Origin: Paractinoplanes aksuensis
GTDB lineage: Bacteria > Actinomycetota > Actinomycetes > Mycobacteriales > Micromonosporaceae
Length of the DNA: 64,000 nucleotides
Direction of reading: 5' to 3'
Assembly (NCBI RefSeq): GCF_024137025.1
Contig: NZ_JAMYJR010000003.1
Span: 248,001 to 312,000, forward strand
Under the pieces are notes generated by a model. It had not been told where the DNA came from. It made no database searches and saw only the letters and a list, made by a program, of their open reading frames with translations. Both the position numbers and the translations under genes were made by a program. Of the stretch, positions 1-64,000 are shown one piece after another. Each line of letters opens with the position of its first letter. The stretch's first letter is position 1.

Positions 1-1871
1 TCTACAAGCTGCTCGGGCTCAGCGTCGGCTGGGTCACCGAGGCGTCGACCCCCGAGGAGCGCCGCGAGGCCTACCTGGCCGACGTCACGTACGTCTCGGT
101 CAGCGAGGCCGGCTTCGACTACCTGCGCGACCAGCTGGTCACCGACGTGGAGGACCGGGTGCAGCGCGAGCTGGCCACGGGAATCGTCGACGAGGCCGAC
201 TCGATCCTGATCGACGAGGCCCGGGTGCCGATGGTGCTGGCCGGCAGCATCGCCACCGAGGCCGACCCGGTGCACGACGCGGCCGAGCTGGTGCGCGAGC
301 TCAAGGCGGGCAAGGACTACGAGGTGGCCGAGGACGGCCGCAGCGTCGCCTTCACCGAGGCCGGGCTCAAGAAGATCGAGGAGCAGCTCGGCGACGTCGA
401 CCTCTACGCCGACGACCAGGTGCTGCAGCTGTCCGCGGTCAACGTGGCCCTGCATGCCCACGCCCTGCTGCGCCGCGACGTCGACTACATCGTGCGCGAC
501 GGCTCGGTCGAGCTGATCGACGAGATGCGGGGCCGGGTCGCCCAGCGCCGCCGCTGGCCCGACGGCCTGCAGGCCGCGGTCGAGGCGAAAGAGGGGCTGA
601 GCGCCACGGCCGAGGGCGAGGTCCTCGACACGATCACCGTGCAGGCCTACATCGCGCTCTACAAGACGGTGTGCGGCATGACCGCCACCGCCGTGCACGT
701 CGGCGAGCAGCTGCGCGAGTATTTCAAGCTCGAGGTCGCGGTCATCCCGTCCAACGCCGAGAACATCCGCGACGACGAACCCGACCGTATCTATTCCGCG
801 CACGAGACGCGCGACGAGGCGCTGGTCGAAGAGATCAAGATCGCCCACGAGAAGGGCCGCCCGGTGCTGGTCGGCACGCTCGACGTGAAGGCGTCCGAGC
901 TGCTGGCCAAGCAGCTGGCCGCGGTCGGCGTGCCGTCGAACGTGCTGAACGCCAAGAACGACGCCGAGGAGGCGCGGATCATCGCCGAGGCGGGCGCCAA
1001 GGGTGCGGTCACCGTCTCGACCCAGATGGCCGGCCGCGGCGTCGACATCCGCCTCGGCGGCAGCGCCGAGGCCGACCGCGACGAGGTCGTCGAGCTGGGC
1101 GGCCTCTATGTGATCGGCGCCGGCCGGCACGACAGTCGCCGCGTCGACGACCAGCTGCGCGGCCGGGCCGGCCGCCAGGGCGACCCCGGTGGCTCGGTCT
1201 TCTTCGTCAGCCTCGAGGACGAGCTGGTCACCCGGCACGCCGGCGACATCCTGCCCGCCTCGCCGCGGATGGACATGGACGGCGTCGTCCACGACGAGCA
1301 GGTCGACTACGCGGTCGAGCACGCCCAGCGGGTGGCCGAGGGCGTCAACCACGAGATCCACCGCAACACCTGGCGTTACAGCGTGGTCATCGAGCAGCAG
1401 CGGGTGGCCATGGCCGAGCGCCGCGAGCGGCTGCTGACCTCCGAGGTCGCCGCGATCATGCTGCTCGAGCGTTCGCCCGAGAAGGCCAAGGAGCTCGACG
1501 AGGACGTGCTCTCCGACGCCGCCCGGGCCATCGCGCTGTTCCACCTCGACCGGCTGTGGGTCGAGCACCTGGCCGAGCTGTCCGAGGTGCGCGAGGGCGT
1601 GCACCTGCGGGCGCTGGGCAAGCTCGACCCGCTCGACGAGTTCCACCGGGCCGCCGTGCCGGCCTTCCAGAAGGTCCTGCTCGAGATCGAGAAGCGGACC
1701 ATCGAGACGTTCGAGGAGACGGACTTCAGCGACGGCTGGGAGCCCGACCGCGCCAAGATCGTCCGGCCCAGCGCCACGTGGACGTACCTGGTGCACGACA
1801 ACCCGTTCGGTTCGGAACTCGATCGGCTCATCGCCGCCGTCGGTCGTCGCCTGGTCGGCCGGAGCGAGTAA
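1..1871 (+). CDS. secA2: Accessory preprotein translocase ATPase SecA2 (5' end outside window)
   Basis: The reading frame is open from base 3 to the TAA at 1869-1871, giving 622 visible residues; the N-terminus with Walker A lies upstream. The SecA DEAD-box region is clear (IVDEADSILIDEA near base 180), followed by the second helicase fold with TQMAGRGVDI and the GRAGRQGDPG motif near base 1160. SecA drives protein export at the SecYEG channel. The short C-terminus without a Cys-rich zinc tail and the divergent sequence favour the accessory SecA2 over the housekeeping SecA1; that choice is inference. A perfect hairpin terminator follows 15 nt after the stop. Confidence 0.82.
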   Translation, partial: YKLLGLSVGWVTEASTPEERREAYLADVTYVSVSEAGFDYLRDQLVTDVEDRVQRELATGIVDEADSILIDEARVPMVLAGSIATEADPVHDAAELVRELKAGKDYEVAEDGRSVAFTEAGLKKIEEQLGDVDLYADDQVLQLSAVNVALHAHALLRRDVDYIVRDGSVELIDEMRGRVAQRRRWPDGLQAAVEAKEGLSATAEGEVLDTITVQAYIALYKTVCGMTATAVHVGEQLREYFKLEVAVIPSNAENIRDDEPDRIYSAHETRDEALVEEIKIAHEKGRPVLVGTLDVKASELLAKQLAAVGVPSNVLNAKNDAEEARIIAEAGAKGAVTVSTQMAGRGVDIRLGGSAEADRDEVVELGGLYVIGAGRHDSRRVDDQLRGRAGRQGDPGGSVFFVSLEDELVTRHAGDILPASPRMDMDGVVHDEQVDYAVEHAQRVAEGVNHEIHRNTWRYSVVIEQQRVAMAERRERLLTSEVAAIMLLERSPEKAKELDEDVLSDAARAIALFHLDRLWVEHLAELSEVREGVHLRALGKLDPLDEFHRAAVPAFQKVLLEIEKRTIETFEETDFSDGWEPDRAKIVRPSATWTYLVHDNPFGSELDRLIAAVGRRLVGRSE

Positions 1872-1886
1872 CAAAGGGCATCAAGC

Positions 1887-1923
1887 ATCCGGGCGTTCCT
1901 TCAGGAACGCCCGGATTCTTTTT
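1887..1923 (+). terminator. Rho-independent terminator after secA2
   Basis: A perfect 14-bp stem (arms 1887-1900 and 1903-1916) is followed by a T-rich stretch (TTCTTTTTG). The arms close almost on themselves, so the real loop is probably formed by opening the top pairs. Confidence 0.9.
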
Positions 1924-2231
1924 GCACGAGCAACGAACAATGGTGTGGCACTCGTCTCAGAATGCTGTCGTGATCCGGCCGTGATGCGGGCCCTCAGCAG
2001 GGAAAACGCCGGTCAGGGCTCATATGGTCGGCCCGCCATGCGTTCGGCAACGCGTAAACAGTCTGACAGAATCTGTTACCGGAATGCATTTTCCGCCGTG
2101 GAACGATTTTCCCACAGTGTGGTTGACGGGTTGACCCCGCAACTCGGCTGGCGGAAATATCATCCGCGGCTTTACGGAGGGTGATCGGACGTATTCGGTT
2201 GCCGAAGCGTAATTTCAGGGGGATCAACTAA
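1924..2231. other. Gene-free stretch upstream of the winged-helix gene
   Basis: About 308 bases without a credible gene; the short frames here have poor coding character. It is noticeably richer in A and T than its surroundings (2050-2230), as expected of a promoter region. TTGACG and TTGACC hexamers occur near 2122-2136, but I could not pair them with a convincing -10 box. A good ribosome site (AGGGGG, ending near 2222) precedes the ATG at 2232. Confidence 0.5.
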
Positions 2232-2804
2232 ATGCCGGCCAGTGCGCTTTCACCACGGCTCGCCCGACATGCCACCGGCCCGGGCCGCGGCTCCACCGCC
2301 ACCCGGCGCCCGGCGGAACCGGCCCTGACCGTCACGGTCGCCATCCCGCTGACCGGTGACTCCATCTCGCCGCAGGCCCACAAGCTCATCGAGGCCGTGC
2401 GCGAGCTGGTCGAGGTCAGCCAGGGCACGGTCACCATGGAACCCGCCGTCGCGCCGGTCGAGGCGCCCGCGCCCGGCCCCGAGGCCGACAGCGCCGCCGG
2501 TCCCGAGGTGCGTCTGCTCACCGGCACCCGGCAGGTGATCGTCGACGGCGCGCCGCTGCCGCTGACCCGGCTCGAGTTCGACCTGCTGCTCTTCCTGGCC
2601 GAGCGCCCCCGCCGCGTGTTCACCCGGGCCCAGCTGCTGACCGGCGTCTGGGGCTACGACCACACCGGCGAGCGCACGGTCGACGTGCACGTGCGGCGCC
2701 TGCGTCTCAAGCTGGGCGGCACGGCCCCGCTGATCACCACCGTCTACGGCGTCGGCTACCGGCTCTCCGACGACGCCCACGTGGTGATCAAGCCGAACGA
2801 GTAG
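2232..2804 (+). CDS. Winged-helix DNA-binding protein, OmpR/PhoB output domain only
   Basis: A 190-residue protein. Residues 1-90 are Pro/Ala-rich with no recognised fold and no phospho-receiver. Residues about 92-182 are a trans_reg_C winged helix: [29 protein letters not shown], then [15 protein letters not shown] and the terminal hairpin VYGVGYRL. It should bind DNA like PhoB but cannot be controlled by receiver phosphorylation, so any signal must act through the N-terminal part or expression level. The start is set by AGGGGGATCAACTA-ATG. It is followed 2 nt later by the uridine-kinase-like gene, implying one transcript. Target genes cannot be told from the window. Confidence 0.88.
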
Positions 2805-2806
2805 GG

Positions 2807-3439
2807 GTGCGCGTCCGCCCCGTCTCCACCGACGTCCTCGTCGAGGAGCTCGCTGATCTGCTGACATGTCGGGAATCCGACAAGCACCTCCGGGTCGCCT
2901 TCGACGGCGCGCCGGCGGCCGGTCCCGAGGCGCTGGCCGACGCCCTGATCGGCCCGCTGCGGGCCCGGGGCCGTCCCGCTATGCGGATAGACACCGCCGA
3001 CTTCCTGCGACCCGCGTCACTGCGCCTGGAGTTCGGCCGCGACGACCCGGACTCGTACTACCAGGGCTGGTTCGACGAGGCCGGCCTGGCCCGTGAGGTG
3101 CTCGATCCGGCCGGGCCCGGCGGCTCCGGGCGGGTGCTCCGCCGGCTCTGGGACGCGACCGTCGACCGGGCCGCCCGGGAGCCCTACACCACCCTCGCGC
3201 CGGGCACGATTCTGCTGGTCAGTGGCCCTCTGCTCCTTGGCGGGGGTCTGGCCTTCGACGTCACCGTGCACCTCGAGATGTCGGCCGCCGCACTGGCCCG
3301 CCGGACCCCGGCCGACCAAGCTTGGACGCTGCCCGCTTTCGGCCGGTACGCCGACGAGGTGGCCCCCGCCTCGTTCGCCGACGTGGTCGTCCGCGTCGAT
3401 GATCCGCGCCGTCCCGCGATGATCCTCGAACGTTCATGA
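2807..3439 (+). CDS. Uridine kinase-like P-loop family protein with degenerate Walker A
   Basis: A 210-residue protein starting at a GTG 2 nt after the preceding stop, so probably translationally coupled. The layout resembles actinobacterial proteins annotated as uridine kinase: an early VAFDGAP strand-loop, a PAMRIDTADFLRPASLR segment, a DDPDSYYQGWFD segment and a C-terminal VVVRVDDPRRP strand. The phosphate-binding loop reads FDGAPAAGPEALAD and lacks the GKS/GKT of a working Walker A, so nucleotide phosphorylation is doubtful. A related P-loop fold with another or lost activity is possible. Confidence 0.7.
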   Translation: MRVRPVSTDVLVEELADLLTCRESDKHLRVAFDGAPAAGPEALADALIGPLRARGRPAMRIDTADFLRPASLRLEFGRDDPDSYYQGWFDEAGLAREVLDPAGPGGSGRVLRRLWDATVDRAAREPYTTLAPGTILLVSGPLLLGGGLAFDVTVHLEMSAAALARRTPADQAWTLPAFGRYADEVAPASFADVVVRVDDPRRPAMILERS

Positions 3440-3604
3440 AGCGAGTCAGTAGCGCGACCGACCACTGACAGTTATGCTCCGGTTACTTTTTCAGCGGAGG
3501 CCCCGTTTGGGATCTTCGGCGGTGGGTATCAGGCGGCACCACGGTGCGTTGGCGTCGGCTTCGGGGGCACCACCGGCAGGGGCAGAGGAAGGGCAGGGGA
3601 GCGC

Positions 3605-4021
3605 ATGCTCGTCAATCAAGCGGTCATCACGGGCAAGAGTGCCGCGAAGGGGCGTACGCCGGAGGAGATCGACCAGATCCGCGCGGTCCTGCGCAGCCGG
3701 TTCGACGACCTGAGCAGCGAGTACGAGGCCGCCGTGGTCGAGAACCACAAGCTCCGGCTGGTCGAGATCGGCGATTCGGCCGGCGACGACCAGGCCGACA
3801 GCGGCTCCAAGACGGCCGAGCGCGACGCGGCGACCTCGCTGCTGCGCACTCTGCTCGACCGGCGCACCCAGGCCGAACACGCCATGGCGCGCCTCGACGA
3901 CGGCTCGTACGGGAACTGCGAGGGCTGCCACAACCCCATCCCGTGGGAGCGGCTCGAGATCTTCCCGTCGGCCACCACGTGCGTCAACTGCAAGCAGAAC
4001 CGCGAGCGCCGGGCCGGCTGA
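3605..4021 (+). CDS. TraR/DksA-type zinc-finger protein
   Basis: A 138-residue protein with a mostly helical N-terminus (about residues 18-95, likely a coiled-coil hairpin) and a C-terminal four-cysteine zinc finger (C105, C108, C126, C129) with the family motif YGNCEGCHNPI. Proteins of this family bind the RNA polymerase secondary channel and modulate initiation, or in actinobacteria act as RbpA/CarD-independent regulators. No DxxDxA-type tip is obvious, so DksA-like activity is uncertain. The start follows a purine-rich ribosome site (GGCAGGGGAGCGC-ATG). A perfect 12-bp hairpin lies after the stop. Confidence 0.85.
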   Translation: MLVNQAVITGKSAAKGRTPEEIDQIRAVLRSRFDDLSSEYEAAVVENHKLRLVEIGDSAGDDQADSGSKTAERDAATSLLRTLLDRRTQAEHAMARLDDGSYGNCEGCHNPIPWERLEIFPSATTCVNCKQNRERRAG

Positions 4022-4046
4022 CTCGCCCCACACCCCTGAGACGTCC

Positions 4047-4074
4047 GGGTCCGCCGCTTTCGAGCGGCGGACCC
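4047..4074. terminator. Hairpin between convergent genes
   Basis: A perfect 12-bp stem with a TTCG tetraloop (arms 4047-4058 and 4063-4074) sits between the zinc-finger gene and the convergent aminotransferase gene. There is no T tract on either side, so termination is likely but not certain; it could serve both directions. Confidence 0.65.
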
Positions 4075-4080
4075 GCCGTA

Positions 4081-4872
4081 TCAGAGGGCGTCGAAGGGGA
4101 CCGAGTCGTACGCCTCGCCCAGCAGTTCGGCCAGCTTGTCGCCGGCGGAATAGCTCAGGTCGTCGATCGAGGCGATCTCCTGCCGGGCCGTCCGCGAGTT
4201 GACCGCGACCGCCGCCGTGAAGTCCAGCAGTTCGGACATCGGCACCGGCCGCATCGTCCACGGCACCCCACGCATGGTCAGCGCGATCTGCAGCAGCACC
4301 ATCGTGACGCCGCGCAGCATCGGGGCCTGGGGCCAGATCACCTGGTCTCCGTTGAAGAACGCGACGTTCCAGACCGTGCCCTCGCGCACCAGCCGGTCGG
4401 GGCCGACCGACAGCGCGTCGTCGTAGCCGGCCGCCCGGGCCAGCCGCTGCGCCCGCCACAGGCCCATCGTGGACGCGTGCTTGTGCTCGGGCCAGTCCCG
4501 CCGGAAATCGGGGTCGATGCGCACCCGCAACGGCGCCGCGGGTTCGGCGGGCGCGGGGTCGGCCACGGCCACCACCACGTCGGGCGGGCCGTCGGGGTCG
4601 GCGCCGGGCACGTACGACACCCGGACCGTCGCGTCCCGGGTGTCACCGAGCGCCCGCAGGATCAACTCGCGCAGCCGGTGCTCGTCGTCGAGTTCGGCCC
4701 GCCAGCCGAAGAACTCCTCGTTGCCGTCGGCCAGGCGGGCGAAGTGCAGCCCCAGACCGCGTACGGCCCGGTCGCGCACCTGCATCGAGGTGAAGTGCCC
4801 GTAGTTCACCGAGGCCAGCCGGTGGGTCTCGGCAAGATCCGGGGTCCGGCCGTTCAACTCGATGTTCCGCAC
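4081..4872 (-). CDS. Aminotransferase class IV family protein
   Basis: A 263-residue PLP enzyme of the branched-chain aminotransferase / aminodeoxychorismate lyase fold. The likely Schiff-base lysine is K131 in EHKHASTMG, followed by the family signature of a conserved aromatic/Asp pair (AGYDDALSV), then LVREGTVWNVAFF and the cofactor-binding LRGVTM loop. The substrate cannot be read from sequence; the protein is shorter than IlvE (about 300-360), closer to aminodeoxychorismate lyase-like members. Its start overlaps the end of the upstream DUF72 gene by 19 nt, so the two are cotranscribed. Confidence 0.85.
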   Translation of the reverse strand: MRNIELNGRTPDLAETHRLASVNYGHFTSMQVRDRAVRGLGLHFARLADGNEEFFGWRAELDDEHRLRELILRALGDTRDATVRVSYVPGADPDGPPDVVVAVADPAPAEPAAPLRVRIDPDFRRDWPEHKHASTMGLWRAQRLARAAGYDDALSVGPDRLVREGTVWNVAFFNGDQVIWPQAPMLRGVTMVLLQIALTMRGVPWTMRPVPMSELLDFTAAVAVNSRTARQEIASIDDLSYSAGDKLAELLGEAYDSVPFDAL

Positions 4873-5648
4873 GGTCTCACCTTAGGACGAGGCACCCGGG
4901 TGGTGGCCAGGCCCCGTCGCCCGGCTGCGGCGGCCATCACTCCCGCGTCGATCACCGCGGCGCCGCCCGGATCGTTGTTGAAAAAGACAAAAGCTTCCCG
5001 TACGCAGGACAGACGCTCCACCCACGACCGGAGCGCGACCTTCCCGTAGCGCGGCCACGGCCGGGCCCGTCCCTCGTGCAGCCGCAGGTAGACGAAGTCG
5101 GCCGTGTCCCACCGGGGAGTGACGGGCCGGCTTCCACGGTCGGCCCAGCACAGCGCCGCCCCGTGGCGCGTGAGCAGCTTCCGGCAGTCCTCGGTCCACC
5201 ACGTGTCGTGCCGGGGCTCGACCGCGACCCGCACCCCGGCCGGGACCAGGCTCAGCGTTTCGTCGAGCGCGCCCAGATCGGCCTTCAGGTTCGGCGGCAA
5301 CTGCAGCAGCACCGGCCCGAGCTTGCCGCCGAGCCCGCTCGCCCGGTCGAAGAACCGCGCCACCGGCTCCCGCGGGTCCTTGAGGCGCTTGATGTGGGTC
5401 AGGTACCGGCTCATCTTCACCGCCACGCAGAAGTCGTCCGGGGTGCGCTCGCGCCACTGCTCGAAGATCGATTTCTCCGGCAGCCGGTAGAACGCGTTGT
5501 TGACCTCCACGGTCGCGAACCGCTCGGCGTAGTGCTCCAGCCACCGGCGCTGGGGCAGCCCGGCCGGATACAGGTAGCCGGTGTCGTCCCCGCCCCGCTC
5601 CGGCCGCCAGTCGCGGTACTGCCAGCCCGAGGTCCCGATCCGCAGCAT
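4854..5648 (-). CDS. DUF72 family protein (YecE-like)
   Basis: A 264-residue TIM-barrel-like DUF72 protein. Family motifs are clear: the N-terminal LRIGTSGWQYRDW, VEVNNAFYRLP, then KMSRYLTHIKRL, GPVLLQLPPN and the C-terminal VFFNND. The biochemical function of the family is not established. It is first in a two-gene unit with the aminotransferase downstream and is divergent from the small repeat-peptide gene at 5740, sharing a 91-bp promoter region. Confidence 0.88.
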   Translation of the reverse strand: MLRIGTSGWQYRDWRPERGGDDTGYLYPAGLPQRRWLEHYAERFATVEVNNAFYRLPEKSIFEQWRERTPDDFCVAVKMSRYLTHIKRLKDPREPVARFFDRASGLGGKLGPVLLQLPPNLKADLGALDETLSLVPAGVRVAVEPRHDTWWTEDCRKLLTRHGAALCWADRGSRPVTPRWDTADFVYLRLHEGRARPWPRYGKVALRSWVERLSCVREAFVFFNNDPGGAAVIDAGVMAAAAGRRGLATTRVPRPKVRPCGTSS

Positions 5649-5739
5649 CCCCGGCGGATACCCGCGTCACACCCGGTTAGACCGGTTGATCAGGGGGTAC
5701 CTCGCCGTCGCTGTCTTTTCCACCGAATAAGGAGTTCTC

Positions 5740-5925
5740 ATGTCTCTCAGCGACGACGACATCACCTCGGCCTCGGGCACCGGCGCGGGCGAGGGCCCGG
5801 CTGACGGTGGCGCGAACCCGGGCGGCCACGACGGCGGCGCGGACGGCTCGGCGGGCGAGGGCCCGGCTGACGGTGGCGCGAACCCGGACGGCCACGACGG
5901 CGGCGCCGACGGCACCGCGTCCTGA
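5740..5925 (+). CDS. Small Gly/Asp-rich repeat peptide; possible modified-peptide precursor
   Basis: A 61-residue peptide with a strong ribosome site (AAGGAG, 6 nt before the ATG). The first 16 residues (MSLSDDDITSASGTGA) look like a short leader. The remainder is two tandem 22-residue units that differ at two positions, each beginning GEGPADGGAN and containing GHDGGADG. There are no Cys, Trp or aromatic residues, so ordinary folding is unlikely. The two 66-bp DNA copies are also nearly identical, which points to a recent duplication. The stop is 2 nt before the ATG of a JmjC/cupin-type oxygenase. The repeats contain Asn, His and Asp, the residues such oxygenases hydroxylate in known cases. 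A RiPP-like precursor role is inference. Confidence 0.68.
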   Translation: MSLSDDDITSASGTGAGEGPADGGANPGGHDGGADGSAGEGPADGGANPDGHDGGADGTAS

Positions 5926-5927
5926 CA

Positions 5928-7178
5928 ATGTCCGGGCTGACTGACGACGCGCCGGGCGGCTCCCGCCCGGCGCTCGCCCGGGCCGTGGCCGCCGAGCCCG
6001 GCAAGTTCGCCGCCGCGTACTGGGGAAAGGCTCCTCTGTTGTCCCGGGCCGGCGAACTGGCCGGGCCCGACGGCTTCGCCGACCTGCTCTCCCCGGACGC
6101 CGTCGACGAACTGCTGAGCCGGCGCGGCCTGCGCACCCCGTTCCTGCGCGTCGCCCAGCAGGGCAAGGTGCTGCCGGCCACCCGCTTCACCGGCGGTGGC
6201 GGCGCGGGCGCCGAGATCAGCGACCAGGTCCAGGACGACCAGGTCATGCAGCTGTACGCCGGTGGTGCCACTCTGGTGCTGCAGGGCCTGCACCGCCTGT
6301 GGCCCCCACTGATCGACTACGCCCGGCAACTGGGCGCCGAGCTGCGCCGCCCGCTGCAGGTCAACGCGTACCTGACCCCGCCCGGCAGCCAGGGCTTCAG
6401 CACCCACTACGACACCCACGACGTCTTCGTGCTGCAGGTCGACGGCACCAAACGCTGGCGCCTGCACGCCCCCGTGCTGCCGGACCCGCTCGAGAAGCAG
6501 GCGTGGGGCGGCCGTGCCGACGAGGTGTCGGCCACCGCCCAGGGCGAACCGGACATGGATGTGGTGCTCGCCCCCGGCGACGCCCTCTACCTGCCGCGCG
6601 GCTGGCTGCACTCGGCCGAGGCCCAGGGCACCCGCTCCCTGCACCTGACCTTCGGCGTCCGCGCCCTGACCCGCTACGCCGTGGTCGAGGAACTGCTGAC
6701 CCTGGCCGCCGACGACGCCCGACTGCGCGCCACCCTGCCGTACGCGATGGACGTCTCCGACCCCGACGCGATCGAGCCCGAGCTCACGGAAACGGTCGAG
6801 GCTCTGCGCGAGTGGCTGAACACGGTCGAGCCGGCCGAGGTGGCGGCCCGCCTGCGCGCCCGCGACTGGCCCTCAGCCCGCCCCGAGCCGGTCAGCCCCC
6901 TGGCCCAGCTCGACTTCGCCGCCGCCCTCACCGCCGGCGACGAGGTCCGTGCCCGCGAAGGCCTGCGGTGGCAGCTGAACGAGGACGGCCCCGACCACGT
7001 CGCGCTACGCCTGGTCGACCGCACGATGCGCTTCCCGTCGTACTGCGCCCCGGCCCTGCGAGCCGCTCTGGCCGGTGCCGCGGTGCGGGTGGCCGATCTG
7101 CCTCTCGACGACGACGCCGACCGCCTGGTGCTGGCCCGGCGTCTGCTCAAAGAGGCTCTGGTCGTCCCGGCCCGCTAG
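5928..7178 (+). CDS. JmjC/cupin-4-type Fe(II)/2-oxoglutarate oxygenase
   Basis: A 416-residue protein of the ribosomal-oxygenase (YcfD/MINA53/NO66) type. Iron ligands visible are H160 and D162 in FSTHYDTHDVF and the distal H228 in PRGWLHSAE; K175 in VDGTKRWRLH is a candidate 2-oxoglutarate ligand. The N-terminal FAAAYWGKAPLL matches the family start (W-x-K-x-P), and residues 260-416 form the C-terminal helical/winged-helix part. Relatives hydroxylate His or Arg of ribosomal proteins. Here the gene has no own ribosome site and follows the repeat peptide by 2 nt, so the peptide is a candidate substrate. An alternative is a ribosomal-protein hydroxylase with an unrelated neighbour. Confidence 0.88.
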   Translation: MSGLTDDAPGGSRPALARAVAAEPGKFAAAYWGKAPLLSRAGELAGPDGFADLLSPDAVDELLSRRGLRTPFLRVAQQGKVLPATRFTGGGGAGAEISDQVQDDQVMQLYAGGATLVLQGLHRLWPPLIDYARQLGAELRRPLQVNAYLTPPGSQGFSTHYDTHDVFVLQVDGTKRWRLHAPVLPDPLEKQAWGGRADEVSATAQGEPDMDVVLAPGDALYLPRGWLHSAEAQGTRSLHLTFGVRALTRYAVVEELLTLAADDARLRATLPYAMDVSDPDAIEPELTETVEALREWLNTVEPAEVAARLRARDWPSARPEPVSPLAQLDFAAALTAGDEVRAREGLRWQLNEDGPDHVALRLVDRTMRFPSYCAPALRAALAGAAVRVADLPLDDDADRLVLARRLLKEALVVPAR

Positions 7179-7883
7179 TCAGGCCGTACGCAGGGCGGCG
7201 ACCAGCAGGCCGGCCGTGACCAGGCCGGTGATCAGCACGGTGGCGACCGTTGTGGCATCCAGGCCGGTGCCGCGGCGGTCGGCCACGCGTTTGGCGCCGA
7301 CGACCGCCAGCACCGGGCAGGCCAGCAGGGCCAGCAGAGCGAGCACGGGCAGAGCGTCCTGCCAAGTGCCGTCGGCGGTGGTGTCGCCGGCCTGGCGCAG
7401 CACCTGGTTGAGGAACGCGCCGGCCACACCACCCAGGACGCCGAAGACGATGAACAGCACCTTCACGCCGCCGGTGATCGGGCGGGCCGGGGCTGTGTAT
7501 TTCACCTTTGTGGCAACCTCGTCGAGGTAGTCCTCGGCGTCGCGGTCGGTGCGCTGGCGGGGGATCGAGGCGGGCGGCATCATGCGGCCGTAGCGTTCGG
7601 CGACCGGGCCCACCTTGTGCACGTACTCCGACCAGAGCCCGGCCGCGCGCGCGTCGACCTCCTCGACCGTGCGCTGCGCGGCCACGACGTCCCGCTTCGC
7701 CTCTTCGACGGCCTGGCGGGCGCCCGCCACGGCCTCGTCGGCGGCCGCCAGGCGGCCGTCGTGCCAGCGCACGGCCTCGGCCCGTTGGGTCGCGGCCTCC
7801 TCGTCCAGGGTGGTCAGTCGTCGTAGGACGCTGCGGTAGTCCGCGGTGGCGAAGTCGGCCGGCTGCAGTCCGCTCTCGTTCAC
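7179..7883 (-). CDS. Coiled-coil membrane protein, last gene of the FtsK-type operon
   Basis: A 234-residue protein starting at a GTG that overlaps the ATPase stop by 4 nt (GTGA). Residues about 15-100 are charged, Ala/Glu-rich and heptad-like, so probably a coiled coil; residues 140-234 hold about three hydrophobic segments (VKVLFIVFGVLGGVAGAFL, LPVLALLALLACPVLAVVG and TVATVLITGLVTAGLLVAA). No named domain recognised. Tight coupling suggests it anchors or gates the ATPase at the membrane. Confidence 0.75.
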   Translation of the reverse strand: MNESGLQPADFATADYRSVLRRLTTLDEEAATQRAEAVRWHDGRLAAADEAVAGARQAVEEAKRDVVAAQRTVEEVDARAAGLWSEYVHKVGPVAERYGRMMPPASIPRQRTDRDAEDYLDEVATKVKYTAPARPITGGVKVLFIVFGVLGGVAGAFLNQVLRQAGDTTADGTWQDALPVLALLALLACPVLAVVGAKRVADRRGTGLDATTVATVLITGLVTAGLLVAALRTA

Positions 7884-10510
7884 GACCCAGCTCCGTACGG
7901 GATGATGACCTCGGCCCCGCGGTGGACCGAGCGGTCGAAGTGCAGCGCCCGCCACGGCCGCGGATACCACGACGGCGTGGTCGTGCCCGGATAGAACGGG
8001 GACAGCTCGCTGCCGTGCACGTCGAGGGCCACCCACGAGCCGATCGGGTCGGTGCGTGACGCCGGGCCGCCCAGCGCGTCGCGCAGCAGCGCCGCCCCGC
8101 GCCACCAGCCCAGCACGTGGATGCGCCTTTCCGGGCCCTGGCGCAGGATCGTGCGCAGTTGGTCGGCCGCGCTCTTGCCGCCGGGCAGCGCGTCGGCCGC
8201 ATAGATCAGCAGGAAGTGCGGGCGGTCGGCCGGCCACGACGCCTCCGACTCGGCCGCCGCGTCCTCGAGCACCCAGTCCGCGTTGTCGTGCTCGTACCAG
8301 CCGCACTCGGGCAGTTGGGCGCAGAGCGCGGCCGCGGCCGGGCGGGCGTCGGGGTCGAGGCAGAGGATCGAGTAGCGGGCGCCCTCGGGCGGGAACTGGG
8401 CGGCCAGCGACAGCGCAGCCGTGGCGATGATCGCGCACGCCTCCTCGGTGCGGGTGCCCAGCACGGCCAGGTTGCGGCCGGGCGCGCGCCGCAGCACCGT
8501 CCGGGCCGAGCGGGCCTCGACGTCGATCGTCTCGCCCAGCAGCACGACCGGGGCCGGCATCTGCTCGGCCGGGGTCAGCCGCCGGAAGTCGGGGCTGTCG
8601 GCCAGCCGCGGCACCACGTCACCGTCGAACAGCCGGGGCGGATGGTCGTCGGGCCGCCGCCGCCACAGCCGATGTTGGAGCGCGTTCCAGCGTTCGCGGT
8701 CGCCGGCGGCCGGCACCCGGACGACCCGGTTGGCCTCGACCGCGCCCGAGTCGGCGTTGACCACCGCGTGATAGCGGGGCAGCGACTCGGCCGCGGTGTT
8801 CTGCTCGGCCAGCACGCGTCGGGCCCGGGGCAGCGCGATGCGCAACGAGAACTGGGCGACCAGGGCCGGGCGGCCCCACAGCGCCTCGATGCCGGACACG
8901 TCCTGGCTGGCCAGAATCAGGTGGATGCCCTGCGAGCGGCCCCGGCGGGCCAGGTCCTCGAGCAGGTCGACGGCCTCTTTCTCGACCGCGTCACGACCCG
9001 AGAGCAGCACCTGGAACTCGTCGATGACGGCCACGATCCGCGGCCACGAGCCCTCCGGGTCCTCGGCCCGTAGCTCGGCCAGGTTGGTGACCTCGTGCTG
9101 CTTGGCCGCGTCGGCCCGGCGGCGCAGCTCCTCGCCCAGGAAGCGCAGCAGGGCCAGCCCGAACTCGCGGTCGGTGTTGACGTTGACGCCGACCAGCCGC
9201 ACGTGCGGCAGCCAGGTCTGGTCGCGGCGGCCCGGCGCGAACCGGGCGAACGACACGCCCTCCTTGAAGTCGAGCAGATAGAAGGCCAGCTCGGCGGGGG
9301 AGTAGCGGGCGGCCAACGCGCCCATCCAGGCGTAGATCAGGTTGGTCTTGCCGGTGCCCGAGGGGCCGGCGATCAGAGCGTGCGGCGGGTAGTCGCTCAA
9401 GGTCACCGGCACCGGTACGCCCAACGGGCTGTCCCCGAGCGGGGCGGTCAGCCCGGTGGCCGACGTCTCCTGCCACTCCACCTGCGGCAACAGGCTGTCC
9501 AGGGCCACCGGGGCGGGACCGGCGGCGACCGCCTCGGCGATCCGTCGGCAAGCCGCGGCCACCACCGGCTGCGGCGGGCCCGGATCCAGGCGTACGGGAA
9601 GAGAGCCCGCACTGCTCATGCGGGCCCGGTCGCCGGGCGCGGCCGTGATGAACTCGATGCCCTCGCCGGCCGGCACCGGCATCCCCTGGATCACCAGGTG
9701 GACGCCGCAGGCGGCCCCGGTGCGCAGCAGCCGCTGCAGGTGGGCCTGCTCGGCCCGGCTGAGCTCACCCACGCCGAGCAGCACGGCGATCCGCCACGGT
9801 TCGGGCCGCCGGTGGGTGGCCAGGTTGAGCTCGCGCAGCGACGAGTACTCGCCCGCCAGCACCGTCTCGTTGATCCGCCGGACCTGGCCGGTCAGGTCGT
9901 CGAGCAGCGCGCCCAGCCCGCCCGGCCCGACGAAGGTGAGCACGTTGGCCGGGGCCAGCGGCGCGAACCGGGCCAGCCCGCCGCCGAGGTGCTCGGGGTC
10001 GTACCCGATGATCTGCACGCCGCCCGGCGGGGCCGTGCCCAGCGCCCGCAGCAGCAGCCCGGCCACCACCTCGTCGCCGGTCGCCCGGTCGCCGCGGACC
10101 ACCACGTGACCGCGGTCGAGCAGCGGCACCAGGGCCGGCACGTCCTCGGGGTGCGGCAGCAGCAGCCGGCCGATCCGCAGTTCGGCCGCCTGGTCGTGCG
10201 GCGTGGGCTGCCAGTCGTCCCAGGGGTCACCGGCCGCGCCCGGGGCGGCCCGGTCGGCCGCGGCCGCGGCGGCCTCGGCGTACGCGGCCAGATCGGTCTT
10301 GTGCTGCTGGTCGATCTCGGCCAGCCGGGTGTCGCGGGCCGCGGCCACCTTGTGCCGGCGCGCCTCGGCGGCCTCGGTGACCCGGCGCAGACGGTCGACC
10401 GCACGCGTGTAGCCGGCGCGGGCCGCGTCGAGGGCGGTCGACGCCGCGCCGAGCGCGTGCGACAGCCCGGCCCGGATGTCCATCACCTGCTGGGAGGTCG
10501 AGTCAGGCAT
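7880..10510 (-). CDS. FtsK/SpoIIIE-type P-loop ATPase
   Basis: An 876-residue ATPase. The N-terminus (residues 10-85) is a predicted coiled coil. The FtsK/SpoIIIE core has Walker A GPSGTGKT at 382-389 and Walker B IVAVIDEFQ at 492-500, followed by DLARRGRSQGIHLILASQ, the typical FtsK sensor segment. A second, degenerate ATPase-like region follows (VVLLGETIDVEAR... near 640). This resembles EccC of type VII secretion in layout, but no transmembrane segment is in this protein. It lies between two helical genes with 4-nt overlap downstream and 33 nt upstream, so it is one operon. Substrate (DNA or protein) is not evident. Confidence 0.85.
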   Translation of the reverse strand: MPDSTSQQVMDIRAGLSHALGAASTALDAARAGYTRAVDRLRRVTEAAEARRHKVAAARDTRLAEIDQQHKTDLAAYAEAAAAAADRAAPGAAGDPWDDWQPTPHDQAAELRIGRLLLPHPEDVPALVPLLDRGHVVVRGDRATGDEVVAGLLLRALGTAPPGGVQIIGYDPEHLGGGLARFAPLAPANVLTFVGPGGLGALLDDLTGQVRRINETVLAGEYSSLRELNLATHRRPEPWRIAVLLGVGELSRAEQAHLQRLLRTGAACGVHLVIQGMPVPAGEGIEFITAAPGDRARMSSAGSLPVRLDPGPPQPVVAAACRRIAEAVAAGPAPVALDSLLPQVEWQETSATGLTAPLGDSPLGVPVPVTLSDYPPHALIAGPSGTGKTNLIYAWMGALAARYSPAELAFYLLDFKEGVSFARFAPGRRDQTWLPHVRLVGVNVNTDREFGLALLRFLGEELRRRADAAKQHEVTNLAELRAEDPEGSWPRIVAVIDEFQVLLSGRDAVEKEAVDLLEDLARRGRSQGIHLILASQDVSGIEALWGRPALVAQFSLRIALPRARRVLAEQNTAAESLPRYHAVVNADSGAVEANRVVRVPAAGDRERWNALQHRLWRRRPDDHPPRLFDGDVVPRLADSPDFRRLTPAEQMPAPVVLLGETIDVEARSARTVLRRAPGRNLAVLGTRTEEACAIIATAALSLAAQFPPEGARYSILCLDPDARPAAAALCAQLPECGWYEHDNADWVLEDAAAESEASWPADRPHFLLIYAADALPGGKSAADQLRTILRQGPERRIHVLGWWRGAALLRDALGGPASRTDPIGSWVALDVHGSELSPFYPGTTTPSWYPRPWRALHFDRSVHRGAEVIIPYGAGS

Positions 10511-10543
10511 GGCTCGGCCCGTTCTCGGTTGTGATCTCGGGCC

Positions 10544-11431
10544 TCATCGCTGGTCGGGAGCCTCGGTGGGGCGGCGCACCGGGTCGGGCGCGTTCGCGTC
10601 GAGCGTGCCTGCGTCGCGGCCCAGCCGGGCCAGCAGGACGCCGGTGAGCACGCCCGCGGTGACCGCGCTGTCGGCCGGGTGACTGGCCTGGCCGGCCGGA
10701 GACCCCTGGGTGGGGACGCGGCAGATCCGGGCGATCAGAGTTTCCAGTACGGCCGGGGACGTGCCCGGCAGCAGCGACTTGACCCGGCCCTCGGCCGCTG
10801 AGCGCAGCCGCGGGACGTCCTCGGGCCGGGGCTCGTGCCCGAGCAGGTCGCCGGCCAGGCGGTTCAGCACCGGCGAGCTGATCGCCGACAGCGCCAGCCC
10901 GGTCGAGGCGTTGACGCCGTGCAGCTCCCGGCCCAACCGGGCCCGGTCGCCGGCCCGTACGCCCGAAGCCACCCGCCGCAACAGCTCGGCTGTATCCGGG
11001 CCTTTCTCGCCCTCGGTCTTGGCCGGCGGCGGCTCGCCGGTCAGCTGGGCCACGCGCTTCTGCCACCACGGGCCGAGCTGCTCGGCCGGGGGAGCGGCCT
11101 CGGCCTCCGGCGGTTCGGCCCGGTCGGGTTGCTCGAGGCCGGCCTTCCAGTCCCGGTCGGGCGGAGCCGCGGCGTCACCGGTCAGGCCGATGCTCGCCAG
11201 GTATTGCGCGATCGAGTCCTGCGCGAGGCGCAGCGCGGCGGCGGCCCGCTCGGCGTGCTCGGTGGCGTTGCCCAGCTGCGGCACGCCGACCGGGTCGACC
11301 GACGTCTCGCGCACCCACATCAGCAGCTCGGTGGCGCTGCGCAGCTTCTCGAGCGCGATGGTGAGCTGACCGGTGGGCAACTCCTCCGAGGTCGCGCGGA
11401 GCTGGGCGCCGAGTTCCTGAATCAGCGACAT
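10544..11431 (-). CDS. Uncharacterised helical protein of the FtsK-type operon
   Basis: A 295-residue protein with no recognised domain. I start it at the ATG at 11431 (MSLIQELGAQLRATSEEL), 4 nt after the stop of the small upstream gene; a longer frame reaches into that gene and is less likely. The N-terminal 90 residues are helical (ALEKLRSATELLMWV, ATEHAERAAAALRLAQ), the middle is Pro/Glu-rich, and residues 150-260 are again helical. It is soluble by composition. Its place between the 86-residue protein and the ATPase suggests an adaptor or chaperone; this is inference. Confidence 0.7.
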   Translation of the reverse strand: MSLIQELGAQLRATSEELPTGQLTIALEKLRSATELLMWVRETSVDPVGVPQLGNATEHAERAAAALRLAQDSIAQYLASIGLTGDAAAPPDRDWKAGLEQPDRAEPPEAEAAPPAEQLGPWWQKRVAQLTGEPPPAKTEGEKGPDTAELLRRVASGVRAGDRARLGRELHGVNASTGLALSAISSPVLNRLAGDLLGHEPRPEDVPRLRSAAEGRVKSLLPGTSPAVLETLIARICRVPTQGSPAGQASHPADSAVTAGVLTGVLLARLGRDAGTLDANAPDPVRRPTEAPDQR

Positions 11432-11435
11432 CGCG

Positions 11436-11696
11436 TCAGAGCTGCGCCGTGTAGGTCTGGGCCTGGTCGACGGCCTGCAACGTCGCACTCAGACAATCCT
11501 CGAGCGACTGGTCGGCCTGGGACAGCGAGGCGTGCGCGGTGCTCACCGCGTCGTTGCCGCTGCCGTCGAGCGCGGCGGCCAGGCTCTGCTGCGCCTCGCC
11601 CAGTTTCTCGCGGGCGGCCTGGATGGCCTGCTGGCCCTCGGAGACCTGCTGCAGTGCAGCGTCCACAGCCGCTTTGACCTCAGCGACACTCGCCAC
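11436..11696 (-). CDS. Small helical-hairpin protein, first gene of the FtsK-type operon
   Basis: An 86-residue protein with a GTG start behind AGGAGG (10-nt spacing). It is almost entirely Ala/Gln/Glu-rich helix, split near the middle by LDGSGNDA (residues 43-50), giving a helix-turn-helix hairpin. That size and shape recall WXG100/ESX substrates, but there is no W-x-G in the turn and no clear C-terminal YxxxD/E signal. It heads a four-gene unit with an FtsK-type ATPase. It could be a secreted substrate, a structural subunit, or a scaffold. Confidence 0.72.
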   Translation of the reverse strand: MASVAEVKAAVDAALQQVSEGQQAIQAAREKLGEAQQSLAAALDGSGNDAVSTAHASLSQADQSLEDCLSATLQAVDQAQTYTAQL

Positions 11697-11993
11697 CGCC
11701 GTTGTGCCTCCTGCTAAGTGGAACCCGACTCTTCACGCCAGACTACTGCCACGCCCTTTCCCGGCTGCTCGGGCCGCCCCTTGGCCGGTCAACCCGATCG
11801 TCCCTATTGGAAAGGGTCATACCCACCCGTCTCGGCGCGGCCCCATGGGTCCGAGGTTCGACCGCTGACTGAACAGGAATGAATCCTGAGAGTTACTGCC
11901 CACCGACCCCGAGCGGAACCATCAGGCCTGCTCACGAGCGATCTTTTCACCCCTGCCAAGCGTGGATCATGCCCCATCGCACCCACCGTGCCG

Positions 11994-12190
11994 GGCCGAA
12001 CCCCCACTGCGCCTGCTGGGCCGAACCCCCACTGCGCCTGCTGGGCCGAACCCACCGCGCCTGCTGGGCCGAACCCCCACTGCGCCTGCTGGGCCGAACC
12101 CCCACTGCGCCTGCTGGGCCGAACCCACCGCGCCTGCTGGGCCGAACCCACTGCGCCGATCGTGTCGGGCCGAACCCCACGCGCCGATCG
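11994..12190. repeat. Tandem 25/25/23-bp repeat array
   Basis: About eight head-to-tail copies of a unit beginning GGGCCGAACCC and ending GCGCCTGCT. Units are 25 or 23 bp and follow the order 25-25-23-25-25-23, a 73-bp higher-order period, before decaying into variants ending GATCGTGTC. Copies are nearly identical and contiguous with no unique spacers, so this is not a CRISPR array. Function unknown. Confidence 0.9.
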
Positions 12191-12364
12191 TGTCGGGCCG
12201 ATCGTGCTGCGCTGACCGTGCTGCGCTGACCACGCGCACCTCGTTGCGCCCGTGCGGCAGTAGTCAAGCCGGAAAAGTCCGGTCCTGTGGAGAGCGAAGC
12301 TTTGTGGACGACGCGATCGATCTCGTCGAGAACGCGTAGGGTCGGGCCCGCCCCCAGGCCGGGC

Positions 12365-12415
12365 GGGGTGGGCTGGTTGGCGGGGTGGGCTGGTTGGCCG
12401 GTCGGGCTGGTCGGC
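12365..12415. repeat. Three tandem 17-bp repeats
   Basis: Two identical copies of GGGGTGGGCTGGTTGGC (12365-12381, 12382-12398) and a diverged third copy (12399-12415). It lies in the same gene-free gap as the larger array. Confidence 0.8.
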
Positions 12416-12495
12416 CGGGCTGCGGGTCGCGAGCTGGAAGCGGAATGCGATGCCCCGCGGATCATCCACCCGGAATGACACCCGCCGGCCTCCGA

Positions 12496-13680
12496 TCACT
12501 GTGGGTGGCGGCCTCGGACGGTGGCGGCCATGGCGGCGATGCAGAGCAGGGCCACGAGGGGCGCGAACAGGAAGCCGGCGCGGATGCCGGCGTCGGTCAG
12601 CGGGCCGGCGGCGGCCGCTCCCAGGGCGCTGCCCACGCTGAAGGCGGTCATGATCCAGGCGAACGCCTCGACGGCCGTGCCGGGTGGGGCCAGGCGGTCG
12701 GCGTTGAGGAAGACAGCGGTCAGCAGCGGGGGCAACATCACCCCACTCAAGATCAGCAGTACGGTCATGGCCGCCGTGCCGGGGGCCAGCAGCAGCGGCA
12801 CGTAGCCGACGGCGAACAGGGCGGCCAGCACCGGCAGCCGGCGCGGGGTGCCCGGGGTCGCCCGCGTGTAGAGCAGACCCCCGACCAGCGCGCCTCCGGC
12901 CTGCGCGGCCAGCAGCCAGCCGGTCAGCGAGCGATCACCGGCCGCCTCGGCGTACCCGGTCAGCACGACCGGGATGCTGCCGACGGCCGCTCCGGCGAAG
13001 GTCACCCCGGCCACCATGATCGCCAGCCGGTGCGCTCGGAGCGGGCCCAGCCAGTGCCGTTCGATGCGAGTTCCCCGCCATTCCCGTACGGCCGGCGCGC
13101 GCACGAACGCCACGACCCCCACGAGTTGGAAGAGGGCGGCGGCGTACAAGCCCGCCGACGGGCCCCCGATCGCCACCGCGGCCAAGGTCACCAGCGGCCC
13201 GGCCACGAAGATGACCTCTTGCAGGGCGATGTCCAGGGCGTACGCGGCGTGGACAGTGTTCGGCGGCACCAGGGCGGGCCAGAGCGCGCGCAGGCACGCC
13301 TCCATCGGCGGCGTGCCCAGCCCGGCCAGCGCCGCCCCGGCCGCGATCACGAGCGGCCGCCCGGGCGCGAGCGAGACGATCACGTAGCCCACGGCCGAGA
13401 GCGCCGCCGAGCCGTACAGGACGGGCGGCTGCCGCCACCGGTCGACTGCCCGGGCCAGGACGGGAGCGCCGACCGCCATCCCGGCGGTGAAGACGGCGAC
13501 GAGCGCCGCCGCCGTGACCAGGCTGACCGACTCACGGGCAAACAGCAGCAAAGCGAGCGGCGACGCCCCCAGCGGCAGGCGGCCGACCTGGCTGGCCGTG
13601 AGAACAAGAGGTACGTACGGCTGACGCAGCACAGCGCGCGCACCGGCGCGCTCGGCCGGAGAAGCGGAAATAGCAGACAT
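12496..13680 (-). CDS. MFS transporter
   Basis: A 394-residue integral membrane protein with about 12 hydrophobic segments. The N-half has the MFS-like cytoplasmic loop near APVLARAVDRW and the protein ends in a short charged tail. The layout resembles drug or sugar exporters of the major facilitator family; the substrate is unknown. I start at the ATG at 13680, which has GGAG 8 nt upstream; the reading frame continues further upstream only through a Pro/Leu/Ser repeat, which is the complement of an 18-bp tandem array. The upstream array may affect its expression. Confidence 0.82.
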   Translation of the reverse strand: MSAISASPAERAGARAVLRQPYVPLVLTASQVGRLPLGASPLALLLFARESVSLVTAAALVAVFTAGMAVGAPVLARAVDRWRQPPVLYGSAALSAVGYVIVSLAPGRPLVIAAGAALAGLGTPPMEACLRALWPALVPPNTVHAAYALDIALQEVIFVAGPLVTLAAVAIGGPSAGLYAAALFQLVGVVAFVRAPAVREWRGTRIERHWLGPLRAHRLAIMVAGVTFAGAAVGSIPVVLTGYAEAAGDRSLTGWLLAAQAGGALVGGLLYTRATPGTPRRLPVLAALFAVGYVPLLLAPGTAAMTVLLILSGVMLPPLLTAVFLNADRLAPPGTAVEAFAWIMTAFSVGSALGAAAAGPLTDAGIRAGFLFAPLVALLCIAAMAATVRGRHPQ

Positions 13681-14102
13681 GCGGTTCACTCCGAAGATCG
13701 CGAGAAGCAGGGGGCGCCGCGGCAACGACGGCAGCCGCGGCAACGACGGCAGCGACGGGGGCCGCGGCAGCGACGGGGGCCGCGGCAGCGACGGGGGCCG
13801 CGGCAGCGACGGGGGCCGCGGCAACGACGGGAGCTGCAACGACATGGGGTGCTGCCAACGACGGCGTTCTTGGCGGCACAGTCCCGACGGCGACCGGGGT
13901 CACGGCAGCGCCGGCATCGCGCCGAAACGACGCGTCGCGGACTGCCGAGAGCCGCGGGCGGCATTCGATCGCGAGTGTTGAGTCGCGATACCGCTGGTCG
14001 CGGGCTGCGACGGCGCACGCCGGTTACGGGGTCGCAGGCATGATCCGGGCCGGTGGCCGGCAGCAGAGACGCCCGGGAAAGGGCGACCGGAGGGCGGGCG
14101 GC
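13681..14102. other. Gene-poor gap with 18-bp repeats
   Basis: About 420 bases with no confident gene. A + strand frame (13679-13981) encodes a GSDGGR-type repeat peptide and begins opposite the MFS start, but it has no ribosome site and its length comes from the repeat; I do not call it. The stretch must hold the MFS promoter. Confidence 0.5.
13718..13838. repeat. Tandem 18-bp repeats upstream of the MFS gene
   Basis: Six or so copies of an 18-bp unit (CGGCAGCGACGGGGGCCG and CAACGACGG variants). The period is a multiple of three, so both strands stay open across it; that alone explains the frames seen here. Confidence 0.85.
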
Positions 14103-14291
14103 TCAGGCAGCGTGGACAGGAGCCCACGGGGGCCAGAGCGGCGGAGGCGCCCAGAGCGGCCGATCGCGGAGTGAACGAGCGGGCGCGAAGTCACGGCGCT
14201 CGTGATCGTCGCCGTACAGCGGCAGCGCGGGCGTGATCCAGCTCCCAGCGGGAGCCCAGACGCGGGTCACCGAGCGTGCGATCACGCTCAC
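14103..14291 (-). CDS. Small uncharacterised protein downstream of the NYN gene
   Basis: A 62-residue frame with a GTG start only 3 nt after the NYN gene's TAA, so it would be read from the same message. It begins MSVIARSVTRVWAPAGSW and ends in a Pro/Trp-rich tail (WAPPPLWPPWAPVHAA). No domain recognised. Operon position and composition support a real gene, but there is no strong ribosome site. Confidence 0.5.
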   Translation of the reverse strand: MSVIARSVTRVWAPAGSWITPALPLYGDDHERRDFAPARSLRDRPLWAPPPLWPPWAPVHAA

Positions 14292-14294
14292 ACC

Positions 14295-14675
14295 TTACCG
14301 TCGCGGGACGCTTGTGGGGCCCCTCACTTCGCCCCCGAATGCGGTGACCCGGTCGCGCAAGCCGCGGTCAGCGGTGATCACCACGACCCGGCGGTCGGGG
14401 GCCGCGACGCGTACCAAGTCAGCGATGGCGTCGTCGCCCGACCCCTGGGCCCGTACGACGGAGACGCCGTTGCCCGTCTGGTCGATATCGCGCGCCTTAC
14501 CCTCGACGACCAGCGCGACCTCGACCGGCGCGGCAAGATCGGGGAGACCGGTGGTCTGCACCGGGGCCAGCGCGTCGCGCAGTCGTTCGGCCGCTCCCGC
14601 GCGGTCGCGCCACCAGCCGTCGGGCACCGAACCGACGACGTTGGCCCCGTCGACGACCACCAGGGGTACGGTCAT
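14295..14675 (-). CDS. NYN/PIN-like domain protein
   Basis: A 126-residue protein beginning MTVPLVVVDGANVVGS, the first acidic signature of NYN-domain (YacP-like) ribonucleases. Later conserved acidic positions appear in GSGDDAIADLV and ITADRGLRDRV. The family cuts structured RNA with a metal-dependent PIN-type site. I start at the ATG at 14675 because the homologous core begins there; a longer frame adds 34 unlikely residues. It is divergent from the ClpC-like gene, with 140 bp between starts. Confidence 0.82.
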   Translation of the reverse strand: MTVPLVVVDGANVVGSVPDGWWRDRAGAAERLRDALAPVQTTGLPDLAAPVEVALVVEGKARDIDQTGNGVSVVRAQGSGDDAIADLVRVAAPDRRVVVITADRGLRDRVTAFGGEVRGPTSVPRR

Positions 14676-14815
14676 GAAGTTGAGCCTACCCGAGTCAACT
14701 TTTCCTCGGAACGGGGAATGGAGGGCTGGCCCACAGCGCTGATACGGGGCGTGCGAGGCGGGGTACGCACCCGCCACGGACGAAGGCTACGAGAGAAGAA
14801 GAGAAGAGAAGACGG

Positions 14816-17347
<2,532 letters not shown>

Positions 17348-17361
17348 CGATCCGGCTACGA

Positions 17362-17392
17362 GAAAGGGCCCGGCATGATGCCGGGCCCTTTC
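17362..17392. terminator. Bidirectional terminator between clpC-like and lysR genes
   Basis: A perfect inverted repeat of 15 bp per arm (17362-17376 and 17378-17392) with A-rich and T-rich flanks on the two sides, positioned between convergent genes. Confidence 0.88.
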
Positions 17393-17394
17393 GT

Positions 17395-18384
17395 CTATTT
17401 CTCTTGCGCCGCGGTCAGGCTGCGGACCACGCCCAGGTGCGGGTAGTCCGCCATCCAGTCGACGAAGTCCGGGTTGCGCTCCACGACCTCCTGGTACGCC
17501 TCCTGCGCCATCTCCATCAGCTTGTCCGAGCCGAGGGCGGCGGGGGAGTCGGGGTGCCAGCCCAGCACCAGCCGCCAGCGCAGCGGGGCGCCCCGCAGCG
17601 GCCGCGAGGTCAGCCCGGGCGGCGGCCGGAACGTGCCCTGGCACAGGGCGAGCGCCATGCCCGACTCGACCATGTCGATGCAGCCGCGCACGTCGCTCTC
17701 GAGCATGCGCCGCGGCGTGAAGCCGGCCCGGGCGCAAGCCGCCGCGAAGCAGTCGCCGAAGCAGCCGTCGCCGGTCGAGGCCACCCACGACTCCGAGGCC
17801 AGCTCGGCCAGGTCGACGTCGACGCCCTTGGTGCCCGGGTGGTCGTCGGGCATCAGCACGCAGATGCCGTCGACGGCGATGGTCTGCCAGACCAGGCCGT
17901 AGTCGGCCGAGGGGATGGCGTCGCCGCACACACCGACCTGGGCGTAGTCGAGCTTGCCGGCCAGCACCATGTTGGCCAGATCGTCCACGTAGTACGAGGC
18001 GTGGGTGGTGATCTGGGCCTCGGGCTGGGCCTGCGAGAGCCGGGACACCATGCCGCCGATGATCGGGCCGCCGAGCGCCCCTATTCGGTAGCGGCTCATG
18101 GTGTCGGCCCCGGACGCGCCGGCCATCCGGGCCGCCTCGTCCTGCAGGCCCTTCATGGCCGGCAGCAGCACCCGGGCCCGGGCGAGCACGAGCTCGCCCA
18201 GCGCCGTGGGCCGGGCGCCGCGACGGTCCCGCTCGAACAGCGGGCCGCCCAGGGTGCGTTCGATGCGCTGCAGCTGCGCGGTCAGGGCCGGCTGGGCCAG
18301 CCCGAGCTGCGATGCCGCCTTGGTGACGCTGCCGGTCTCCGCGATGGCGCAGACCACCTTGAGATGCCGCAGCTCCAGGTTCAT
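17395..18384 (-). CDS. LysR-family transcriptional regulator
   Basis: A 329-residue regulator with the LysR winged helix at residues 1-62 (LRHLKVVCAIAETGSVTKAA, then LGLAQPALTAQLQRIE) and a periplasmic-binding-protein-like effector domain from about 95. The effector domain has several Cys (GDGCFGDCFAAAC) that are unusual but not a known motif. Effector and targets are unknown; no metabolic gene is divergent from it, since the next gene runs the same way. A TAACGT-N1-ACGTTA inverted repeat, fitting T-N11-A, overlaps the start codon and may mediate autoregulation. Confidence 0.9.
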   Translation of the reverse strand: MNLELRHLKVVCAIAETGSVTKAASQLGLAQPALTAQLQRIERTLGGPLFERDRRGARPTALGELVLARARVLLPAMKGLQDEAARMAGASGADTMSRYRIGALGGPIIGGMVSRLSQAQPEAQITTHASYYVDDLANMVLAGKLDYAQVGVCGDAIPSADYGLVWQTIAVDGICVLMPDDHPGTKGVDVDLAELASESWVASTGDGCFGDCFAAACARAGFTPRRMLESDVRGCIDMVESGMALALCQGTFRPPPGLTSRPLRGAPLRWRLVLGWHPDSPAALGSDKLMEMAQEAYQEVVERNPDFVDWMADYPHLGVVRSLTAAQEK

Positions 18385-18396
18385 AACGTGACGTTA
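18384..18396. promoter_or_regulatory. Putative LysR operator (T-N11-A)
   Basis: Perfect 6-bp inverted repeat TAACGTGACGTTA overlapping the ATG of the LysR gene. LysR regulators commonly bind T-N11-A sites and repress themselves; binding here is inferred. Confidence 0.45.
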
Positions 18397-18484
18397 GGAC
18401 CTGGAAGACATCGAAGGCTAGCCCTATGACGCGGTGAAAGATCCCCCACTTGTGACAAATGGGTTAACCAATCCGGTGTAATGC

Positions 18485-19072
18485 CTACAAATCCTTGGCG
18501 TACGTGGTCCGGCGTGTGACGGCATCACGCAATTTGTCCACTACGGCCACCGCCGGATCCACCACTTTGTTCCAGGGCGGAGTCGACGGAGTGCCGGGGT
18601 GGGGGCGGGTCGGCGCCGCCTCCTCGGCCGTTTCGAACCGGTTGCCGACCCGGATCAGGTCCTCGATCGGCACCATCTGCACGAGGACCGGCAGAAGCTC
18701 CTCGGCATCGGCGTCCACGTGGCGGCGTACGGCGTCCGCGACGTTCTTGATCTTCTCGGGCGACAACTCTTTCTGCAGTTGTTGCAAAGTGATCAACAGC
18801 TGCCGGTCCTCGGCCAGCTCGCGCTCGGTCAGCTGCTCGCCGCCCGGCACGGTCCGGCGTACGGCCGGGTAGAGGTACTGCTCCTCGGCGCTGAGGTGGC
18901 GCGAGAGCTCGGCGATCAGCACGTCGGCCAGGCGTTTGTCGTCCGGGGCAGCGCTCAGCCGGTCGCACAGCCCGAGCAGCTCACGGTGCTCCCCGGTGAT
19001 CACGTCGACGACGTTGCGGCCGGTGGTCTCGCCGCCCACCGGCGGCAGCGGGGGAAGATTCAAGGAAGACAC
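18485..19072 (-). CDS. Hemerythrin HHE-domain protein
   Basis: A 195-residue protein if started at the GTG at 19072; a longer frame to 19117 is possible. Helices with the hemerythrin-like ligands are visible: VITGEHRELLGL, LSRHLSAEEQYLYPAV and RRHVDADAEELLPVL. Such domains bind a di-iron or haem-like centre and sense oxygen or nitric oxide, or store iron. The C-terminal 50 residues are an unrelated Pro-rich tail and a short helix. It is divergent from the M20 peptidase. Confidence 0.82.
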   Translation of the reverse strand: MSSLNLPPLPPVGGETTGRNVVDVITGEHRELLGLCDRLSAAPDDKRLADVLIAELSRHLSAEEQYLYPAVRRTVPGGEQLTERELAEDRQLLITLQQLQKELSPEKIKNVADAVRRHVDADAEELLPVLVQMVPIEDLIRVGNRFETAEEAAPTRPHPGTPSTPPWNKVVDPAVAVVDKLRDAVTRRTTYAKDL

Positions 19073-19140
19073 GCGCCGCGCATTACCCCCGCGCCCGCTC
19101 CGGATAAACCCGCGCAACGATCTCCTGGTAAGAAGGGCGG

Positions 19141-20451
19141 ATGGAGACCATCGCCGCCGCCGACGAGGTCGTGGGCATCTGCCGTGACCTGCTGCGCATC
19201 GACACCACCAACACCGGCGACCCGCGCACCACGGTCGGTGAGCGCGTCGCCGCCGAGTACGTCGCGGCCCAGCTCGGCGAGGTCGGCATCGACGCCGAGC
19301 TGATGGAGTCCGCGCCGAAGCGGGCCAACCTGGTCGCCCGCATCCCCGGCGCCGACCGCAGCCGCGGCGCCCTGCTGTTGCACGGCCACCTCGACGTGGT
19401 GCCGGCCGACGCCAGCGAGTGGTCGGTCGATCCCTTCTCGGGCGAGGAGAAGGACGGCTACTTGTGGGGCCGCGGCGCGATCGACATGAAGGACTTCGAC
19501 GCGATGATGCTCGCGGTCGTCCGCGACTGGGCCCGCACCGGCTACGTGCCGCCGCGCGACATCGTGCTCTGCTACACCGCCGACGAGGAAGCCGGCATGC
19601 AGTACGGCTCGCAGTGGCTGGTCGACAACCACCGCGACCTGTTCGAGGGCTGCACCGAGGCGATCGGCGAGGTCGGCGGCTACTCCTACACGGTGAACGA
19701 CGACCTGCGCCTCTACCTGGTGCAGACGGCCGAGAAGGGGCTCGACTGGCTGCGTCTGCACGCCACCGGCCGCCCCGGCCACGGCTCGTTCATCCACGAC
19801 GACAACGCGGTCACCAACCTGGCCGACGCGGTGGCCCGGGTCGGCCACCACCGCTTCCCGACCGTGGTCACACCGACCGTGCGGGCCTTCCTCGAGCAGG
19901 TCGGCGACGCGCTGGGGATCGACATCGACCCGGCCAACCCCGAGCAGGCGATCGCCAAGCTGGGCCCGATCGCCAACCTGATCGGCGCCACCATCCGCAA
20001 CACGGCCAACCCGACCCGCCTCGAGGCCGGGTACAAGGACAACGTGATCCCCGGGCGGGCCTCGGCCACCATCGACTGCCGCACGCTGCCCGGCGAGGCC
20101 GACGGGTTCCTGGCCACCCTGCGCGAGCTGATCGGGCCCGACATCGAGATCGAGCACGTCCACCAGCAGCCCGCGGTCGAGACCTCGTTCGACGGCGCGC
20201 TGGTCGACGCGATGGGTGCCGCGCTGCGCGCCGAGGATCCGGGTGCGCGTACCGTGCCCTACCTGATGTCCGGGGGGACGGACGCGAAGGCGTTCGCGAC
20301 CCTGGGCATCCGATGCTTCGGGTTCGCCCCGCTGAAGCTTCCCGCCGACCTGAACTTCGCCTCGTTGTTCCACGGCATCGACGAGCGGGTCCCGGTCGAC
20401 GGGCTAAAGTTCGGCGTGCGTGTGCTCGACCGTCTGCTCCGCAACAGCTGA
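19141..20451 (+). CDS. M20-family metallopeptidase
   Basis: A 436-residue di-zinc hydrolase. Metal and catalytic residues fit the ArgE/DapE/CPG2 pattern: H83 and D85 in LLHGHLDVVPA, D115 in GRGAIDMKD, E149-E150 in YTADEEAG. The dimerisation (lid) domain spans about 195-320. Members cleave peptides, acyl-amino acids or related amides; specificity is not visible. Actinobacterial M20/M28 peptidases are often next to the small DUF5703 gene, as here. The start follows an AGAAGGGCGG ribosome site. Confidence 0.88.
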   Translation: METIAAADEVVGICRDLLRIDTTNTGDPRTTVGERVAAEYVAAQLGEVGIDAELMESAPKRANLVARIPGADRSRGALLLHGHLDVVPADASEWSVDPFSGEEKDGYLWGRGAIDMKDFDAMMLAVVRDWARTGYVPPRDIVLCYTADEEAGMQYGSQWLVDNHRDLFEGCTEAIGEVGGYSYTVNDDLRLYLVQTAEKGLDWLRLHATGRPGHGSFIHDDNAVTNLADAVARVGHHRFPTVVTPTVRAFLEQVGDALGIDIDPANPEQAIAKLGPIANLIGATIRNTANPTRLEAGYKDNVIPGRASATIDCRTLPGEADGFLATLRELIGPDIEIEHVHQQPAVETSFDGALVDAMGAALRAEDPGARTVPYLMSGGTDAKAFATLGIRCFGFAPLKLPADLNFASLFHGIDERVPVDGLKFGVRVLDRLLRNS

Positions 20452-20473
20452 TCTGTGGGAAGGACCCATTCCG

Positions 20474-21148
20474 ATGACCGACCAGAACCAGGAGCTCGAC
20501 GCCGCCCTCGAGCGGGTGATCGAGGCCTCCCGGGCGCACCTCGCGGCGGTCAAGGCGGCCGAGGGCCGTGTTGACGACGACGGTGTCTGGCAGGCGTACG
20601 TCGACCTGAACAACGCTTCCTTCGCGTACGACGAGAAGCTGCTCGACGCGTACGGCGAGGTGACGCCGTGGGACGTGGAGTCGATCGACCCCGACGAGGC
20701 CGACCAGCGCTTCGGCCTGGGCGTCGAGGGCGTCGACGGTTCCGGCTCGGGCGACCCGTACCCGCAGGTGCTGTCGGTGCGCCAGCGTCGCGACTACCGC
20801 GTGCCCAGCGTGTCGGCCCTGCTGCGCCGGGCCGAGGACGCGCGCCGATCCTCGGTGCCCGAGGACGAGGACGCGGGCCCGGTCGAGACCGTCGGTGAGG
20901 CCGTGCTCGAGCTGTTGCAGGCCGGCGACGGCTCGCTCTCGTCGCTCGACGTGCCCGAGCTCGAACCGCTCGACGGGCTGCTCACGGTCAGCGAGATCGC
21001 CGAGCCGCTCGACCTCGAGGAGTTCGAGGACTCCGACGGCGACGGCCCGTTCGCTCCGAAGCAGGGCGACCTGCTGGTCGGCCGGCTCGACGAGCACCCG
21101 TTCCTGCCCGACGAGGACGATCACGATCACGCCGGTCACCAGCACTGA
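20474..21148 (+). CDS. Conserved acidic protein of unknown function
   Basis: A 224-residue protein, strongly acidic, starting at the ATG at 20474 behind GGAAGGACC. The N-terminal 75 residues look helical (LERVIEASRAHLAAVKAAEG, VDLNNASFAYDEKLLDAYG). The rest is Asp/Glu-rich with low complexity and ends in a His-rich DDHDHAGHQH tail that might bind metal. No domain recognised. It follows the M20 gene by 22 nt, so likely cotranscribed, and a terminator follows. Confidence 0.78.
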   Translation: MTDQNQELDAALERVIEASRAHLAAVKAAEGRVDDDGVWQAYVDLNNASFAYDEKLLDAYGEVTPWDVESIDPDEADQRFGLGVEGVDGSGSGDPYPQVLSVRQRRDYRVPSVSALLRRAEDARRSSVPEDEDAGPVETVGEAVLELLQAGDGSLSSLDVPELEPLDGLLTVSEIAEPLDLEEFEDSDGDGPFAPKQGDLLVGRLDEHPFLPDEDDHDHAGHQH

Positions 21149-21167
21149 TCTTCATTTGTAGCTGAAG

Positions 21168-21197
21168 AAGGCCCGTCCGGCTCGGACGGGCCTTTCT
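21168..21197. terminator. Terminator between convergent genes
   Basis: A 12-bp perfect stem (21168-21179 / 21183-21194) with GCT loop and TCTC tail, between the acidic-protein gene and the convergent DUF5703 gene. Confidence 0.88.
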
Positions 21198-21388
21198 CAG
21201 TAGCTCAGCCCCGGCTGGGGGCTGGGCTGCACACGGCGGCGGAGCATCACCTTGCGGCTGCCGTCGGCGAAGAGCTGGACGCGGGCCAGCTCCCACCCCG
21301 AGAACTCCGCCTGAATGGTGAGCTGCGCCGCCGCGGTCAACCGATCGACATTCGAGGGCAACCGCAGCGGCGCGTATTCGTAGTCCAT
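21197..21388 (-). CDS. Small DUF5703-like protein
   Basis: A 63-residue protein beginning MDYEYAPLRLPSNVDR, with a single small fold (LTIQAEFSGWELARVQLFAD, then KVMLRRR). It matches my memory of the DUF5703 family, which is common in actinobacteria and of unknown role. I start at the ATG at 21388; the longer frame upstream is the neighbour's shadow. It lies 5 nt downstream of the frameshifted membrane protein gene. Confidence 0.78.
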   Translation of the reverse strand: MDYEYAPLRLPSNVDRLTAAAQLTIQAEFSGWELARVQLFADGSRKVMLRRRVQPSPQPGLSY

Positions 21389-21393
21389 GGGAA

Positions 21394-22463
21394 CTAATAT
21401 GCTCCCGCTTCCGCCCTGGACACCAGCCCCGCGGGCCGGTGTCCTCGCCCGCAGTTCGTGCAGGCCGGACGCCGCCTGAGGTAGTAGGCGAGGGTGGCCG
21501 CGCCCAGGCTCAGGCTCCAGAACGGCCAGGTCAGGATCGGGGCGGCGGCGAGGCCGTGGACGGCCGTCCCGGCGGACGCGCCGGACTGGGTGAAGAAGCC
21601 GACCGAGGCCGACATCACAAAGATCGCGACCAGGGTGGCCGGCACGGTGGCCAGCCGGATCGGCACCCGCCGGCCGGCCAGACCGACCATCCACCGCGGG
21701 AACACCTCGCCCCAGCGCTGCACCAGGCCCAGGGTCAGGATCGCGCCGGCCACCGCGAACGCGCCGAGCCCGGCGCCGGCCCAGACCAGGCCGGTCTCCT
21801 GCATCTCGTCCAGGAACTCGCGCGAGATGCCGAGCGGGATCCCGGCCGCCCAGGCCAGCCGCACCACGGCGTACAGCAGAGGAATGACGGCCGCGAGGTA
21901 AGTGGCCGGCTTGCCCCAGCGGGCGGCCGACTCGCGCGTCCAGCGTCCGGGCCGGTCGCTGCGGCCGCAGTCGGGGCACGCCCCGATGCTCCCGAACTGC
22001 CAGCGCAGCGCCGCCCGGGCCAGCAGCAGACCGCCAAGCACGGCGAACGCCTGGTTGGCCAGGGTCCAAGTGAAGATCTCGGCGTAGTCGACCGGTGGCC
22101 AGCCGAACGGGAAGCCGATGATCAGCATGGGCAGGTAGCCGGCCAGCGTGAGCAGCCGTATGTCGGGCAGCACGACCAGCAGAACGGCGACCACCAACCA
22201 GATGTACGTCAACAGGGCCGCTCGCAGCGGGGCCGCCACCGTCCGCCGGCCGCTCAGGGTCAGCATGATCACGGCCGCCACCAGCAGGACGCCGGCGAAC
22301 AGCGGTGCGCCGGCCTCCGGCGACAACGTCCGCAACGCGCTGGTGTCGCCCGCGTCGCTGCCCGGGCCGTACGGGTAACCGCGCCCGGTCAGGTCCAGAC
22401 CAGCGCGACCGTGCCGTAGAGGGCGGCCCAGCCGGCCGCCAGTTTCTGTGCCGTGTTCGTCAT
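21394..22463 (-). pseudogene. Multispan membrane protein with zinc-ribbon-like Cys pairs, apparent 1-nt frameshift
   Basis: The natural start appears to be the ATG at 22461-22463, reading MTNTAQKLAAGWAALYGTVA then LVWT and a stop at 22391-22389. The homologous continuation (GRGYPYGPGSDAG, then several membrane segments) lies in another frame down to 21394. Inserting one base near 22391-22394 joins them as WT-x-TGRGYPYG, which fits the actinobacterial family as I remember it. The remaining protein has about eight hydrophobic segments and two Cys pairs (CPDCG and CTNCG). Either a one-base deletion inactivated the gene or the assembly dropped a C. Function unknown. Confidence 0.72.
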
Positions 22464-22525
22464 GCATCGACGATCTCGATTCGCCGGCCGCGAGAGATCC
22501 CGGCCGCGGGGGAACCGATCCCTCG

Positions 22526-22980
22526 CTAGGGGGAGATGAAGCCCGTCCGGTACGCGATGACGACCGCCTGCGTGCGGTCGCGCACCCCCAGCTTGCCGAG
22601 CACGCTGCCGACATGCGTCTTGATCGTCTCGACGCCGAGCACCAGCCGGCCGGCGATCTCGGCGTTGGACAGGCCCTCGGCCATCAGCCCCAGCACCTCG
22701 GCCTCGCGCTCGGTCAGCCGCGGCCCGGGCAGGCGCCCGCCGGACGGGCGGTGGTGGGCGGCGGCCAGTCGGCGCACGGCCGCCGGGAAGAGCAGCGAGT
22801 CGCCCCGGGCGACCAGGCGCACGGCCTCGGTGATCCGCTCCGGGCGGGCCCGCTTGAGCAGGAAGCCGCTGGCCCCGGCGGCCAGGGCCTCGTACACGTA
22901 CTCGTCGTTCTCGAAGGTGGTGAGCACCAGCACCCGGCCCGGATCAGGTCGTCGTCGTCCACGATCAGCACCCGGGTCAT
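22526..22980 (-). pseudogene. NarL/LuxR-type response regulator with internal deletion
   Basis: The start MTRVLIVDDDDLIRAG is the first strand and acidic pocket of a receiver domain. It then runs at about 22937 straight, and out of frame, into a late receiver segment (RVLVLTTFENDEYVYEALA, AGASGFLLK) and an intact LuxR helix-turn-helix (LTEREAEVLGLMAEGLSN, ETIKTHVGSVLGKL). Roughly 60-65 codons are missing, including the phospho-acceptor Asp. The start overlaps the kinase stop by 4 nt (ATGA). The gene cannot make a working phospho-receiver; the HTH half could be translated only from an internal start. Confidence 0.85.
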
Positions 22981-24085
22981 GTGTTCCCTCCGCTCGGCAG
23001 GCGGGCCACGACCCGCCACACTCCCTCGTCCGCTCCGGCCCGCAAGGTGCCACCCAGCAGGCGTACGCGTTCGCGCATGCCGGCCAGACCCCGGCCGCCA
23101 CCACCCGGGAGCGAGGGGCCGACCGTGTTCGTGATCTCGATGACCAGGTCGTCCGGCCCGGTGATGCGCAGCGTGGGTCGTCCGGTGCCGTGCTTGGCCG
23201 CGTTGGTCAGGCCCTCCTGCACGATGCGGTAGGCCTCGCGCGAGATCGGCGCCGGCACCTCGACGTCGTCGACCCGCGCGTCGACCGCCGCGGTGAGCAG
23301 GCGGTCGAGGTCGCGCAGGGTCGGCGCCCCGGCGTCGCGGAGCAGGCCGAGCACCGCGTCCAGCTCTTCCAAGGCCGTACGCCCGAGCTCTTCGATGTTC
23401 TGCAGGGCTTGCCGGGCGAAGGCGGGATCGCTGTCGAAGACCGTGCGGGCCGCCCCGGACTGGATCGTGACGGCGGTCAGCGCGTGGCCGACCGAGTCGT
23501 GCAGTTCGCGAGCCAGCCGGTTGCGCTCGGCCAGCTTGCGTTCCTGCGCCTCGAGAGCCGGCGACGGCCCGAGCAGCACCGGGGCCATGGTGGCGGCCAG
23601 CGAGCCGAGCCCGGCCGTCGCGTACAGCGTGATCACGAGAAGACCCAGGCCGACGGCGACGCCCGGCACCGGCCCGAGCAGCTTCTCCTGACCGGCGATC
23701 GAGAGCACCGCGAGGGGGAGCGCGATCAGCACGCCGGCCCCGATCACCGCGCCGGTCAACAGGTGCAGACCGAACCACAGGGCGCCCGCAGCCGGGCCTC
23801 GCGGGTCAGCGGGCGGTTGCGGTCGTGGGCGGGCAGATCGACCCCGAGCAGGGCGTGGGCGGCGGCGATCTCGAGCTCGCGGGTGCCGCCCAGGAACGGC
23901 GGGACCGCCCCGATGGCCGCCGCGACCAGGCCGGTGGCGATCACGCCGGCCACGTCCTCCTGGGCCGCGGCGAACATGCCGACGATCAGGGCCACGATCA
24001 ACGCGTACGGGGTGAAGATGACGGCGCCCAGCAGCAGGAACACGGCCCGCCGGTAAGTCGTGGGGCTGACCAGCGGGCGGAACAC
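22977..24085 (-). pseudogene. NarL-partner sensor histidine kinase, frameshifted
   Basis: Residues 1-100 from the GTG at 24085 (MFRPLVSPTTYRRAVFLLL, membrane segments, LTREARLRA) end at an early stop at 23756-23758. The next frame continues the same protein: membrane segments, HisKA_3 with LARELHDSVGHALTAV, and a HATPase with GLTNAAKHG and GGRGLAGMRERVRLL, ending at 22977. Adding one base near 23784 restores ARLRAALWFGLHLLTG. The gene starts directly after the stop of the aldo/keto reductase and ends overlapping its response regulator. Both partners are damaged, so the system is probably dead unless these are sequence errors. Confidence 0.83.
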
Positions 24086-25081
24086 TCAGCCCTCGCCGTC
24101 CGGGTAGCCGACACCCTCGCGCTCGGGGTAGCCGACGTCGATGGCCGACACGTCGTCGAGCGCGTTGGCGATCTCGGCCGGCAGCGTCAGGTCCTCGCTC
24201 TGCAGCGCGCCCTGCAACTGCCCGGCCGTGCGCGCGCCCAGGATCGGCGCGGCCACCCCGGGCCGGTCGCGGATCCAGGCCAGCGCCACCTCGACCGGCG
24301 AGACGCCCAGACCGGACGCGGCCGTGACCACCGCCTGCACGATGCTGGAGCTGCGCGGCTCCAGATAGGTCTGCACGAACGGCGCGAGGTGTTCGGTGGC
24401 GGCACGCGAGTCGAGCGGGCGGCCGTTGCGGTATTTGCCCGTCAGCACGCCCCGGCCCAGCGGCGACCAGGCCAGCACGCCGAAGCCGAGCGCGGCCGAG
24501 GCCGGCAGCAGCTCACGCTCGATGCCCCGTTCGAGCAGCGAGTACTCCATCTGGGCGGCCACGATCGGGGCCCGCCCGGGGTACGCCGCCTGCCAGGTCG
24601 AGGCGCGCGCGGTCTGCCACGCCGCGAAGTTCGAGACACCCACGTAGCGCACCCGGCCGCTGTTCACCGCATGGTCGAGCGCGCCCAGCGTCTCTTCGAG
24701 CGGGGTCATCGGGTCGTTGCCGTGCACCTGCCACAGGTCGACGTAGTCGGTGCCGAGCCGGCGCAGCGACGCGTCGAGCGAGCGCAGCAGGTTGCCGCGC
24801 GAGCCGTCGCGGCGGCGGAACCCGTGCGGGGTGAGCCCGGCCTTGGTGGCGATCACCACTTCGTCGCGCGGCACGAGGTGGTCGAGCAGCGAGCCGATCA
24901 CGTCCTCGGCGTCGCCGTCGCCGTACACGTCGGCCGTGTCGAGCAGCGTGCCGCCCGCCTCGAGAAACAGCTTGAGCTGCGCCGCCGCGTCGTCGGGGTC
25001 GGTGTCCCGGCCCCAGGTCATGGTGCCGAGGGCGAGCCGCGAAACCGCCAGCCCGCTACGGCCGAGCGGTCGTTGCAGCAT
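24086..25081 (-). CDS. Aldo/keto reductase
   Basis: A 331-residue NADPH-dependent oxidoreductase of the AKR TIM-barrel family. The catalytic tetrad is visible: D48/Y53 region in LLDTADVYG, Lys in VIATKAG, His in LWQVHGND, and the cofactor loop (SPLGRGVLTGKYR, ILGARTAGQL). Substrate unknown. The C-terminus carries a tandem pair VGYPEREG / VGYPDGEG. Its TGA is immediately followed by the GTG of the kinase remnant, so one message once covered the reductase and the two-component pair. Confidence 0.9.
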   Translation of the reverse strand: MLQRPLGRSGLAVSRLALGTMTWGRDTDPDDAAAQLKLFLEAGGTLLDTADVYGDGDAEDVIGSLLDHLVPRDEVVIATKAGLTPHGFRRRDGSRGNLLRSLDASLRRLGTDYVDLWQVHGNDPMTPLEETLGALDHAVNSGRVRYVGVSNFAAWQTARASTWQAAYPGRAPIVAAQMEYSLLERGIERELLPASAALGFGVLAWSPLGRGVLTGKYRNGRPLDSRAATEHLAPFVQTYLEPRSSSIVQAVVTAASGLGVSPVEVALAWIRDRPGVAAPILGARTAGQLQGALQSEDLTLPAEIANALDDVSAIDVGYPEREGVGYPDGEG

Positions 25082-25217
25082 GAGTGAACCTTATTCAGAC
25101 AACGCCCATAGCGAAATGCCCGCGCTCGCGTCAACCCCGTCGGTAACCGGACCGAAATCGCTCACGGGACAGTCAGTAGGCTTCGGGTGACGTTGTTCAT
25201 GGGCGGAGGGGGACATC

Positions 25218-26270
25218 GTGCGGCTCGGACTGAATCTCGGTTACCAGGCGGCGTGGACCACGCCCGCCGACCATCTGGCCATGGCCCAGGAGGCGGACCG
25301 GCTCGGCTACGCCGTGGTGTGGTCGGCCGAGGCCTACGGGTCGGACTCGGTGAGCATGCTGGCCTGGATCGCCGGCCAGACCCAGCAGATCGACCTGGGC
25401 GCGGCGGTGATGCAGATCCCCGCGCGGACGCCGGCGATGACCGCGATGACGGCGGCCACCATCGACACGTTGTCCGGCGGCCGGTTCCGCCTGGGCCTGG
25501 GCGTCAGCGGCCCGCAGGTGTCCGAGGGGTGGCACGGTGTGCGCTTCGCCAAGCCGCTGTCGCGCACCCGCGAGTACGTCGAGATCGTCAAGATGGCCAT
25601 CGCCCGCCAGCCCGTGTCGTACCAGGGCGAGCACCACACGCTGCCGCTGCCCGACGGCCCCGGCAAGGCGCTGCGGCTCGGCTTCCGCCCGCCGCGCGAG
25701 GCCGTGCCGATCTACCTGGCCGCGGTCGGCCCCAAGAATCTCGAACTGGCGGGCGAGATCGCCGACGGCTGGCTGGCCATCTTCTTCGCGCCCGACGCGG
25801 CCGGGGAGTACCTGCAGCACATCGAGCGCGGCCGGGCCAAGCACGGGCTCGGGCTGACCGGTTTCGACGTGGCGCCGAGCGTGCCCGTGGTGATCGGCGA
25901 CAACGTGGCCTGGTGCGCCGACGTGATCCGGCCCTACGCGGCCCTCTACGTCGGTGGCATGGGCAGCCGGGAGCAGAACTTCTACAACCAGCTGGCCGTA
26001 CGCATGGGTTACGCCGACGAAGCAGCCAAGGTGCAGGACCTCTATCTCAGTGGCCAGAAGGCCGAGGCGGCCGAGGCCGTGCCGCAGGACTTCATCGAGC
26101 GCACCTCGATCCTCGGCAACAAGATCCAGGTCAAGGAACGGATCAAGCAGTACGCCGCCGCGGGGGTGGGCACGCTGTCGATCAGCCCGTACGTCGGCGA
26201 CCTGAAGAGCGGCCTCGACACCCTGCGGATCGTCGCCGAGGCCTACGAAGAGTCCGGCGTGGCCGAGTAG
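25218..26270 (+). CDS. LLM-class F420-dependent oxidoreductase
   Basis: A 350-residue luciferase-like monooxygenase-fold protein. Visible: MRLGLNLGYQAAW start, GYAVVWSAEAYGSDSVSML, and the family's FRLGLGVSGPQV with RTREYVEIV. In actinobacteria this branch uses reduced F420 for hydride transfer. The substrate is not known. A GTG start sits behind GGAGGGGGAC. It heads a conserved run (phosphatase, DUF3090, SCO1664-family, mshC) and its stop overlaps the next GTG by one base. Confidence 0.88.
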   Translation: MRLGLNLGYQAAWTTPADHLAMAQEADRLGYAVVWSAEAYGSDSVSMLAWIAGQTQQIDLGAAVMQIPARTPAMTAMTAATIDTLSGGRFRLGLGVSGPQVSEGWHGVRFAKPLSRTREYVEIVKMAIARQPVSYQGEHHTLPLPDGPGKALRLGFRPPREAVPIYLAAVGPKNLELAGEIADGWLAIFFAPDAAGEYLQHIERGRAKHGLGLTGFDVAPSVPVVIGDNVAWCADVIRPYAALYVGGMGSREQNFYNQLAVRMGYADEAAKVQDLYLSGQKAEAAEAVPQDFIERTSILGNKIQVKERIKQYAAAGVGTLSISPYVGDLKSGLDTLRIVAEAYEESGVAE

Positions 26271-26953
26271 TGGCCACCGTCCTGCTGCTGCGTCACGGGC
26301 GCACCACGGCCAACGCCACCGGCGAGCTGGCCGGCCGCCGCCCGGTCGAGCTCGACGACACCGGCCGGGCCCAGGCCGAGCGGGCCGGCGAACGGCTGCG
26401 CGCGCTGCCGCTGGCCGCCGTCGTGACCAGCCCGCTCGTCCGCTGCCGGACGACCGTCGAGCTGGCCCTGCCCGGCCTGACGCCCGAGGTCGACGACGAG
26501 CTGACCGAGTGCGGCTACGGCGACTGGGAGGGCCGCCCGCTCAAGGAGCTGGCCAAGGAACCGCTCTGGCCGGTCGTGCAGCAGCACCCCAGCGCCGCCG
26601 TCTTCCCCAACGGCGAGGCGATGGCCGCGATGTCGGCCCGCGCCATCGCCGCCGTCCGGCGCTGGGACGCCCGGGTCACCGAGTCCCACGGGCCGGACGC
26701 GCTGTGGCTGGCCTGCAGCCACGGCGATGTGATCAAGGCCATCGTGGCCGACGCGATGGGCCTGCACCTCGACCAGTTCCAGCGCATCGTGGCCGACCCG
26801 GCCTCGGTCAGCGTCATCCGCTACACGCCGACCCGGCCCTTCGTCGTACGCCTGAACGACACCGCCGACCTGCAGTCGCTCATCCCACCGCCGACGGCAA
26901 ACGCCGAGCGCTCCGACGCCGCCGTGGGCGGTGGCTCCGGCGGCGGGGTCTGA
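26270..26953 (+). CDS. Histidine phosphatase family protein (MSMEG_4193-like)
   Basis: A 227-residue phosphoglycerate-mutase-like phosphatase. The catalytic His lies in VLLLRHGRTTAN near the N-terminus, with Arg in TSPLVRCRTT, the acid in GYGDWEGR and the second His in WLACSHGDV. The start GTG shares its G with the TAG of the LLM gene. Its neighbourhood matches the mycobacterial MSMEG_4193-type member found beside DUF3090. The physiological substrate is unknown. The last 20 residues are Gly/Ser-rich and probably disordered. Confidence 0.88.
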   Translation: MATVLLLRHGRTTANATGELAGRRPVELDDTGRAQAERAGERLRALPLAAVVTSPLVRCRTTVELALPGLTPEVDDELTECGYGDWEGRPLKELAKEPLWPVVQQHPSAAVFPNGEAMAAMSARAIAAVRRWDARVTESHGPDALWLACSHGDVIKAIVADAMGLHLDQFQRIVADPASVSVIRYTPTRPFVVRLNDTADLQSLIPPPTANAERSDAAVGGGSGGGV

Positions 26954-27062
26954 CTGCTCTGTGTGACCGGCGTGTTACCGCAGGCTGGTGTGCGTTGCGC
27001 CCTCGGCGAACCCGGCCGTCCGGGCTGCGCGGGCCCTCCCCTTCGCGGTTAGGGTTGACCGC

Positions 27063-27665
27063 ATGACCCACCAGGTGCACTCGTTCGAGCCGCCGGAGCG
27101 GTTCGTCGCCGGGACGGTGGGCGAGCCCGGCGACCGGACTTTCTTTCTCCAGGCCCGTGGTGGCGGCCGCGTCGTCAGCGTCGCGCTCGAGAAGGTCCAG
27201 GTCTCGCTGCTCGCCGAGAAGCTCGAGGAACTGCTCGTCGAGGCCAACAAGCGCTTCGGGGTCTCGCTGCCCGAGGCGCCCGTGCTGGCCGTGCACGACA
27301 ACGAGCCGCTCGACACCCCCGTCGACGAGGAGTTCCGGGTCGGCACCCTCGGCCTGGCCTTCGACGTCGACACCAGCACCGTGGTCATCGAGGCGATCGA
27401 GGCCGGCGAGGCCGAGGTCGAGATCGAGCTCGAAGACGACTCCTCCCCAGAGGTCGACGACGAGGACGAGCCCGACGACGACGATGACGAGCCGGACGAC
27501 GACCTCGATCGGCTCCGGGTGCGGCTGACCCCCGAGGCGACCCGCGCGTTCATCGACCGCGCCCGCCGGGTGGTCGCGGCCGGGCGCCCGCCGTGCCCGC
27601 TCTGCGGCCAGCCGCTCGACCCGGCCGGTCACCTCTGCCCCCGGCACAACGGCTACCACCGGTGA
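27063..27665 (+). CDS. DUF3090 family protein
   Basis: A 200-residue conserved actinobacterial protein beginning MTHQVHSFEPPERFVAGTVG. It has a beta-rich N-terminus (RTFFLQARGGGRVVSVALEK), a long acidic stretch (residues 125-150, mostly Asp/Glu), then RVRLTPEATRAFIDRARRVV and a C-terminal zinc-knuckle-like CPLCGQPLDPAGHLCPRHNG. Function not established. It overlaps the SCO1664-family gene by 4 nt (GTGA), so the two are coupled. Confidence 0.9.
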   Translation: MTHQVHSFEPPERFVAGTVGEPGDRTFFLQARGGGRVVSVALEKVQVSLLAEKLEELLVEANKRFGVSLPEAPVLAVHDNEPLDTPVDEEFRVGTLGLAFDVDTSTVVIEAIEAGEAEVEIELEDDSSPEVDDEDEPDDDDDEPDDDLDRLRVRLTPEATRAFIDRARRVVAAGRPPCPLCGQPLDPAGHLCPRHNGYHR

Positions 27666-28477
27666 CCACCGAGCCCGCCGCCGCGCTGGCCGAGGCCGAC
27701 GCCCTCGACCTGCTCAGCCGCGGCCGGCTCGAGATCGAGGGCCGGCTGGTCGACGCGTCCAACACCACGCTGCGGGCCGAGATCACGCTCGACGGGCTGA
27801 CCCGGCGCTGCGTCTACAAACCGGTGCAGGGTGAGCGCCCGCTGTGGGACTTCCCCGACGGCACCCTGGCCGGCCGCGAGGTCTCGGCCTACCTGGTGTC
27901 CCAGGCGACGGGGTGGGACCTGGTTCCCCCCACCATCCTGCGCGACGGCCCGCTCGGCTCCGGCGCGCTGCAACTCTGGATCGACGAGCCGGCCACGGCC
28001 GAGTCGCTGATCGGCTTCGTGCCCGCCTACGACGTGCCCGAGGGCTGGCTGGCCGTGGCCAACGCCCGCGACGAGGACGGGGACGCCTACGCCCTGGCCC
28101 ACGCCGACGACCAGCGGCTGGCCCGGCTGGCCGTGTTCGACGCGGTGATCAACAACGCCGACCGCAAGGGCGGGCACGTGCTCTATCCGGCCACCGGCTC
28201 GGTGCACGGGGTCGACCACGGGGTCAGCTTCCACGTCGAGAACAAATTGCGTACGGTGCTCTGGGGCTGGACCGGCAAGCCGCTGATCCCCGAGGCGGCC
28301 GAGGTGCTGCCCGCGCTGCTGGCCCGGCTCGACGCCGACCTGGGCGCCGCGCTCGAGGACCACCTGACGATCAGCGAGGTGCAGCAGGTGCGGCTGCGTG
28401 CGCGGCGGCTGCTGCGGCGGGGCCGGTTCCCCGATCCGCCCCAGGACTGGCCCGCCATTCCCTGGCCGCCTGTGTAG
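27662..28477 (+). CDS. SCO1664 family protein (PI3/4-kinase-like fold)
   Basis: A 271-residue protein starting at a GTG inside the DUF3090 stop. Motifs resemble the atypical kinase catalytic loop: CVYKPVQGERPLWDFPDGTL (substrate/ATP side) then VFDAVINNADRKGGHVL and GVDHGVSFH (metal-binding DHG). It is a constant neighbour of mshC in actinobacteria, but its substrate is unknown. Activity as a kinase is inferred from these motifs only. Confidence 0.85.
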   Translation: MTTEPAAALAEADALDLLSRGRLEIEGRLVDASNTTLRAEITLDGLTRRCVYKPVQGERPLWDFPDGTLAGREVSAYLVSQATGWDLVPPTILRDGPLGSGALQLWIDEPATAESLIGFVPAYDVPEGWLAVANARDEDGDAYALAHADDQRLARLAVFDAVINNADRKGGHVLYPATGSVHGVDHGVSFHVENKLRTVLWGWTGKPLIPEAAEVLPALLARLDADLGAALEDHLTISEVQQVRLRARRLLRRGRFPDPPQDWPAIPWPPV

Positions 28478-28529
28478 TTTTGTTCACGCCGCCGGGCGTC
28501 CTGTCACAACTGCTGGATAGTGTTCTGGC

Positions 28530-29768
28530 ATGGATTCATGGACCGGGCACGACGTGCCGACCCTGCCGGGAACGGCGACCCCGCCGCGCCTCTACGACTC
28601 GGCCCGCCGCTCGGTTTCCGCTTCGGCGCCCGGCTCCACGGCGACGATGTACGTCTGCGGCATCACCCCCTACGACGCCACCCACCTCGGCCACGCGGCC
28701 ACGATGATCACCTTCGATCTCGTGAACCGGGCCTGGCGCGACGCCGGTCTCGACGTCAACTACGTGCAGAACGTGACCGACATCGACGACCCGCTGCTCG
28801 AGCGCGCGACCCGCGACGGGGAGGACTGGATCGTCCTCGGCATGCGCGAGACGGCCCTGTTCCGCGAGGACATGGAGGCGCTGCGGATCATCCCGCCGGC
28901 CCACTACGTCGGCGCGGTCGAGTCGATCCCTTTGATCACGACGCATGTTCAGGAGCTCATTTCCTCCGGCGCGGCCTACATGCTCGACGACGGCACCGGT
29001 GACGTCTACTACTCGATCGCGGCCGCCCCGCGGTTCGGCTACGAGTCCAATCTCTCCCGCGACGAGATGATCTCGCTCTCGCGCGAGCGCGGCGGCGACC
29101 CCGACCGCGCGGGCAAGCGCGACCCGCTCGACCCGCTGCTGTGGCGCGGCGCCCGCGACGGCGAACCGGCCTGGGACGGCGGCGACCTCGGCCCCGGCCG
29201 CCCCGGCTGGCACATCGAGTGCACGACGATCGCGCTCGACCGGCTGGGCGAGACGATCGATGTCCAGGGCGGCGGCAACGACTTGCTCTACCCCCACCAC
29301 GAGTGCTCGGCCGCGCACGCCGAGACGCTGACCGGGCGGGCCCCGTTCGCCTCGCACTACGTGCACGCCGGCATGATCGGGCTCGACGGCGAGAAGATGT
29401 CGAAGTCCAAGGGCAACCTGGTCTTCGTGTCCCGCCTGCGCGGTGACGGGGTCGACCCGATGGCCGTACGGCTGGGTCTGCTGTCGAGCCACTACCGCGG
29501 TGACCGCGAGTGGACCGACGAGGTGCTCAAGACGGGCGAGGAGCGGCTGGCCCGCTGGCGCTCGGCCGCGGCCGCCCCGGCCGGTCCGTCGGGGGAGGGG
29601 CTGGTGGCGGCGGTGCGTGAGGCACTGAGCGACGATCTCGACTCGCCGGCGGCGCTGGCCGTGGTCGACGCGTGGGCCGAGGCGGCGCTGTCCGGCGCCG
29701 GCGACGACGACGAGGCGCCGGCGCTGATGGCCCGGACGGTCGACGCACTGCTCGGCGTACGCCTCTGA
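28530..29768 (+). CDS. mshC: Mycothiol biosynthesis cysteine ligase MshC
   Basis: A 412-residue enzyme related to cysteinyl-tRNA synthetase that joins cysteine to GlcN-Ins using ATP, the penultimate step of mycothiol synthesis. Class I signatures are clear: HLGHA (52-56) for the HIGH motif and KMSKS at 289-293. Zinc ligands match the known enzyme: C43 in [13 protein letters not shown] and C231 in WHIECTT, with a His in YPHHECS near 255. It lacks the tRNA anticodon-binding tail, as expected for MshC. The start is 52 nt after the SCO1664-family gene. Confidence 0.95.
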
Positions 29769-29988
29769 CAGCGCTTTTCTCTTTGCTTGTCGCGGCTCGG
29801 GCTACACGCCCGGGCCGCTGCGCTTCGGGTGGAGGCCGCCCCGCGAGGACCTTAGACGCTCGATCCGGGCTACTGGGCGGTTCCGGAACATTCCACACGG
29901 TCGACTTGACTTAACGGAAATAAGCCACGATTTGGGCACAATTCGGACAGACTTGGGGTGTTCCTGAAAACGTCCGAAAGGAAACACC

Positions 29989-30213
29989 ATGCGTCGTCCG
30001 GTCCGCTACATCGCCGGTCTCATGCTCGCCACCGCCGCCGGCCTCGCCTTCGCGGCCCCCGCCAGCGCCGCCGTCGCCGGCGGCCCGTTCGGGGACGACT
30101 TCTTCGTCGACCAGAGCAGCCAGGACTCGTACAGCCAGTTCGCGATCCTGAACCTGCTCAGCCCGAACGGTCACGACAACACCGGCCTCAACCTGCCGAT
30201 CATCGGCAACTGA
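29989..30213 (+). CDS. Small secreted protein of unknown function
   Basis: A 74-residue precursor with a Sec signal peptide (RRPVRY, hydrophobic core, cleavage likely after PASA at about residue 27), leaving about 47 residues. The mature part is hydrophilic with FFVDQSSQDSYSQFAIL, then LNLLSPNGHDNTGLN and a C-terminal LPIIGN. There are no Cys residues. Size and style recall small actinobacterial surface proteins such as rodlins or chaplins, but it matches neither. Ribosome site AAAGGAAA precedes the ATG. A long hairpin terminator follows. Confidence 0.72.
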   Translation: MRRPVRYIAGLMLATAAGLAFAAPASAAVAGGPFGDDFFVDQSSQDSYSQFAILNLLSPNGHDNTGLNLPIIGN

Positions 30214-30216
30214 GCA

Positions 30217-30287
30217 CCGCCTGACAGCACTGGACCCGGGGCGCCCTTCGCACAGGGCACCTCGGGTCTTCTGCTGTCTCAGGCGGA
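30217..30287. terminator. Long imperfect hairpin between convergent genes
   Basis: Two nested stems: outer GCCTGACAGCA with TGCTGTCTCAGGC, inner GACCCGGGGCGCCC with AGGGCACCTCGGGTC (two mismatches). It lies between the secreted-protein gene and the convergent gene at 30279, overlapping that gene's stop region by a few bases. A terminator is the simplest reading; a structured 3' end stabilising the short message is another. Confidence 0.6.
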
Positions 30288-30968
30288 GGCGGCGTGGTAG
30301 CGGGCGATGTACTCGTCGCCACCCTCCGGCATCGGCGTGCCGCCGGTCGCCGCGAACCAGATCTCGTTCTCCAGCCAGAACCGGCACATGAACGCCTCGA
30401 ACGATTCGGCGTTGAAGTCGATCGTGACGTCGTCCTCGTCCTCGTCGTCCGTGCCGTAGAAACCGGCGGACGAAACTACCGCATGGTCACCGCCCTCCGC
30501 TGCGAGGTACAGATACCAGTACACGCAGCCCTGCTGGTCGGCGAGAAAACGAATGAGGTGCCCACGCCCGGTCGGCGCCGGCACCGGTGTCACGTCCAGA
30601 TCGACGAAGCAGGCCGTGCTCGAGCGGACGCGCCGCTGCCGGTCCGCCGAACCCAGGAACTGGACGAAGGGCGGCGGAAGGGCGAGCGATGCATGCGAGC
30701 AGGCGGCGATGAGCGCGGGCAGGCTCGCGTCGGCGTTGCCGAGGATCGGCCACTTCTCGTGCGGCCGCTGCCGATCCAGCCAGGCGAAGTCACCGCGCAG
30801 CTCGAACGGAAGCGCGGGCAGATCGCCGTACTCGTAGTGGCCGTAGGTTCCGGCCCGCGGCCGGAGCGACACGCCGGCCGCCATGAGATCGGTGCCGCAC
30901 CAGGTGGCTGGGAACGGGGAGTCCTCGACGTGCATCGCGACATGATCCACTATGGCCGCGACCGTCAT
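30279..30968 (-). CDS. Uncharacterised protein, possibly SUKH-like
   Basis: A 229-residue soluble protein. The C-terminal end (ESFEAFMCRFWLENEIWFAA, then GDEYIARYHA) resembles the end of SMI1/KNR4 (SUKH) family proteins, which include immunity proteins to secreted toxins. The middle has SLALPPPFVQFLGS and a WYLYL strand that also fit that fold. No toxin gene is adjacent, so an immunity role is only a possibility. Composition is slightly less GC-biased than its neighbours. Confidence 0.65.
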   Translation of the reverse strand: MTVAAIVDHVAMHVEDSPFPATWCGTDLMAAGVSLRPRAGTYGHYEYGDLPALPFELRGDFAWLDRQRPHEKWPILGNADASLPALIAACSHASLALPPPFVQFLGSADRQRRVRSSTACFVDLDVTPVPAPTGRGHLIRFLADQQGCVYWYLYLAAEGGDHAVVSSAGFYGTDDEDEDDVTIDFNAESFEAFMCRFWLENEIWFAATGGTPMPEGGDEYIARYHAASA

Positions 30969-31010
30969 CCGGCCGGGTCGGACCTCGAGGGTGACGGTGA
31001 CGGCTGGGCA

Positions 31011-31802
31011 TCAAGCCAGGGCCAGCCCCGGGTCCGGGTCGGGATCCGGCGTCGGGGCCGGGATCTTGTACTCCTCGGTCAGCGTGGTCATCGGGCCCGG
31101 CCAGGTCGCCTGGGCGACCTCGATGGGCTTGCGTGTCTCGTCAAAGGCGACGTGCAGCAGGTGCAGCACCGGGGTGTCGGGCCGGATCTGCAGGATCTCG
31201 GCCTCCTCCCGGCTCGGCTGCCGGGCGCTGATCGTGTCGGTGGCCGAGGCGTAGCGCTTGCCGAGCACCTCTTCCGCCTCCTGATAGAGCGGTCGCCCGA
31301 ACGCCTCGGCCCGCTCCAGCGACGTGCCGCTGGCCTCGGTGACCCGGAACCAGGACGCGCCGACCTCCACCGCGGCGTCGTCGGCGCGCACGATGTGCCG
31401 GCGCACGAGCATCTCGGTGCCGTCGCGCACGCCGAACGCGTCGGCGACCTCCGGCGGGGCGGCCTCACGGCGTACGGAAACAAGCTGTTGCCGGTAGCGG
31501 GCGGCGAGATCGGCGTGATAGCCCCGATGCGCGCCGTACCGGCCCCGCGAGAGCCGGTTGAGCCGCCGCCGCGTGCCGCGGACGTAGGTGCCCGAGCCCG
31601 GCTTGGTGATCAGGATGCCCTCGACCCGCAGTTGGTCGACGGTGCGCTGCACGGTCTGCTTGGCCACCCCGAACATCTCGGCCATGGCCGGAATGCTCGG
31701 CAGCCGCTCGCCCGGCTGCCAGTCCCCGCGCCGGATGCGCTCCTTGAGCTGACCAGCAATCTGCCGATGCGGAAACTCGGCCGCTCCCGGATTGATCGTC
31801 AT
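31011..31802 (-). CDS. GntR/HutC-type regulator with UTRA domain
   Basis: A 263-residue regulator. Residues about 12-75 are the GntR winged helix (IAGQLKERIRRGDWQPGERL, AEMFGVAKQTVQRTVDQL). Residues about 95-245 fit a UTRA effector domain (EMLVRRHIVRADD, SARQPSREEAEIL, PVLHLLHVAFDE). The C-terminus is a Pro/Asp repeat (PTPDPDPDPG). The effector is unknown. Three CCTAGG hexamers lie just upstream of its start and probably include its own operator. Confidence 0.88.
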   Translation of the reverse strand: MTINPGAAEFPHRQIAGQLKERIRRGDWQPGERLPSIPAMAEMFGVAKQTVQRTVDQLRVEGILITKPGSGTYVRGTRRRLNRLSRGRYGAHRGYHADLAARYRQQLVSVRREAAPPEVADAFGVRDGTEMLVRRHIVRADDAAVEVGASWFRVTEASGTSLERAEAFGRPLYQEAEEVLGKRYASATDTISARQPSREEAEILQIRPDTPVLHLLHVAFDETRKPIEVAQATWPGPMTTLTEEYKIPAPTPDPDPDPGLALA

Positions 31803-31810
31803 CCCGACCT

Positions 31811-31831
31811 CCTAGGCCCTAGGTTCCTAGG
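31811..31831. promoter_or_regulatory. Putative GntR operator: three CCTAGG hexamers
   Basis: CCTAGG occurs at 31811-31816, 31818-31823 and 31826-31831, within 30 bp of the GntR start codon. The hexamers are self-complementary and could form overlapping palindromes for a dimeric regulator. Autoregulation is inferred. Confidence 0.6.
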
Positions 31832-32018
31832 ATGCCCGACACGCTGTGTCCCAGATCGCAGCGACACGCCGATGCGACCTCGCACCGATGCCGTCGGGCC
31901 CGATTCGCAGTCCCGGCCGGCGCACGATCGGGCTGCGGATCCGATGGGCTCTGCGACATGAACTTCGGCCGGGCGGCGACCGTAAGCGGGGAGGTCGTCG
32001 CTGGGGCTGATGGGCTGG

Positions 32019-32474
32019 TCAGCGTACGGTCAGGCGGATCACGGGGAGTTCGCGGTCGGTCTTGGTCTGGTACTGGGCGAAGCGGGCCGACGCGGCGGCG
32101 ATGCTGCGCCAGGCCGGCTCGCGGTCCGGGGTGGTCAGCTGTTCGGCGGTCACCGGGATCGCGCGGCCGCCGATTTCGATGCGCACCTGGTCGGGGTGGG
32201 CGGCCAGGTTGTAGTACCAGGCGGGGTTGCCGGCCGCGCCGGCGGCGGAGGCGACGATCAGCCAGCTGTCGGCACCGCGGTCGCCGGGGAAGTAGTTGAC
32301 CGGGTTCTGTCGCTCGGCGCCGCTCTTGCGGCCGATGGTGGTCAGCACGAGAGTGTCGGCCCCGACGCCCTGGCCGCGGCGGATGCGGCGCATGATCAAC
32401 CGGTTCGCCCAGGCCATCAGGCGGCCGCCGGGCTGCCGGGCGCCGCGCGTGCCGCGACGGGTCTCGAACGCCAT
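32019..32474 (-). CDS. Deazaflavin-dependent nitroreductase-family oxidoreductase (Ddn-like)
   Basis: A 151-residue split-barrel protein of the F420-binding Ddn family. Motifs: LVLTTIGRKSGAERQNPVNY for cofactor binding, then NPAWYYNLAAHPDQVRIEIG and REPAWRSIAAA. Such enzymes reduce quinones or nitro compounds with F420H2. The start at 32474 has GGGAG 6 nt upstream; longer frames start inside the operator. It is divergent from a MarR gene, with a perfect palindromic operator between them, so it is the likely target of that regulator. Confidence 0.85.
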   Translation of the reverse strand: MAFETRRGTRGARQPGGRLMAWANRLIMRRIRRGQGVGADTLVLTTIGRKSGAERQNPVNYFPGDRGADSWLIVASAAGAAGNPAWYYNLAAHPDQVRIEIGGRAIPVTAEQLTTPDREPAWRSIAAASARFAQYQTKTDRELPVIRLTVR

Positions 32475-32494
32475 GACTGCTCCCTCGATACCGT

Positions 32495-32533
32495 AGTTCA
32501 TGCCGTGAACCAAAGTAGTTCACGGCATGAACT
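32495..32533. promoter_or_regulatory. MarR-type operator between divergent genes
   Basis: A perfect inverted repeat with 16-bp arms (32495-32510 and 32518-32533). Each arm (GTTCATGCCGTGAAC) is itself a GTTCA-N5-TGAAC palindrome, so this is a double site that could bind two dimers. It lies between the Ddn-like gene and the MarR gene. Confidence 0.75.
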
Positions 32534-32555
32534 TGTGCAACGTTACGATGTCGTC

Positions 32556-32987
32556 GTGAACAGCCCCGAGTTCGGCAACGCGCTGGTCGGACTCTCGATC
32601 GTGATTCAGCGGCGGTTCGTTCAGATCTGCGGCGACCATGACCTGACGCCGGCCCAGGGCCAGTTGTTGTGCAGCGTCACGGACAGGCCCCGGCGCATGG
32701 CGGAACTGGCCGCGGCCCTGGGCATGGCCAAGAACGCGCTCAGTCAACTGGTCGACCGCACCGAGCGCCGGGGCCTCGTCCAGCGGGAGAGCCCGGGCCG
32801 TGACCGGCGCGTGATCACGCTCTATGCGACGGCCGAGGGCAAACTGATCGCCGACGCGCTCCACGCCGACATCGCCCAGCGCCTGCCCGACATCGCCGCT
32901 GACCTCGACCCCGCCGACCAGCAGGCCTTCCAGCGGATCGCCACCGCGATAGCCGACACCCGTCTGCCTCACGGCCAGAGCTGCTGA
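32556..32987 (+). CDS. MarR-family transcriptional regulator
   Basis: About 143 residues if started at the GTG at 32556; an in-frame GTG at 32535 is an alternative. No ribosome site is visible before either, so the message may be leaderless. The winged helix is clear: TPAQGQLLCSV, MAELAAALGMAKNALSQLVD and RRGLVQRESPGRDRRVITLYAT. Dimerisation helices flank it. It faces the Ddn-like oxidoreductase across a perfect palindrome, the usual layout for a self-regulated repressor of a reductase. Confidence 0.85.
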   Translation: MNSPEFGNALVGLSIVIQRRFVQICGDHDLTPAQGQLLCSVTDRPRRMAELAAALGMAKNALSQLVDRTERRGLVQRESPGRDRRVITLYATAEGKLIADALHADIAQRLPDIAADLDPADQQAFQRIATAIADTRLPHGQSC

Positions 32988-33033
32988 CCGGAGGAACGCG
33001 AAACCGCTCGGGCGCAGACGGGTGGGCGGCCGC

Positions 33034-33903
33034 CTACCAGGAGCCGGCGGTCGGGCCCGCGGAGCCGCCGCGGCGGCGGAGGTACTTCTCGAACTCGCTG
33101 GCGATCTCGTCGCCGGTCAGGGGCTGGATGCCCTCGTCGCCGACGCGCTCTTCCAACTCGCGCACGTATTCGCCCAGCTCGGCGTCCTGCTCGGCGGCGG
33201 CGCGGACGCGCTTCTCCCACTCGTCGGCCTCTTCGGCCAGGTCGGCCAGGGGGACGGGCAGGTCGAGAACGTCCTCGAGGCGGCTCAGCAGGGCCAGCGT
33301 CGCCTTGGGGCAGGGCGGGTTGTTGGCGTAGTGGGGCACGTGCACCCAGAACGACAGCGCGTCGAGGTCGGCCCGGCCCGCGGCCTCGTGCAGGACGCCG
33401 ACGATGCCGGTCGGGCCGTCGTAGCGGGTGGGGACGACCTTGTACTTGTCCTGGGCCTCGCGGTCGCTGGTCGAGCCGCTGATCGGCAGCGGGCGCGTGT
33501 ACGGCACGTCGGCCAGCAGGGCGCCCAGCAGGACGATCCGGTTGACCTCGAGGCTGTGGCAGACCTCGAGCACCTGCTCGCAGAAGGTGCGCCAGCGCAT
33601 GCTGGGCTCGATGCCGCGGATCAGCACGACATCGCGGTCGGCGCCGGGCGGGCTGGCCACCATGAAGCGGGTCGTCGGCCACTCGATCTTGCGGGTCTCA
33701 CCCTCGGCCATGGTGATCGTCGGCCGGCTGACCTGGAAGTCGTAGAAGTCCTCCGGGTCGATGGTGGAGATCTCGCGGGCCGACCACACCTGCTCGAGGT
33801 GTTCCACGGCCGCGGTCGATGCGTCCGCCGCGTCGTTCCAGCCCTCGAAGGCAGCGATCGCCACGGGGGAACGGAGCACCGGGAGGCCGTCGAACTCAGT
33901 CAT
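33034..33903 (-). CDS. PAC2 family protein
   Basis: A 289-residue protein of the PAC2 (proteasome assembly chaperone-like) fold. Signatures: PVAIAAFEGWNDAADAST at the N-terminus, RDVVLIRGIEPSMRWR, VLLGALLADVPYTRPLPISG and FWVHVPHYANNPPCPKATLAL. The C-terminal 80 residues are charged and coiled-coil-like. In bacteria the family's role is not settled; eukaryotic relatives assist proteasome assembly. The bacterial proteasome genes are 23 kb away, so no operon link exists. Confidence 0.88.
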   Translation of the reverse strand: MTEFDGLPVLRSPVAIAAFEGWNDAADASTAAVEHLEQVWSAREISTIDPEDFYDFQVSRPTITMAEGETRKIEWPTTRFMVASPPGADRDVVLIRGIEPSMRWRTFCEQVLEVCHSLEVNRIVLLGALLADVPYTRPLPISGSTSDREAQDKYKVVPTRYDGPTGIVGVLHEAAGRADLDALSFWVHVPHYANNPPCPKATLALLSRLEDVLDLPVPLADLAEEADEWEKRVRAAAEQDAELGEYVRELEERVGDEGIQPLTGDEIASEFEKYLRRRGGSAGPTAGSW

Positions 33904-33913
33904 GGGTAACAGC

Positions 33914-34507
33914 CTACGTGCGGCCGCGCGGCACCACCCGTCGGCCGCGCCGCGCCGCGTACACCTCGGGGGCCAGCACCGCCGCGCACCGCAGGTTGCG
34001 GTAGTGGCCCTCGTGATCCAGCCCGTACCCGACGATCAGGCCCGCACCGACATCGAATCCGATGTACGTGGGGGTGCCGGCCTCGAGGTGGGCCGTCTCG
34101 GGCTTGCGCAGCAGCGCGCACACGGTGATCGACGCCGGTTCGCGCTGGGCCAGGTTGGCGATCAGCCACGACATGGTCAGCCCGGTGTCGATGACCCCGT
34201 CCACGATCACGACGTCACGGCCGGTGATGTCGAGGTCGAGGTCCTTGAGCAGCCGCACCGAGCCCGACGCGCGGTTGCCGGTGCTGTACGACTTCACCGC
34301 CATCCAGCCGATCTCGACCTGACCCGGGTAGGCGCGGGCCAGGTCTACCGTGAAGGTGGCGGCGCCGCCCAGGACGCCGACCAGCACCGGCGTACGGGAA
34401 CCGAAGTTCTTGTGCAGTTCGGCCGCGAGCTCGCCGACGCGGGTGAGGATCTGCTGTTCGGTCAGGATCACGCTCTGTAGATCGTCGGCGACGTGACTAG
34501 CATCCAT
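33914..34507 (-). CDS. Hypoxanthine phosphoribosyltransferase-like protein
   Basis: A 197-residue type I phosphoribosyltransferase. The overall HPRT pattern is present (ILTEQQILTRVGELAAEL, WMAVKSYSTGNRASGSVRLL, KDLDLDITGRD, TYIGFDVGAGLIVGYGLD). The PRPP loop reads VVIVDGVIDTGLT, where ordinary HPRTs have VEDIIDTGLT, so the first acidic pair is changed from Glu-Asp to Asp-Gly. It may still act in purine salvage or have shifted substrate. It lies 10 nt upstream of the PAC2 gene on the same strand. Confidence 0.8.
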   Translation of the reverse strand: MDASHVADDLQSVILTEQQILTRVGELAAELHKNFGSRTPVLVGVLGGAATFTVDLARAYPGQVEIGWMAVKSYSTGNRASGSVRLLKDLDLDITGRDVVIVDGVIDTGLTMSWLIANLAQREPASITVCALLRKPETAHLEAGTPTYIGFDVGAGLIVGYGLDHEGHYRNLRCAAVLAPEVYAARRGRRVVPRGRT

Positions 34508-34617
34508 TGATCAGCCTCCGTCCGTTTTTATGGCCGGCGTCCTTTGCGGTCCGTTCAACTTCTAGTAAGGTCCGCGCGGTTGATCGTTCATGTTTCGGTA
34601 GCAGCAGGAGATGCGGG

Positions 34618-35433
34618 ATGACGCAGCGGTTCCCACTCGAAGTGATCCGCGACCGCACGTACAAACAGCGGGACGCCTGGTGGACCGTCGGCCTGGTCGA
34701 CCCGCTCGCCTCCCGCCTGGTCTGGCTCGTGCAGCCGTGGCGCTCGGTGACGCCCAACCGGTTGACCATCCTCGCCTTCGTCGTCGGGATCGGCAGCGCG
34801 TACTCGTTCTGGCGGGCCGACTACCCGTGGCTGCTGCTCGGGGCCCTGCTGTTCCACCTCAGCTTCGTCCTGGACTGCATGGACGGCAAGATCGCCCGCC
34901 TGAACGGGACGGGTTCGGCCTTCGGGTCGTGGCTCGACTACGTGTTCGACCGTTTGCGCGTGGCCATCTGCGCGGTCGGCTTGTTCGGGGGTCAGTATGC
35001 GGCGACGGAGAACCTGACCTACCTCTGGGTCGGCGGTGTGGTCGTCTTCCTCGACATGTTCCGCTACCTCAACGCGCTGCAGATGGGCAAGGTGCGGGCC
35101 GACGTCAACCAGGGCGCGGTCGTGATGACCGACGAGGACGCGCCGTCGGGCCCGGTCGTGGTGGCCGAGGCCACCGGCAACGAGTCGGCCGTGTGGCGCC
35201 TGCGCAACTTCCTCGTGCGGCACCGGATCCGCCCGCACCTGTTCAGCGGCATCGAGTTCATGATGTTCGTCTTCATCATCGGCCCGGTGGTCAAGCAGAT
35301 CGTGCCCGTCGCGATCCTGTCGTCGGTGCTGATGGTGGCGTTCGAGCTGCTGCTGATCTACCGCCTGTACGGCTACCTGAAGAGCAAGGCGGCGGCCAAG
35401 TCCGAGGAGCCGCGCGTGGCGGTGCCGGTCTAG
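34618..35433 (+). CDS. CDP-alcohol phosphatidyltransferase family protein
   Basis: A 271-residue membrane enzyme. The family motif D-x2-D-G-x2-A-R-x8-G-x3-D-x3-D is complete in LDCMDGKIARLNGTGSAFGS followed by WLDYVFD. Several membrane segments follow. Such enzymes transfer a phosphatidyl or phosphoryl group between CDP-linked and alcohol substrates in phospholipid or cell-wall precursor synthesis; the acceptor is unknown. Start set by GGAG 7 nt before the ATG. The stop overlaps the convergent acetyltransferase stop at a CTAG. Confidence 0.85.
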   Translation: MTQRFPLEVIRDRTYKQRDAWWTVGLVDPLASRLVWLVQPWRSVTPNRLTILAFVVGIGSAYSFWRADYPWLLLGALLFHLSFVLDCMDGKIARLNGTGSAFGSWLDYVFDRLRVAICAVGLFGGQYAATENLTYLWVGGVVVFLDMFRYLNALQMGKVRADVNQGAVVMTDEDAPSGPVVVAEATGNESAVWRLRNFLVRHRIRPHLFSGIEFMMFVFIIGPVVKQIVPVAILSSVLMVAFELLLIYRLYGYLKSKAAAKSEEPRVAVPV

Positions 35434-35891
35434 ATCAGGCTGTCCATCACTGTCACTTCGGGCAGGGCCGCGAACCCGGTGCGGGCGTAGAGCTCGATGG
35501 CCCGTACGTTCGCGGTCTCGGTCTGCAGCGAGAGGCGGTGCGCGCCGCTGGCCCGGGCCTCCTCCTCGACCGCGGTCAGCAGGGCCCGGGCCACTCCGCG
35601 GCGTCGCGCCGACGGTTTCACGTACAGGTCCCGCACCAGCCACACCGTACGCAGAGTGAGAGCGGCCGGCACTACCGCCACGGTGCAGATGCCGTCCGCC
35701 TCACCGGCCAGATAGACGCGAGCCCGGGCCGACTCGACCTGCTCGCGCAGCCATTCCCCGACCGCCTCGGGCGCCGGATTCGCGCCGTAGTGCTGCCGGT
35801 ACTCGTCGAGGAGTCCGGCCGCGGCGTCGATGTCCCCCAGGCTGCCCAAACGCGTCACCGTCACCCCCTCATAATTCCCCACAGGGGCCAC
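35430..35891 (-). CDS. GNAT-family N-acetyltransferase
   Basis: A 153-residue acetyltransferase. The acetyl-CoA loop is clear (VRDLYVKPSARRRGVARALL), preceded by the beta strand WLVRDLYV and followed by RLSLQTETANVRAIELYART-GF, typical of GNAT proteins acting on amino groups. The acceptor is unknown. The start at 35891 is uncertain; a GTG at 35864 is also possible. It is divergent from the membrane protein at 35913 with only 21 bp between. Confidence 0.82.
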   Translation of the reverse strand: MAPVGNYEGVTVTRLGSLGDIDAAAGLLDEYRQHYGANPAPEAVGEWLREQVESARARVYLAGEADGICTVAVVPAALTLRTVWLVRDLYVKPSARRRGVARALLTAVEEEARASGAHRLSLQTETANVRAIELYARTGFAALPEVTVMDSLI

Positions 35892-35912
35892 GAATCAGGG
35901 CATAATCCCATC

Positions 35913-36464
35913 GTGACGCACATCGACGAGGTGCTCGGACCCGATGACGACACGGTGACGTTCTTCCAGCCCCGAGCCATGGTCTTCGTCACGATGCTGT
36001 GGGTCGTCGCGGCCGTCTGGATCACCTCGCTGGCCCTGTTCACCGGTCTCAGGCTGGCCATCGGCGACACCCCCACGACCGGCGACCTGGTGCTTTACCT
36101 CGAGCTGGCGCTGATCGTCCCGGTCGCGCTGACCGCCCTGATCCTGCTCGTGGCCTGGAACCGCCTGGGCTGGCTGCACAGCTCGATGCGCGGCCTCGAC
36201 TTCGCCGCGACCGGCCGCCGCCCCGTGCACATTCCGTGGGCGGGCGTAGGGGAGGTCGCGCTGCGCTACCGCGGCCCCTTCACCGAACTCATCATCACCC
36301 CCGTCGACGCCGACTTCGCCGAACCCCTGCACGGCGCCGGCCGCCCACCCCGCACCCGCCGCCGCAACGGCCAGACCGCCTACCTGGTCGACGTGGGGTT
36401 GATGTCGCCGGCCCCCGAGGTGCTGCTGGCCGAACTGCACCGCCGCCTACCGGCCAAGGTCTGA
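35913..36464 (+). CDS. Small membrane protein
   Basis: A 183-residue protein with two hydrophobic segments (VFVTMLWVVAAVWITSLALF and LYLELALIVPVALTALILLV) and a C-terminal half with strand-rich, PH-domain-like character (RRPVHIPWAGVGEVALRY, ELIITPV). No named domain is certain. Begins at a GTG. It stands alone, followed by a 490-base gap. Confidence 0.7.
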   Translation: MTHIDEVLGPDDDTVTFFQPRAMVFVTMLWVVAAVWITSLALFTGLRLAIGDTPTTGDLVLYLELALIVPVALTALILLVAWNRLGWLHSSMRGLDFAATGRRPVHIPWAGVGEVALRYRGPFTELIITPVDADFAEPLHGAGRPPRTRRRNGQTAYLVDVGLMSPAPEVLLAELHRRLPAKV

Positions 36465-36951
36465 CCCCGTCCCACCGCCGGGCCGGGACGTCGGCGTCCG
36501 AGCCGGCCCCGTTTCGCCGAACTCTTGCCCGGAGCCACCCGCAGGCGCCGCCCCATTTCACCTGACTATCGGACGGCCGGCGCTTCGCGATCGCGCAGAG
36601 CGACCCCCACAGGCCCCAGGGCGATGCCTTGGTCGAGCCGTTTCCCCGAGGTCATGTCGCGGATCCGCCCGGCCGCCGGCAATTGCACCCCCTGCCGCTT
36701 CCGCCTGGGGCGTGTTCGTGTGGCCGATTGGTCAACTTCTGCGGGCCTGCTCGGCGCGGGAGGGTCAAGAGCCGGATGTCGTGGCGGGGTGGTGGGTGCG
36801 GACCGCAACTCACGTCGAGGGCCCGGGCGGGCCGGGCAGGGCGCTGGGGCGCCCAGAACGCCCGACCCACCCGGGCGACCTGAGTGAGTGGTTGCGCCCA
36901 GACCCGAACCCCACGGTTGACGCGGACAGCGGGTGGCGAAAACCTGATGGC
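36465..36951. other. Gene-free stretch
   Basis: About 490 bases. Several frames cross it on both strands, but they read as Arg/Pro-rich shadows without ribosome sites. I recognise no repeat, RNA or regulatory element; it should contain the promoter of the AraC-type gene. Confidence 0.45.
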
Positions 36952-38262
36952 ATGGGGGCGCAGATTCACTCCGTGCCGGCGGTGATCTCGGGGGAGCCGT
37001 GTGAGGTGGCAGTCCGGGCTGTGCCGAGCTGGCTGCGGGCGTACGTAATCGGCCTGTCCGGCTTCCGCTCGGGCTCGGGTCAACCGGTCGGTCATCTGTT
37101 GCTGCCGCTGGCCTCGACAACCGTGATCGTCGACTTCGGATCGCCGTCCGGCCTGGTGTCAGGCGCACGGGAGGTAGCCACAACCGGCGGCGAAACCGAG
37201 TGGGGACACGGTGTCAGCATCGGGCTCACGCCGCTCGGAGCAGGTGCTTTGTTCGGCCTCCCCATGCGCGAGTTCGGCGGGGCCGCCATCGCCCTGGCCG
37301 ACGTGCTGGGTCCGGCCGCCACCGAACTGCCGGGCCTGCTCGGCGCGGCGCTGACCTGGGAGCACCGGTTCGACTTACTGGAATCGATCCTCAGTGCCGC
37401 CTTCCACCACGACGCAGCCGCACATGGCCTGCGCTCGGGGCAGCAGGCGGCCACCGTCGAGCCGCGACCGGGCTGGCAGGCTGCGGTATTCGAACCGCGG
37501 CGGGGCCGGCGGGCTGCCGCCTTCGAACCGCCGTCGGGCCGGGCTGCCGCCTTCGAACCGCCGTCGGGCCGGGCTGCTGCTTCCGAACCGTCGTCGGGCC
37601 GGGAAACTGTCGCCTTCAAGTGGCTGTCAGGGCGAGAGGCTGACGCCCTCGAGGGGCGGTCGGGGCGGGAGGCTGACGTCCTTGGATTGCGGCCGGGGCC
37701 GGCTCCCGGAGAATCGCAGCCCGGCTGGGAGGTCGGCTCACGGTCGAGGCGGGAGCCTGCTGAGCTCGGACTACGGCCCGGGTGCGAGGCCGGCGCTCTC
37801 GAACCGAGGTCCGGCCGTGCGGCCGACGAGTCTCAGGGTCCCGGGCGTGAGGCTGCCGCCTTAGGGGCGCGCCTCGGCGGTATGACGGCCGTGCGGCCGG
37901 ACGATGCGGTTCTGGCGGCCTGGTTGCGGCTTCAGCGAGGTGATCGCCCACCGATCGGGCCGGTGGCGGCCGCGTCGGGGGTCGGGCGGCGACGGCTGGA
38001 GCGAGGTTTCCGGGAACACATCGGAATATCGCCCGGGGCCGTGGCCCGGATCGCGCGCTTCCAACGCGCCGTCGGCCAGTTCGGCGCGGGTGCCACACCG
38101 GCCGAGGCCGCGGCGGGCAGCGGGCTGGTCGACCAGTCGCACCTGGCCCGGGAGACCCGCGCGATGACCGGGATGACGCCCGCTCAACTCTCCGCCCACC
38201 TGCGGACGCCGCCGATCCTCGTGTCGCACACGTCCAGGTCCAGCGGTGCCGGCCGGGCCTGA
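36952..38262 (+). CDS. AraC-type helix-turn-helix regulator with repeat-expanded linker
   Basis: A 436-residue protein. Residues 1-160 are an N-terminal sensing domain resembling DUF6597 (VPSWLRAYVIGLSGFRSGSG, LLPLASTTVIVDFGSP, LTPLGAGALFGLPMREFGG). Residues about 160-310 are low-complexity repeats built from EPPSGRAAAF and related units. Residues 310-436 are an AraC double helix-turn-helix (VAAASGVGRRRLERGFREHI, RIARFQRAVGQF, DQSHLARETRAMTG). The linker is far longer than usual for the family. It is upstream of an SDR gene, likely its target. I start at the ATG at 36952, where the family-like sequence begins. Confidence 0.82.
   Translation: MGAQIHSVPAVISGEPCEVAVRAVPSWLRAYVIGLSGFRSGSGQPVGHLLLPLASTTVIVDFGSPSGLVSGAREVATTGGETEWGHGVSIGLTPLGAGALFGLPMREFGGAAIALADVLGPAATELPGLLGAALTWEHRFDLLESILSAAFHHDAAAHGLRSGQQAATVEPRPGWQAAVFEPRRGRRAAAFEPPSGRAAAFEPPSGRAAASEPSSGRETVAFKWLSGREADALEGRSGREADVLGLRPGPAPGESQPGWEVGSRSRREPAELGLRPGCEAGALEPRSGRAADESQGPGREAAALGARLGGMTAVRPDDAVLAAWLRLQRGDRPPIGPVAAASGVGRRRLERGFREHIGISPGAVARIARFQRAVGQFGAGATPAEAAAGSGLVDQSHLARETRAMTGMTPAQLSAHLRTPPILVSHTSRSSGAGRA
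37519..37600 (+). repeat. 30-bp coding repeats inside the AraC gene linker
   Basis: Two nearly identical 30-bp units (starting near 37520 and 37550) encode AFEPPSGRAA, followed by a diverged third. Weaker copies extend from 37430 to 37860. The length is a multiple of three, so expansion keeps the reading frame. Confidence 0.85.
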
Positions 38263-38365
38263 CATGCAGCCCGTGACGCTGATGCTGGTCGCACTCGACC
38301 CGGCGGCATCGCGCGGTGGCATGACGACGCCCGTTCGGCGTGCCGGTCATAAGTGGACGCACCCG

Positions 38366-38395
38366 ATCGTGGTGTCGCAAACGTCCAAGACCGGG
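38366..38395. promoter_or_regulatory. Putative AraC operator upstream of the SDR gene
   Basis: GTGTCGCAAACGTCCAAGAC at 38372-38391 lies 33 bp before the SDR start. A similar GTGTCGCACACGTCCAGG occurs at 38221-38238, at the end of the AraC gene. Such direct copies around an AraC gene and its neighbour fit a binding site for that regulator. Confidence 0.45.
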
Positions 38396-38423
38396 GGCTC
38401 GGGGCAGCCCTAACGTGCGGGCC

Positions 38424-39143
38424 ATGACTCTCACGGGTAGGACCGCGCTGGTGACCGGCGGATCGCGGGGCATCGGGCGGGCGATAGTCGAAGAACTGGC
38501 CGCGTCCGGGGCCCGGGTGGTCTTCACCTACCGGCAGGACGAAGAAGCCGCCGGCAAGGTTGCCGCCGACATCCCGGGCACGACGGCGGTGCGGGCCGAC
38601 CAGGCGGATCTGAGCTCGCTGGACGCGATGTTCGCGCCGGTCCGCGCCGGCCTCGACATTCTGGTGAACAACGCCAGCATCGCCACCGCCGCGCCGATCG
38701 ATCAGCTCACGCCGGACGAGTTCGACCGGGTGTTCACCATCAACACCAAGTTTCCACTGTTCGCGATCCGGGCCGCCACGCCGCTGCTGCGCGACGGCGG
38801 CCGGGTGGTCAACGTGTCGACGCTCAACACGGTCTCGCAGGCGCCGGGCCTCGCCCTCTACTGCGCCAGCAAAGCAGCCCTGGAACAGATCACCGCCGTC
38901 GCGGCCCGCGAACTCGGCCCGCGCGGAATCACGGTCAACACGGTCTCGCCGGGCGCCACCGACACCGACCTGCTGCGGTCGGTAAACCCGCCGGAAGCCC
39001 TGAAAGCCGCAGCCGCCATGACCACCCTCGGCCGCCTCGGTCGCCCCGCCGACGTCGCCGCGGTGGTCGGCTTCCTCTGCTCACCCAAGGGCGGCTGGAT
39101 CACCGGCCAGAACATCCGAGCCACCGGCGGCCTGGCCGTCTGA
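38424..39143 (+). CDS. SDR-family oxidoreductase
   Basis: A 239-residue short-chain dehydrogenase. Rossmann motif TGGSRGIGRA near the N-terminus, NNAS at about residue 87, the catalytic Ser in VNVSTLNTVS and Y-x3-K in LYCASKAALEQ, and PGATDTD after. NAD(P)H-dependent reduction of a carbonyl is expected; substrate unknown. It follows an AraC-type regulator and a putative operator and is probably regulated by it. Confidence 0.92.
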   Translation: MTLTGRTALVTGGSRGIGRAIVEELAASGARVVFTYRQDEEAAGKVAADIPGTTAVRADQADLSSLDAMFAPVRAGLDILVNNASIATAAPIDQLTPDEFDRVFTINTKFPLFAIRAATPLLRDGGRVVNVSTLNTVSQAPGLALYCASKAALEQITAVAARELGPRGITVNTVSPGATDTDLLRSVNPPEALKAAAAMTTLGRLGRPADVAAVVGFLCSPKGGWITGQNIRATGGLAV

Positions 39144-39173
39144 GCGCCCGGACGCCACCGCACGGCTTACAAG

Positions 39174-39290
39174 ACAGAACGTCTCGTTCTGCCAGGGGCC
39201 GGCCCTCGCCCGCGAGACGAGCCGCTTCGTCTTGCCGGGGGCTGGTCCTCGCGCGTGAGACGAACCGTTTCGTCTCGCGGGCTGGGGCTG
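39174..39290. repeat. Three tandem hairpin repeats
   Basis: Hairpins AGAACG-TCT-CGTTCT (39176-39190), AGACGA...TCGTCT (39215-39232) and AGACGAACCGTTTCGTCT (39258-39275) repeat every 39-43 bp within a similar GGGGCTGGTCCTCGCGCG-type flank. Stem bases differ between copies but stay paired (compensatory). They lie between the SDR and acetyltransferase genes; the last copy could also act as a terminator. Confidence 0.7.
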
Positions 39291-39379
39291 CCGGCGATCC
39301 GAGCCCTGGGATGTGTTGATTGCGGCCCGGGTGCGAAACGTCCGCGCCGTCGGTCGTCTGGCGCTCTAGTGTGCACGAG

Positions 39380-40120
39380 ATGCGGATCATCACGCGGAAC
39401 GAGCGGCCCGATCTGGACGATGAGGCGGCTGTGGTGTTCCGGGAGCGCTGGCCCGAGTTCATCTTTCACGATGACGTGCCCAAGCGGTACATGGCCCGAG
39501 TGACCCAGTATTTCGGGCGCTTCGATGTCATGGCGCTCGACGACGACGGCAAGGTGATGGCCGGTGGCTGGGGTGTGCCGCTCGCCTGGGACGGGTCGGT
39601 CGGCGACCTGCCCGAGGGGTACGACGATGCGCTCGTGCGGGCGGTCGAGGGGCACGAGACGGGCCGGCCGGCGACCACGCTCAGTTTCATGGCGGCCGCG
39701 GTCGGGGCGGCCCACGATCGGCGCGGTCTGGCCGGCGCCGTGCTGGGGGAGTTGCGGCTACGGGCGTACGCGGAAGGGTTGTCGCATGTCATCGCGCCGC
39801 TGCGTCCGACCTGGAAGCACCGCTATCCGACCGTGCCGATGGCCGAGTACGCGACGTGGGTCCGGCCCGACGGGCTGTCGATCGACCCGTGGATCCGGAC
39901 CCATCAGCGCATGGGAGCCGAGGTGCTGGGCCCGGCCCGGCGATCGATGGTGATCGCCGGGACCGTGGCCGAGTGGGAGCAGTGGACCGGGATGCTGTTC
40001 CCCGCGACCCGCGACTACGTCGTGCCCGACGCCTTGAATCTCGTGCGGATCGACGTGGAGCGGGACCGCGGGGTCTACGTCGAGGAGAACCTGTGGGTGC
40101 GGCACCCGGCCCGGGTCTGA
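39380..40120 (+). CDS. GNAT-superfamily-like protein
   Basis: A 246-residue protein of an actinobacterial family related to GNAT acetyltransferases: MRIITRNERPDLDDEA, VFRERWPEFIFHDDVPKRYM, then RRGLAGAVLGELRLRAYAEG in the acyl-CoA position and ATWVRPDGLSIDPWIRTHQR. The substrate is unknown. I start at the ATG at 39380; a GTG at 39371 in the same frame is possible. Confidence 0.75.
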   Translation: MRIITRNERPDLDDEAAVVFRERWPEFIFHDDVPKRYMARVTQYFGRFDVMALDDDGKVMAGGWGVPLAWDGSVGDLPEGYDDALVRAVEGHETGRPATTLSFMAAAVGAAHDRRGLAGAVLGELRLRAYAEGLSHVIAPLRPTWKHRYPTVPMAEYATWVRPDGLSIDPWIRTHQRMGAEVLGPARRSMVIAGTVAEWEQWTGMLFPATRDYVVPDALNLVRIDVERDRGVYVEENLWVRHPARV

Positions 40121-40219
40121 TTGCTGCACATCCACCACTTCGGCAACGAGCACGGCGCCCAGTTCCGCGTACGACCGAGCCATTCGGGGCGGGGCGCGGT
40201 CTCACCACGGAACAGACGC

Positions 40220-40489
40220 CTAGATGATCGCGCGGATCACCATGATGCCGAAGAAGACGATGAGGAAGGCGAGGTCGATCGCGGCCCCGCCGAGGCGCAG
40301 GGGCGGCACTACGCGGCGCACCGGGGCCAGGATCGGCTCGGTGACGGAGTAGACGCCGGACATGAGCTTGGCCCGGAAGCCGCCGGCCTGGGCGGGGCCG
40401 GCCAGGACGGTGCTCCAGTCGAGCACGGCCCGGGCCACCAGCAGCAGCTGCACGAGCAGAAGAACGAAGTCGACGAGAGCCAGGATCAA
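40220..40489 (-). CDS. YggT family membrane protein
   Basis: An 89-residue protein with two hydrophobic segments and the YggT pattern (VARAVLDW, then VYSVTEPILAPVRRVVPP). YggT proteins are small membrane proteins often found near cell-division genes and linked to osmotic adaptation; function is not established. Here it stands without division genes nearby. Confidence 0.88.
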   Translation of the reverse strand: MILALVDFVLLLVQLLLVARAVLDWSTVLAGPAQAGGFRAKLMSGVYSVTEPILAPVRRVVPPLRLGGAAIDLAFLIVFFGIMVIRAII

Positions 40490-40545
40490 GGGGTACCTCC
40501 GGTACCGAAAGAACCAAGAGAAGTGACCCCTCTACTGTGCGTCGC

Positions 40546-40986
40546 TCAGCTGTGCGATCGCTGTGCGTTCTCTGCGAGGAGTCGGCGGACCATCTCGTGC
40601 ATCGACCGTTGCTCGGTCTCGTTGAGGACTCCGTCGAGTTTCTCGGCCACCGCGGCGTCGTAGGTCACTGTCGCGGCGGCCAGTCGCTCCCGGCCGAGGC
40701 TGGTCAGCCCGATCAGGCTGGCCCGGCGGTCGTCGGGGTCGGCGGTGCGCTCGATCAGCCCGGCCGCGCGGACCCGGTCGGCCAGCTTGCTGGCCCCGCC
40801 GACCGTGATGCGCAGCTCGCGGGCCAGGTCGCCGATCCGGATCTCGCCGCCGCCGGCCACCACGAGCAGCGTCTCGTACGACGACAGGGGCAGGCCGTGC
40901 TCGCGCTTGAGCCGGACGTCGACGTGCTCCCACAGCAGAATTTCGAGCCGGATCAGGTCGTTGAGCCACCACACGCGCGCCGTCAC
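40546..40986 (-). CDS. MarR-family transcriptional regulator
   Basis: A 146-residue regulator with a MarR winged helix: LPLSSYETLLVVAGGG, IRIGDLARELRITVGGASKL, then AAGLIERTADPDDRRASLIG. It is divergent from the zinc-type oxidoreductase at 41043, with two ATTCCxxGGAAT palindromes between them, so it likely represses both genes and responds to a ligand or oxidant. Confidence 0.9.
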   Translation of the reverse strand: MTARVWWLNDLIRLEILLWEHVDVRLKREHGLPLSSYETLLVVAGGGEIRIGDLARELRITVGGASKLADRVRAAGLIERTADPDDRRASLIGLTSLGRERLAAATVTYDAAVAEKLDGVLNETEQRSMHEMVRRLLAENAQRSHS

Positions 40987-40999
40987 ATCTCGACATTAC

Positions 41000-41026
41000 A
41001 TTCCACGGAATTAGATTCCATGGAAT
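41000..41026. promoter_or_regulatory. MarR operator: two 12-bp palindromes
   Basis: ATTCCACGGAAT (41000-41011) and ATTCCATGGAAT (41015-41026), separated by 3 bp, sit between the divergent MarR and oxidoreductase starts. The 15-bp centre-to-centre spacing suits two dimers side by side. Confidence 0.75.
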
Positions 41027-41042
41027 GTTGTTGGGCCGGAGC

Positions 41043-42047
41043 ATGAGAGCCATCGTTCTGCGCGAGCCCGGTCCGGTCGAGAACCTCGAGATCATCGAGC
41101 GGCCGGTGCCCTCGCCCGGCCCGGGTGAGGTGAGCATCCGGGTCAAGGCCTTCGGTCTGAACCGTTCCGAACTTCACCTGCGTCTCGGTTACGCCGAGGG
41201 TGCCCGCCTGCCGATCGTGCCCGGCATCGAGGCGGTCGGGGTGGTCGCCGCCGCCCCCGGCACCGATCTGACCCCCGGCCGGCAGGTCGCGGCCCTCATG
41301 GGTGGCATGGGTCGCACCTTCGACGGCGGGTACGCCGACTACACCGTCGTGCCGCGCGCACAGGTGATCCCGTTCCGTTCAGCGCTGCCGTGGCAGGTGA
41401 TCGGCGCTGTTCCCGAGACCCTCCAGACCGCGTATGGCGCCCTGACCACCGTCCTCGACCTGCAAGCCGGTCAGACACTGCTGATCCGCGGCGGCACCTC
41501 AGCCCTGGGCTACGCCGCTGCCGCGCTCGCCCGCGACCTCGGCGCCACCGTCCTGGCCACCACCCGCCAGCCGTCCCGCCGGGCCGAACTCGCCGCGAAC
41601 GGCGTCGACCATCCCATCCTCGACGACGGCGCCGTCGCCGCTCGGGTCCGCGACATCGTCCCGGACGGCGTCGACGCCGCCCTCGAACTGGTCGGCACCC
41701 CCACGCTGCCCGACACCCTGGCCGCGACCCGGATCCGCGGCACGGTCTGCTTCGCCGGGATGCTGAGCAACGAGTGGACGGTCCCCGACTTCTATCCGAT
41801 CGGCTACCTTCCGACCGGGGTGCGGCTCACCGCGTACAGCGGCAGCGCGGCCGACCTGCCCGCACCCGTCCTGCAGGACGCCCTCGACCGCCTGGCCGCC
41901 GGCACGCTCACGCTCGGCCCGGTGACGGTCTATCCGTTCGACCGCATCCGCGACGCCCACCGCGACATCGAGCACAACCGCATCAGCGGCAAGGCCGTCG
42001 TCGTGACGCAGGGCGAAACCGCATCAGCGGCAAGCCCGTCGTCGTAA
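41043..42047 (+). CDS. Zinc-type alcohol dehydrogenase/quinone oxidoreductase family protein
   Basis: A 334-residue MDR-superfamily protein starting MRAIVLREPGPVENLEI. The GroES-like domain spans 1-120 (EVSIRVKAFGLNRSEL, GIEAVGVVAAA); the Rossmann domain follows (LIRGGTSALGYAAAALARDL). It lacks the zinc-binding Cys set, so it is the quinone-reductase type that reduces quinones or enoyl substrates with NADPH. It is under the divergent MarR regulator. The 3' end has been extended by tandem duplication of its own last codons. Confidence 0.88.
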   Translation: MRAIVLREPGPVENLEIIERPVPSPGPGEVSIRVKAFGLNRSELHLRLGYAEGARLPIVPGIEAVGVVAAAPGTDLTPGRQVAALMGGMGRTFDGGYADYTVVPRAQVIPFRSALPWQVIGAVPETLQTAYGALTTVLDLQAGQTLLIRGGTSALGYAAAALARDLGATVLATTRQPSRRAELAANGVDHPILDDGAVAARVRDIVPDGVDAALELVGTPTLPDTLAATRIRGTVCFAGMLSNEWTVPDFYPIGYLPTGVRLTAYSGSAADLPAPVLQDALDRLAAGTLTLGPVTVYPFDRIRDAHRDIEHNRISGKAVVVTQGETASAASPSS

Positions 42048-42154
42048 CCTCCACCGTGACGCAGTGCGCAACCGCGTCGGCGGCGAGGCCGTGGTCGTGA
42101 CGTCCACCGCGACGGCGGGCGTAACCGGGGCAGCGGCACAACCGTCGTCGTGAG
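41976..42154. repeat. Tandem duplication of the oxidoreductase 3' end
   Basis: Four degenerate copies of a 40-53-bp unit beginning AACCGCATCAGCGGCAAG at about 41976, 42017, 42070 and 42123. The first copy encodes the normal C-terminus (HNRISGKAVVV); the rest lie at or past the stop codon. A history of repeated local duplication is the simplest explanation. Confidence 0.75.
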
Positions 42155-42161
42155 GGGGTGA

Positions 42162-42950
42162 TCAGCGCAAGGCGGCCACGAAGCCGTCCAGGTTGTCGTC
42201 CATGAGCACGTGCCCGGCGCCGGGTACCACGCGAACGTCGCAGCCGGCCTGCCGCAGTGGCTCCAGATCCTCGTACGACAATTCGCCGCTGATGTAACGG
42301 CGCGGCCCGGCGAACGCCCCGAGCTGCTCACGGAACGTCGCGGGCCGAGCGGCCAGGAGCGACACTGCCGTGCGGTGCAGCCCACGCGGGGACCACCGAG
42401 CCACCGTACGGCCGAATTGGGGTTCCTCTTTCAAGAACCGGTCGACGAAGGACTGATGCCCGGCGGCGACGAAGGCGTCCTCGTCATAGGCGGAGATCTC
42501 GGCCGAGAACGTGCCCACCCCCGGATCGAGGTTGGGCTCGGCCACCACCAGCTCGCCGACCAGCTCGGGGCGCCGGGCGGCCGCGCTGATCACGACCGAC
42601 CCGCCCAGCGAATGCCCGACCAGCGTCACTTTCCGCAGATCCAGAGCTTCCAGTACGCCGAGGACCGTGCCCGCGTGCTCATCGATCGTGTGCCCGAACG
42701 TGTCGTCGTGGTCGCTCCAGCCGCTGCCGATCAGGTCGACCAGCACGTGCCGGCCCCGCCCGGCCAGACCCGGATGCCCAGTCACCCGGGCGAAGCCGAC
42801 AGTGGTGGCCGACCCGAGGCCGCCCACGTAGACGCGTGCTTCGCCGTCGCTCGCACCGAGGTCGAGGACGGCCACCGACGCTCCGGCCGGTGTCGCAGTG
42901 AGATATCGAATGGTGTCACCTTCCGTGGTCAGCTGGTTGACGTATGGCAA
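42162..42950 (-). CDS. Alpha/beta hydrolase
   Basis: About 262 residues if started at a TTG at 42950, which has GGAAGA just upstream; no ATG or GTG fits the frame well, so the start is uncertain. The nucleophile elbow VTLVGHSLGGSV carries the catalytic Ser, the acid lies later near LVVAEPNLDP or after, and His is in VPGAGHVLMDDN. Esterase, lipase or haloperoxidase-like activity cannot be told apart. It is convergent with the oxidoreductase and divergent from the NAD(P)H reductase at 43005. Confidence 0.75.
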   Translation of the reverse strand: MPYVNQLTTEGDTIRYLTATPAGASVAVLDLGASDGEARVYVGGLGSATTVGFARVTGHPGLAGRGRHVLVDLIGSGWSDHDDTFGHTIDEHAGTVLGVLEALDLRKVTLVGHSLGGSVVISAAARRPELVGELVVAEPNLDPGVGTFSAEISAYDEDAFVAAGHQSFVDRFLKEEPQFGRTVARWSPRGLHRTAVSLLAARPATFREQLGAFAGPRRYISGELSYEDLEPLRQAGCDVRVVPGAGHVLMDDNLDGFVAALR

Positions 42951-43004
42951 TCTTCCGGAACCCCGACGATGATGGCGGGAAGTTGTCACGACGAGGAGGC
43001 GCCC

Positions 43005-43487
43005 ATGCCGGACGTGGTTGTCATCTCCGGCCACCCGAGTCCCGCATCGCGGACGTTGCGGCTGGCCACCGCGCTGGGGGAGCGGATCGCGCGCAGCCGC
43101 GGCAAAGAAACATTCATCACGGTCGACGTAGCCGCGCTCGGGCCCGGTCTGCTGACCCCGGACGACGGAGCGACCGGCGCCGCCCTGCTCGACGTGCAGG
43201 ACGCCGCTGTACTGATCGTGGCCACGCCGACCTACCGCGGCACGTTCTCGGGCGCGTTGAAGGTGCTGCTCGACCAGCTGCCGGCCAACGCGCTGGCCGG
43301 GGTGCTGGCCGTCCCGGTGGTCACGGCCGAGGTGCCGTCGCAGGCCGAGACGGCCGAGGCGTTCCTGGCCCGGCTGCTGCGCGAGCTCGGCGCCGACGTG
43401 GTCGATTTCGGACTGACCGCGGCCGGGTCCGAACTGGCCGATCCGGCCGCCGTGGCCGACCAGTACACGGCAGCGCTCATCGCCTGA
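43005..43487 (+). CDS. NADPH-dependent FMN reductase family protein
   Basis: A 160-residue flavodoxin-fold reductase. The start MPDVVVISGHPSPASRTLRL gives the first phosphate-binding strand-loop; VLIVATPTYRGTFSGALKVL and LLDQLP form the second flavin site, as in MsuE/SsuE-type FMN reductases. Start follows GAGGAGG. Likely supplies reduced flavin or reduces quinones; the partner is unknown. Confidence 0.87.
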   Translation: MPDVVVISGHPSPASRTLRLATALGERIARSRGKETFITVDVAALGPGLLTPDDGATGAALLDVQDAAVLIVATPTYRGTFSGALKVLLDQLPANALAGVLAVPVVTAEVPSQAETAEAFLARLLRELGADVVDFGLTAAGSELADPAAVADQYTAALIA

Positions 43488-43505
43488 CGCCGGTATCTTG
43501 ATCGG

Positions 43506-43745
43506 ATGCGCGAACGGGGCACGGTTTTCGGCGAGGTGGCGGACGAGTACGACCGGATCCGGCCGGGTTACCCCGCGGCGCTCGCCGAGCATCTGCTGGC
43601 CGCGGCCGGGCCCGGCCCGGTGCTCGACCCGGTCGCGGCCGAGGCCGCTCTCGATGACACACTGGCCGTCGTCGACTCGCACGGCGGCACGATCGACTTC
43701 GTCATCCACACCGATGTCGCACTGGTCCGCCGGCCCGCTCAATAG
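43506..43745 (+). pseudogene. Methyltransferase remnant with internal in-frame deletion
   Basis: A 79-residue frame. Residues 1-40 (MRERGTVFGEVADEYDRIRP then GYPAALAEHLLAAAGPGPVLD) match the N-terminus of a class I SAM methyltransferase, and residues 45-79 (VVDSHGGTIDFVIHTDVALV then RRPAQ) match the usual C-terminus of the same family. The Rossmann core with the glycine-rich SAM loop is missing, about 170 residues. The frame is intact, so a small protein could still be made, but it cannot bind SAM. Confidence 0.75.
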
Positions 43746-44158
43746 GCGTAGTTGAGCGTCCGCATCCGGCGCATCAGCTCGGTCGCGGTCTGCTCGCTCA
43801 GGTTCTCGGGCGTGAACTCGTAGCCCGGCAGCACGTCGCGCAGCGCCACCCGCAGATCGGGCGACGTGCTGTCGACCAGGCCCATCGACCAGTCCGGGAA
43901 GCTGCGCTCGGCCACGTCGTGCACGGCGATCAGGGTGACCTCGCTGTGCCGGGTATCGCCACTTATCGTCCGGAAAGTCGCCGTAACGACTTGCGCGTCC
44001 CCTTCCAGGCACTGCAGGAAGTAGTCGCGGTTGAACAGCAGCACCCCGGTGACGTCGTTCTCGGCGTTGTTGCGCCGGGCCGAGTCCCGGATCTCGAAGA
44101 TCCCGCTCGGCGGCAGACTGTTCTTGCGGCTGCGGTAGATCAGCTGCGTGGCACCCAT
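43739..44158 (-). CDS. BLUF-domain blue-light photoreceptor
   Basis: A 139-residue single-domain BLUF protein that should bind FAD. The flavin-contact residues are conserved at family spacing: Y8 (QLIYRS), N31 (NNAEND), Q49 (YFLQCLEGD), W90 and M92 (FPDWSMG). There is no output domain, so it must signal through a partner protein. It is convergent with the methyltransferase remnant (its stop overlaps) and follows the DUF2071 gene on the same strand by 16 nt. Confidence 0.92.
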   Translation of the reverse strand: MGATQLIYRSRKNSLPPSGIFEIRDSARRNNAENDVTGVLLFNRDYFLQCLEGDAQVVTATFRTISGDTRHSEVTLIAVHDVAERSFPDWSMGLVDSTSPDLRVALRDVLPGYEFTPENLSEQTATELMRRMRTLNYAY

Positions 44159-44174
44159 TTTCCCAGGCTAAGGC

Positions 44175-44915
44175 CTAAGTCGGAGCCAGTACGTGGGTCT
44201 GGCCGAACGCCACCGCCACGCCCGGCGAATACAACACGCTGACCGGTGGCTCCGACGGCTGAGGCAGACCGGCCGCGCCCACCAGCTCGTCCGACAGCGA
44301 CAACAGCTCGGCCCGGTGCAGCGGCCACGGCGGGTGCTCGTTGGCCAGATGCCGCGTGCCGCCCCAGGCCGTAGTGTGCAGACCCCAGCGCGCGGTCAGG
44401 AAACACTCCAGCGGCGTCGGCTCGGCGATCGGCTCGCCCACCCGCACCGCCATCTCGCTGGTCGCGCCGCGCGGCCCCGGCCAGCGCCGCCGCGTCGAAT
44501 AGGTCAACACGTCACCCGCCCGCGTGATCCGCATGCGGGCCCACATGTACGGCAGCCGCAGCGACAGCCGCGCCGTCAGCACCGGCAGCAACCGCTCGGC
44601 CTCCAGAGATCGGAACACCACAGCCCGGCGCCCGCGCGCATCAACGCTGTAGAGCCGCACATTTGTCTCGGCAAACGTTCCCAGGTACGGCACCCCGGGG
44701 CCCCCGAGGAAGCCGACCCCCTCCATCCGGAAGCCGATCAACCCGACATACGTGACGCCGTCCAGCGTGTCGGGCGCCGTGCCGGCGGGCAGCAGCGGCG
44801 CGACCACCGCCGGGTCGACCGCCCAGTGCAGGAAGGCCAGGTCGGCCCAGCGCTGCCCGAGCACCGGCCGCCGCACCGGCCGCGGGGTGCTGAGGGTGAC
44901 CGCCTCGGGCTTCAT
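44175..44915 (-). CDS. DUF2071 (YqjF) family protein
   Basis: A 246-residue protein with the YqjF layout: RWADLAFLHWAVDPAVVAPL, LPAGTAPDTLDGVTYVGLIG, FAETNVRLYSVDARGRRAVV and AVVFRSLEAERL. The family has no established activity. It lies upstream of and on the same strand as the BLUF gene, suggesting cotranscription and a possible light-linked role, which is inference. Confidence 0.85.
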   Translation of the reverse strand: MKPEAVTLSTPRPVRRPVLGQRWADLAFLHWAVDPAVVAPLLPAGTAPDTLDGVTYVGLIGFRMEGVGFLGGPGVPYLGTFAETNVRLYSVDARGRRAVVFRSLEAERLLPVLTARLSLRLPYMWARMRITRAGDVLTYSTRRRWPGPRGATSEMAVRVGEPIAEPTPLECFLTARWGLHTTAWGGTRHLANEHPPWPLHRAELLSLSDELVGAAGLPQPSEPPVSVLYSPGVAVAFGQTHVLAPT

Positions 44916-45034
44916 GCCGCCGAAGGTACGCCGGCCCGGCGCGCCCGGACAGTGATGGAGTTAACGGCCGCACGGCGCCGCCCGCGCGGGGACAATGGTC
45001 ACCGACGCTCACCCGCCAATCATGGAGGCTCATC

Positions 45035-45724
45035 CTGAACGCGCGACGACCGGCCGCGGTGCTCTTCGACATGGACGGAACGCTGGTGGACAGCGAGAAG
45101 GTGTGGGAGATCGCCCTGCACGAGCTGGCCGCGCGGGCCGGCGGCGAGCTGTCCCCGGCCGCCCGGCAGGCCATGATCGGCAGCAGCATGGCGAACAGCA
45201 TGCAGATCTTCCGCGACGACCTCGGCCTGCCCGACCGCCCCGAGGCCCCCGACGTCGAGTGGCTCACGAGCCGCGTGTTCGAGCTGTTCGCCGAGGGACT
45301 GGTGTGGCGTCCCGGCGCCCAGGCCCTGCTGCACGCCGTCCGCTTCGCCGGCCTGCCCACCGCCCTGGTCACCTCGACCGGCCGCCGCCTGGTCGAGGTC
45401 GCCCTCGACACCCTGGGCCGCGAGAACTTCGACGTCATCGTCTGCGGCGACGAGGTCGCCATGCCCAAGCCCGACCCCGAGCCCTACCGCGCCGCCGCGA
45501 AACTGCTCGGCGTCCCCATCGAGGACTGCGTAGCCATCGAGGACTCACCGACCGGCGTCTCCAGCGCCCTCGCCTCGGGCGCAGCCGTCCTGGCGGTCCC
45601 CTCCGAACTCGAACTTCCGCCCACCGACGGGGTCCACCTGCGCACCTCATTGGTGGGCGTGGACCCCGCGTATCTGGCCGAGCTCCTGATCAGCCGGGGC
45701 CTGCTGGAGCCCGAGAAGAGCTGA
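45035..45724 (+). CDS. HAD-family hydrolase with CTG start
   Basis: A 229-residue phosphatase/phosphoglucomutase-like HAD protein. Motif I is VLFDMDGTLVDSE, motif II is ALVTSTGRRL, motif III includes the Lys in MPKPDPEPYRAAAKLL and motif IV IEDSPTGVSSA. I start at a CTG at 45035, where GGAGG sits 6 nt upstream and the product begins MNARRPAAVLFDMDG, matching the usual HAD N-terminus; the first in-frame GTG (45059) would delete the lead-in strand. Substrate unknown. Confidence 0.82.
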   Translation: MNARRPAAVLFDMDGTLVDSEKVWEIALHELAARAGGELSPAARQAMIGSSMANSMQIFRDDLGLPDRPEAPDVEWLTSRVFELFAEGLVWRPGAQALLHAVRFAGLPTALVTSTGRRLVEVALDTLGRENFDVIVCGDEVAMPKPDPEPYRAAAKLLGVPIEDCVAIEDSPTGVSSALASGAAVLAVPSELELPPTDGVHLRTSLVGVDPAYLAELLISRGLLEPEKS

Positions 45725-45762
45725 GGGCCGCGGGCCGGCCCGGTCGGGCCGGCCCGCGAGAC

Positions 45763-48291
45763 TCAGTCGTGGGCGATGGCGGCCAGGACGTTCAGCCGGG
45801 CGGCCTTGATGGAGGGCAGGACCGCGGCCAGGACGCCGACCAGGGCGGCCAGGCCCAGGTAGACGGCCATCTGGGACCACGGGAACACCAGCTCGGTGAT
45901 GCCTTCGCCCTCCAGGGCCTGCACCACGGCCGCGCCGAGGCCGGAGCCGACGACCACGCCCAGCAGGGCGCCGAAGACCGAGATCACCACTGCCTCGACC
46001 GTGACCATGCGCATCGTCTGGGCTCGGCCCAGGCCGACGGCGCGGAGCAGGCCCAGTTCGCGGGTGCGTTCCAGGACCGACAGGGCCAGCGTGTTGATGA
46101 CGCCGAGCACAGCGATCAGGATCGCCAGGCCGAGCAGCACCTGGACCATCAGGATCACCGTGTCGAACGTGCTGAGCTGCTGGTCGACGAAGCTGCTGCG
46201 GTCGGTCGCGTTGACCTCGGGGCTGTCCGCGACCAGCGCCTTGACCTGCGGCAACACCTGGCTGACGGTGGCGCCGTCGGCCAGCCGGACGAAGCCGACG
46301 ATGGGCTGGGTGAGCCCGAACTCCTTGGTCGCGGCCTTCGGCAGCATGATGGCGCCGGGCACCCGCTCCTCGTCGTACGTGGCGACGACCGTGTAGCGGT
46401 GTTCCTCGCCGCGTGGCATCTGCGCCTTCACCACCGTGCCGACCGCCCAGCCCCTTTCGGCCGCCACCTCCGTGCTGACCGCCATCTGGTCGCTCTTCAG
46501 AGCGGGCAGGGGCGGCGAGCCGAACGCGTCGGCCAGCTTGGCCAGGTTGTCGGTGGCGGTGACGTAGTCGCGCTCGCCGTCCAGCAGCACCTGCTCGTTC
46601 CAGACGCCGCCCACGGCCCGTACGCCCGGGATCGCGGCCGCCCGGGCCAGCACCGCCTCGTCGAAGACCGGTGGCCGCGGACCGTTCTGGTCGCCGCCGA
46701 TCACGATCTCGGCCTTGACCGTGGTCTCGGCGGTCGTGGCGATGCTCTGCTTGACCGAGCCGATCACCACCGTGACCCCGGTGACCAGCGCGATGCCGAC
46801 CATCAGGGCGGCCGCCGTGATCGCCGTCCGGCGGGGGTTGCGGCCCGAGTTGAGCCGGCCCAGCCGTCCGGGCACCGACCACGAGAACAGCCGGCCCAGC
46901 GCGCCCACCACCGGCTTGGAGATCAGCGGCGTGAGCAGCGCGACCCCGATGAAAGTGACCAGCACCCCGCCGAGGATCAGCCAGAGCGAGTCGTTGCCGT
47001 ACAGGCCGACGCCGAGCAGGGCCGCGCCGGCCGCGCCGATGACGGCGCCGGTGACCGTGACCTTCGTCAGCGGCCGGTCGGGGGTGGCGACGTCCTGCAT
47101 CGCGGCGATCGGCGAGATGCGCGATGCCCGTACGGCCGGAAGCACGGCCGCCACGACCGTGACCACGACACCCACGATCAGCGAGCTGAGGATCGCGGCC
47201 ATCGGCACGCCCACCGTTGCCGGATCGAGGCCGCCGCTCATCGAGCCGAACAGCGTGACCAGCAACGCGCCCACCCCAACGCCCGCACCCAGGCCCAGCA
47301 CCGCCGCGACCAGGCCGATGACGAAGGCCTCGACGAGCACCGAGCCGATCACCTGCCGCCGGCCGGCGCCGAGCGCGCGCATCAGTGCCAGCTCCCGCGT
47401 CCGCTGGGCGACGATGATCGAGAACGTGTTGAGGATCAGGAACGTGCCCACGAACAGGGCCACACCGGCGAACCCGAGCAGGATGTTGTTGAAGAACCCG
47501 AGCGCGTCCTTGAACTCGGCCGAGCTCTCGTCGGCCAGCTGCTGCCCGGTCTTGACCTCGTAATCACTGCCCAGCCGGGCCGCGATCTGATCCCGTACGG
47601 CCTCGGAAGTCCTGCCGTCGGCCGAGTCCGCGTAGATCTGGGTGAACACGCCGGTCTTGCCCAGCATCGAGCGCTGGGCCTGCGGCGTGGTGAAAGCGAC
47701 CTCTTGCACGCCGCCGATGCTGTCCCGGTCGTTGGTGTAGCCCCACACGCCGACCAGCGTGAACGTCTGCTTGGGGAGCTGGGTGAGCACGCCCACCTGA
47801 TCGCCGACCTTGATGCCGGCCGCCTTGGCCACGGCCTCGTTGACGGCGATCTCGTTGTCCTTCTCGGGGCCGCGGCCCGAGCGCATCTGCATCAGGTCGT
47901 CGGTGCCGACCCAGTTCATGCCGATGCGCGGCGGCCCGTAGCTGGTGACCACCTTGCCGTCGGAGCCGATCACCCGGGCGCCGTCGTCGGAGATGACGCC
48001 GGTGGCCTTGGCGACCCCGGGCACGGCCGCCACCTGGTCGACCAGCGAGGCCGGGAGCGGGGTGAGGATCTGTTCACCCTCCATCTCGGACACGGCCACC
48101 TTGGGCTTGGCCGTGACGGCCACGTCGACCTGCGAGTAGCCCTCGGCGAACAGCTTGTCGAACGTGCGGCCCAGTGTGTCCGTGGTGACGAACGCGCCGG
48201 CGACGAACATGACACCGAGCACCACGGCCAGACCGGAGAGCACCAGCCGCAGCTTGCGGGCGAGCAGGCTCTTCAGCGTCGCGCGCAGCAT
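45763..48291 (-). CDS. MacB/FtsX-type ABC transporter permease
   Basis: An 842-residue permease with two FtsX domains: N-terminal membrane helix (KLRLVLSGLAVVLGVMFVAG), a periplasmic MacB-like domain (about 45-240), three membrane helices (FNNILLGFAGVALFVGTFLI and following), a central membrane pair, then a second FtsX domain ending in LPSIKAARLNVLAAIAHD. It would work with the ATPase encoded just upstream (4-nt overlap) to export peptides, lipoproteins or drugs, or to transduce mechanical force. Confidence 0.9.
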   Translation of the reverse strand: MLRATLKSLLARKLRLVLSGLAVVLGVMFVAGAFVTTDTLGRTFDKLFAEGYSQVDVAVTAKPKVAVSEMEGEQILTPLPASLVDQVAAVPGVAKATGVISDDGARVIGSDGKVVTSYGPPRIGMNWVGTDDLMQMRSGRGPEKDNEIAVNEAVAKAAGIKVGDQVGVLTQLPKQTFTLVGVWGYTNDRDSIGGVQEVAFTTPQAQRSMLGKTGVFTQIYADSADGRTSEAVRDQIAARLGSDYEVKTGQQLADESSAEFKDALGFFNNILLGFAGVALFVGTFLILNTFSIIVAQRTRELALMRALGAGRRQVIGSVLVEAFVIGLVAAVLGLGAGVGVGALLVTLFGSMSGGLDPATVGVPMAAILSSLIVGVVVTVVAAVLPAVRASRISPIAAMQDVATPDRPLTKVTVTGAVIGAAGAALLGVGLYGNDSLWLILGGVLVTFIGVALLTPLISKPVVGALGRLFSWSVPGRLGRLNSGRNPRRTAITAAALMVGIALVTGVTVVIGSVKQSIATTAETTVKAEIVIGGDQNGPRPPVFDEAVLARAAAIPGVRAVGGVWNEQVLLDGERDYVTATDNLAKLADAFGSPPLPALKSDQMAVSTEVAAERGWAVGTVVKAQMPRGEEHRYTVVATYDEERVPGAIMLPKAATKEFGLTQPIVGFVRLADGATVSQVLPQVKALVADSPEVNATDRSSFVDQQLSTFDTVILMVQVLLGLAILIAVLGVINTLALSVLERTRELGLLRAVGLGRAQTMRMVTVEAVVISVFGALLGVVVGSGLGAAVVQALEGEGITELVFPWSQMAVYLGLAALVGVLAAVLPSIKAARLNVLAAIAHD

Positions 48292-49028
48292 CAGACCAGC
48301 ACCTCCCCGGCCTTCATCTGCTCGAGCACCGACTCGGGGGTCGGGTTCTCGAGCTCGGCCACGATCTCTCCGTCGGCCAGGAAGACCACGCGGTCGGTGT
48401 AGCTGGCGGCGACCGGGTCGTGGGTGACCATGACGATGGTCTGCCCGTGCTCGAGCACGCTGCTGCGCAGGAAGGCCAGGATCTCGGCGCCGGCCTTGGA
48501 GTCGAGGTTGCCGGTGGGTTCGTCGGCGAAGATGACGTCGGGCCGGCTCATCAGGGCCCGCGCACACGCCACCCGCTGCTGCTGACCGCCGGAGAGCTGG
48601 CTCGGGCGGTGGTTGAGGCGGTCGCCCAGGCCGACCGTGCCGATCACGGTGTCCCACCACTGCGGGTCGGGCTTCTTGCCGGCGATGTCGAGCGGGAGCC
48701 GGATGTTCTCGGCCGCGGTCAGCGTCGGCAGCAGGTTGAACTGCTGGAAGATGAAACCGACGCGGTCGCGCCGCAGCTTGGTCAGCGCCTTGTCGTTCAG
48801 GCCGGTGACCTCGGTGCCGCCGATGTGCACGGTGCCCCGGGTGACCGTGTCGAGGCCGGCCAGGCAGTGCATCAGCGTCGACTTGCCGCTGCCGGACGGG
48901 CCCATGATGGCCGTGAACTTGCCGCGCTCGAAGCTCGCGCTGACGCCGCGCAGCGCCACGACGCGCGCCTCCTCCTTGCCGTAGACCTTCCAGACATCGT
49001 CGGCGCGCGCCGCCTTCGTCCCGATCAT
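48291..49028 (-). CDS. ABC transporter ATP-binding protein (MacB/LolD type)
   Basis: A 245-residue ATPase. Walker A GPSGSGKST, Q-loop FIFQQFNLLPTL, signature LSGGQQQRVACARAL, Walker B VIFADEPTGNLD and H-loop MVTHD are all intact. I start at the ATG at 49028, which has AGGGGG 7 nt upstream, not the TTG two codons earlier. The stop overlaps the permease start (ATGA). It is divergent from the RHH gene, sharing an operator-rich region. Confidence 0.93.
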   Translation of the reverse strand: MIGTKAARADDVWKVYGKEEARVVALRGVSASFERGKFTAIMGPSGSGKSTLMHCLAGLDTVTRGTVHIGGTEVTGLNDKALTKLRRDRVGFIFQQFNLLPTLTAAENIRLPLDIAGKKPDPQWWDTVIGTVGLGDRLNHRPSQLSGGQQQRVACARALMSRPDVIFADEPTGNLDSKAGAEILAFLRSSVLEHGQTIVMVTHDPVAASYTDRVVFLADGEIVAELENPTPESVLEQMKAGEVLV

Positions 49029-49086
49029 CGTCAAGCCCCCTGGTTGTGGTTTCTGCTGGGGCCAGTGTTTCGGTGTGACGGCGCGC

Positions 49087-49218
49087 TGACGTCAGCCCAG
49101 GGGCGTACGCCGACGCGGAGATTCGGGTACGGGAAGCACCCAGGGGTTTCTCAGGGTCCACCCTGAGATGTCAGAGTGACGGCGGACTGACACTTGACTG
49201 ACGTCAGCAGTGACGTCA
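49087..49218. promoter_or_regulatory. Three TGACGTCA palindromes and an inverted repeat
   Basis: TGACGTCA occurs at 49087-49094, 49199-49206 and 49211-49218. The last pair is 12 bp apart, just before the RHH gene at 49229. A separate perfect 8-bp inverted repeat, CTCAGGGT-CC-ACCCTGAG (49150-49167), sits between. These flank the divergent ABC ATPase and RHH genes, and RHH proteins often bind paired short palindromes, so autoregulation by the RHH protein is likely. Confidence 0.65.
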
Positions 49219-49228
49219 TAGTGGTGTC

Positions 49229-49747
49229 ATGGACTTGACGCCGTACCTCGAAACGCTTCGGGCGGACCTCGCCGCAGTGGCCGCCCCGGCCGGGCCGGAG
49301 ACCACACGGGCGGCCGAACTGCTCGGGCACTCGCTCGAGGCGTCGGCCCGCCTGGCGCTGCTCGAGGCGCTGTCCGACGCGGCGGCCGAGATCACCACCC
49401 GCCTCCCCGACGCCAGCGTCGAGGTGCGGCTGCGCGGCCGCGAGGCCGACCTGGTGGTCAACCACCACGCACCCGAACCCCCCGAGCCGCCGGCGGCCCC
49501 GGCCGCGCCGGCCGCCCCGATCCCGCCCGACGGCGACCTGACCCGGCTCACCCTCAGGATGCCCGAGTCGCTCAAGACCCACGTCGAGCAGACCGCGGCG
49601 GCCGAGGGCATCTCGGTCAACGCCTGGCTGGTGCGGGCGGTCACCGCGGCCGTCAACGGGCCGATGCCCCCGCCGTTCCCGCCGCCGCCCTTTCCGGGCG
49701 CCGGCGGGCGCAACCCCAAGCGCGTGACCGGCTACTTCCAGGCCTGA
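49229..49747 (+). CDS. Ribbon-helix-helix DNA-binding protein with N-terminal extension
   Basis: A 172-residue protein. Residues 1-80 are helical and uncharacterised (MDLTPYLETLRADLAAVAAP, SLEASARLALLEALSDAA). A Pro/Ala linker follows, then a C-terminal RHH motif at about 105-145 (RLTLRMPESLKTHVEQTAAA, EGISVNAWLVRAV) like HicB-type antitoxins, then a Pro-rich tail. No toxin partner is adjacent. It probably binds the TGACGTCA sites upstream and controls itself and the divergent ABC transporter; this is inference. Confidence 0.78.
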   Translation: MDLTPYLETLRADLAAVAAPAGPETTRAAELLGHSLEASARLALLEALSDAAAEITTRLPDASVEVRLRGREADLVVNHHAPEPPEPPAAPAAPAAPIPPDGDLTRLTLRMPESLKTHVEQTAAAEGISVNAWLVRAVTAAVNGPMPPPFPPPPFPGAGGRNPKRVTGYFQA

Positions 49748-49829
49748 GTGACCCCCTTCCTTGACCTTGGCCCTCGGTGAGGGTCGAGCATCTTCGGCAT
49801 GCCCTCGAACGGCAGAAAAGAGACCCCTC

Positions 49830-50636
49830 ATGTACGAGTTCCCGCACCCCACCCCCGTCACCGTGGCGCTGCACGCCCGCAACGGCATCGTCCAGCTGTA
49901 CGCCGAGGACCGCGACGACATCCAGGTCACCGTCGAGCCGATGGACGGCCGGTCCGGCGAGGCCGCCGAGAACACGCCGGTGCTGCTCGAGGGCGACACG
50001 CTGGTGATCGGTGAGCGCGGCAGCGGGGCCTGGACGCTGCGGCGTACGCCCAAGCTGGCCATCACGGCCCGGGTGCCCGCCGGCAGCTCGCTGGCCGGCA
50101 AGAGCGCCTCGGCCGACATCACGGCCACCGGCCCCTGGCAGACGGTGAAGCTCGACGTCGCGTCGGCCGACATCCGGGTCGACGACGTCACCGGCGACGC
50201 CGACCTCGACAGCGCCAGCGGCGACCTCGCGGTCGGCCGGGTCGGCGGGTCGCTGCGGATCGGGGTCGCGTCCGGCGACATCCGCGTCGGTGACGTCACA
50301 GGTGACGTCGCCGCCAAGTCGGCGAGCGGCGACCTGCGCTTCGACGCGGTCGACGGCCGGCTGCTGGTCTCCACCGCCTCGGGCGACGTCCGCGTCGGCC
50401 GGCTCCGCGAGGGCCGCAGCGAGATCAAGACGGCGTCGGGCGACGTCCAGGTCGGCATCCAGGCCGGCGCGGGCGTGTGGCTCGACGTCAGCACCGCCTC
50501 GGGCCGCACGATCACCGACCTGACCCAGCCCGAGGTCGCCCCGCCCGCCCCCGGCGGTCCGGCGGTCGAACTGACCGTCCGCACCGCCAGCGGCGACATC
50601 CACCTGCACCGCGCCACCGACCGGAAGGACGCCTGA
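49830..50636 (+). CDS. DUF4097 family beta-repeat protein
   Basis: A 268-residue protein made of repeating strands with a recurring SASGD/TASGD unit (SASGDL, VASGDIRVGD, TASGDVRVGR, TASGDIHLH), the hallmark of DUF4097 adhesin-like beta-helix proteins. No signal peptide is visible, so it is likely cytoplasmic. Often located near RHH or anti-sigma-type regulators in actinobacteria; role unknown. It starts at an ATG behind AGAAAAGAGA. A small gene follows 1 nt after its stop. Confidence 0.85.
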   Translation: MYEFPHPTPVTVALHARNGIVQLYAEDRDDIQVTVEPMDGRSGEAAENTPVLLEGDTLVIGERGSGAWTLRRTPKLAITARVPAGSSLAGKSASADITATGPWQTVKLDVASADIRVDDVTGDADLDSASGDLAVGRVGGSLRIGVASGDIRVGDVTGDVAAKSASGDLRFDAVDGRLLVSTASGDVRVGRLREGRSEIKTASGDVQVGIQAGAGVWLDVSTASGRTITDLTQPEVAPPAPGGPAVELTVRTASGDIHLHRATDRKDA

Positions 50637-50637
50637 C

Positions 50638-50781
50638 ATGCTGCCCGACAACCGCTACGGCCTCGAGAACTCCGTCCGCCACCGCCTGCGCAACGGCCTG
50701 CGCAAGCGCAGCGACCGCTTCACCCCGCCGGAGTGGCCCGTGAGCCGCGGCCCGACACCGAACCCCCGCCGCGAGAACTGA
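50638..50781 (+). CDS. Small basic protein downstream of DUF4097
   Basis: A 47-residue frame whose ATG lies 1 nt after the DUF4097 stop. It is very basic (LRNGLRKRSDRF) with a Pro/Arg tail. No domain recognised. The tight coupling and conserved-looking start (MLPDNRYGLENSVRHRLR) make it plausible, but it could be a translated accident. A hairpin follows. Confidence 0.5.
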   Translation: MLPDNRYGLENSVRHRLRNGLRKRSDRFTPPEWPVSRGPTPNPRREN

Positions 50782-50790
50782 CGGGCCCGA

Positions 50791-50826
50791 AGCACCCGGA
50801 TCCGGCCGCCACCGGGTCCGGGTGCT
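50791..50826. terminator. Hairpin after the DUF4097 unit
   Basis: A 15-bp stem with one G-T wobble (arms 50791-50805 and 50812-50826) ends in a GC-rich tail with no T tract. Probably a terminator, weaker evidence than the others. Confidence 0.5.
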
Positions 50827-50880
50827 GCGTCGTGCCTGATCAAGGACACATTCAACCGGCTGGATCATTACGGCCGGACG

Positions 50881-51786
50881 ATGTTCCCCATGGCGACGAC
50901 TCACAACGCCGGCCGGGCGCGGAGAACAGGGAGAATGACACTCCCGGTACTGCTCCCGGTCGTTCTCGGCATCGGCTTCTACCTTCTCGGTGTCGTTCTT
51001 CCCGACCCGATACAGGGCCAAGTGGCGCTCGGCGCCATCGGCGTCCTGGTCGCAGTGACGATCGAGCTGATCCTGCGACTGGCCCGCGGCGAGGAGCATC
51101 GGGACACGATCAGCGAACTGATCCGCAGTCTCGACCGGCTGCCGCCGACGGCGTATCCGCTGGCTCGGCGGGTGCTGGCGGCTTACGCGGGCGCCGTGGT
51201 GTCGACCGAGAACTCGATCTATCAGGATGCCTTGCGCGCCCATGCCCAGGAGTCGGCGATCTGGCTCGAACGCGTCTCGGCGGGCGAGCTCGAGCTCGAT
51301 GTGGGGACCGAGAGCATCGAGTTGCTGCAGGACAGCGTGCAGAACTGCAAGCTTTCCCTTCGTGGCATCACCATCGCGTCGCAAGATCTTGACTGGTGGC
51401 AGTCGGAGGGCGGCCGGCGCTACTGGGAGGCGAACATCGAGGCCATCAAGCGGGGCGTCAAGATCCAGCGGATCTTCATCGACGGAGCCGGCTTCCCGGA
51501 GGCACGCCTGCCGGAGCTGACAGATCTGATGAAGGAGCAGAAAGCCGCGGGCGTCAGCGTGTTCTCGATACGGCTCGGCCAGGTCGCGCCTCTCGACGAT
51601 CCGGAGCGGGACATCACGATCTTTGATGACCAGATGGTGCACGAGGTGACGGATTCGGCCACCGGGGTTCCGACGCGCGTCACCTTCCGGCGCAAACGTG
51701 ATGCGACACGGCGGGCCGCCACGCACTTCGAGAGAGTTCTCATCCGGGCCAAGTCGTACGACCCGGCGAGCCCGCCGCCGACGTAG
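50881..51786 (+). CDS. Membrane-anchored protein of unknown function
   Basis: A 301-residue protein with two hydrophobic segments near the N-terminus (LLPVVLGIGFYLLGVVL and VALGAIGVLVAVTIELIL) and a cytoplasmic domain that resembles a single phospholipase-D-like or receiver-like fold (RGITIASQDLDWW, RYWEANIEAIKRGVKIQRIF, FIDGAGFPEARLPEL). No catalytic HKD motif is visible, so enzymatic activity is doubtful. Convergent with the response regulator gene. Confidence 0.68.
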   Translation: MFPMATTHNAGRARRTGRMTLPVLLPVVLGIGFYLLGVVLPDPIQGQVALGAIGVLVAVTIELILRLARGEEHRDTISELIRSLDRLPPTAYPLARRVLAAYAGAVVSTENSIYQDALRAHAQESAIWLERVSAGELELDVGTESIELLQDSVQNCKLSLRGITIASQDLDWWQSEGGRRYWEANIEAIKRGVKIQRIFIDGAGFPEARLPELTDLMKEQKAAGVSVFSIRLGQVAPLDDPERDITIFDDQMVHEVTDSATGVPTRVTFRRKRDATRRAATHFERVLIRAKSYDPASPPPT

Positions 51787-51796
51787 GCCCGGCCGG

Positions 51797-52519
51797 TCAG
51801 GCGCCGGGTTTGACCAGGCCGGTTTCGTAGGCGAGGACTACGGCCTGGGTGCGGTCGCGCAGGCGGAGTTTGGTCAGGACGTGGCCCACGTGGGTTTTGA
51901 TCGTGGTTTCGCTGACCTGGAGGGCGGCGGCGATCTCGGCGTTCGAGTGGCCGCGGGCCACGTGGATCAGGACCTCGCGTTCGCGGTCGGTCAGGGTGTC
52001 CAGCTTGGACGAAGTGGTGGTCTCGGGGGCGGGCAGGGCCTCGGCCACCCGGGCCAGGATGCGGTTGAGGATGGCCGGGGTGATGACCGCGCCACCTGTG
52101 CCCACGGCGCGGACGGCGGCGATGAGCTCGTCGGGCGGGGCGGTCTTGCACACGTAGCCGGCCGCCCCGGCACCGATCGCGGTCAGGACGTCCTCGTCGG
52201 TGTCGTGGTCGGTGAGGATCAGCACCCGCACCGGCAGGGCGGCCTTGGTGATCGCCCGGGTCACGGCCAGGCCGTCGATGCGGGGGAGGGTGAGGTCGGT
52301 GATCAGCACGTCGGGGACCAGGCGGCGGGCAAGGTCGACCGCCTCGCCGCCGTCGCCGGTCTCGGCCGCGACCACGATCTCGCCGGTGGCCGTCGCGCCG
52401 GCCGGTGGGCCGCCGGCTGCGGCGCCGGTCAGGACGGCGCGGAGGCCCGAGCGCTGCATGGGGGCCGCGTCGGCCAGCAGGACACGCAGCGGGCGCGGCG
52501 CGGTCACCTCGAGGGGCAT
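51797..52519 (-). CDS. Orphan NarL/LuxR-type response regulator
   Basis: A 240-residue regulator with receiver (1-135) and LuxR HTH (about 170-240: LDTLTDREREVLIHVARGHS, NAEIAAALQVSETTIKTHVG). The phospho-acceptor D75 is present in VLITDLTLPRIDG and the Lys in YVCKTAPPDE. But the acidic pocket reads LLADAAPMQ, with Ala where the second acidic residue should be, and a 15-residue Gly/Ala insertion follows helix 1. No kinase gene is adjacent. Phosphorylation may be weak or unnecessary. Confidence 0.88.
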   Translation of the reverse strand: MPLEVTAPRPLRVLLADAAPMQRSGLRAVLTGAAAGGPPAGATATGEIVVAAETGDGGEAVDLARRLVPDVLITDLTLPRIDGLAVTRAITKAALPVRVLILTDHDTDEDVLTAIGAGAAGYVCKTAPPDELIAAVRAVGTGGAVITPAILNRILARVAEALPAPETTTSSKLDTLTDREREVLIHVARGHSNAEIAAALQVSETTIKTHVGHVLTKLRLRDRTQAVVLAYETGLVKPGA

Positions 52520-52556
52520 GGCGGCAACCCTAGGGGATCCCGGACGGCGGGCGGGG

Positions 52557-53573
52557 TCAGGCCAGGCGGTCGTCGTCGGCGGGGGCGGAGGAGGGCTGTT
52601 CGGTCACGTGGACGGGGTAGGGCGGCGGGGTGCCGCCGAACTCGGGGCAGACGGACTGGTGGCTGCACCAGCCGCACAGGCGGCTGCGCTTGGGGAGGAA
52701 CGTTTGCTCCTGCTTGGCCCGTTCGATGGCCTGGGAGAGGGCGACCAGCGTGCGCTCGAAGCGTTCCAGCTCTTCGGCGTCGGGGCTGTAGTCGCAGATC
52801 TCGGTGTCTTTCAGGTAGACCAGGCGCAGCACGCGGGGGACGACGCCGCGGGTGCGCCACAGCACCAGGGCGTAGAACTTCAGCTGGAACAGGGCGCGGC
52901 CCTCGAATGCCTCGCGTGGGGCGCCGCCGGTCTTGTAGTCGACCACGCGCAGGTCGCCGGCGGGGGAGACGTCGAGACGGTCGATGTAGCCGCGGATCAG
53001 CAGCTCGTCGTCGACCAGGGTGGACACCAGGGTCTCGCGCTCGGCCGGTTCGAGGCGGCGCGGGTCTTCGAGCGCGAAGTAGCCGGGCAGCAGGGCCTGG
53101 GCGCTCGCGAGGAAGGCGGCCAGCCGGGCCTGCTCGCCCGCCGAAGGGTCGACACCGCCGGTCGCGTCGGCCTCAGCGTCGGCCGCCGCGGGATCGACGA
53201 TGACGGTGCCGGCACTGATCGCATGGCCGGCGGCGTCGAGCAGGGCCGGGGGCTCGGGGGCGCCGGTGGCGGCGGCGAAGATCTCGGCCAGCTCGGGCTC
53301 GTCGGTCAGCAGGCGCTGCCAGGACGGGGCGACCAGGGCGGCCGCGGCCTCGGGCGTGCGGTCGGCCGCGGGCAGGTCGAACAGGGCCTCGAGCACCGCG
53401 TGGACCAGCGTGCCGCGCACCTGGTCGGCGGTGGGCTGCTCGGGGAGGCGGTCGATCGTGCGGAAGCGGAACAGCAGCGGGCAGGTCTTGAAGTCGGCCG
53501 CGCGCGACGGTGACAGCGAGGGCCCCGTGTGGGGGGCCGGGGAGTCAGCGGGGGAGACCGTCGGTGCCGTCAT
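52557..53573 (-). CDS. RecB-family PD-(D/E)XK exonuclease
   Basis: A 338-residue nuclease. The core shows the early Fe-S Cys (KTCPLLFRF), the catalytic acids in IRGYIDRLD and the DYK motif LRVVDYKTGGAP, and the C-terminal Cys cluster LCGWCSHQSVCPEF that completes the four-cysteine iron-sulfur staple seen in AddB/RecB-type and Cas4-like proteins. Start at the ATG at 53573. It probably processes DNA ends; no helicase partner is adjacent. Divergent from the site-2 protease. Confidence 0.87.
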   Translation of the reverse strand: MTAPTVSPADSPAPHTGPSLSPSRAADFKTCPLLFRFRTIDRLPEQPTADQVRGTLVHAVLEALFDLPAADRTPEAAAALVAPSWQRLLTDEPELAEIFAAATGAPEPPALLDAAGHAISAGTVIVDPAAADAEADATGGVDPSAGEQARLAAFLASAQALLPGYFALEDPRRLEPAERETLVSTLVDDELLIRGYIDRLDVSPAGDLRVVDYKTGGAPREAFEGRALFQLKFYALVLWRTRGVVPRVLRLVYLKDTEICDYSPDAEELERFERTLVALSQAIERAKQEQTFLPKRSRLCGWCSHQSVCPEFGGTPPPYPVHVTEQPSSAPADDDRLA

Positions 53574-53648
53574 ATCGGAAAGGCTAGGGCAGGGGTACGA
53601 CAAAACGCGCTCCGGGACTTCCCAGTTCGACTCCGTAGCATCGACGGC

Positions 53649-55801
<2,153 letters not shown>

Positions 55802-55885
55802 CGCCTCCTGGCTCGTGGATGTGACGGGGCGCTCAAAGTTCGGGTAGCTTCCAGTTCGGCAGTGGCACGGCTCGGGGAGGATCGG

Positions 55886-56485
55886 GTGGGCGCGATGAGT
55901 TCTCCGCCGTTCGGCGGCAGCAACGAGATGCCGGCAGTCTTCCCCGACTGGTCGCCCTACCAGGATCTCGACTCCGCGGCCCGGGCCTACCTGCGCGACC
56001 CCGAGGTCGCCCTGGACGCGCTGTTCGGCGTGCTGCGCGGCGCCTCCGTGCTGTGCTTCACGCTCGAGCGCTTCGTCAACGAGGTCAACGGCGTCTGGCA
56101 AGAGGTCGTCATCTGCGACGGCAGTCGTCTCGTGCTGTGGCACGGGGAGGATGTGGCGCCCGGTGACGGCCCGGTCGGCTCGATGACCTCGTCGTTGCGG
56201 GTGGTGCCGCTGTCCACGGTCACCGAGGTCGGCTGCCGGCGGCGGCTGACCCGCACCAGCAACGGCCAGGCGCGGGTCGACAGCATCGACGTCTACCTGC
56301 TGCTGAGCTCCGTCGACGACGCCGTCCCGCCGCCCGGCATGGACGAGGGGGAGTCGCGCGCGACCATCCGCCACGACGCCCTGCGCTTCGGCAAGACGCT
56401 CGACGACGGGGGTCCGGGACAGATCGCGCGGCTCGAGGAGTTCTCGCGCGTGGTGGCTTCTCTGGTGGGGCGTCCCACTTTGTAG
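55886..56485 (+). CDS. Conserved protein upstream of arc
   Basis: A 199-residue protein from the GTG at 55886, which has GGAGG 5 nt upstream (an earlier GTG at 55862 is also in frame). It contains a mixed fold (PVSFDWSPYQDL-like region, LFGVLRGASVLCFTLERFVN, VWQEVVICDGSRLVLWHGED). I recall similar genes between trmI and arc in other actinobacteria; no function known. It is separated from arc by a terminator and a promoter-sized gap. Confidence 0.72.
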   Translation: MGAMSSPPFGGSNEMPAVFPDWSPYQDLDSAARAYLRDPEVALDALFGVLRGASVLCFTLERFVNEVNGVWQEVVICDGSRLVLWHGEDVAPGDGPVGSMTSSLRVVPLSTVTEVGCRRRLTRTSNGQARVDSIDVYLLLSSVDDAVPPPGMDEGESRATIRHDALRFGKTLDDGGPGQIARLEEFSRVVASLVGRPTL

Positions 56486-56492
56486 CCCGCGA

Positions 56493-56519
56493 CACAGGTT
56501 TCGTGCCTGTGACTTTTTT
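56493..56519 (+). terminator. Terminator before arc
   Basis: Stem CACAGG/CCTGTG (56493-56498 and 56506-56511) followed by six T's at 56514-56519. Confidence 0.75.
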
Positions 56520-56825
56520 CTGGAGTTTCCGGCCCCGGCATCGAGGCTTGTCACCTTTCGGGGGAACGGCTTCCGCGTACGCCGGAAAGCCCCCGCCAGG
56601 CGGTCCGTGCGGGGCGCAAACGTGCTGGCCTGGGCGTTGACGGTCCCCGATCGGCCCCGCCGCCCGAGGGGAAGCCGCCGACCGTACCGGAACCCACCGA
56701 CAAACTCCTTGCGCACACCGGCCGAATGGATCAAGACTCGGTGACGAGGGTGTTGCATGGGTCGAAATCCGGCCCGCAGCGGCTAGTGTTATCCCAAGAC
56801 GTTCGAGCCCCCGGGGAGGTGGGAC
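56520..56825. other. Promoter region of arc
   Basis: About 306 bases without a gene. It ends with a good ribosome site (GGGGAGGTGGGAC) before the arc GTG. The strand-opposite long frames are shadows of arc and its neighbours. I did not identify a convincing -35/-10 pair. Confidence 0.5.
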
Positions 56826-58607
56826 GTGGCACGCAGCGACGAGGCGGACAACCGCGCCGCACGTTGGGAAAAAGAGGCCAACGATCTCTCCAGCCAGGTC
56901 GCGTTCCTTCAGGAGGAACTCGCCCTCGTTAGGCGGAAGTTGACCGAGAGCCCACGACACGTCCGGCAGCTCGAGGAACGGCTCGCGGCAACGCAGGCGC
57001 AGCTGGCCCGACTGACCGAGAACAACGACCGGCTCGTGGCGACCTTGAAGGAAGCCCGGGCCCAGATCGTCACTCTCAAGGAAGAGATTGACCGGCTCGC
57101 CCAGCCGCCCAGCGGCTACGGCGTATTCCTGTCCGCACATGAGGACGGCACCGTCGATGTCTTCACCGGCGGTCGCAAGCTCCGCGTGGCGGTCTCCCCG
57201 TCCCTCGAGGTCGAGGAGCTCCAGCGCGGGCAGGAGGTGCTGCTCAACGACGCCCTGAACGTGGTCGACGCGTTCGGGTTCGAGCGCACCGGCGAGGTCG
57301 TCACGCTCAAGGAGGTCCTGGCGGGCCCCGACGGCGAACGCGGCGACCGGGCCCTGGTCGTCTCGCACGCCGACGAGGAGCGGATCGTCTCGCTGGCGGA
57401 CTCGCTCGAGATCAGCAAGCTGCGCGCCGGCGACTCGCTCATGATCGAGCCGCGGTCCGCGTACGCCTACGAGCGCATCCCCAAGAGTGAGGTCGAGGAG
57501 CTCGTTCTCGAGGAGGTGCCCGATGTCGACTACACCGACATCGGTGGCCTGCACTCGCAGATCGAGCAGATCCGCGACGCGGTCGAGCTGCCGTTCCTGC
57601 ACGCCGACCTGTTCCGGGAGCACCAGCTGCGCCCGCCGAAGGGCATCCTGCTCTACGGCCCGCCCGGCTGTGGCAAGACCCTGATCGCCAAGGCGGTCGC
57701 CAACTCGCTGGCGAAGAAGATCGCCGAGCGGCGCGGGGAAGAGAAGCACACCAGCTACTTCCTCAACATCAAGGGCCCGGAACTGCTCAACAAGTACGTG
57801 GGTGAGACCGAGCGGCACATCCGCCTGGTCTTCCAGCGGGCTCGTGAGAAGGCCGGCGAGGGCACCCCGGTGATCGTGTTCTTCGACGAGATGGACTCGA
57901 TCTTCCGCACCCGTGGCTCCGGTGTCTCCAGCGACGTCGAGAACACCATCGTTCCCCAGCTCCTCAGCGAGATCGACGGCGTCGAGGGCCTGGAGAACGT
58001 GATCGTGATCGGCGCCTCCAACCGGGAAGACATGATCGACCCGGCGATCCTGCGTCCCGGCCGGCTCGACGTGAAGATCAAGATCGAGCGTCCGGACGCC
58101 GAGGCCGCGAAGGACATCTTCGGCAAGTACATCCTGTCCGACCTGCCGCTGAGCACCGACGACCTCAACGAGCACGGCAACGACCGTGACGTGACGGTCG
58201 CCGCCATGATCGAAGCGGTAGTGCTCCGGATGTACACCGAGACCGAGGAGAACCGCTTCCTCGAGGTCACCTACGCCAACGGTGACAAGGAAGTCCTGTA
58301 CTTCAAGGACTTCAACTCGGGCGCGATGATCCAGAACATCGTCGACCGCGGCAAGAAGATGGCCATCAAGGAGTTCCTGACCTCCGGCAAGAAGGGGCTG
58401 CGCCTGCAGCACCTGCTCGACAGCTGCGTCGACGAGTTCCGCGAGAACGAGGACCTCCCCAACACCACCAACCCGGACGACTGGGCCCGCATCTCCGGCA
58501 AGAAGGGCGAGCGGATCGTCTACATCCGCACGCTCGTCTCCGGCGGCAAGGGCGCCGAGGCCGGCCGCTCCATCGAGACGGCCAGCAACACCGGTCAGTA
58601 CCTGTAG
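56826..58607 (+). CDS. arc: Proteasome-activating ATPase ARC (Mpa)
   Basis: A 593-residue hexameric AAA+ ATPase that unfolds pupylated proteins for the 20S proteasome. N-terminal coiled coil (about 1-95) binds Pup; two OB domains follow; the AAA domain has Walker A GPPGCGKT at 278-285 and Walker [13 protein letters not shown]. The C-terminal GQYL fits the gate-opening HbYX-like tail. GTG start behind GGAGG. The gene is followed by a very strong terminator, so it is its own transcription unit beside dop-pup-prcBA. Confidence 0.95.
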
Positions 58608-58620
58608 CAGTCGTTTCGAG

Positions 58621-58657
58621 ACGCGGGCCGGGGGTTTCCCCCGGCCCGCGTTCTCGT
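58621..58657 (+). terminator. Strong terminator after arc
   Basis: A perfect 14-bp stem with TTT loop (58621-58634 / 58638-58651) followed by TCTCGTT. It overlaps nothing and cleanly ends arc. Confidence 0.9.
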
Positions 58658-58667
58658 TGCACTGCGC

Positions 58668-59882
58668 ATGAGACGCCTGGACTGGCTCGATGCTCTGCGG
58701 GGCCTGGCCGCGATCACGGTCGTGCTGTTCCACCTGAGCCCGCAGGTGCTCGGCAACGAGGCGCACCTGGCCGTCATGCGCCACATCGACCTGGGCAAGT
58801 ACGCGGTGCTGCTGTTCTTCGTGGTCAGCGGCTACGTCATCCCGATGTCGCTGGAACGGCACGGCTCGCTGCGGCGCTTCTGGATCGGCCGGCTCTGCCG
58901 TATCTATCCGGCCTACCTGGTCACCATCGGTCTGTTCGCGCTGCTCGCCACGGCCGGACTGCTGCACTGGCAGGCGTCGCTGCGGGCTGAGACCACGGCC
59001 GGGGTGCTCGCGCACGTCACGATGCTGCCCGACCTGGTTGGGGTGCGCGGCGTGGTCCGGGTGTTCTGGACCTTGTCGTACGAGATGGTGTTCTACCTGG
59101 TGGTGGCCGGGCTGTTCGCGGTGCGGGCGCATCGGCACAGCGCCTGGTACGCGGCCGGGCTCGGGCTCGCCGCGGGGCTGCCGCTGCCGGACTCGTTGTT
59201 CGGGAACTCCTGGCCGGACCGTCGCGTTCTGGCCGCCGTGCTGGTGCTGCTGGTGGGGTTGACCTTGATCTTGCAGGTCAAGGGGCTCATGGTGGGGGCC
59301 ATCGGCATCGGGTTCGTGCTGCTGCCGGCGCTGAACGGGCACCCGAGCGCGGCCAGCACCGTCAAGTCGTCGGGCCAAGGGCTGCTGTTCCTCGCCGTCA
59401 TGTTCGCCGGCACGGTCGTCTACCGGTGGCAACACCGGCAGATCGGGCGGGTCCCCGCATTCGTGGCGCTGGCCGTCGTCTCCAGTGCACTCATCGCCGA
59501 TCAAGGGGCCAACACCGCCCTCGCCGTGATCGGCACATTCGTTCTGGCATACATTTTTCGCAAGCACGCGGCACCCCAGGGGCTCACCTGGCTGGGCCGG
59601 ATCAGTTACTCGCTGTACCTGCTGCACGTCGTGGTCCTGTTCCTGATCCCGCGCCTCGTCCCGGATCTCGGGACGCAGACGCTGCCGATCAGGGTCGCGG
59701 CCGGGGTGGCGTACGTGATCGTCGTTCTCATGCTGGCCGCGATTTCCTACCGCATGGTGGAACAACCGGGACTGGCGCTCGGACGGCGCCTGACCTCGAA
59801 GATCGACCCCCCTCGCTGCTTCCGCACCGAGCGTGCCGCGCCGGGCACCGGGCGGGGCGATATCACGCCTCGGAGCGTCTAG
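58668..59882 (+). CDS. Acyltransferase 3 family membrane protein
   Basis: A 404-residue integral membrane acyltransferase. The family start is [20 protein letters not shown], with the catalytic His in VVLFHLSPQ and the conserved Arg/His loop around [15 protein letters not shown] and LCRIYPAYL. About ten membrane segments follow. It probably acylates an exported sugar, antibiotic or cell-wall component. It sits between arc and dop but is not a known proteasome gene, so its position may be incidental. Confidence 0.85.
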
Positions 59883-59929
59883 GCTCAATACATGAGCAAC
59901 AGGGGCAACGTGGCGGGCGGGATGGTCGC

Positions 59930-61447
59930 ATGAGCGTTCGACGGATTATGGGCACCGAGGTCGAGTACGGCATCAGCGTCCCCGGGCAGCCCGGCGCCAA
60001 CCCGATGGTCACCTCGTCCCAGGTGGTCAACGCGTACGGCGCGCGGCCCGAGCTCAACCGCAACGGCCGCGCCCGGTGGGACTACGAGGAAGAGTCGCCG
60101 CTGCGCGACGCGCGCGGCTTCACCTACTCCGGCGCCGCCTACGACCCGGCCGACGCCCTCGCCGACGAAGACCTCGGCCTGGCCAACGTCATACTGACCA
60201 ACGGCGCCCGCCTCTACGTCGACCACGCCCACCCCGAATACAGCACCCCCGAGTGCACCAACCCGCTCGACATCGTCAAGTGGGACAAGGCCGGCGAGCG
60301 CGTGATGGCTGAGGCCTCCCGGCGTGCGGCCACCATTCCGGGCACCCACCGCATCCAGCTCTACAAGAACAACACCGACAACAAGGGCGCCTCGTACGGG
60401 TCCCACGAGAACTACCTGATGCGGCGGCAGACCCCGTTCGCCGACATCGTCGCCCACCTCACGCCGTTCTTCGTCACCCGGCAGCTCTTCACCGGCGTCG
60501 GGCGCGTCGGGCTCGGCCAGGACGGCAGCGGCGCCGGGTTCCAGATCTCGTCCCGCGCCGACTTCTTCGAGGTCGAGGTCGGGCTCGAGACCACGCTCAA
60601 GCGGCCCATCATCAACACCCGCGACGAGCCGCACGCCGACGCCGACAAATACCGCCGCCTGCACGTCATCATCGGCGACGCCAACCTGTCCGAGATCGCC
60701 ACCTACCTCAAGATGGGCACCACCTCGCTGGTGCTCAACATGATCGAGGAAAAGGTGTTCAGCGGCGACCTCGGCATCGCCGACCCGGTCAGCGAGCTCA
60801 AGGCGGTCAGCCACGACCCCACGCTGAAGCACCTCATGCGGCTGCGCGACGGGCGCAAGCTCACGGCGCTCGACCTGCAATGGGCGTACTACGAGCGGGC
60901 CCGTGAGTTCGTCGAACAGCGCGGCATCGACGACGGCGACGAGCAGACCCTCGACATCCTCGACCGGTGGGAGGACGTGCTCGACAAGCTCGGGCGCGAC
61001 CCCATGGAATGCGCCGACAGCCTCGACTGGGTGGCCAAGCTGCGGCTGCTCGAGGGGTACCGCGAGCGCGAGAACCTCGGGTGGTCGTCGCCCAAGCTCC
61101 AGCTGGTCGACCTGCAGTACGCGGACGTGCGGCCCGAGAAGGGGCTCTACCACCGGCTGGTGGCGCGCGGGTCGATGAAGACGCTGCTCGAGCCGGACGA
61201 CGTGCAGCAGGCGATGAGCGAGCCGCCGGAGGACACGCGGGCCTACTTCCGGGGCCGGTGCCTGGCCCAGTACGCGTCCGAAGTGGTCGCGGCCAGCTGG
61301 GACTCGGTCATCTTCGACGTCGGGCGCGAGTCGCTCGTGCGGGTGCCGATGATGGAGCCCGAGCGGGGGACCAAGAAGCACGTGGGTGCGCTGTTCGACA
61401 AGTGCGAGAGCGCCAAGGATCTGCTCGAAGTCATCACCGCGCGCTGA
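59930..61447 (+). CDS. dop: Pup deamidase/depupylase Dop
   Basis: A 505-residue member of the glutamine-synthetase-like Dop/PafA family. Start [20 protein letters not shown] with ATP-binding residues in GTEVEYGIS; later [16 protein letters not shown] and the catalytic loop near [20 protein letters not shown]. It deamidates the C-terminal Gln of Pup and removes Pup from substrates. Pup here ends in Gln, so Dop is required before ligation. PafA, the ligase, is not in the window. Confidence 0.95.
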
Positions 61448-61526
61448 GTGGTTTTGTCACAGGCGCGAGGTAGGTTTTTCTCAACCCGCAGCGCAGGCTT
61501 CGGGTTGGCGCAGAAGGGGGACACCG

Positions 61527-61742
61527 ATGGCAACTCGGGACACCGGCGGGCAGTCGCAGTCGGGCAAGGGCCGGCAGGACGAGCAGATCGACGAGACCAC
61601 CACTGAAGCCAACCCTGAGGTAGCCGAGCGGCACGCCGAAATCACCGAGGACGTCGACGACCTCCTCGACGAAATCGACTCCGTTCTCGAGGAGAACGCA
61701 GAGGAATTTGTCCGCGGCTACGTACAAAAAGGGGGTCAGTGA
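61527..61742 (+). CDS. pup: Prokaryotic ubiquitin-like protein Pup
   Basis: A 71-residue, acidic, mostly disordered protein ending in KGGQ; Dop converts the terminal Gln to Glu, after which PafA attaches it to lysines. The C-terminal half (DVDDLLDEIDSVLEENAEEF) is the helix that binds the ARC coiled coil. I start at the ATG at 61527, the conserved MATRDTGG start. It lies between dop and the HNH gene in one transcript. Confidence 0.93.
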   Translation: MATRDTGGQSQSGKGRQDEQIDETTTEANPEVAERHAEITEDVDDLLDEIDSVLEENAEEFVRGYVQKGGQ

Positions 61743-61746
61743 GGAT

Positions 61747-62433
61747 ATGTCCGATTTGCCGGAACGGGGGGTCGGCGTTCGGATGTGTCGGGACTGCGGT
61801 GCGATCAAGCCGCTCACTGAATTCCACGTAAGTCCAAAGCGCAAAGGTGGGCGCGGCAGCTATTGCAAGCCGTGCTTCAACGAGCGCTCGAAGAAGAGCT
61901 ACGCCAAGCGGTTACTTGAGCGTGAAGGCCGTCAGGTCCGGGAGAATGTTCCGGTACCTGACGGCCACCGCCATTGCCCCGACTGCGACTCGGTGAAGCC
62001 GCTCGAAGCGTTCCCGAGGAGTAAAGCGGGGCGAGGTGGCCGCGGTGGGTACTGCAAGCCGTGTCACAACGCCCGTGGGCGGGAGTCGAAGCAGCGGCTC
62101 TATGGTGGCACGCGCGAGTATCACCTCCGCGCCCGTTATGGCATCGGTCAGGTTGAGTTCGACGACCTGTTGTGGCGGCAGGGCAATGTGTGTGCGATCT
62201 GCCGCGCGCCTGACCCTCAACACGTCGATCACGATCATCGCACCGGCGCTGTGCGCGGGATATTGTGCTTCAACTGCAACGGCGGCCTGGGACAGTTCCG
62301 GGACAACCAGCACTACCTGGCCGGCGCGATCGAGTATTTGAAGGGGACCACGTGGCAAAGGACTTTGATCCATCCGGGCGTGTACCGGATTACTACGTCA
62401 ATGCGGGAACGTCCTCCTTCACGCAGTTCCTGA
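61747..62433 (+). CDS. HNH endonuclease (endonuclease VII-type) between pup and prcB
   Basis: A 228-residue protein with repeated zinc knuckles: CRDCG/CKPC, CPDCD/CKPC, then CAIC before the HNH core [20 protein letters not shown]. This is the recombination endonuclease VII fold, a nuclease that cuts branched DNA. Such genes are a recurrent but unexplained neighbour of actinobacterial pup-prcBA loci. Here its last 82 nt overlap the start of prcB in another frame, so its C-terminus and prcB translation are linked. Confidence 0.87.
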
Positions 62434-63191
62434 CACACGCTTCGCCCGAGCTGCTGCCGGGCCGTCGCCCGCTGCCGCCCGGTCTGTCGGCCGACATCGC
62501 GCCGCACGGCACGACGATCGTGGCGATCGCCACCGCCGAGGGCGTGGTTATGGGTGGCGACCGGCGCGCGACGATGGGCAACCTGATCGCCAGCCGGGAC
62601 ATCGAGAAGGTGCACCCGGCCGACTCGTACTCGCTGATCGGCATCGCCGGGACGGCGGGTATCGGCATCGAGCTGATGCGGCTGTTCCAGGTCGAGCTGG
62701 AGCACTACGAGAAGATCGAGGGCACGATGCTCTCGACCGACGGCAAGGCCAACCGGCTGGCCGGCATGGTGCGCGGCAACCTGGGCGCGGCCATGCAGGG
62801 CCTGGCCGTGGTGCCGCTGTTCGCGGGGTACGACCTGTCGCCGGCCGATCCGGCCAAGGTGGGGCGCATCTTCAGCTTCGACGTGGCGGGTGGCCTCTAT
62901 GAGGAGACCGGCTACGACGCGATCGGTTCGGGTTCGCTGTTCGCGAAGTCGGCCCTGAAGAAGAAGTACCGTGCCGGTCTGAGCACCGACGACGCGGTCC
63001 GGCTGGCGGTCGAGGCGCTGTACGACGCGGCCGACGACGACACCGCGACCGGTGGGCCCGACCTGACCCGCAAGATCTTCCCGGTGGTCATGTCGGCGAC
63101 GGCGAACGGCACGCACCGGCTGACCGAGGCCGAGATCATCGCGGTGGCCGAGCAGGTCGTGGCCGGGCGCATGGAGAATCCGGGCGGCTGA
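62352..63191 (+). CDS. prcB: 20S proteasome beta subunit PrcB
   Basis: A 279-residue precursor. The catalytic Thr is T54, released after the propeptide by cleavage at [10 protein letters not shown]; Lys/Asp of the active site lie in [12 protein letters not shown] start with AAGGGG 5 nt upstream, inside the HNH gene. The 53-residue propeptide is typical and guides assembly of the 28-subunit core. Confidence 0.94.
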
Positions 63192-63245
63192 GTCCGGTTG
63201 TTGGTAGCAGCCGAATTCACCAGGGACGAGAGGGAGTAGCCACCC

Positions 63246-64000
63246 GTGGCCATGCAGTTCTACGCATCACCCGAGCAGGTCCAGCGTGACCGTTCGGAGT
63301 ACGCCCGTAAGGGCATCGCCCGCGGCCGTTCCGCCGTGGTGCTGACGTATGAGGGCGGCATCCTGCTGGTCGCCGAGAACATCACGACGCTCCGCAAGAT
63401 CAGCGAGATCTACGACAAGATCGGGTTCGCGGCGGTCGGGCGGTACAACGAGTTCGAGTCGCTGCGTCGGGCCGGTATCCGGATGGCCGACGTCAACGGC
63501 TACAGCTACGACCGGCGCGATGTGACCGGGCGGTTCCTGGCCAACGCGTACACGCAGACGCTGGGTGCGATCTTCACCGAGACGCAGAAGCCGTACGAGG
63601 TCGAGATCTGCATCGCCCAGGTCGGTTCCTCGCCGGAGACGGACGAGCTGTACCGCATCACGTACGACGGTTCGGTGATGGACGAGCCGGGGTTCATGGC
63701 GATGGGCGGCCAGGCCGAGGCGATCTCGAGTGTGCTGCGGGAGGGCCACGACCCGGCGGCCGATCTGCCGACGGCGCTGGCGCTGGCCGCGAAGGCGCTG
63801 GGCAGCGTGGGCGGCGAGAACGGGGCGACCCGCAAGCTCGACTCGAAGCAGCTCGAGGTGGCTGTGCTCGACCGGCGGCGCAAGGGCCGCGCGTTCCGGC
63901 GTATCCACGGGCAGCCGCTGATCACGCTGCTCGAGGGCCTGGAGACTGTGGCCGAGAAGGATCTCGGCGACGTGGACGCGGCTCCTCCGCCTCCCGCGGC
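63246..64000 (+). CDS. prcA: 20S proteasome alpha subunit PrcA (3' end outside window)
   Basis: At least 251 residues. Start [20 protein letters not shown] with the gate-forming N-terminus, then [37 protein letters not shown] and [23 protein letters not shown] start behind GAGGGAG. The frame is open to the window end with a Pro/Ala tail beginning. It completes the dop-pup-HNH-prcB-prcA unit. Confidence 0.93.

Follow-up and report, generated by a model that had tools for sequence, protein, structure and literature searches.

Hydroxylation of a ribosomal precursor peptide by a JmjC protein has been described for the biphenomycin ornithine hydroxylases BipG and BpmG (available parts of PMC12707348 and PMC12257519), and the accessible text of PMC13097080 ascribes β-hydroxylation of Asp on a precursor peptide to SmaO. 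In proteusin-like clusters of sponge symbionts, a cupin-4 enzyme is found next to a leader of the RiPP type (available part of PMC9426513), and RRE-fused PF08007 proteins, with RRE-like folds, have been described from fish and algae, with bacterial homologues in RiPP-like contexts (accessible portion of PMC12710340). In NO66, the substrate His is held by Tyr328 and Ser421, as stated in the available text of PMC9994133. The locus described here resembles these systems in part. Its oxygenase shares with NO66/MINA53 (RIOX1/RIOX2) and YcfD the whole-chain fold as compared with Foldseek, the Fe(II) triad, the Lys for 2-oxoglutarate (2OG) and a Tyr residue, Tyr148, that corresponds to Tyr328 of NO66; in the reading that we favour, it would act on a peptide as do BipG and BpmG, and at Asp as does SmaO.

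The DNA that we analysed, a stretch of 64,000 nucleotides of Paractinoplanes aksuensis that spans positions 248,001–312,000 of its contig (the window), contains a gene for a small repeat peptide followed by a gene for a JmjC_2 oxygenase (Table 1). As had been predicted, the peptide comprises 61 residues and is preceded by a strong ribosome-binding site, and the JmjC gene begins 2 nt after it: the stop codon of the peptide gene (5923–5925) is followed by CA and then by the ATG of the JmjC gene. Upstream of the pair are minus-strand genes for a DUF72 protein (4854–5648) and an aminotransferase-IV-like protein (4081–4872), both identified with Pfam, and downstream are a minus-strand ORF that starts directly and then a gene for an FtsK/SpoIIIE-type ATPase. 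Given that minus-strand genes lie on both sides, no other gene on its strand adjoins the peptide-JmjC pair. The DUF72, aminotransferase IV and FtsK-like genes were the only ones identified by Pfam beside the pair; the ATP-grasp, Lan and DUF692 enzymes that accompany the precursors of graspetides, lanthipeptides and MNIO RiPPs were not among the genes so identified. A scan of positions 5500–7400 for promoters and terminators found none. The ATPase gene (7880–10510, minus strand), presumably of a kind met in type VII-like secretion loci, belongs to a cluster that was present in 7 of 51 loci including the window. Elsewhere in the window, we observed a gene for a SecA-type ATPase (147–1871), possibly an accessory SecA, as well as short repeats resembling GFGPAGAVG and AEPPLRLLGRTPTAP in overlapping frames at 11900–12300.

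Table 1 Features of the peptide-JmjC pair in the window.
Feature	Position	Strand	Basis or remark
Repeat peptide gene, 61 aa, ATG start	5740..5925	+	MSLSDDDITSASGTGAG plus two units; kept in relatives
Ribosome-binding site AAGGAG of peptide gene	5729..5734	+	Sequence; five bases ahead of start
Leader MSLSDDDIT, acidic L-x-D-D-D-I pattern, predicted recognition sequence	5740..5766	+	Pattern counts in N-termini of related peptides
Repeat unit 1, EGPADGGANPGGHDGGADGSA	5791..5853	+	Sequence
Repeat unit 2, EGPADGGANPDGHDGGADGTA	5857..5919	+	Sequence
JmjC_2 oxygenase, NO66/ROX fold, 416 aa	5928..7178	+	Pfam, alignment, AF2 model, Foldseek
H160-x-D162 of Fe(II) triad	6405..6413	+	Invariant in 70-sequence alignment
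H228 of Fe(II) triad	6609..6611	+	Invariant in 70-sequence alignment
C-terminal region in place of NO66 winged-helix domain, proposed leader binder	6879..7169	+	Model secondary structure; whole-chain NO66 match

The oxygenase matched JmjC_2 (PF08007) in Pfam with an E value of 7e-30 and Cupin_8 with one of 2.4e-09. Its AF2 model (mean pLDDT 93.8) was matched best in Foldseek by NO66 (4ccn) over the whole chain (E 9.2e-30, TM 0.66/0.61, rmsd 7.1). The iron triad H160, D162 and H228, predicted to be intact, proved invariant in the alignment of 70 sequences, as were K175, N146 and Y148, and G243 was conserved in at least 90% of them. The protein has the JmjC fold, the HxD...H motif and the 2OG-binding Lys of JmjC_2 (PF08007) 2OG oxygenases, and the invariance of the iron triad and 2OG-site residues suggests that catalysis is retained. 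The domain names of NO66 (JmjC, helical and C-terminal winged helix) are given to the matched regions as an assumption of ours, and the NO66 numbering H340, D342, K355 and H405, with residue positions counted from H405, is likewise assumed. In a pairwise alignment with NO66, Y148 fell on Tyr328 and G243 on Ser421; of the Ser and Tyr that serve the substrate His in the histidyl hydroxylases NO66 and MINA53, Tyr148 is thus present and the place of the Ser is taken by Gly243. In the JmjC protein, we identified no basic pocket for Asp. Residues 324–414 of the model form a winged-helix-like counterpart of the NO66 winged helix, and this C-terminal region gave no match in Pfam up to an E value of 10. 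The RRE-like folds described for PF08007 proteins in the available text of PMC12710340 make leader binding by this region, in the manner of the PqqD-like RRE of RRE-dependent RiPPs, an attractive possibility, for which the Pfam search and the fused-chain model described below yielded no support.

Searches of Pfam, NCBIfam and PHROGs with the repeat peptide yielded no match. Its two units are 21 residues each, recur with a period of 66 nt (22 residues) and differ at 4 of 63 nt, with two of the differences at codon position 3, one at position 1 and one at position 2. The original prediction cautioned that the duplication might be recent and unselected. The near-identity of the two copies in the window stands, but the number of units of the searched form ranges from 1 to 6 among relatives (297 over 91 loci), and pN was smaller than pS in all 169 pairs compared among 78 Micromonosporaceae peptides (median pS 0.35, pN 0.04, pN/pS 0.10), although this ratio overstates constraint somewhat, because only pairs of the same length with an amino-acid identity of at least 80% were compared and the identity cut itself depresses pN. 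The figures for the three codon positions over the 297 units (0.07, 0.08 and 0.30) also overstate constraint somewhat, because the amino-acid pattern used for selection fixes or narrows 15 of the 21 positions. The occurrence of the peptide in relatives, the range of unit number and the pN/pS value led us to reject an unselected duplication confined to the window. Complete peptides of Micromonosporaceae are 59 to 222 aa long with a variable number of units, and most of them retain MxL[SN]DDD[IM] and EGPADGGA-x5-DGGADG; even the most divergent variants in the family have Asp at these places (EGPLDAGADD...EHDGGADG). Overall, two kinds of peptide were distinguished: kind A, with EGPADGG...DGGADG repeats, and kind B, with plainly Asp-rich, DGTDGDATD-like cores such as DGTDGDATDGTDGDA and a leader like L[ST]D[DE][DE]IETVW.

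A scan of GTDB genomes yielded 336 relatives of the JmjC, the best 80 of which were retained, all of them Micromonosporaceae by name. In 79 of these best 80 loci, the JmjC is immediately preceded by a complete or partial peptide like that of the window, with masked bases within the peptide in one case and a contig end cutting it in another; the available sequence of the 80th locus begins 66 nt before the match. In 74 of the 94 pairs measured, the spacing from peptide to JmjC fell between –4 and 14 nt, with starts chosen by rule. In a sample of 150 genomes of the family, 87 contained the JmjC (threshold E <1e-90), 79 contained the repeat as an exact DNA pattern, the reversed form of which gave zero matches, and 75 contained both (Fisher p 2e-24); an 88th genome (G385) possesses only a distant JmjC relative. 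In each of the 12 genomes that contain the JmjC but gave no match to the exact pattern, a variant peptide precedes the JmjC, for example EGPADAGAGQSVDPQEQDGGADAGAD. Among the matches listed, taken at one place per genome, the pattern adjoins the JmjC on the same strand at –13 to 196 nt in 46 of 51 pattern genomes; this comparison did not extend to 27 of the 75 genomes that contain both JmjC and pattern. The other five are G469, G458 and G369, which lack the JmjC and in which the matching frames are unlike the peptide; G465, where a variant peptide (L172) additionally adjoins the JmjC; and G451, where the JmjC has no peptide next to it and two DDDIT peptides are unlinked. Absence of the peptide beside homologous oxygenases, which the original prediction had named as evidence against itself, was looked for; the two genes were instead found to co-occur, with variant peptides filling the gaps.

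The association extends beyond the family. PF08007 was detected in 61 of 346 genomes of a sample of Actinomycetota, and the loci studied comprised 30 from this search and 40 further stretches containing partly the same genes, with matches below about 59 bits mostly left out. In a JmjC tree of 71 rows, from which rows shorter than 330 aa (L114 and L138), the three ORFs of L140 and L149 were excluded, the window enzyme belongs to a clade of 63 rows (support 100/93), 24 from Micromonosporaceae and 39 from elsewhere. A kin peptide is located directly upstream in 36 of the 39 fetched JmjCs of this clade from outside Micromonosporaceae; the three rows counted as lacking one are L135, in which the contig ends, and L130 and L122, in which none was recognisable. 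Rows with a kind-A peptide (38) form one clade together with L122, and those with kind B (21) together with the odd L133 make up nearly all the rest. The labels for peptide kind required 7 changes on the tree, compared with a mean of 29 after shuffling, and none of 200 shuffles gave a value as low. A narrower automatic criterion, before the loci were read singly, assigned a peptide to 15 of 23 JmjC genes, 1 of 114 other long ORFs and 1 of 11 weak JmjC genes. The pair is therefore a real, widely conserved two-gene unit of actinobacteria, in which a short ribosomal precursor and a modifying-type enzyme are adjacent and conserved together, as in RiPP loci. The JmjC had no match in a phage collection, and plasmid records with a match numbered 141 and 125, all but one at less than 60% identity.

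Other JmjC loci showed arrangements of their own. A short peptide ending in GGRSDGND, GRSDGND or GGRSDMNDS is encoded ahead of three distant JmjC_2 genes (L112, L116 and L117) in large genomes of the same class, and such GGRSDxND-like peptides (kind C), associated with three JmjCs outside the clade, possibly constitute a second precursor family; no peptide was recognised for the remaining JmjCs outside the clade. Locus L140 has two PF08007 matches and a third, weak JmjC-like ORF within 15 kb, together with a TfuA-like gene (PF07812) and a 41-aa peptide, and has the appearance of a thioamide-type RiPP cluster that includes JmjC enzymes. A 50-aa peptide containing HYDHDPSDPAHIGHDTDPTDCCDH, which looks metal-binding, precedes a paralogous JmjC in L165, and a nitroreductase-family protein (PF00881), which we take to be SagB-like, adjoins a JmjC paralogue in L166.

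The NH2-terminal pattern [LVI]x?[DNE][DENQA][DEQ][IMFLV] was present in 89 of 94 kind-A peptides and 22 of 22 kind-B peptides (the latter including the odd L133), versus 12 of the 495 genes predicted in 51 of the loci (among which are a few peptides, three by a rough rule); this pattern was devised after the peptides had been seen, several NH2-termini were picked by hand, and the counted sequences are related. Peptides whose cores differ in kind and number thus share the pattern, although the leader is loose, with five kind-A peptides lacking it, and over the first nine codons of the 78 Micromonosporaceae peptides amino-acid changes exceeded silent ones (mean of 3.9 versus 1.3 per pair). As judged from these sequences, the leader is defined by an acidic pattern and not by one fixed sequence. 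The exact DNA pattern for DDDIT had five matches in the window genome, with only that in the window starting a small gene. Modeling of peptide and enzyme as a fused chain with AF2 did not dock the leader (pLDDT block means of 35–41, residues 1–90).

To identify a residue common to the cores, we compared all 116 of them. Asp, Gly and Ala are present in every core, and no other residue is; Asp is the sole usual target of such oxygenases found in all. The original prediction placed His and Asn in every repeat, which is correct for both repeats of the window and does not extend to the family: the residue before DGGADG in the 297 units is His in 193, Gln in 72, Arg in 22, Val in 7, Ala in 2 and Thr in 1, and the N position is occupied by T in 148 units and by N in 136. 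His or Asn, which it named among the possible targets, was not supported as the target, and a shared target of this type was rejected, given that each of the two residues occurs in 5 of 22 kind-B cores, compared with 22 of 22 for Asp. In kind A, Gly follows at least 967 of the approximately 1,030 Asp residues. We therefore favour Asp as the modification site, although with some reserve. Modification of the peptide at another residue (His, Asn, Pro or Ala), or with another outcome (desaturation or backbone cleavage), appears unlikely; oxygenases with the fold of the JmjC hydroxylate His and Arg, FIH takes Asn, Asp and His according to the available text of PMC9994133, and kind-A cores contain His in 82 of 94 cases and Asn in 50, but in kind B even Pro reaches only 18 of 22 cores.

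The JmjC might instead be a ribosomal-protein hydroxylase like NO66 or YcfD, with the small ORF specifying either a leader peptide for its translation or an acidic protein unrelated to it. The nearest solved structures are indeed those of NO66, MINA53 and YcfD, and the ORF is tiny and directly coupled to the JmjC gene. Conservation nevertheless concerns the amino-acid sequence of the peptide and not merely the presence of an ORF, the peptide kind tracks the enzyme tree, and the residue that holds the substrate His in NO66, Ser421, is replaced by Gly in at least 90% of the 70 sequences. Moreover, G451, G473 and Actinoplanes cyaneus (L067) encode extra peptides, with a similar leader and similar repeats, at distances of ~2 kb to >2 Mb from the JmjC. 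Among RiPPs, action of one enzyme on separate substrates is known. Together with this precedent, the unlinked peptides favour a role of the peptide as substrate over one as translational leader, and we consider the ribosomal hydroxylase quite improbable. Two of the unlinked-peptide loci adjoin a DJ-1/AraC-type regulator, and an unlinked DDDIT peptide in L175 has a His-rich insert (HSTHSEHHEHHSHSSHH) between the leader and the repeat as well as one EGPNDGGADPHGTDGGADGGA unit. A role for the peptide as a regulator or structural partner, such as an Asp-rich buffer of Fe/Ca supplying or inhibiting the enzyme, would suit its acidity and the His-rich variant of L175 but is very improbable, given that multiplied cores behind a separate NH2-terminal segment are typical of precursors and that the invariant active-site residues point to retained catalysis. 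We regard action of the JmjC on the peptide as likely.

In many loci, a protein of ~300 aa is encoded after the JmjC on the same strand, and it was found to be Suc_Fer-like (PF06999) in all three examples scanned. In a profile search, this gene was present beside 32 of 35 cassettes outside Micromonosporaceae, compared with 0 of 16 other JmjC ORFs (p 1e-10); the 35 are those with a kind-A, kind-B or L133 peptide and enough downstream sequence, the 16 include L122, L130 and the three ORFs of L140, and L134 (sequence too short), L135 (a ferredoxin is present, the upstream region not visible) and the Micromonosporaceae loci L083 and L090 were left out. Of the 80 named Micromonosporaceae loci and the window, all 77 with room for the gene lacked it, and PF06999 had no match in the window genome, whereas the extra family loci L153 and L155 do have it. 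Alignment of nine examples showed C-X8-C and one His to be invariant, with Asp or Cys at the position of the second His. Aim32, a thioredoxin-like [2Fe-2S] protein of the Suc_Fer-like family, has the motif CX8CXnHX3H, and the function of the thioredoxin-like ferredoxin family is called not well understood in the available text of the same study (PMC8482512). The leader pattern, the kind-B peptides and this third gene go beyond the original prediction.

The original prediction also pointed out that no transporter or protease lies beside the pair. Consistent with this, no transporter, protease or other tailoring gene was recognised among ten recurring neighbour clusters, defined as those present in at least 3 of 51 loci within about 3–5 kb on each side and covered in part by the Pfam scan. 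The protease and transporter that usually, though not universally, serve maturation and export of RiPPs were thus not among these neighbours, which makes an intracellular product plausible.

On the basis of the genes and their order, conservation, co-occurrence, phylogeny, catalytic residues and predicted fold, we propose that the pair is probably a RiPP-like Asp-hydroxylation cassette with an intracellular product, perhaps a metal ligand. The precursor encoded by the small gene would comprise a short leader of acidic character (L-S-D-D-D-I-T), followed by Asp/Gly/Ala cores in tandem. The leader would be bound by the predicted winged-helix-like COOH-terminal domain of the NO66-like JmjC, which, in a reaction dependent on Fe(II), 2OG and O2, would hydroxylate Asp of the cores, most likely at the β-carbon. 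The Suc_Fer-like protein may supply electrons to the iron of the oxygenase or act on the product, with the window lineage doing without it. The product, a poly(β-hydroxyaspartyl) peptide that may bind a metal such as iron or calcium, would be used in the cytoplasm without export, and its hydroxy-Asp repeats with Gly/Ala spacers could serve as a hard-metal ligand. Metal binding is a tentative element of this scheme, to which we give less than even weight; the His-rich variant and the ferredoxin-like partner are compatible with, but do not demonstrate, a function related to metals or redox. More speculatively still, the cassettes might represent a phylum-wide intracellular RiPP-like class in which Asp repeats are β-hydroxylated to an encoded polyhydroxyaspartate that serves as a buffer or carrier of iron or another hard metal under the control of O2, Fe(II) and 2OG, with a thioredoxin-like ferredoxin as redox partner. 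The peptides provide an encoded set of candidate substrates for a bacterial clade of NO66-like oxygenases, the chemistry of which is directly testable. If Asp is repeatedly hydroxylated, the cassettes would constitute a new class of ribosomal metal ligands or of intracellular RiPPs across a phylum, and the thioredoxin-like ferredoxin family would be tied to a defined pathway.

We found no description of a repeat peptide-JmjC system in the open-access literature, subscription journals being mostly outside the scope of the search, and this peptide-modification system of actinobacteria is apparently undescribed. It differs from NO66 in that the enzyme is encoded with a peptide, has Gly for Ser421 and shows 24–25% identity with an rmsd of 5.4–7.1. 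The JmjC step of BipG and BpmG, as described in the available parts of the biphenomycin studies, is one tailoring step among those of an MNIO, a radical SAM enzyme, an arginase, a transporter and a protease and acts on an aromatic/Arg core, whereas none of these partner genes was recognised beside the cassette. SmaO, according to the accessible text of PMC13097080, belongs to a graspetide cluster. The leader of the sponge-symbiont clusters is of the NHLP type and the organisms are different (available part of PMC9426513), and the accessible text of PMC12710340 gives no peptide, motif or gene set for the RRE-fused PF08007 proteins and does not state whether their bacterial homologues include the clade of the window enzyme. 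JmjC enzymes in RiPP pathways, as exemplified by BipG, and β-hydroxylation of Asp on a precursor, as exemplified by SmaO, are thus already known, and the gene content of the cassette described here is its own.
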